From Discostella pseudostelligera (Eukaryota; Bacillariophyta; Thalassiosirophyceae; Thalassiosirales; Thalassiosiraceae), in NCBI GenBank assembly GCA_036940085.1, contig JALLBK010000179.1, forward strand, positions 1-33,000: a stretch of DNA of 33,000 nucleotides. Reading direction: 5' to 3'. The notes under the pieces are model-generated. The model ran no database searches. It worked only from the letters and a program-made list of their open reading frames with translations, and was not told the DNA's origin. Shown piece by piece: positions 1-33,000 of the stretch (position 1 is its first letter; every line of letters starts with the position of its first letter). A program made the position numbers and the translations under genes.

Positions 1-386
1 AAAAAGAATCAGTAAGATGTGTCTTCCGACTCCCCAGTGTCACATCTCGCGTCTCCCCCAACCCCCTGCAGCGATGAAGAGGAATAGCAGAACAACTACA
101 ACTACGCACGGGCGATGATTTTTCAAACGATTCCAGATTTTCATTCAATTAACTTGGCTAACCATAATCGATACTTCAAACGATACCAATAATGAAAGCC
201 CAGATAGCCAAACCGTAACAACAAAAATAAATAGACCACAATCGATATTGCTTCTCTTTCCCCATCCTAACGACGGCAACACTAAATGTGTAGTAGGTAA
301 TGCAACTCATCATTGTCTCTCACTCCAGTCCAACGCCATTGCTTTCCTTCCAATGCAACACCCTCTCTACCTCTCGAGAAAGAAAT
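1..386. other. Downstream flank of the VDAC gene, no gene seen
   Basis: AT-rich sequence beyond the VDAC stop codon. It contains no long open frame on either strand that resembles a protein, and no tRNA-like or repeat structure that I could recognise. It probably holds the VDAC 3' UTR and the start of the next intergenic region. A plus-strand frame that begins here and runs into the VDAC gene is an antisense shadow. Confidence 0.6.
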
Positions 387-1187
387 TTACATGGTAATGC
401 CAAGTCCATACTTGAAAGATGAGAAATCCGCACCGGTAATGGATCCACTGGCAGTAAGGTTGACCTTCGGCGCCACCTCCTTGATAATGCACGCCGAAGT
501 CACCCCATTGCTGCCCACCTTCGCCTTGATGGTGCCCAAACTCGCCAATCCACTGTACGCTCCTCCCACAGCCAACACATCACACGCCTTGGCCGATGAA
601 TGGGTAGTACTCGATGCGAGGCTAAGTTCGGGATTGACCTTGTACATAACGCCAACGTTGAATTGGGAGAACTTGTTTGCCGACGTTACGCTAGTGAAGA
701 GCGATCCCTTGGAGTAGCATGCGCCAACACTGTATGCGGAAAGACCGGCCTTGTCGCCCGAGATGTTGTAGGATAGATCTCCCCCAACATTGATTCCGGG
801 TGCGACGCCAATGCAAGTCGAGGTGGCAAATTTGGACATGCTCAATACGTCGAGGGTGCCGGTGGTAGTGATCGATCCGGCGGTATATTCCAAACCAAGA
901 TCGGCGGCCTTGTTGGCCTTGAATGTCAATTTGCACCCCTTGCATGGAACGAGACTGGTTTCCAATACGTTGGAGCCGTCGGCGGTGGCTTGCAATTTGT
1001 CAAAGTTGAGACCGGCGTAGGCGAATTTGCCACCGACCTTGGAGGTGAGCGCGCCGTTGACGCCGCGGACAGTTTCAACGGTGACGTCGACGGGGCCGGC
1101 TTTGCCCTTGCATTTTAGGGTGACGCTGGAGGTGTAGTCCTCGTTGAGGAGGTCGTTGGATGGCTTGGAGATGTCGCTGAACTTCAT
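387..1187 (-). CDS. VDAC: Mitochondrial outer-membrane porin (VDAC)
   Basis: A single-exon gene for a 266-residue protein, close to the roughly 280 residues usual for VDAC. The N-terminus FSDISKPSNDLLNEDY fits the N-terminal helix of the family (Phe-x-Asp-Ile-x-Lys, then Asp-Leu-Leu and Asp-Tyr). The rest is alternating polar and hydrophobic residues with many Gly, Ser and Thr, as expected for a 19-strand beta-barrel, and it ends in a GLGITM-like last strand. There is no cleavable signal peptide, which is normal for the family. VDAC passes ATP, ADP and small anions across the outer mitochondrial membrane. Seven cysteines are scattered through the barrel, more than in many VDACs. The ATG at 1185-1187 is the only sensible start. 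The gene is divergent from the amidophosphoribosyltransferase gene. The assignment rests on the N-terminus, length and overall pattern. Confidence 0.85.
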   Translation of the reverse strand: MKFSDISKPSNDLLNEDYTSSVTLKCKGKAGPVDVTVETVRGVNGALTSKVGGKFAYAGLNFDKLQATADGSNVLETSLVPCKGCKLTFKANKAADLGLEYTAGSITTTGTLDVLSMSKFATSTCIGVAPGINVGGDLSYNISGDKAGLSAYSVGACYSKGSLFTSVTSANKFSQFNVGVMYKVNPELSLASSTTHSSAKACDVLAVGGAYSGLASLGTIKAKVGSNGVTSACIIKEVAPKVNLTASGSITGADFSSFKYGLGITM

Positions 1188-1800
1188 GGTGGAATTGAAA
1201 AATGTTGGTAGGGGGTGGAGCGGGCTTGTAGGCGGAAGATATTATGGAATCTTCGATTTCGATGATGCGACGGACAACGAATATTTTTCAGATTTGGCTG
1301 CATTTGCAGCATTTACAGCATTTTGAATTGGAGTGATGTAAGTGAGAATTTTACGTCTGGCCTCTGTTTGTAGCAATTCGGCCCGCTTCATCAACAAAGT
1401 ACGGACAGACTGTTATCTCTCTTTTGATCAGAAAATGACGCAGCGTTGGTCGAAACAAGATGTGTGGTCCTCGCGACGATTGTGTGGTGGAGAAGGCCAC
1501 ATAAGAAAGCCACGTAGACTACACAAGTGTCGCAATGCTAAATTAGAATGTCAGCCTATGTCAAGCCAGAACCGCATAAAAAATTCTGACGCGGAGAACA
1601 AAAGCTCGTTGTGGCGCGCTCAGGCGAAGGACGGACCTCTTGACCGAGGACCGCAAAACTCCATCACAGACCATGCATCACCCACCCATCACCATGAACC
1701 ATGAATCTCCCATAGAACAGAACTACGAGCAATAGATCGGCCATCACCATTCCCTACGCGCATCGATAGTGTTATTGCATTTACCATCTACCAATAGATC
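1188..1800. promoter_or_regulatory. Divergent upstream region of VDAC and PPAT
   Basis: A 613-bp region between two divergent starts that must hold both promoters. I see no protein-like frame: the open frames here start at non-ATG codons or lack family resemblance. A short imperfect GCAGCATTT / ACAGCATTTT repeat lies at about 1300-1326, and the segment just before the PPAT ATG is rich in ACCAT and ATCACC words. No TATA box or known factor site stands out. Confidence 0.5.
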
Positions 1801-3503
1801 ATGTGTGGCATATTAGGTCTGCTACTCGCAAACCCCGATGGTCACGTCAACCAAATGCTCGTCGACGGCCTCACAGTACTCCAACATCGTGGTCAAGACG
1901 CCGCGGGCATCGTCACCTCCGAACGCGGTCGTCTCCATCTCCGAAAGGACAATGGTCTCGTGAAGGATGTCTTCCGAACGCATCACATGATTGAGTTACG
2001 TGGCAACGTCGGCCTTGGTCATGTCCGATATCCCACCGCCGGTTCCAGCTCGTGCGCTGAGGCTCAGCCGCTCTACACGAATTTTCCCCATGGGATATGT
2101 ATGGCACATAATGGAAATTTGACCAATGCCGAGGAGCTGGCCGTGTATTGTCGTAAGACATTGGGGAGGCATATTAATACTGATTCAGACTCGGAGGTAC
2201 TACTTAATATTTTTGCGGATAGTCTCATTAAGATGGAAACGAGGGAGGACGGTGCGGGTAGCGATATGATTGAGAATATCTTTGCGGCCGTCGAGACGGT
2301 TATGAAATCATGCCAGGGGGGATATGCTGGCATATATCTCATTAATGGTATTGCAATGGTGGGGTTCAGGGACCCTAATGGCATCCGTCCCATTGTGATG
2401 GGATCTCGCAAATCGGCAATGTCCTCGTCGGAGAACGGTACTGAGTTGATGGATTACATGTTTGCAAGTGAATCCGTGGCCATTGACACTCTTGGGTTTG
2501 AGTTAATTCGTGATTTGGAACCCAGTGAGGCAATTATTGTTATGATGGATGGAAAGGTCCATACGAGGCGGTGTCTCCCCGCGGAACAAAGTCCACACTA
2601 TCCGTGTATTTTTGAGTATGTCTACTTTGCCCGTCCCGACTCCATTATGGATGGCATTAGTGTCTATGAGAGTCGATTGAAAATGGGAGAGAAGCTTGCC
2701 TTTCAAATTATGGAACGATATCCCGAACATGATATTGATGTGGTGATTCCCATTCCCGACACCTCCCGTACATCGGCAGTGCAGGTGGCCTACTTCCTCG
2801 GTAGGCCGTACCGTGAGGGGTTTATCAAGAATCGATATATCGCCCGGACATTCATCATGCCTGGACAAGAGACTCGGAAAAAGTCCGTTAGACTTAAGTT
2901 GAATACGATCAAATCGGAGTTTGCCGGGCGGAATGTACTGTTGGTCGATGATTCGATCGTCCGTGGTACGACGGCAACGGAGATTATTCAAATGGCGCGA
3001 GATGCGGGGGCGAAAAAGGTCTATCTGACGAGTGCGGCTCCTCCTATTCGATATCCCAATATCTATGGTATTGATATCCCAACGCGGAAAGAGTTGGTGG
3101 CGTATGAAAGGAATGAAGACGGAGTGGCGAAGGAACTTGGGTGTGATTGGGTGGTGTATCAACGATTAAGCGACTTGCAGGATTCGGTTAGGGAAGCTGG
3201 GGAATGCCCCGACCAAGGTGAGAATATTTTGTATTGATGCATCCTCGAAACAATTGTTCGCTACCATCTTATTACTCATCCTCCAATATGATCGATTGTT
3301 TTGAAGAATATGAAACGAGTTGTTTCAGTGGGACCTACGTCACGGGGGCAAGCATCAATGATGAATACTTTGCAAAGCTTCATGAGCTCCGAAATGACGA
3401 TGCCAAGATTAAGAGATTAGAAACTAATGGGACCGAATCCGGTATGCCGCCTGGAAGTCATGATGGCTGTGAAAATCTTTCGAATGACAAAAGGTTGGAT
3501 TAA
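1801..3503 (+). CDS. PPAT: Amidophosphoribosyltransferase (first step of purine synthesis)
   Basis: Converts PRPP and glutamine to 5-phosphoribosylamine. Exons 1801-3217 and 3307-3503 give 537 residues. The protein begins MCGILG, so after Met removal the nucleophilic Cys is N-terminal with no propeptide. This is the E. coli/yeast type rather than the Bacillus/animal type with a propeptide and Fe-S cluster. HRGQDAAGI near residue 30 belongs to the Ntn glutaminase domain, and LLVDDSIVRGTT near residues 380-391 is the PRPP loop. Without splicing the frame stops at 3237. A GTGAGA donor after 3217 and an AAG acceptor at 3306 (89-nt intron, phase 1) restore YETSCFSGTYVTG, then NDEYFAKLHELRNDDAK. 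That matches the conserved PurF tail (FxCSVFNGVYVT, LDxLRNDDAK), so the second exon is secure. The stop lies 74 bp from the convergent tRNA-ribosyltransferase stop. Confidence 0.93.
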
Positions 3504-3577
3504 CTTGATTCAGTGTTGGTGAGGTATTTGACGTGTCAGGGGGGTGCGTCGGTACCTTAAAGAATAGCAATCTGCAT

Positions 3578-5167
3578 TTACAATTTTCCTTCTATGATAT
3601 CGTTGCGTAATTTCATCATGAGCTGATTCATGAACTGCAAATTATGCACGGTTGCTAGCTGAAGAGCCACTGGCTCGTTGGCTTTGAACAAGTGGCAGAG
3701 ATAGGCTCTATCATAGTGTGTGCAGGTCGAGCACTCGCAACTGGGGTCAACTTTCATTCCAAATGATTTTGCATGTTGACCTCGCTTGATACGGATCAAT
3801 CCATCATTAGTCATGAGTGTTCCATGTCGAGCAAGCTTTGTTGGGTAGGAAGAGTCCATGGTATCAAGTCCATGATAAACTGCACTATGAATACTTTCAA
3901 TATCGGCAATTCCGAGGAGATGTCGACACTGTTGATGAAAGGTGAGATGAGATGAGGAAATTCAAGATGACATATTTATGATCCTTCCTATCGGACCTTA
4001 CCTTGTCACGCCTCTCCTCAGTGTTGAATAGTGGCATCATCCAGTTCAAGAGAGTTCTCAACTCTCCTCTTCCATTACCTGAACAAACCGAGATGGTCGA
4101 TGAGAAGTTGTGTACAAATAACGTATCGTTGGGTCAGTTCATGGCATCAAAACGCACCCAAAGATCCACCTATTGCATACCCATCCCATGGCAATGATGT
4201 TAAATATTCGAGACTTCTAGTTCGTAGCTCTACATCTGTACCACCATGAACTACGCAAAATATTGCCTGCTGTCGGTCTCGCGAATCCCTGAGATGCTCT
4301 TGCAAGCTGCGCACCTCCCATCGATGTGATCGTTCAACTGATGCAGCAAGTTCTTCTCTATCGATATGGTGCGGGGGGAGTTCGTCCAGTGGAATGATGA
4401 TCTGTAGAATTTGTAGAGTGTGTGCAATGAAGCATACGGAAAATGCAGGGGGTGTGGATTGTAGACATGCATTGCAATGAACTCACATCCGCACCAATAT
4501 CCTTCTGAGCTTGAATAGAGCTTTCGGGGCTGAGAATAATCGTGGAACCATCGCGGTAACTTTTGAATTCAACACGATCTTCTGTCACTCTCACTTTTCC
4601 CATCACATCTGATCTCCAGTATGTTTTCTTGCGGTTGCCTGTTAATACCGCTGCCTTCTTGAGCTCGCCCTTCGATTCAAGCGACTCAGTAACTCCACCA
4701 TATTTCAGTGAAAATACTTGAAATCCCCCACTATCGGTTATGAATGGCCTATTTCTCTTTGTAAATTTGTGAATGCCGCCAGCATCACGTATTATATCCG
4801 AACCAGGATGCAGTAGTAGGTGATACGTATTGGAGAAGATGAGCTGCTGTCCCGTAGCATCGGCCGATGGAAAGTCAATCGCCTTCAACGCTGCGTTTGT
4901 GCCCACTGCAACAAATCCAGGTGTATCAATGGTGCCATGCGGTGTGGTTATTCTCCCGACGCGAGCCAAGCTCTTCGTCGATTGATGGATGACATCGAAG
5001 CGAAAATATTCCTTGGGAGCATAGGCCCACGGTGGAAAGTCTGACGAAGTTGGAAGCTGTGGGTGGGCGGACCTATTCGTTACTGTTGATTGCAAGCGAT
5101 ATAACTTTCTGTGTTTCTGTGGGTTCGCTACGTCGCGGAGGTGCTTACCGGACGCCGATCTCATCAT
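3578..5167 (-). CDS. QTRT1: Queuine tRNA-ribosyltransferase catalytic subunit
   Basis: Exchanges guanine for queuine at the wobble base of GUN-anticodon tRNAs. Four exons were joined by hand: 5167-4487, 4401-4158, 4078-4002 and 3928-3578, giving 450 residues. All junctions are GT-AG with introns of 85, 79 and 73 nt, and phases agree. Conserved blocks appear in order: TDSGGFQVFSL with the catalytic Asp; QKDIGAD joined to IIIPLDELPP across intron 1; WDGYAIGGSLG; HLLGIADIESI; GLDTMDSSYPTKLARHG with the second Asp; and CECSTC plus a later His in TVHNLQF for zinc. The C-terminus stops just after IIEGKL, shorter than the usual tail of about 20 residues. The N-terminus carries about 60 residues before the core, basic at first. 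A possible in-frame 66-nt intron (5083-5148) would shorten it. Confidence 0.9.
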
Positions 5168-5428
5168 GGTGTGGTAGCACCAACTCCGTCATGGATTGGT
5201 TCATGGTGATGGAGCCATCCTGCCATCGCCACGCGGAAGCACGGGGTCGGTATTTTGAGTCAACGAATCTTTTCCCCGCTGATCTTTCTTCAGTTCCCGC
5301 CAAATCTTTGCCCCCAGCGGACGAGGACGACGACCGACGACGAGGACGAGGACAGTCAGAGCGCGGCCCTACGACCCTACCATACCATAATATCTACGGC
5401 TACGGCCACCATCATTACTATTGTTGCC

Positions 5429-6724
5429 ATGATCGTCCTTGGTGCTTTGTTTCCGGTCGCATGTGCGTTTTCGCACTGTCATGGCGAGGGTTGCATTGTC
5501 GGTATCGGTAGGACCTTCGTCGCTGGTGGTAGGCCATCTGTGCATCAACAACATCTTGCGGGTCGGTGGCGATTTCAACTGCGGCGTTCCGAGTTGTCGG
5601 CAGGAGGTGCAGTAGGCGAAGAAGAATGTGTACACAAATCCCGAAGAGAAGTCATGCAACAAATAGTCATAGCTGTCGGTGGCGCATCAACAGCACTATT
5701 ATTTGGCGTCCCAACAACAGGTGCCATCATGACGGATGAGACCACAACATTTGCAAATCCTTCGACGGATGCATCGTACAGGCAACAATCCCCCCAATCA
5801 ACAACTTCCTCCACATCATCATCATCTTTATCCGTCCCTAATAAACTCTCAGACGAAATTTCATTCACAATATACAAATCTGATCTTCAGAACATGCAAG
5901 GTGGTCTCGGGCTCGAATTAACTGACATTTCCTTTCGTACCAACTTTCGTGTCGTTATCAAATCCGTGGCACCCAACTCTCTTGCTGAAAAATTAGGAAT
6001 ACAACCTGGTTGGGTGGTAGTGGGAGTAAATGGTGCCGATGCCGAGCGTACCAATGCCAGTGGTGTGGCAATCTACTTCTCTCGGGCAGTGAAGGCTCTT
6101 TTGAATGATGCTTCGACGACTACGAGTGGTGTGGTATTGACATTTCGTGATCCTTCGAAATTTAGGAATGAATTGGAAAATTTTCCAACAACATCAGGTA
6201 TAGGCAGTGATGAGGAAGGAACCATCGCCCCCACCGTATCAACCAAGGTGGCACCAGCCGGAGACACAACACAACGCAATACCGACGGCTCCGTCAAACC
6301 GGGTGCATCCGTCACGGAACAATCAGATCAAATTGTTACAATAACCCAACTGGTTCCTCCGAAACTTTGTCGTCGTCGTGCCACAACCGATGATTTGCTC
6401 GAAATTAGTTATGTAGGTCAAGTATTGGAAACGGGTGCCATATTTGATGGCAGTGCAGTGAAAATCAACGGCGAGGCAATTCCCGGTAGAGGCAATGATT
6501 TATCAGTATTCTTTGTATTGGGAAAGCAGCCATTTGGTCAGTTTCCTCCGGGATGGGATGTTGGATTAGATGGAATGTGTGTGGGTGAGAGACGACGGCT
6601 AATTATCCCTCCGGTGTTGGCGTATGGATCAGTCGGTGTTCCACGGAGGGGCATCCCTCCCAATGCTACTTTGCAGTATGATGTGACATTGGTGTCGTTG
6701 AACGGATTGGCAACTCCTCAATAA
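5429..6724 (+). CDS. Thylakoid-lumen FKBP-type peptidyl-prolyl isomerase with PDZ domain
   Basis: A single-exon gene for 431 residues, starting at the first in-frame ATG. Residues 1-13 are hydrophobic and end VACA before Phe14, the Ala-x-Ala-Phe pattern of diatom plastid bipartite leaders. Residues 15-70 are a basic, acid-poor transit region. At 71-99 SRREVMQQ, a hydrophobic stretch and a TTGA ending form a twin-arginine thylakoid signal. The predicted location is therefore the thylakoid lumen. After a Ser/Thr linker, residues about 145-243 form a PDZ-like domain (GGLGLELTD, then VAPNSLAEKLGIQPGWVVVGVNG). Residues about 320-424 are an FKBP fold (DDLLEISYVGQVLETGAIFD, GWDVGLDGMCVGERRRLIIP, YGSVGVPRRGIPPNATLQYDV). 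It probably catalyses prolyl isomerisation of lumen proteins. Several aromatic pocket residues of FKBP12 look altered, so catalytic activity is uncertain. Confidence 0.85.
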   Translation: MIVLGALFPVACAFSHCHGEGCIVGIGRTFVAGGRPSVHQQHLAGRWRFQLRRSELSAGGAVGEEECVHKSRREVMQQIVIAVGGASTALLFGVPTTGAIMTDETTTFANPSTDASYRQQSPQSTTSSTSSSSLSVPNKLSDEISFTIYKSDLQNMQGGLGLELTDISFRTNFRVVIKSVAPNSLAEKLGIQPGWVVVGVNGADAERTNASGVAIYFSRAVKALLNDASTTTSGVVLTFRDPSKFRNELENFPTTSGIGSDEEGTIAPTVSTKVAPAGDTTQRNTDGSVKPGASVTEQSDQIVTITQLVPPKLCRRRATTDDLLEISYVGQVLETGAIFDGSAVKINGEAIPGRGNDLSVFFVLGKQPFGQFPPGWDVGLDGMCVGERRRLIIPPVLAYGSVGVPRRGIPPNATLQYDVTLVSLNGLATPQ

Positions 6725-7270
6725 ATAATCTCAGATGATTCTTGTATTCATTCAATAGTAAATTGATCCGAGTCATTAATCATCTCTCGCTTTGGATTAC
6801 CTTCTGCATGCAATCTGCAAGACGACGAAGAAGTTGCATGACGCGTGGAAGGTAGACAAGATACTTTGACACGTGGAAGCCTAACTCGAAAGGACTCCCA
6901 ATTGTTGGTCTCGACACGTGGAAGACGGAAAGTCCGTCAGTCTTCTGTCTGCCTCGCTCTGGGCGGAGACGCGAGAGTTGAGATGAATTGGCGAAATTTT
7001 TTCTAGACTGTCGCATAAGGATAGATCGCTTGTTGATCCTTCAAAGCAGAAGATGGAGACCATGGCGACGGACGAGGGCGAAGGCGGCACCGTATGACTT
7101 CGACTTCGTAGACTTAACCTCCATCAAGAGAATTTCTAAAGGCCTTGACGCCCAGGAACGCGGAAATAGCGCTCGGCCATCTCACCGGCATCGCTCGGTG
7201 CCGGAGCATCGTCGCATTTCATCCTTAGTTGGTGTTGATACCTACATCCGACGGTTCGAGTTCAGAACGC
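6725..7270. promoter_or_regulatory. FKBP 3' end and upstream region of the aminotransferase, with G-box repeats
   Basis: A 546-bp stretch with no convincing gene. It contains three near-identical 12-mers on the plus strand (6840-6851, 6868-6879, 6913-6924). A tiny ATG frame at 7053-7097 (METMATDEGEGGTV) lies ahead of the aminotransferase start and could be an upstream ORF if it is transcribed in the 5' leader. A longer frame over 6988-7296 has no family resemblance. Confidence 0.5.
6840..6924 (+). promoter_or_regulatory. Cluster of three GACRCGTGGAAG elements (G-box type)
   Basis: GACGCGTGGAAG at 6840 and GACACGTGGAAG at 6868 and 6913 are direct repeats spaced 28 and 45 bp apart. Two contain the palindromic CACGTG core bound by bHLH and bZIP factors. 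They lie about 350-430 bp upstream of the aminotransferase ATG and 115-200 bp after the FKBP stop, so they probably act on the aminotransferase. The regulator is not known from the sequence. Confidence 0.55.
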
Positions 7271-9037
7271 ATGCCGCCCGATCGCAATTCCAGTAGTAGC
7301 ATCACCACCGCCACCAGCATTGCATCCTTCTTTGCGGTGACCTTAGTTTACCTCGGTCAGCAGAAATGGATTCAACGCAGACGGCGGCGGAAACACCAAG
7401 ACATCAGTGAACGCGGCGAGGCATTATTAACACCCACCCTCCCATACATTTACGACTATCTCAAATGTCTCCAAGATCATTGCGATCCGTATATTAATCC
7501 ACGTGGATATATTCCACTGTGTGTATCGGAGAACAAGCTCGTTACTGAACTTGTTGGATTGCGAATGATGCAAATCGAGACGGCAACTCGAGCATTTTCG
7601 GATAGTTCTGTTTATTGTTATAATAATTCGTTGGGGTTGCCTGGACCGAGAGAGTCCATTGCATACTTTTTGGGTGAGTGGTTATGGTTGTATACTAGGA
7701 TTACGAGTATTCAATCAAGTTTTGTTATCCTACCATTGTCATCTTGGTTCATCTCATGTGTCATTCGGTTTGGCGAATAATTTGCAGCCAAGCATTTCAT
7801 GTACCCTGAACGAAAGGATATGAGCTTCAGGGATGCCTTGAATTTTATTCGGCCAGAGCATGTGGCGTTTGGATCTGGGGCTGCATCCCTAGTTAGTAAC
7901 TTGGCACTCTTGTTGGCAGAGAAGGGAGATGCTGTGTTGATTCCTGCACCTGTAAGTTGCATGCAATTGAAGATGTTTGTTTTCTTTGCATTTTCGCAAT
8001 TCATGTTAACGCCTCTTCTGCATTCATTCACACTCTCTCGGTTCAAGTATTACGCAGCATTCGATGCAGACTTGAAAATAATGGCTGGTTGCATAGCCGT
8101 TCCGGTGCACTCAACTAACCCTTCCATCGGTCCTACTCCTGCTGACTTGGAATATGCTGCTACTCTCGCCGAAGCGAAGGGGTTGCGAGTCAGAATACTA
8201 TTAATAACCAATCCAAACAATCCGCTGGGTACGATTTATCCTCCCGAACTAATTAAATCAGCAATTGAGTGGGCTCGATCTAGGAGCATGCACACTGTCG
8301 TTGATGAATTATACGCCTTATCTGTTCATGATCAAAATGTCGTGTTTGAATCGGTTATCAGAACATTGAACAATGACCTTAGGAATGATGTGAGTAATTA
8401 CTTCGATCAATTAGCAATGATGTATGTTTGTACTCGCACTAACTCTCATCGTCGTAACCTCTTCCTTCTTCCCTGTAAGGTGCATCATATCTGGGCATTA
8501 AGCAAAGACTTCGGGGCCAGTGGCTTTCGGATTGGAACACTTTATTCAAAAAATCAGCGCCTACTTTCGTCGATTGCTAATCTCAACATCTTCTCTGGTG
8601 TATCTCAACCGATGCAGTTCGTATTGCAAGATGTATTGAAGGATGATCTCTTCATTTATAGCTTTTTGGAAAATTCACGCCACAGGATACGATATAGTTA
8701 CGAAATGTGTATCGCCCGACTTGATGAAATGGTCATTCCGTATGTGACTGCCAAGGCGGGCATATTTGTCTATGCAGATTTTTCGTCGTTACTTCCAGAG
8801 CAGACATTCAGTGGAGAAGCTCGATTTTCATCACTTTTACTAGATGCGGCAAGAATCATAATGACACCCGGCCAAGCGCAGCATGATAGTAAACCAGGGA
8901 TGTTCCGGATATGTTATGCCTTCGTTTCCCCAGAGGTGCTCGAAATGGCTTTGGTACGGCTTGATCGAATCGTTGGAAAGATTCGACGGTGGCACTGGGA
9001 CAATTTGAATGCTGCTGAGTTGACAGACATTCTGTAA
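7271..9037 (+). CDS. ACC-synthase-like class I/II aminotransferase (PLP enzyme)
   Basis: Exons 7271-7673, 7788-7951, 8048-8389 and 8480-9037 give 488 residues; introns are 114, 96 and 90 nt, all GT-AG with agreeing phases. Introns 2 and 3 are multiples of three without stops, so the unspliced frame looks continuous, but splicing restores conserved blocks. Examples are PAP joined to YYAAFDADL (ACC synthases have PTPYYPGFDRDL) and ND joined to VHHIWALSKDFGASGFRIGTLYS with the PLP lysine in LSKD. Other matches are CVSENKL, LGLPGPRESIAYFL, ITNPNNPLGTIY, VVDELYA and GMFRICYAFVSPEVLEMAL. The N-terminus has a hydrophobic segment followed by a run of arginines, possibly a membrane anchor. The family includes ACC synthase and related aminotransferases. 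Whether it makes ACC cannot be decided here, so I give no symbol. The stop lies 77 bp from the convergent larC stop. Confidence 0.85.
7674..7787 (+). other. Intron 1 of the ACC-synthase-like gene
   Basis: Donor GTGAGT at 7674 and acceptor TTTGCAG ending at 7787, phase 1. Splicing joins ESIAYFL to AKHFMYPERKDM. The unspliced frame ends at a stop at 7778-7780, so removal is required to make the full enzyme. Confidence 0.8.
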
Positions 9038-9114
9038 ATCTAAAATGGAAAACATTTTATACATGTTTGTCTACTCGGTTTCAATCTATTCTAATTGGTG
9101 CTTTTGCAAGTCGA

Positions 9115-11231
9115 TTATTCACCGATCGACATTTTAGCCAGAGTATCTGCCTCCTGCGACACCATTTTCAAAGGTACGCCGCTCTCCTCGGACACTACCT
9201 TGCAGTGGTCAAACTCCGCCTTCACCGTTACAATTTCCCCATCATTGAACGAGCTAATCTTGACATCTACCTTCCCATATCTCGCGTTGTCCGTATATGG
9301 TAGTTGGACTTCCACGAACCTTCGCTTTAATGCAGCGCGGTGAATATTTCGGTGTATGCGTATCCCCACAGTCGTCGTATGGCGAAACATGGCATTCAGC
9401 AGACGTTCTTCCTCATTCGAATGTTGGGTAGAATCACTACGACAGATGCAATGCAACGTGTGCGCTGAACGTCCTTTCTTCATTACAATTGGATGGATCC
9501 ATGCATCGATTGCTCCATTCTCTAAGAGGAGGTTGAGAGCATGTGCTAACAGCTCAGGAGTGGCATCGTCAATGTTGGCTTCGATGTGGGTCAGAGTATG
9601 CATATCCCACGGTTGAGAGCTGTGCTCAATCTCCGCGTCTACGGATGTCTCAACTGCTCTACTCGCATCAGCTTGTGCCCCGCCGTCATTCGACTTTGTT
9701 GTGTCGGGTACGCATCGTTCAGGTCTGTCATCTCTAACTTCGTTAGCAATGTCTCCAGTTTGAGTGACGGCATCACTGCTGACACCACGAGTGGACTGTC
9801 GTTGTTGAGCATCATCTGATTCGCCCAGGACGAGCCTCAAGATATTGGCATGTCGTTCAAAGTCCTTGGTCCCAGCGCCCAGGCCAACAGCCCGTACTGT
9901 CATCCTCGGTGGTCGTCCAGGCACCCGCATGGGCTTCCAGTACGAAGAGGACACCAACCCACGATGACGATCTACTTCTGAATCCACACCCGTCAATACC
10001 CGAAGCAATGCCGCCGCCGTCGGCGTTACCAATTCCCCAGTAGGACCTTTCGGGCCAGGACAAGTGGGCATACCAATCATAAGTCGTAATGCCGCCGGAG
10101 CTGGGACGGGGAGTAGTCCATGATCTGTCATTACTGTACCCTCCCCGAGTGGCAAGGCTGAGCATGTCACGGCGATTGAGGGTACCATCTTGCTGTCATC
10201 GCCCTCGACATCGACAACATCCGCTTTATTTCCTCCTCCCAGGTCCACACCCAGATGATACAATGCCAACAACGTCCCAACAGTATCAACAATGGAATCT
10301 ACCGCCCCCACCTCATGGAAGTGCACATCATCAATCGATGCCGAACCATGTGCATGCATCTCGGCATGTGCCAGTGCGGTGAAAGTATCAATGGCAAGAC
10401 GAGCCACGTGGGTGGGAATGTACTGTGGTAATGCCGATGTTAACATTTGGGAGATTTGTGGCAAGTTTCGTAATGTACCTGAGGAAAATGTCCATGGCTG
10501 TGATTGTGACCATGCGAGTGGGAATGTTCGTGGTTGTGAGATTGATAATCTTCCTCCGTGCTCATGTTGTTGTTGCGTCGCGAATGGTCATGATTGTGCA
10601 CATGACCATCATTTGCATTTCGCGCGTTGGTTTCGTCGTCATTAACATTAGCATCAGAGTGGGTATTGGTTTGTGGATCTTCTTTTAGTTCAGATGACGA
10701 GGAATGATGCTGATGATCATGAACATGCTGATGATTGAGGTGGTGGTCATGATGGTGATCATGATGATGGTCATGACTTTGATGTTGGTGATGATGATTA
10801 TGATCATGACGATGATTATGCGAATGCCCTCCATCTTCTCCTACCGCATTCTCTCCTATCATGCCATTTGTTCCTCTGGCATCACCTCCACCTGGCACAG
10901 GCGCAGCCTTGTGATCGTAGATACTCGACACATCGACCTTCCGGGCAGCAATCCGACCCGCACTCCTCCAAACGCGTTTCGACGATAGATGAAACTCTCC
11001 TTTCAGTTCAGGTAGACCATTTTCTAGATCAAAGATTAGTCGAGAGAGAAGCCGTTCTGAGTTGGTACTGGTAGTAGGATCGTGAGCGGCGGTGGCGTCA
11101 GCGTCAACGTCATCGGCTGAGACTGACAGTGACAGTTCCAAAGGATATGGGAGCGAATCAGCCGCGTCGATGCAGGCGGCAAGCATCATATCCCCGGCGG
11201 CACCGCCGAAACAGTCGAAGTGGGCGTGCAT
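9115..11231 (-). CDS. larC: LarC-like nickel-pincer cofactor protein with His-rich insert and frame break
   Basis: LarC inserts nickel into the pyridinium dithiocarboxylate ligand to make the nickel-pincer cofactor of lactate racemase-type enzymes. The 5' frame (11231-10440) begins HAHFDCFGGAAGDM, matching the LarC start (YFDCFSGISGDM). It then carries a His/Asp/Asn-rich segment at residues 136-248 with about 37 His. The 3' frame, open through to 9115, holds LRNLPQISQML, VHFHEVGAVDSIVDTVG, PTGELVTPTAAALL, HIEANIDDATPELLAHAL, DAWIHPIVMKKGRSA and a normal C-terminus. The two frames differ by -1, with the change most likely at the TTTT run at 10485-10488. No strong splice donor lies upstream; an intron, programmed frameshift or missing base are all possible. 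Full length would be about 710 residues against about 400 in bacteria. The excess is the His insert and a polar insert before HIEANIDD. Confidence 0.82.
10490..10826 (-). repeat. Histidine-rich low-complexity coding segment of larC
   Basis: On the minus strand CAT and CAC codons alternate with GAT, AAT and CAG, giving 24 His in the first block (10826-10705) and about 13 in a second block (10605-10488), with a less biased spacer between. His-rich stretches also occur at the same place in bacterial LarC proteins, ahead of the RxLxDI helix, and are thought to bind or buffer nickel. The plus strand of this segment yields Met-rich frames that are shadows. Confidence 0.8.
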
Positions 11232-11728
11232 GGCGTATATCCTCTCTATCTAACCATGGCATATGACGATAGTCTGCTACCGCTAAGGTTATGATGTTAT
11301 GTTATGGTCATTATGTTGCGGTCCAGCCAAGTCAAAGTCAAAGTGGAGGACGATGCTGACGATGACGATGACGATGACGATGTTATGGCTTGATAATGAC
11401 GATGACGATGACGTACGATGGCGGCGACGAATCTTTGGCGAAAATAAGGCGATTTGGCGATGAATGTGTGGCGGTGTGGCGGAAAGACAATGTGGCGATA
11501 AGTAATGTGGCGAAGATAAGTGATTGACGAAAATGGCGGGAAGAAAGAGCCCGCCATGCAACCAAAAAAGAAAAAAGCAACCAAAACCAAAATCAAAATC
11601 AAAATCAAAAATCAAAAATCACTCTCCAATTTCAATTCCTTCCACCAAGGTCCAAAGACGACGTCGTGCCACCCGCCTCCTATCGATATCTCCAGCACCG
11701 ATACATTGGTATTGATTCTCCATACACA
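11232..11728. promoter_or_regulatory. Divergent upstream region of larC and SAE1, with simple repeats
   Basis: A 497-bp non-coding stretch built of three kinds of repeat. GACGAT hexamers run at about 11358-11382 and again at 11398-11413. Eight TGGCG words in one orientation lie at 11419-11538, the last inside AATGGCGGGAAG, which resembles an E2F site. An AAAATC-type repeat lies at 11587-11620, just upstream of SAE1. No gene is visible. Confidence 0.6.
11532..11543 (+). promoter_or_regulatory. E2F-like site upstream of SAE1
   Basis: AATGGCGGGAAG is the reverse complement of CTTCCCGCCATT, the word found twice in the CBP20 promoter (20942-20953 and 20969-20980). It lies 186-197 bp upstream of the SAE1 ATG. 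E2F/DP factors bind TTTSSCGC-type sites; binding here is inferred. Confidence 0.4.
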
Positions 11729-12907
11729 ATGACAGGACAAGCCGCCAAAGCTGCCAAAGTGCACAATCACGACGATGTCTACGATCGTCAAATTCGATTA
11801 TGGGGTGCCGAGGCCCAAAAGCGCATGTCCACCGCTCGCGTCTTGTACATCCACCTCTCTGGCGTATCCTGTGAAATGCTCAAGAATTTGATATTGGCAG
11901 GTGTCGCCGCTGTGATATGTGATGGACGAGCCTATCCCGAGGCTGTAAGGGAGTTGCCTAGTTCGTTCTTTGGTGCGGAGGAGATGGAGAAGATTATAAA
12001 TGAAGTACATGATGTGAGCAATGACGATGATGAGGGAGGGTTGGCTGCTGAGGCTGAGGAGCCTACAGCCAAGCGGGCAAAAGTTACGAAAATGACCGTA
12101 GCTGACGCTGTCATGCCCAAGATCGATGAGCTCAATCCACTCTTACATGGTCGGAATTCCATCGAAGAACGTGATCTAATGTCCTTACCGCGAGAGTACT
12201 TTGGTGAATTTGATGCCATTGTGGCAAGTCGTTTGACTGTCGAGGAGGTGAAGTTCATTTCATCTTGTCTTACTGAGTCTGGAAAGAATGTAGCAGCAGC
12301 AACAGCAGCAGGGGAAGAGGAGGGAAAGGAGGAAACTGTTGGAAGAAACACCCTCTTCATTGTTGCCGATACCTTTGGCCTCGAAGGTTGTGCTCATTTG
12401 GATTTTGGCAAGAGTCACACCTATCGTCGTGAAATTGGAAAGGATAAATTGTCCGACGTATCCAAAGTCGACCCGTACGTGTCAATGTACGACATGTTCG
12501 ATATGCCACTGTGCAAGGTGAAGACTGGACGATGGGACAAGGTTGTGCCACGTGGGTTGTTGTTGCAACGATTGCTCATGAATTATTGGGGTCAACAACG
12601 AACAGAAGTACAGAAGGAGAATGATGATCATGACCGGTTTGTTGAATTTGCAACCAACTGGTTTTCGTCGAACAATCTATCCAACAATGACGAATCGGCG
12701 ACGAATCACATAAACCTCTCATCATTTGCACCTATTGCTGCCCATCCTGAGATATCGCCAGTGTCCGCCACCTTGGGTGGTGTGCTTGGTAACGAAGTCA
12801 TCAAGGCCTTGACAGGACGAGGAGAGCCAGCGAACAATGTCCTATTGTTTGATGGAATGGATGGTGGATGTCGTAGCTTCGTGTTATGTGGAGAAAAGGA
12901 CATGTAG
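11729..12907 (+). CDS. SAE1: SUMO-activating enzyme subunit 1
   Basis: The non-catalytic half of the SUMO E1, which with UBA2 adenylates SUMO. It is single-exon, 392 residues, close to the usual 346. DVYDRQIRLWGAEAQKRMSTARVL is followed by LKNLILAGV, the canonical start of the ThiF/E1 fold in SAE1. The glycine-rich nucleotide motif is degenerate (HLSGVSCEML), which is acceptable for SAE1 because UBA2 supplies most of the active site. The middle carries an acidic and lysine-rich insert (near residues 92-117) and a poly-Ala/Glu stretch. The C-terminus PVSATLGGVLGNEVIKAL, then NNVLLFDGMDG, matches SAE1 rather than NAE1 or UBA1. The ATG at 11729 is the first in frame. No catalytic-Cys domain is present, as expected. 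It is divergent from larC, with no functional link seen. Confidence 0.9.
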   Translation: MTGQAAKAAKVHNHDDVYDRQIRLWGAEAQKRMSTARVLYIHLSGVSCEMLKNLILAGVAAVICDGRAYPEAVRELPSSFFGAEEMEKIINEVHDVSNDDDEGGLAAEAEEPTAKRAKVTKMTVADAVMPKIDELNPLLHGRNSIEERDLMSLPREYFGEFDAIVASRLTVEEVKFISSCLTESGKNVAAATAAGEEEGKEETVGRNTLFIVADTFGLEGCAHLDFGKSHTYRREIGKDKLSDVSKVDPYVSMYDMFDMPLCKVKTGRWDKVVPRGLLLQRLLMNYWGQQRTEVQKENDDHDRFVEFATNWFSSNNLSNNDESATNHINLSSFAPIAAHPEISPVSATLGGVLGNEVIKALTGRGEPANNVLLFDGMDGGCRSFVLCGEKDM

Positions 12908-13305
12908 GAAGGGGTGGATGCATAAGTATAGAATGAAACCAAATGGGAACTGGGAACATCTAGAGAGGACAGACGAGTACGACGAATCACGATTTTTCAC
13001 CATCGACGAGGAGCTTGATCTACTACTGTGCACACTCTAGTAGATACTGCAGCTTCCTTGTCCTGAATGTATTCATCATTATTTAGTACATGAAACGAAC
13101 ATAATTCAACAACCATATCCACTTCAGTTAATCCGTCACACTGTCGCACTTGATAGATCTTTAAGTTTTTCACCCGACGCAACTAGATAGGAGTATATTT
13201 GTATGGAACCTCCTCTATCCGCTATGACCATAACTAAATAGATATTATCTATTAACAACGTCATCTTGGATTGTTGCGGTGTGGCTTCTTGCAAAAGGAG
13301 CAGCT

Positions 13306-13350
13306 GCGTGCTGCTGCGTGCTGCATGCGTGCTGCATGCGTGACACGTGG
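13306..13350 (+). repeat. Tandem GCGTGCTGCAT repeat ending in a G-box
   Basis: Three units, GCGTGCTGCT (13306), GCGTGCTGCAT (13316) and GCGTGCTGCAT (13327), followed by a diverged fourth, GCGTGACACGTGG (13338-13350), that contains the CACGTG core. The arrangement suggests that the G-box arose within, or was captured by, a small tandem repeat. Confidence 0.7.
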
Positions 13351-13378
13351 AACAGAGATACATATTTTTGACTGGGTA

Positions 13379-13390
13379 TTTGGCGCCAAA
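13379..13390. promoter_or_regulatory. Perfect 12-bp E2F-type palindrome
   Basis: TTTGGCGCCAAA exactly fits the E2F consensus TTTSGCGCSAAA and is fully self-complementary. It lies 307-318 bp upstream of the TPR-protein ATG and 29 bp after the G-box. Function is inferred from the consensus only. Confidence 0.5.
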
Positions 13391-13696
13391 ATACGTGAGT
13401 ATGCATCGTCCGTTAAGCTTCGGTTGGATGCAGACCTAATCACAATCAACAGAGGAATCAATAGTGAGCTGTGCTATGTGTGTGCGTTGGAAGAAACCAA
13501 TTTGGCACAAGCCGAATTCAAATCTTTTATCGAGTTTCATGCCTCGGCTCGGCGGCACGATGAGATGATGATTTCCTCCACAGGAGCCGACACCTACACC
13601 AGAAACAAATAATTCGTCAGCTATTTGGAAGACTATTCGATTTGATAGCCACAGTGGCCATCTCCATGAACGCTAACTCCAACAATAACAACCATC

Positions 13697-16600
13697 ATGA
13701 CGACCCTTCAAGAGGAAGATGAGCTATTTGGCGCTAGCCTATCCATGGACTTTTACCTCTCGCCATCAACCCCCAAAAGTCGTCCGTGGCTAGCGGCATC
13801 GCCTCCCCGTCAGCCATTCGAGTTGCTCGACGATGTCCCTCCTGCCACGTTCCGCAGTGAAGAAGTCTCTCCTCGATATCCTGTTGATGAATTGTATCCC
13901 ATCGTCGATGCAAGTGGCAATGGAGAACCTGCTGGATTGTATGATGATGATGATGATGATGATGAAAGTAATCATACCAATACTACTAGTCCCATTTCTC
14001 ACAATTCCTTCACGTCCGCGACGCCAACGCGTTCAAACGCTGCACCTGAGATGAAGAGTCGCTATCTAATTGATGATGAATATGTAAGCTATTCCGACGA
14101 CGCTGAGAATCACTACTACGATCCCAATCGACACCATTTTCATTTACATCAGACCGATGGACGTCTTGGTACCATTACCGAATCTCGCAGCGATAGTGAT
14201 AGTGATATTAGCGAGTATCAACCTATGAACAAAAATTATGATGTTGATAATGATGATAATGGGGATCATGATTATGTTGGAGATATTTATTCAGTTCAAG
14301 AGAGCGTCAATCACAACGAATTAGGAGAAAAGACGGTTGTGCTTAGGAACAATCGATTCCAATATTCCTACGATGATGATTTCAGTGAAGTAGTAGACTG
14401 TGGTGTAAATGTCAATAGAGATGGTGAGGAGGAACCGATGACGATGAACAAGGCAAGTGGTGCACGAAGAAGCAAAGTGAGCATGAGTTCCTTCGATGGT
14501 ATGTACAATGATGAGATGATGGAGTTGGATATTCCAATACCCGCAATTGAGCATAACGACAGTGATGTGAGGAATACTGATTTAAATCCACAGAGCATCG
14601 TCAGCCAACGAAGTCTCACAGATGCTCCACTTGACGAAATCGGAGAAAATCATGTCATGTCGGATCAGCCGATGCAGGATCGGCATTCAAGTCCTCGCAA
14701 AATTACCTCAACCCGCGTGGTGACCCAAGAAGTAGCTTCTCCGCAAAACGGTACGTCTACTCTAAATTCGACTTCATTTCCAAAAACTCCATCCTGCTCT
14801 TCCCTATATCCGGGAGGCATGGAGGCAATTCTGGTTGCACCGCCCAAGATACATCGAACTTCCAGCCTCGCGAGCAGTGATATCTTTCGCATTCAAGGAA
14901 CTGATAGTGGATTGAGTAGTGTGGTCGGTGGCAACATCGGTGAGGACGGTGCCGAGAGTACTACTACTAGCGTATCGTCCATTCCTGCGCGTTTAGTATC
15001 AAACCGTAGTCAACAATCGGGTCACAGCATTGGCAACTATTCAGTAATTAGGACAGCGAACGATCGTCTTCCCAAACAGATGAAGCGGAGAGAAGACCCG
15101 CCGGATACTGGTTTTGGTTACCATCCGCAAAGAAGTGCAGATGCGAAAGAACCAGAGGGGTACAAGCAGCATGGATTGTTTCCGGATATTGATTTATGGA
15201 CGAGCTTGAGTTGCGAAATGAATGAGAGAAATGTTGTCCCAGCCTCTCCTGCAAGAAAGATTGCACCTACCGAGCCAAGCAATAGGTACAATGAACCTGA
15301 AGTTTATGAAAATGATGAGGGTTTTGCTGCCAGTGATGAATACGACGATGTTGATCAATACAATTATGATCGGAAGGACTCGGCTAAGTCCAAGGCCATG
15401 CATGATGATTACGATGAAAGTGTGAACTCTCATGACAATCGCATCGTCTTTCCAAAGATCTATAGTGGCCTTTCACATCCTAGCCATACTAGCTCGAAGG
15501 TCAATGAAATCGATGATATGTTCTTATCTGACGAGGATTCAAAGAGCTGCGGTAGTTACGAGAGCACAAAGTTCGTCGACAATGATGATGGTATCTCGGT
15601 GATGTCCGACGAGAGTGAAATCGGGATGCTTGCGAAACAGCAATATCATAAGCAAAGATTGGACCAGTACAAGCGACAGCCACATCAAAATCAAAGAACA
15701 CAGCAAAGCTCCAACAAAAGTAAGAAGTCGTACTATCAAGTCAAGCGGAAAGATTCCATGGAGAGTGATATTAATATTGACTTTTCCGCACTGAATAGTG
15801 CCATTATGGGATCAAAGAGTGGAAATCTACTCGTCAAGCCATACTCAGAAATAAAACAAAGTGATTCTATGGAGAAAGAGCTTTGTATTGACTTTGATGA
15901 GCATGTCAGTCAAGAAGTAGATGAAGTGGAGGACGACGATGAATTTTCGGAGAAGAGAAATGTCCAACCTCAGTCGCCTACCAGTTGTTGCTGGGATCCA
16001 TCATCGGACAAAATCGCATCTCCTCCCATGATCAAGAGGAAGCCATTCAGCTTTGATCGTGCAGAGGATGATTCTAGCAATGAAGGCGACAATTTGTCAG
16101 AGAATAATGATGACAACGTGGTTCGGTTTACGGACTTTGAAAGAATTAGATACGTCGTAACAGCTAGAAGCCCGGATTCTGTAGACGGTGATGACGATGG
16201 AAAAAGTGAGGATAACAAACCAATTATCTATCCATGCAAGGCAATGTCACAGATGAATGTGAGACATAATCATGAAACTGGCGAGTCAAATAGTGAATCG
16301 GACCATCTGTGGAAGCTGTCATGCGATCATCTCGCACGAGGAAGAAGCAATGAAGCCCTCGTCGTCCTTACAGAGATGCTTCAAATTGTCCAAAGATGTG
16401 CTCATGATGCCAAGATAAGGCTGAAAAACTTTCACTTCCAGAAGGATCGGGAAAGCGATAATGCAATCGACATGTCTCATCTTGAACGAAACGAACTCGA
16501 GGATCAGTTGGACTCTGCACTGCAAAACTCGGCATCGGCAATGGCCGACGTGCTGAACAACATTGGAGTTGTCTTAGAAGTGAAGGGAGAGTATCAACTT

Positions 16601-18514
16601 GCCATGAACTCTTACCAGGATGCTCTAGATATGTATCGTAACACGTGTCGCCGATACGAGAATGCGGGAGATCCGGAAGTGGATCGAACCGTAAACAATA
16701 TTATGCAACTGAGTATTGCCATGCAGAATAACGAAAAGAGGTTGGAATTGCATAATGAAGCTGAGAAACTGGCTGCGCAGACGGAAATTGCGCTTGGTTC
16801 AGATAACCATCTGTGTACAGAACTTCGGATGGAAAGGCTTAATGTATTAATGTGTGCTTTGGATCTCGAAACAGAAAGCTTGGGCCAAGACCATCCCGAC
16901 GTTGGTTTCACTCTGTTGAAAAAGGGTGCATTACACTTGCAGATGAATCATGTAGACATGGCAATCAAAGATACGAAAGATGCAGTGACGATATTGAAGA
17001 AGGGGCTTGGTAGTTTTCATCCGGAGGTGGGATTTGCGCTTGTCAAGCTTGGTAACATGTTCAATTATGATCTTAGCAAGTATGGTGGAGGGTTGAAGGG
17101 CGGCGATGATTACGTAAATATGGCCCTATCACTCTATCGCGAAGCGTTGATGCCACTACGTGAATCATTTGGCATGGTCAATCCACACTCGGGGGTTGCA
17201 AACAATTGTATTGGAATACTCTACTCCTCTAAGGGTGAGGTGAAACATGCAATGTCATCCTTCTACGATGCCTTGGCAAGCTATGGGGTACGTAGTCGCG
17301 CCGAAACTGAATCGGAGGCGAGGAATGAGCATAAATCCAGTCATCCGGATGTATTCTTTGTTTGGGTCAACGTCGGAGGTCTTCACATGTCAAAGAAAGA
17401 ATGGCAGCTTGCGTTACGCTCGTATCTCAAGGCCCATTCAGCCTTCCGTAGCCTTCATGATGAAGAGAAACGCAATCTTCCAACAGTTGCCTCGAAAAGA
17501 TTAATAAGGAATGCGCTGACGATGTCAAAGGATCAATTTGATACAGTTGAGGATGACATGACAGACATCCTTCTGGCATCATTGTTATACAATATAGCCA
17601 AGGCTCAAAGCATGTTACATCGATATGGCAATGCGATCGACACTTTGGAGGAGGCGTTACAAATCCACAAAGTATTCGCGCTGCGTACCGCTGGCAATAA
17701 CCAAGACTTCTTAGGCTCATCTCAAGACATGGCTCGCATACTGGAAAATCTTGGTGATGTATTAATGATCAGCGGTGATTTAACGTCTGCATTCACCCGA
17801 TATATCGAGTCTCTGAACCTCCTCCGTTCCAAAGCTCGTGCTGGTCAGTCCAGTATTCAGATAGCACTTGTATTAGGAGGTATTGGGCAGGTTCATTACA
17901 AGAAAGGAGAATATGCCGAGGCGAAGGTGGTGTTGAAAGAGTCCATGCGTATGTTTGAGAAGATTGGTAAGTAATGGATGTGTAATTTTCCACATTTACT
18001 CAATGTGGCTCAATCTTACACTCTTATTGATGAATGCACATAATCAGGCGTGCCAACAAATAATCGTAGAATGAATCAAATCCGATCCTGTCTGGTAGAT
18101 TCCGAGCTGGCATTGATGCAAAAGTCTACATCAACTCTAGCTGGTCAACGACGTGAAATCTCTGCGGTGAAATATGTCGATAAGGCACTTGCCATTGACG
18201 AACTTGCAGATGCCTATAGAAACAAGTGTGATCCTACCGGAGCTATTTGGTTTTATTCGGAATCACTTGCCATACGTCAACGAAGGATAGAACAAAAATT
18301 GACATCGGGAGAAAAGCAGGATAGCAGTGAAATTGTAGATGTTGGACGAACCATATCAAATATTGCACAACTTAGACGAGATCGTAGGGAGTTTGGAGCT
18401 GCAAAGATATTATTTGATGCAGCGAAGCAAATGTATCAAAGTGTTGGTTTGTCGACAGATCATCCCTTTTACATGGATCTAACGCAAGAAGTGGAGGTGA
18501 TGCGCAAGATGTAA
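13697..18514 (+). CDS. Large acidic protein with C-terminal tetratricopeptide repeats
   Basis: Exons 13697-17966 and 18048-18514 (81-nt intron, GTAAGT donor, ATCAG acceptor, phase 1) give 1578 residues. Residues 1 to about 870 are predicted disordered: Ser, Asp, Asn and Glu rich, with a run of seven Asp near residue 88 encoded by a GAT microsatellite. A motif DSME-x4-IDF occurs twice, near residues 686 and 723. From about residue 875 onward the sequence is helical with TPR units such as VLNNIGVVLEVKGEYQLAMN, CIGILYSSKGEVKHAMSSFY, VNVGGLHMSKKEWQLALRSY, LENLGDVLMISGDLTSAFTR and GGIGQVHYKKGEYAEAKVVL. Exon 2 adds more, including AYRNKCDPTGAIWFYSESLA. The spacing resembles kinesin-light-chain-type TPRs, a scaffold for protein binding. 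No enzymatic domain is seen and I cannot name an orthologue. Confidence 0.85.
13941..13964 (+). repeat. ATG/GAT trinucleotide microsatellite inside the TPR gene
   Basis: An uninterrupted run of eight ATG/GAT triplets encodes seven consecutive Asp residues in the disordered N-terminal half of the TPR protein. Length variation here would add or remove Asp residues without shifting the frame. Confidence 0.8.
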
Positions 18515-18720
18515 ATCCTTCATTGCATACAATAGAGCAGCAGAAATCAATAGTGAGATGGTTGGCCATGGTGTTCAAAATTTACATACACGATCCTATT
18601 TCGGTATGTCCCTCTCGTGGTCACCTTCGTCGCTGCTCCGTCCATTGGATATGCTCCTGCTCTGTGTTACGAGATTGAGCGTGGAGCTGCTGAATTCATA
18701 GAAACCACTCTAACTCCGCA

Positions 18721-20837
18721 TTAAAGAAAAGACAAAACATTGGGAATTACTGCCTGAAATATTTCACCGCTATTCCAGCGAATGTCCATTCGGGCCTGTC
18801 GATCATCAATCTTTTTGCGTTTACGCTGGTGCGATGACTCGTTCAACATTATCTTCCATAGAACCATCTCAAGGAGTGTAGATGCGTTCATTAGAAAATC
18901 ATTATGCGCCCAAATGGAATCAATAATCAATCGATCTATCTTATCGTGCGCTTCATTGTCGCTATGATCTGAGGCGATAAAATCATAATTCCGTCTCTTG
19001 ACTTCCGCTTCTCGCTCGGAACTCATTTCACTTGAGCCGGCAAAAGAACTGGCTTTGATGAGGAGTCTGCCCTCCCAAATGCAATCGCATGCAAAGGATT
19101 CATCGATGATGTTTTTCCAATCGATTTTTAGGCCTGGGAAGTAGGTTCTCTGGGCCTTAATTATGTACCTCACGTAATCAATCGATTTGTATTTGGCAAG
19201 CATCTTGATAATCGCACCAAAATCGATCGGTATCGTACCCCATTTTCTCCTGTGCATTTCAAAGAAGTAGTGCATGATATCCATTGTGGGTTCGAATAAC
19301 AGCATATAAAAAAGAGGAGTTTCTCCCCATTTATCTTCGGTGAGCATAGTGTCAGGGTAGTGGTCGACGAGGCAGCGATATAGTCTCAAATCATTCGTGC
19401 CCGAGCATGCCAACACATGAAGGGGAGTCATTCCAAGACAGTAGACTTTGTCGCCGTTTGTAGTAGGGTATAGAACCATTTCCTTTAGCAGCTCAAATGT
19501 CTTGTTGTGTTCGTCAGATTGGTGAAGATGGTAGAAACACAACCGATGAACGGGCAAGTTGTCAAACCTATCCCTCAGCATTTCAAACGTGCAACCCACT
19601 TTTGCGATGTTACTGAATGTAGATTCAAACTCAACGACTTTTCCCAAGGAGGGTGAAGGAGAGATAGATATATTTCGCAGTAAGGGACACTCGTCAAATG
19701 CGTCTTTTTCAATGGCAGTTACAGTAGAGGGAATATTGATTGTGATTAGAGACTTGCATTTAGAAAATGCTTTCTGGCCAATAGATAGGAGACCTTCAAA
19801 AAGAGTATGAACGTGAGTATTGAGAGGACTGGAAGAAATGATTTGGAATTGATACATATAGTATGCATACCAGTGGATTCAAGTCCTTCACAGAGACGAA
19901 CTTCCATTAATTTTTCGCATTCGTCAAATGAGTATGCATCAATTGTAGTGACAGTGGAAGGAATATGTATTCGTTTCAACGACGTATGATAGAATGCTGA
20001 TTCACCAATTGATAGAAGTCCTTCACTCAGCTGAATTTCGTTTAAGTCATCACAACAAGAAAACGCTTTTTCGTCAATAGAAGTAACAGTTGACGGAATC
20101 TTTACTTGTCTCACTGTCCAGCAACCTCGAAAGCTTTTACCTATTGCTTGAACGCCTTCGCACAGATGTACCTTCTTCACCATGCAGTGTCGAAATAATC
20201 CATCAGGAATTTCACGGATAGAGATATTAAACACCTTCGCTGCATTGAAAGCCTGTGCTCCAATCACTTCGACCGAGGATGGAATGGTGACGGAAGCTAG
20301 TAAATAGCAATAATAGAATGCTTTATCTCCAATGCGACGCACTCCATTGTGCAGACAGATATTCTTCAATTTCGAACAATTCCGGAACGACTCCGAGCCA
20401 ATCGTTTGGACTGTAGATGGTATGATGATACTTGTCAGTGATCTACAAGCATGAAAAGCATTGTCGCCGATGTGACGCAGTCCTTCCATCAAATGTACCT
20501 CCTTCAATGAAGTACAGCAACGAAATGTCGAATCAGGTATGACAACGACAGTTGAAGGAATGGTGATGCGTTCCAAGGAGGTGCAACAACAAAATGCCTG
20601 GTCACCAATATCTTGAAGGCCTTCCCACAGATGTATTTCTTTCAACGACTGGCATACACCAAATGCCTCGATGCCGATGCGTTGCAGGCCAGCTGGTAGC
20701 TCCACCGCGACCAACTTTTCATACTGACAAAATGCTTGATTTGGGATGGATGTGACCGTGCGGTGGACGCGAATTCTGGAAGATCGTTTGCTGTAGCGGG
20801 GGAACGCCGCCGCCGATGCCGCCGGAACCATGGCCAT
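18721..20837 (-). CDS. BspA-type leucine-rich-repeat protein with ankyrin-like C-terminal region
   Basis: Exons 20837-19871 and 19793-18721 (77-nt intron, GTATGC donor, GAAG acceptor, phase 1) give 679 residues. The first half is about 13 tandem LRR_5 units of about 23 residues, alternating an IPSTV-x2-I-x4-F form with an EGL-x2-IG-x2-AF form, each followed by Cys-x2-Leu. The intron falls inside a repeat; the join GLESTGLLSIGQKAF has four residues more than the regular unit. The C-terminal part has ankyrin-like segments (LGMTPLHVLACSG, WGETPLFYMLLFEP), then a charged stretch. I chose the ATG at 20837 because its context (CAACCATGG) is near-ideal; an upstream in-frame ATG at 20912 is possible. 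There is no obvious signal peptide. The function is unknown; such proteins are numerous in centric diatoms and some anaerobic protists and bacteria. Confidence 0.85.
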
Positions 20838-20941
20838 GGTTGAATGAATGGTGAAGGTGAAGGTGGCTGTGCAGTTACGAGTTACGATAGCGGCACAAGG
20901 CAGGTGGCACATCAAGTTGATAGAGTACTCCTAGTTGATAC

Positions 20942-21019
20942 TTCTTCCCGCCATTATTGCCACATCTTTCTTCCCGCCATTTTCAAGTCTGACACGTGGC
21001 CGAGATGTTTTGGCGGGAG
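20942..21019. promoter_or_regulatory. E2F-like sites and G-box between the LRR gene and CBP20
   Basis: CTTCCCGCCATT occurs at 20942-20953, TTCTTCCCGCCATTTT at about 20968-20982, and a reverse-oriented TTTTGGCGGGA at 21008-21018. Between them lies GACACGTGG at 20991-20999 with a CACGTG core. All sit 50-130 bp upstream of the CBP20 ATG. The grouping of E2F-like and G-box words repeats what is seen upstream of the TPR gene. Confidence 0.5.
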
Positions 21020-21071
21020 ACTTGCCCCACCATCACACATCGAAGCCAACCACAAAAAATTGACGGTGACC

Positions 21072-21740
21072 ATGACCATGACGCAACGCACCACCCTCAT
21101 CCTCCCCCCGGCAACCTGCGCCCCGGCCCTACTGAACGCCAACGCCACCGAGAAGCGTCTCTACTGGGATCGCTCTCACTACAGCAAGCCCGAAGCTCAG
21201 GTATGCGCCCTCGCCCACTCCTCGACAGTCTACGTCGGCAACTTGGCCTTCTCAACGCGGACCATTCATCTACGACGACACTTTGAACAACTTGGCCCGG
21301 TGTCCGAAGTTCACATGGGTCTAGATCGATTTCGTAAAGTTCCATGTGGTTTTGCCTTTGTGGTGTTTTGTCATCGGATGGATGCATTGAATGCTGTCGC
21401 GAATTTAACCGGGACGAAGTTGGATGGGATGTTAATTCGCGTGGAATTGGATGCTGGTTTTAAGCCGGGAAGACAGTATGGAAGAGGTACGAGTGGGGGT
21501 CAAGTGAGGGATGATCGAAGTGGAGGGGGTGGGGGAAGTGGGAGAAAACGTAGTCGGGGTGAGGTGGAAGGAGGGGGAGGAGGAGAGCAGCAGCAACAAC
21601 AACGAGCGCCTCCCCAGCCGCAACGATTTGGGGCGAGATGGGAGTCTCCGAATCAAGGTCAGAATGCGCAGCAACAACCAAATATGTCAGATAGTGCAGT
21701 GGAAGGCAATGAATACGCTGGTCGTTTTTCGGAAGGCTAA
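21072..21740 (+). CDS. NCBP2: Nuclear cap-binding protein subunit 2 (CBP20)
   Basis: The small subunit of the nuclear cap-binding complex; it binds the m7G cap of RNA polymerase II transcripts in the nucleus with CBP80. It is single-exon, 222 residues (human 156). The N-terminal RLYWDRSHY supplies aromatic residues comparable with the cap-stacking tyrosines. The RRM at about 51-128 has RNP2 VYVGNL and RNP1 CGFAFVVF, and HMGLDRFRKV between them is diagnostic of CBP20. The segment after the RRM, LDAGFKPGRQYGRGTSGGQVRDD, matches the CBP20 C-terminal cap-binding extension ([23 protein letters not shown]), with Leu for Trp at its first position. The extra length is a low-complexity Gly, Gln and Arg tail. 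The ATG at 21072 (or 21078) is the first suitable start; the upstream open frame is the promoter. Confidence 0.93.
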   Translation: MTMTQRTTLILPPATCAPALLNANATEKRLYWDRSHYSKPEAQVCALAHSSTVYVGNLAFSTRTIHLRRHFEQLGPVSEVHMGLDRFRKVPCGFAFVVFCHRMDALNAVANLTGTKLDGMLIRVELDAGFKPGRQYGRGTSGGQVRDDRSGGGGGSGRKRSRGEVEGGGGGEQQQQQRAPPQPQRFGARWESPNQGQNAQQQPNMSDSAVEGNEYAGRFSEG

Positions 21741-21874
21741 TGGGGAGCATCGAATAGTAGACTAAAAAGTGATGAATAATAATTATTGTTGCGTCATTAC
21801 GTTGCATGCACTGAGTTCATTCGTAGGGACAACGATCCTTACACTCTTCAAGCGTCAGCATCAAGATGACAACC

Positions 21875-24800
21875 TTATTTGTTAGTCAAATGATTGTTCC
21901 CTTGGAGCTTGAAGTTCAAGATGTCACGTATGGGGATTTCCGATGGCACAAACAATAGCTCATTTCCCTCTTTATCCCTCTCGGTACCAACAATTTTATG
22001 ATCCGTAAGTTCCTTCAAAATATTGCGCAAGTTAACATCCGAAGATGTCAACATCTTCTTTACGCATTCATCTCTTAATGTATTATACGAGACAGGATTG
22101 GACTCGTTCGAAAGTTGAAGTGTTGCAAGAGCTTGTAATGCCTCAGTGTGCCTGGGTGCCAGGTAGGCTAGAACTTTGAGCGCCGCGGAACCTCCACCGA
22201 TGGTCTGGCTTCCTTTTCCTCGTTTAATCTTCTTTGATGATTCTTCTTGAGGCATGCATCGCACTTCTTCGATGTAGGGCCTGTATGTGTGGACTTTTTT
22301 CCAAGCCTTAAGCCAAAAAGGCAGCGATTGCAATATGAGGCGTTTGTTCCACGGCATCATGCTGAAATATTAGAATCAAAGACTCTCTAGAGTTGATAAT
22401 CATCTTGTCACTTACCCAATCAAATTTGTACTCGACATGCGGAGACCACAATACCATTGCCGCATTCACATTATCCACCGACGCAGCGATGCGTATCAAT
22501 GGTGAACCATTCTTGTTGCTGTTGGCGGAAAGGACAGCAAGAGCCTCCTGTGCGAAAACGCTACGCAAGCCTGCCCCGTCAATGTTGTGGATCAATAAAA
22601 ACAAAGGTCTGGATCTTGTTGTAGCGATTCGTTTTGCAATTGTTGTGGCCCTTTTCGTCAACAAATTAACATTCGAGTCTCTCGTCGGTTGGGTAATACT
22701 TCGCTGATATTCGGTACCATTGCAAAATATTTCATCGATGCAGTCGAGAAATGCATTCATGTCGATGTTTGGATCGTAGCCATTGAGGCTAATAACATCT
22801 CCCTCTTGCGCAAGGTGCTGCCCGAACGAAGTAAGTACTGATATCTTTGATCCTAGTCCGTACAGCAGGATTGACTGACTCGTTGCCAATGCAAATGACC
22901 ACTCCTGGAACTGCTCCTGGTATTGCACTTCGTACTTGTCGAACTCGACCTCGACATTAGATTGGCGAAACAAAGTTTTCACCTCAGCTATGCACTCTTG
23001 CTGTGTAGGCACGATGATATCACTAGCACCATCACTATTTTTCGATGATTTCTTTCCAGACTTTTTGCCGAAGTACTGGTCGACTTCTTCGGCACCTTTT
23101 CTTTGACGAGTGGATGCTTTTGATGAATTGTCTTTTCGAGCGTTCACCTTCGAAGTCACATCAAGATTGTTATCAGTTTTTCTCGAAACCTCATTTCGGC
23201 AAGCGAGACAGATGTGTTCCTTCTTTGCATCATTGCCCAAGTAATCGATTTGGAGACAGAGTCGATGATAAAATCGCCCACATGTTCCCTTGCATGCAAC
23301 AAGATTTCCCTCCCGGTTTGCACACTTCTCGCATCGAAGGGTAGTTTCTCGCATACTCTGTTCAGGAGGTCGAACATGATGATCAGATCATACTAGAAAC
23401 GATCGAAAAATGGATAGACCATACAACCAAGCAATTTACATCTTACCTCCGTCTCTTGAACAATCTCACCCGATATAGCTAATGCATCACGAATTCGAAT
23501 GTCCGCAGCACTGCCCGTCTTCGATGGGAGAGCATTGATGCAAAACAAGTGTACCCAAATTTCAGGCATATCCGATGATCTTCGGCTTTTCCTCTTTCGA
23601 CTCTTCTCATCGGCAACACCATTTCCCGCGTCGTCATCATCAAGTACAATTCGTACCATTCCTCCAATGATGGAATTTTTCACGCACAGTGGACAAACCG
23701 CATTGGGGTGCGTATGAACACGCCATCCCGAAGATTGAGATGCGTGATATCGCACTTTTTGTTTCACACCGTCATCTACTAAACTATGCATGCAGACATC
23801 GCATGTGAAGTATCCCTTTGCGTCCACCTCGGCTCGTGTTCTTGCATTCTTTTCGTACTTGTCATAATCCGATAATCCATAACAATGCGTGTGTACTATA
23901 AGACCACACTTCCGACATGCCACACGAGGATAGAGAATATTCGGACCCTTGAAACAAACATCGCATGGTCGATGGTTGTGACCGTACTTGGACTGACTGA
24001 GATCCATAGTTTGCTCCTGACGCTTGCGCACTCGGTCGCGATAGGCCACTTCCAATAATTCATGTCGTAGTTGTAAGTTGCGGCGTTTGTATGCCTTGGA
24101 TTTCGTAGATTGAGCAATTTGTTGAGCATGAATTTCTGACGGTGTGGCTCGATAATCCGTCATGCAATATTCATCAAGATATGTAACCAAATCGTTGGGG
24201 TTGTCAAATATCTCTGGTCCTTCTCCTCCATCGAAATCTTCTCCGTCGGATTTTTGTTCAGTATTTTCATCACATGTTATTGTATCATCTAGGTTGAAGT
24301 GTCTATATATTATTTTTGTCGTGCCCTCGGTGTCATATGCAATTCTTCCGTTCCTTCTCTCAATAGCCTTGGGAATGTGATACTTTCCATTCGAGTAGGT
24401 CCATCCAGCGGCTTGCAAATATCTCCATAATTCATTGAACGTTGGGATATTCAGACCGAGAACTCTTGTTCGTAATTGAAAACAGTGTAACTCGTCAAAA
24501 TTGGCGTCCTGTTGGCATTGATCATTGGTGTTGACGTCGGCTACGGTGCATGCAGCTGTCTCCTCGACTTCTTCCATTGAGTCTGCTTTGTTGTTGTCAG
24601 TTGATTTGTCACCATCAAATAAATTGCCATCGCATGAAGAAAAATTCTCATCCACCCCCAAAGCAGCAATACCCTCCGAATTTTCACCAATATTTTCAGA
24701 TGCAGCAGGTTCCACACTACTACATCCGTTCCCGACGGTGAAAGAGGAAGCCGCCACCTTTCGTAATGCCTCTTCTGAAAATTCAGTATCCTCTCTCAAT

Positions 24801-25042
24801 TCCGATACTCGCTCCATGACATCATACACGAACGATAAATCTAAATCTCGTTTCTGTGACATACACTCATTTTTCATCAAGTTGTAGAATTCATCGAAAT
24901 CCTCGTCCTCTTCTAGTGATTGGATGAATTGCAATACCTTGATGGCAAGTTCCAAGGCCGAGAGTGGCGATTGCAATGAAATGAGTGCGGTGGTGCATCG
25001 ATGGTAGAGCCAGTGGGCGTTGGAGTCGTCGTCGAGCTCCAT
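21875..25042 (-). CDS. ORC2: Origin recognition complex subunit 2 fused to a PHD-knuckle-PHD module
   Basis: Exons 25042-23447, 23357-22416 and 22306-21875 give 989 residues; introns are 89 and 109 nt, phase 0. Residues 185-225 hold a GW-type domain (FNELWRYLQAAGWTYSNGKY). PHD1 is C360, C363, C376, C379, H384, C387, C414, C417. A C2HC knuckle is C450, C453, H498, C501. PHD2 is C541, C544, C554, C558, H563, C566, C582, C585. This is the PZP order of BRPF, JADE and AF10 proteins. The ORC2 core follows in the same exon as PHD2: WSFALATSQSILLYGLGSK, VISLNGYDPN, LFLLIHNIDGAGLR and RIAASVDNVNA. Splicing of intron 2 gives FDWAWKKVHTYRPYIEE (animal ORC2 has NWLWYETTTYSPYTEE), then a C-terminal winged helix (about 880-975). 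It should act in nuclear origin licensing; the reader module may direct it to histone H3 tails. Confidence 0.92.
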
Positions 25043-25246
25043 GATTATGGGATTCAGATTAATTCGATGATGCGGTTATTGTCGTTGTCGATGTCGTCGT
25101 CGTGTTGGTGCCGTCGTAGCCTTAGTAGTACGATGGTGGCATGATGATGTTCATGGTCATTATCATTTTTTGAGTAGAGGGTGCGCTGATAAAAGTGGAG
25201 CGTGAGACGCAGTATCGATGGCACAACTGCCGGACAGACGAGATCA

Positions 25247-25261
25247 TCTCCCGCCACAAAA
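25247..25261. promoter_or_regulatory. E2F-like site upstream of ORC2
   Basis: TCTCCCGCCACAAAA contains TCCCGCCA, an E2F-type core, 205-219 bp upstream of the ORC2 start codon. ORC genes are E2F targets in animals and plants, which supports but does not prove the reading. Confidence 0.4.
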
Positions 25262-25271
25262 CTGAGTCCTC

Positions 25272-25470
25272 GAGCTCCTCTGTAAGAAGTACTGGTTTCT
25301 CGTTTTTAAATTTGGAAGGAGAAAGGACCCAAATTCAAATTTGACGAGATCCTCTGACAATCGTACCAGTTTCTCGTTTTTAAAAATGGGAAATGAGAAA
25401 GATTTGAAATTCGAATAAGTTTAAATTCTACGGGCTCCTCTGTAGATGTACCAGAGACTCATTTTGGATC
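25272..25470. repeat. Imperfect triplicated repeat (about 75-86 bp period)
   Basis: Three copies start at 25272 (GAGCTCCTCTGTA), 25346 (GAGATCCTCTGACA) and 25432 (GGGCTCCTCTGTA). Each is followed by GTACYRGTTTCTCGTTTTTAAA or a decayed form (third copy GTACCAGAGACTCATTTTGG) and then a G/A-rich GAGAAAG tract. Copies 1 and 2 share about 20 consecutive bases around TTTCTCGTTTTTAAA. Period is 74 then 86 bp. No coding frame follows the repeat. Confidence 0.65.
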
Positions 25471-25542
25471 TTCCGTTTGTGAGAAAAGAGAGAAAGGGCA
25501 GTCGAGTCGCTGCGGACGGACAGACGGACACCCAGCCCAATC

Positions 25543-25553
25543 TTTTTGGCGCG
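25543..25553 (+). promoter_or_regulatory. E2F-like site upstream of SMC6
   Basis: TTTTTGGCGCG matches TTTSGCGC, 142-152 bp upstream of the SMC6 ATG. It may lie in the promoter or 5' leader. Confidence 0.4.
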
Positions 25554-25694
25554 TCCTTCTCTTGCTTGTTGCTTGTTGTCTCTGCTGCTGCTGCCGCATC
25601 GATTGCTCGCTTGCGCTGCTTGCCCCATCATTTCATTTCACAGCATTGGTCTTCTTCATCGTCACCACATTGCTCCTATTCGATCCGGAACAAT

Positions 25695-28600
25695 ATGCCC
25701 ACCCCGAGCCGTCAAAAGAGAGCCCCCCAAGCCGACGAGGAGGCATTCGATAGCGAGGTGTTTGACAAAGAGAACGAAATGAACGGCGGTGCTGGCAGCG
25801 GCAGCGCCGGGAAGCGCAAGCAGTCGCCGGACGATGGTGACGACAACGAAGACCATGTGCAACAACAGGCTAATGACATCGACAACGACGACTCGCCACG
25901 CTCCCCGCCACCCAAACATTCCAAAAAGAAATCGAAGAAATCCGCCAGCTTCGCCGCCGCCACGTCCGACTCACCCATGAAAGATCGTCACATCAACCCC
26001 ACCGGCAAACCCGCCGAGGCCGGAATCATCCATGAAGTCTACGTTGAGAACTTCATGTGTCATCGCAAACTCTCCGTGAAATTATGTCGCAATGTCAATT
26101 TCATCCATGGTCAGAATGGCAGTGGCAAATCAGCNTCGCAAACTCTCCGTGAAATTATGTCGCAATGTCAATTTCATCCATGGTCAGAATGGCAGTGGCA
26201 AATCAGCCATATTGGCCGCTATTCAAGTTTGTTTGGGTGCCGGAGCACGTCGCACACATCGAGCACGCAATCTCAAAGATTTGGTCCGCAAAGAGGCCGG
26301 TGCCGATTGCGCTGGTGCCAAACTACGCGTCACACTCCTCAACAAAGGCGCCGATGGATACATGCCCGAAGTCTACGGCGATTACATCACCGTCGAACGT
26401 ATGATCTCTCTCCGCTCTGGTGGGTTCAATGGATACAAACTCCTCGATTCCACGGGCAAAGAACGCTCCAGATCCAAAAAAGATTTGGATGCCATGCTCG
26501 ATCAACTCAATATCCAAGTCGAAAATCCCGTGGCCGTATTAGATCAAGAAGAGGCCAAAAAATTCCTAACCGGTAAAGCTGAGGACAAGTATGAATTCTT
26601 CACCAAGGCTACTGAATTGGAGCGTCTGGATCGTGTCTATGCCAGTATTACCGATAACATTCTGGAGCAAAAGGCAACCCGGGAACGTGCATTGGAGAAT
26701 ATTCAAGGCTCGATTGAGAATACTCGTCAATTGAAAAAAGAGTGGGAACAATTCCAGGAGTTGGATAAGTTGGAGGTGGAGGTGCAGGAGTTGCGGGCGA
26801 ATTATGGATGGAGTGTCCATGGAGAGTTTAGGGAGCAGTTGCAGGAGGAGATGAAGGTGCGAAGAGACGTTTTGTAGGGGGGGTTATTCCATTGTCATCT
26901 TTCACCCTGATCTCATAATATTGTGGACTCTTTGTCATTGTTGCATCTATCTATCACAGAAAGCCCAAAAGTACGCCAAGGCACTTGAGAAACGTCGTGT
27001 AGAATACACCACAGCCGAACAATCCGTCAATGTCACCGACGATCAAGAGATGGAGGTGAACAAGCAACTCAAAGAACTTACCGATGAAGCCAATGCCGCT
27101 GCTGCGGACAAGTTGCAATTGGAGAATGATCTCAAGGCAGCTCAGGCACCCATCAAATTGAAGGAACGAGAACGCGGATTACTCTCTCGGGAATTGGCCC
27201 AGGAGAAGAAGAAGCATGCATCGGCCATCAAACGTCTCGATGATGCTCGTCGTCACATATTGGAAAGTCAGGGCCATGTAGCCGAGGAGGAACGAGTACG
27301 GACACGTAAAATTGCCCAAACCGAAAATGACTTGGCACGTGCCAGAGAGCAAGTGGAGCCGCTGAAAGAGCAGGTGAATGAACATCTTCGGAAATATCAG
27401 GATATTGAACCGGCCATGCAGCAAGCGAAGGAGACGATGGATGGGACGGAGAGGCAATTAGCGGGGGTGCAGCATAAGATGAATGCATTGCAGCAGGAGA
27501 GTGGAGGTGGGATGGCGGCTTTGGCGGTGTTTGGGGGCAAGTGCAAGGCTCTGTATGAGGTACGGATTATTTCTATTCATGCAGTCTTTGTCAATACTGG
27601 AATCAATTGATGCTTACATGCAATGCTCCGTTTCCCATTCATACATCCCACACACAGGCTGTCCAAAAGGCGGAAAGGGCCAAGAAATTCCAGGGCCCAG
27701 TCGCCGGTCCCGTTGGAATGTATGTTAAGATCGTCAGTGGCAAGGAAAAGTATGCCAAAATTGCGGAATCGGCTATTGGACCAGGTGCACTCGACCGCTT
27801 CATCGTGACCAACCAAAGTGATTTGCAATTGATGAACAGACTCCGTAGAGAGGTAGGATGCGGCCCTCGCGATTGTCCATTGTATCGTATTAGTCCAAAA
27901 TCGACGAAGCAGAAGTACAATGTCCCCGAACCGCCGCCGGGAGTGGAGACTATCACGAGTGTCTTGAATGTGGAGAACGCCATGGCATTCAACTTTTTGG
28001 TCGATCATGCGAGTATCGATACGTCGGCACTGGCAGATTCGAAGGAGAGCAGTGAAAGTGCCCTCCTTGTGAGGGAGAATAATGGCAAGTGTTCTATCAA
28101 GGGTGGGAAAATTCGTAAGGTGTTCTTCTTACCTAACGCAGATTATTGGGAGGCAAGGATGGGTAACATGATGATGGTGGGTAATGATCGCCCTATGAAG
28201 CAGACCATTGGAGTCGATAGGTCCGCGGCAATGGAATCCATTAAGCACGAAATTGTGGCATTGCAGAAGGAGTTGGCTAGGAACAAGGAGGAGGATAAAG
28301 GGGTGAGAGATGCCGCGTATAAGCACAAGAAGGACTGGAACGTGGCCAACGAACAATACAAGAAGCTCATTAGTCGAATCAAGGAGATGGGGGTTACGTT
28401 GGACAGGCTAAAAGACGAGGCTGATACGTCTGAGGAGGCGCCCACCATTGACACAACCGAGTATGAGAGGGACATCCAAGAGGCTGATGCTGCTGTGCAA
28501 GACTTGAAGAGAAAGGAGGCTTCAGTGGTGCAGGAGATCCAATCGCTTCAACCCGCTGTGGAGGAACGGAAGAAGCTCCTTGACGAAGTCACGTCACGAA

Positions 28601-29708
28601 ATGCCAAGATCATGAATGAAATGGAAAAGCTCGAAGAAAGGATGGAGGACATTGTCAAGGGCCAAACCCGTCGTATGGAACAGTTGGACAAGGTTCGTGC
28701 GAAAGTTGATCAGATGCAAGAAGCTGTGAAGCAGCAAGAGCAAGTTGTTGCAGAGGTCAAGGGTAAAGTCAATGAAGCACTCGCCGGTGCACAGATAATG
28801 CAATTCAGCTACGATCGGGACGCCAGAATGTTTCAGTTGAAGGAAGCGAACGGTGGTGAGCTTCCTCCTGGCGAAGAGGTCGAACTCGAGCCTACCGAAG
28901 AAGATCTGGAGGGGATTGAAATTGTCGAGGTCCCCAATGACTCGAAGTACTACAAGACCAAGCTTCAGAGTAAGTTGAAGAAGATTGAACAGGAGAAAAA
29001 GCGTCGTAACATGAGTGAGTCAGACCCGGCCGTGGCACGTGACAAATACTTCCGTGCAAAGAAAGATCTCGATTCCAAAATGGAGCTGATCAATATGATT
29101 GAATGTAATGTCGCTGCCTTGACGGATGATCTGAAAGAGCGTAGGAAAAGGTGGAGACAGTTCCGTGGCCATATTGCTGAACAGACAAATCTTGGCTTCG
29201 ATGAGTTTTTGAACAAGAAAGGGAGTGCTGGAGAGGTGGTGTTTGATCATGAGAATAAAACGTTGGACTTGGTTGTTCAGAAGGTTAGTTATCTGGTTTA
29301 TGTGTTGTGTCTTCTCCATTAATGCGTGGTCCGTTTTAACTGACCGCCATGAATCAGAGCAACATGGATGAGCACACCCAGACAAAGGACGTCAAGGCCC
29401 TGAGTGGCGGCGAGCGGAGTTTCGCCACTTTGTCACTCCTCCTTGCCATCGGCGAATGCCTCGAGACTCCCTTCCGCGTCATGGACGAATTCGATGTCTT
29501 CCTTGACCCTGTCGCCCGAAAGATTGCCATGGATAATCTAGTGAAAGTAGCCAAGACGATGGATCATCGACAATTCATATTCATCACACCCCAGGACGTA
29601 TCAAATCTCAAAACGGACCCGAAGTTGAGAATCTTCAAAATGAAACCGCCGGCTAGGAATAACACTGTCGGAGGACCCCAGCAGCAGACGCTCGACTTCG
29701 GAAATTAG
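25695..29708 (+). CDS. SMC6: Structural maintenance of chromosomes protein 6 (SMC5/6 complex)
   Basis: An ATPase of the SMC5/6 complex, acting in DNA repair and chromosome maintenance in the nucleus. Exons 25695-26856, 26960-27559, 27658-29283 and 29358-29708 have introns of 103, 98 and 74 nt, all phase 0. Exon 1 holds a 73-nt assembly duplication (72 bp plus N); without it the product is 1221 residues. Order: a basic, acidic disordered N-terminus; VENFMCHRKL and Walker A GQNGSGKS (139-146); DNPV-like VENPVAVLDQEEAKKFL, diagnostic of SMC6; a long coiled coil; a hinge near FQGPVAGPVGMYVKI; a second coiled coil; and in exon 4 the signature LSGGERS (1120-1126), Walker B VMDEFDVFLD (1147-) and a QQTLDF terminus (human QTTLPF). 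Joining exon 3 to exon 4 brings the signature in. An upstream ATG at 25446 is less likely. Confidence 0.93.
26063..26207. repeat. 72-bp exact duplication around a single N (unmerged contig overlap)
   Basis: Bases 26063-26134 and 26136-26207 are identical, separated by the only ambiguous base in the window (26135). The repeated unit encodes the Walker A region of SMC6, so the P-loop is read twice, and the 73-nt shift breaks the frame. Dropping one copy plus the N leaves a continuous frame that aligns with SMC6. This is the signature of two contigs whose terminal overlap was not collapsed at scaffolding. Confidence 0.93.
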
Positions 29709-29951
29709 GAAAAGACTTCTTCAGTTTGTCCGTTGAGTAGTAATTGCCATGATGAGTCTATTCATTTCTTACTCAATAATTGCGAAACTGACGCCAAACT
29801 AGTTCATGTAGAGTGTTGAGAGACAAAGGTAAACATCGAAGTAAAAGAAGTGTTATGCATATAGCAAACCAGCTTTTAACAATACGTTGAGGTGCGATGA
29901 ACCGCAGTGAGGGCATTGGTGTCGAGATGGACGGCAAGTTGTTCTCCCTCT

Positions 29952-32421
29952 CTAGAGCATCTGGCAAGAAGCCTTTCCAACTTCCAAGAGTGAGTCCAAC
30001 AACCGAAATTTAGACCCGTCCTTCCCTCCGCTTGTAAAATCGTTGTCGATTATGGCCACCAAGTAGTATGTATCCCTGATTTTCTCGATCAACTCATAGC
30101 TGTCACTTCCAAAGTCATACAAGTTCAGCCACATGCTAGACCAAAGCGAAAATGCTTCCTCAGCCCAAACGATGAAGGTGTCAGGATCAAATATGGTTGG
30201 TTGCAATATTTCTCTGTTCGGGAACACTCCCCAAGTCAAAGCAGTGATTCCTCCCTCTTCAACTCCCACCCGTAGCTCTTGCCCGGAGTAATTTACAGCA
30301 TACATATTCATATTCGGATGATCGGTTACCATTTTTGTCAGACGATTTGCCTTGTCGGGTGTCACAAAGCATTCAACGTACGCTTTTTGATAAACTCTTC
30401 CTCCTTTCCCACCCCATCCAAAAACAGGATGATTGCTCAACGCACCATCCACTGGAGGTTGGCTGTTTACCGTCAGAAATCCATATCGATTCAACCGCGC
30501 AAGCTGGGGTTGCACCAAGAATGATTCAGGCTGCAGTGGCGTCTCGCACCACGGAATATGCGGTACAGTTCCTTCGACATAGCGAGCAAAGACTTCATAC
30601 ACATCTGGTTCAGTACGAGGACTGTTCCCCAGCATGGCACGGCGATCGTCGTCGGAACCAAGCGTAAACGAATAAAAATGCGACAGTTCTGACAGCTCCC
30701 CAAACGCAGGACTCGTCGAGTCACCCCAGCGGCCATTTGGAAACTGAATTATAAGATGCATTTGGTCACAGAAATTAGAAGAGAATGACAAAATAACATC
30801 GTGCTCATTGCATCAAGTCATTATGTTCATCGGAAGTATTCATACCTCATCCCAGTCGTCGGTTCGCATCACATACGATAGAGGCCTGTTGCTCCAATTG
30901 ATGGGCCTGACTGCCTCTTTGGATCGGTTCTCCATGGCAGATGGCTTCCGGAGTCCCAAGTTATGTCGATTGTGAAAGATGAATGGCGAAGATGTGAGAC
31001 AACATCATGATGATATCCAAGCAACACGTCGATGTAAATCTTACTTTCCATGGAAGAACACGCCTCGTGCACAAGGCTCGTTCTGATTCAGAATCTTTCC
31101 TTTCTCTCCGTATACTAGGCCGATTGCTATGATCATCAGCAGTTGCACTATTCAACCCAACGTCTCGTCCATGAGGAACATCATCATTCAATTTCTCTCG
31201 GGATGACCTGTTAGATTTGCTCAGCACATTTACAGCCCCAAGCTTTGCCAATATTCGTGTAGTGCTACGCTCCAAATTCAAAGTGTAGAAATGAAATCCA
31301 TCCACATCCAGATTGTTAAATGCCAATATTGTTTGACACATTTCAATGGCAATCTCGCATCCAATTTTCTTTACAGCTTCATCGTCATGACGAACGCTTT
31401 CGAGCCGGTCAATCACGTTGGACGGTACTGATATACCACAGAACTGAGTCATCTTTAATAGACTTGAGTAGGATTGAATCGGCATTATTCCAGGTATGAT
31501 TGGACAATTTATTCCTGCTGTTCGACACCCATGGACAAAGTCCAAAAATACCGTCACATCAAAGAAGAATTGTGTAATGATGAAATCTGCCCCGGTATCT
31601 AATTTGTCTTTCAAATGTTGCAACTCAAGAGCTTTTCCTTCCTCACCTATACCAGACGATGGATGACCTTCGGGATGGCCTGCCACGGCAATACCAAAGT
31701 AATCTCCGTGTAGCTTGCGAATTAATTTGACTAAATCAATTGCCCGATCACATTCTCCACCACTGACATCCCCAACCTTCCAAGCCCGTTTGCCCTGGGG
31801 AGGATCTCCTCGTAATGCTAATACATTGCGTATCCCAGAGGATTTGGCCACTGTTAATACATGTGCAATTTGCTCTCTTGTCAATCCAGTACAACTCAAG
31901 TGTAATAATACATCGACACATGCAAATCGCTGTGCATGGGAGGCCACGGCCAGTGTACGAGAGGATGTTGAGCCATTGGCACCCCATGTGATGGAGACAA
32001 AGAGTGGGTCAAGTCTAAGGGACATGCGATCTATGCGTGTTAGTAAATTGTCGAGACCAGGCTCTGTTTTGGGAGGGAAGAATTCGAAGGAGTAGTACCA
32101 TCCTGGTGGGTGGATTATTGGTGGTGGATTATGTGATTCTTCGAGAGCGTTGGGTGTGAAACCTTGAGTAGAAGTGGAGGGAGAAGTAGCAGTAGCGTTA
32201 ATTATTTTTGACCGTGGCTGAGGCCGATTCTTGATGTGGCTGGGAATGTTGTCATGATCGGCGGTTGGTGGAGGGTGATATTGCTGTTGTTGTTGCTGCT
32301 GCGTCGGCAGCGGATGCCGCCGTTGTGGCTGCAAATGAAATGCATCCTCTGTACGACGGGTTTCCCTCTCCAACTTGAATTCTTTTCTTCTTGCATGGAT
32401 TTTGTCGATGATTCGGACCAT
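29952..32421 (-). CDS. MTHFR: Methylenetetrahydrofolate reductase, eukaryotic two-domain type
   Basis: Reduces 5,10-methylene-THF to 5-methyl-THF with FAD, feeding methionine synthesis. Exons 32421-31045, 30944-30846 and 30743-29952 give 755 residues (human 656); introns are 100 and 102 nt, phase 0. Residues about 108-410 are the catalytic TIM barrel: YYSFEFFPPKT with the active-site Glu (E113), FVSITWGANG, LALRGDPP, GIAVAGHPEGHP and DFIITQFFFD. Exon 2 is only 33 codons and is invisible as an ORF; it restores PSAMENRSKEAVRPINW and RPLSYVMRTDDWDE, then exon 3 FPNGRWGDSTSPAFGEL. These align gap-free with human [21 protein letters not shown] and the following segment. Exon 3 is the SAM-responsive regulatory domain (GFLTVNSQPPVDG, VFGWGGKGGRVYQKAYVE, ALTWGVFPNREILQPT, LVAIIDNDF). 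The N-terminal 105 residues are a polar extension with seven Gln (41-47). Confidence 0.95.
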
Positions 32422-33000
32422 CCTCTCTAGGTGGCTTGCTTTTCATGCAAAATAGAAGCAAACGATGGCATGTGGATTGGCGTGGTGAACTTGAGATTGC
32501 GCTGTTGCCCTACTACTACTATCTAACGGCATAGAGGATGTCATGGTTCATGGTTCCCATCCGTTCTTTGTCTTTGAGATTATTTGAGATCTTTGTCTGT
32601 CTGTCGGTCGTCCGTCGCCCGTAGAAGCTGACCACTTGTCTCAGTCTGTCCGTCGACAATGACCCACTTGTCCCAACTTGTCCCACATCAAAGGCTGTTT
32701 TGCTACTCGAGAATGAGGCCGATATGTGCGATACTGGGCCCCCAGGTTCCGCCAGGTTCGTTCCGCATCGCATCCCCTTCGGACTTATGGCTATTTCTTA
32801 TTTCTCCTCGTGTCCTCGCACAAATCACACGAACACGAAGGCGCAAATAAAGTTTGGCAAGTACTCCTAGCAATTATCTCATTTCTAATAAGTAGCCGGC
32901 AGCCGGCCATCGAGACAGCCAAACCTATCCATACTGACGCGACGTCAAAGAGTTTATAGTCAGAGAGAGAATAGATAATGGAGAATGGAGCACGTTGTGC
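32422..33000. promoter_or_regulatory. Upstream region of MTHFR, no other gene seen
   Basis: Some 580 bp with no credible coding frame. On the plus strand it is rich in CTGTC, CGTC and CTTGTC words; CCACTTGTC occurs at 32632-32640 and 32665-32673, followed closely by two further CTTGTCCCA words. It should contain the MTHFR promoter and perhaps the start of the next intergenic region. No E2F-like or G-box site was noticed. Confidence 0.45.

Follow-up and report, generated by a model that had tools for sequence, protein, structure and literature searches.

A PHD-zinc knuckle-PHD module inserted into ORC2 of thalassiosiralean diatoms, a candidate nucleosome-binding arm

What guides ORC to its sites when sequence does not define the origins is still an open question; the reading of chromatin by ORC has so far been tied to ORC1, through its BAH domain and the plant PHD, or to partner proteins. 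In green plants, a PHD inserted in one lineage lies beside the BAH domain of ORC1 (PDB 5hh7), and the part of the account available describes domain changes for ORC1, not ORC2 (PMC7058166). Human ORCA/LRWD1, a separate WD-repeat protein with an aromatic-cage reader of trimethyl marks, acts in trans and contacts Orc2, nucleosomal DNA and trimethylated histone (PMC10968542). HBO1 complexes with JADE and BRPF scaffolds, which bear PZP (PHD-zinc knuckle-PHD) or PHD modules and are linked to ORC1 by protein contact, act in licensing and origin activation (PMC11566351). The PZPs of BRPF1 (PMC4705663) and AF10 (PMC8257627) bind nucleosomes via both H3 and DNA.

An ORC2 gene that encodes a PHD-knuckle-PHD module in its own reading frame is present in a 33,000-nucleotide stretch of the Discostella pseudostelligera genome (contig JALLBK010000179.1, hereafter the window). 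It is of a known kind, an ORC with a built-in chromatin-reader-like module, but the subunit, the module and the lineage are different ones. Like the plant case, it places a PHD in an ORC subunit in one lineage, but it does so in ORC2 and no BAH was matched in the protein by Pfam; by their architecture, the two are independent events. It shares with ORCA the putative placement of chromatin reading on Orc2, and with the HBO1 scaffolds the type of module, but differs from both in that the module is fused to ORC2. No description of a PHD or PZP in ORC2 was found in the titles and abstract openings of the open-licence PMC papers listed on PHD in ORC2 or on ORC in diatoms, algae and stramenopiles.

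The coding region of the gene (21875-25042, minus strand, as are all features below unless stated) consists of three exons (25042-23447, 23357-22416 and 22306-21875), each a multiple of three nucleotides long, which join in frame to give a protein of 989 aa. Exon 1 encodes an N-terminal helical domain (N0, residues 1-100, 24743-25042, a predicted helical bundle whose Detonula copy has no Pfam match), an acidic stretch, a clade-conserved domain termed NTD (residues 180-300, 24143-24505, predicted to form two helices and a short hairpin, the Detonula copy being without notable Pfam match), PHD1 and the zinc knuckle. Exon 2 is a single open frame that holds PHD2, a linker and most of the ORC2 RecA-like domain (22416-22994), which extends into exon 3 as far as about 22112 and is followed there by the ORC2 winged helix (about 21944-22105). 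As the initial annotation had it, PHD1 and the C2HC knuckle are thus supplied by the upstream exon, while PHD2 and most of the core share exon 2, so that the fusion is independent of a guessed splice. Both introns are GT-AG (intron 1, 89 nt, 23358-23446; intron 2, 109 nt, 22307-22415). The proposed junction at 22306 is borne out by the Detonula homologue, which reads FDW-AWKKVHTYRPY across it, others being similar. A candidate intron 2 acceptor at 22361 was rejected, as its frame meets a stop after 17 codons and the FDW-AWKK junction of the homologues is not obtained from it. The unspliced ORC2 frame stops after 549 residues; retention of intron 1 would accordingly yield a 549-aa protein (frame 23393-25042) with the NTD, PHD1 and knuckle and without PHD2 or core.

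The identity of the protein as ORC2 is supported by Pfam matches above cut-off to RecA-like_ORC2 (PF04084, residues 654-911, E 1.8e-39) and, following it, WHD_ORC2 (PF24882, residues 914-967, E 1.1e-13). Solved ORC2 chains match exon 2 in sequence and are the top matches in a fold comparison with the Detonula homologue; the RecA-like core and winged helix resemble those of animal and fungal ORC2 (e.g., PDB 7jgr, 7jpp, 5zr1) in both sequence and fold. The window ORC2 is the sole PF04084 match in its assembly (23 Mb in 963 contigs, possibly incomplete), and a separate PHD-less ORC2 gene, a case raised by the initial annotation, was not seen there, no second ORC2 core being found.

Three homologue searches returned 127 distinct homologues, which were classed with profiles built from 14 fused sequences. 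The module and core occur together in 26 of these, 25 with the whole module and one (P0115) with its second half only. A core preceded by at least 150 residues but no module is found in 68, and a further nine, one Bacillariaceae protein among them, have too few residues before the core to be judged. The remaining 24 have the module and no core. In 23 of these 24, the intron 1 donor is read through near the end of the protein, and they are therefore taken to be exon 1 frames of the same gene and not PZP proteins in their own right; P0018, a member of this group, shows a 100% match with the window where the two align but is not letter-for-letter identical to the window's unspliced frame. Species names are attached to eight of the 26 carriers, and all eight belong to the Thalassiosirales (NCBI taxonomy; Stephanocyclus by genus): Detonula confervacea (P0001, an MMETSP entry that we take to be transcriptome-derived), Thalassiosira sp. 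AJA248-18, T. profunda, T. exigua, Skeletonema menzelii, Cyclotella cryptica, C. atomus and Stephanocyclus meneghinianus. The named module-free proteins, 4 of 68, come from Amphora coffeaeformis and three animals, so that its apparent absence from other diatom orders is judged mostly on sequences that bear no species name; within the stramenopiles, the sampling by name covered diatoms. No module match was obtained in the three named animal ORC2s of the set, and we know of no fungal ORC2 that has the module.

The module consists of PHD1 (C4HC3, 23792-23965, ligands C360, C363, C376, C379, H384, C387, C414 and C417), a C2HC knuckle with a long loop (23540-23695, ligands C450, C453, H498 and C501), and PHD2 (C4HC3, 23199-23333, ligands C541, C544, C554, C558, H563, C566, C582 and C585). 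Pfam recognizes PHD2 above cut-off (PHD, residues 541-585, E 1.2e-6), with PHD_2 on PHD1 (E 3.2e-5) and zf-HC5HC2H_2 on the knuckle and PHD2 (E 1.2e-4) both below it. All 20 zinc ligands are invariant, the first ten in 26/26 rows with letters and the other ten in 27/27, the difference being due to P0115, which lacks the first part of the module. The order of PHD, C2HC knuckle and PHD and the 20 ligands are those of the PZPs of PHF14, JADE1, BRPF1, AF10 and a NuA3 subunit (presumably Nto1), to which a model of PHD1 and the knuckle aligns; in structure comparison of this part, PZP structures, several of them bound to H3, are the best matches. The last ligand of PHD2 (C585) is a cysteine in 27/27 rows, giving a C4HC5HC5HC3 topology, whereas that of the BRPF1 PZP is a histidine in a C4HC5HC5HC2H topology (PMC4705663). 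The description of the module as a complete PZP thus holds for its order and its ligand number but not in the strict sense, and the ORC2 module is better regarded as a PZP-like variant. It further differs from known PZPs in its long basic knuckle loop and in its location in ORC2. Two further zf-HC5HC2H_2 proteins are encoded in the same genome (L003, G000:C102, and L004, G000:C26), of which L003 looks like a canonical PZP.

In AF10, the side chain of H3 Arg2 is held by Asp43, adjacent to Cys42, and a D43K change modestly weakens nucleosome binding (PMC8257627). By alignment with PHF14, the equivalent position in the ORC2 module is the residue that follows the third PHD1 ligand (R377 in the window, 23912-23914). 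Of 50 sequences given, five were missed by the search pattern, and among the 45 scored, many of them near-copies, this position holds Arg 43 times, His once and Cys once; the aspartate is kept in 0/45. The expectation that the module reads the H3 tail in the BRPF1/AF10 mode therefore fares poorly: the replacement of the Arg2-holding aspartate, nearly always by arginine, makes an AF10-type grip doubtful, and the histone surface that the module reads is probably something other than the free H3 N-terminus bound in that manner. It could be argued that the module is nonetheless a working PZP on the unmodified H3 N-terminus, in which the acidic contact is provided by the neighboring residue (C-R-D/E-C instead of C-D-x-C). 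The PZP order and ligands are present, H3-bound PZPs are among the best structural matches, 33 of the 45 sequences scored have D (27) or E (6) as the next residue, and the C-V-K-C of the L004 finger indicates that an Asp equivalent to AF10 D43 is not universal. Yet, in addition to the loss of the aspartate itself, the next residue in the window protein is a lysine, the canonical-looking L003 from the same genome keeps C-D-A-C in its PHD1, and the final PHD2 ligand differs from that of BRPF1, all of which renders this explanation unlikely.

The knuckle loop fits contact with nucleic acid. It is 42 residues long in the window and includes the stretch KSRKRKSRR (residues 480-488, 23579-23605); at least four K/R within eight residues are found in 36 of the 38 loops scored (50 sequences given), making contact of this basic stretch with DNA plausible. 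Our preferred reading, at a probability of around 60%, is that this gene is the ORC2 of its genome, that the module entered it probably once, and that the module most likely forms a built-in nucleosome-binding arm. Such an arm would touch DNA, perhaps through the basic stretch, and a histone surface that is probably not the free H3 N-terminus as bound by BRPF1 and AF10, and might thereby help ORC settle on, or choose, its chromatin sites. It would be the cis counterpart of human ORCA/LRWD1, the bridge in trans from Orc2 to nucleosomes. Alternatively, the module could act as a structural or protein-protein adaptor that serves some other factor of replication or silencing and reads neither histone nor DNA. 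The loss of the usual H3 contact would suit an adaptor, the invariant non-ligand residues of PHD1 (seen in ten aligned sequences) could form a partner surface, and human Orc2 is a docking site for ORCA (PMC10968542). The prevalence of the basic knuckle loop fits nucleic acid contact instead, and the BRPF1 and AF10 PZPs bind nucleosomes (PMC4705663 and PMC8257627), so that an adaptor role appears rather improbable.

That the fusion is an artefact, two adjacent genes or a mis-joined assembly taken as one, is very improbable and was rejected, since, although the window gene model derives from genomic sequence alone, PHD2 and core share an exon there, nine homologues (P0011, P0013, P0016, P0017, P0019 and P0111-P0114) have the N-terminal domain, PHD1, knuckle, PHD2 and core in a single open frame, and the Detonula protein as well as annotated proteins of the seven further named species agree, which refutes this reading at the level of the homologues. 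The nine frames read through the intron 2 site at DWVS and are therefore taken as unspliced, with the fusion presumably in one exon. The fusion of a PHD-knuckle-PHD module to ORC2 is confirmed, and its recurrence in 26 of the 127 homologues, a transcriptome-derived relative included, with every zinc ligand that is present conserved, argues that it did not arise by chance.

Two module-free relatives locate the module within an older protein. P0122 and P0123 contain the N-terminal bundle, the NTD and the core, with identities of 72/150 and 77/149, respectively, over the NTD plus helices, and of 104/216 and 109/215 over the junction plus the RecA part. The columns that the module occupies in the alignment hold 42 residues of P0122 and 41 of P0123, none of them Cys or His. 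The NTD profile matched 34 of the 68 module-free proteins at E < 0.01, strongly in P0122 and P0123 only and weakly otherwise. As these two proteins retain the domains on both sides of the module, sequence comparison shows the module to be an insertion, with an older N-terminal domain of ORC2 on one side and the ATPase-like core on the other. It was probably inserted once, within the Thalassiosirales or in an ancestor of that order. In a tree built on 95 rows of the core, P0122 and P0123 group with the 27 carriers, a number that includes the window, in a clade with 100/100 support, and in a clade-focused tree of 35 rows these two proteins are placed among the carriers. The carriers form one side of a branch in 16% for the 95-row tree and in 0/200 bootstraps of the 35-row tree, and the AU test on the latter does not reject a single carrier clade (p-AU 0.191). 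Both one gain, and one gain followed by one loss, fit these results.

A conserved reader-like module is thus part of ORC2 itself in one diatom order, and its module-free relatives are natural controls. This suggests that ORC2, and not ORC1 alone, can acquire reader modules, and the putative cis chromatin reading by ORC2 is directly testable in culturable diatoms. A bolder idea, which we put forward tentatively and hold at somewhat less than even odds, is that the Thalassiosirales have rebuilt the way in which ORC finds chromatin: the inserted module would have lost its grip on the H3 tail and gained a new specificity, and this reader in cis would set origin choice. If so, the rebuilt ORC2 would have converged on the kind of solution that animals have in the ORCA-Orc2 pair and plants in the ORC1-PHD. 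Outside the clade of carriers and their two relatives on the core tree, an ORC2 of 811 aa from an MMETSP transcript (P0090) has a MYND zinc finger before its core (PF01753, E 4.2e-4, slightly under cut-off), possibly a second gain of a zinc module in ORC2.

Other ORC subunits were sought in the assembly. ORC5_C was found; six-frame searches for ORC4_C and ORC3_N, run without a positive control, had no match. A hand-written ORC1-like AAA+ sequence had no match, nor did PF22606 and PF17872. PF13191 has at least 17 matches (17 of 80 candidates scored), and a look at sequence patterns in ten of these 17 (L006-L015) revealed no ORC1-like stretch. BAH (PF01426) has one match, below cut-off; the open frame that contains it was judged by eye to be unlike ORC1. 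Next to ORC2 in the window, and head to head with it, lies an SMC6-like gene (25446-26877, plus strand; the best PDB match of the frame at 26080-26877 is SMC6, E 2e-37), and owing to this arrangement the promoter region may be common to both. The single N of the window (26135) falls in the SMC6-like gene and is flanked by two copies (starting at 26064 and 26137; together 26064-26205) of a coding stretch of 23 residues; the pattern looks like an overlap duplicated where the assembly was joined.
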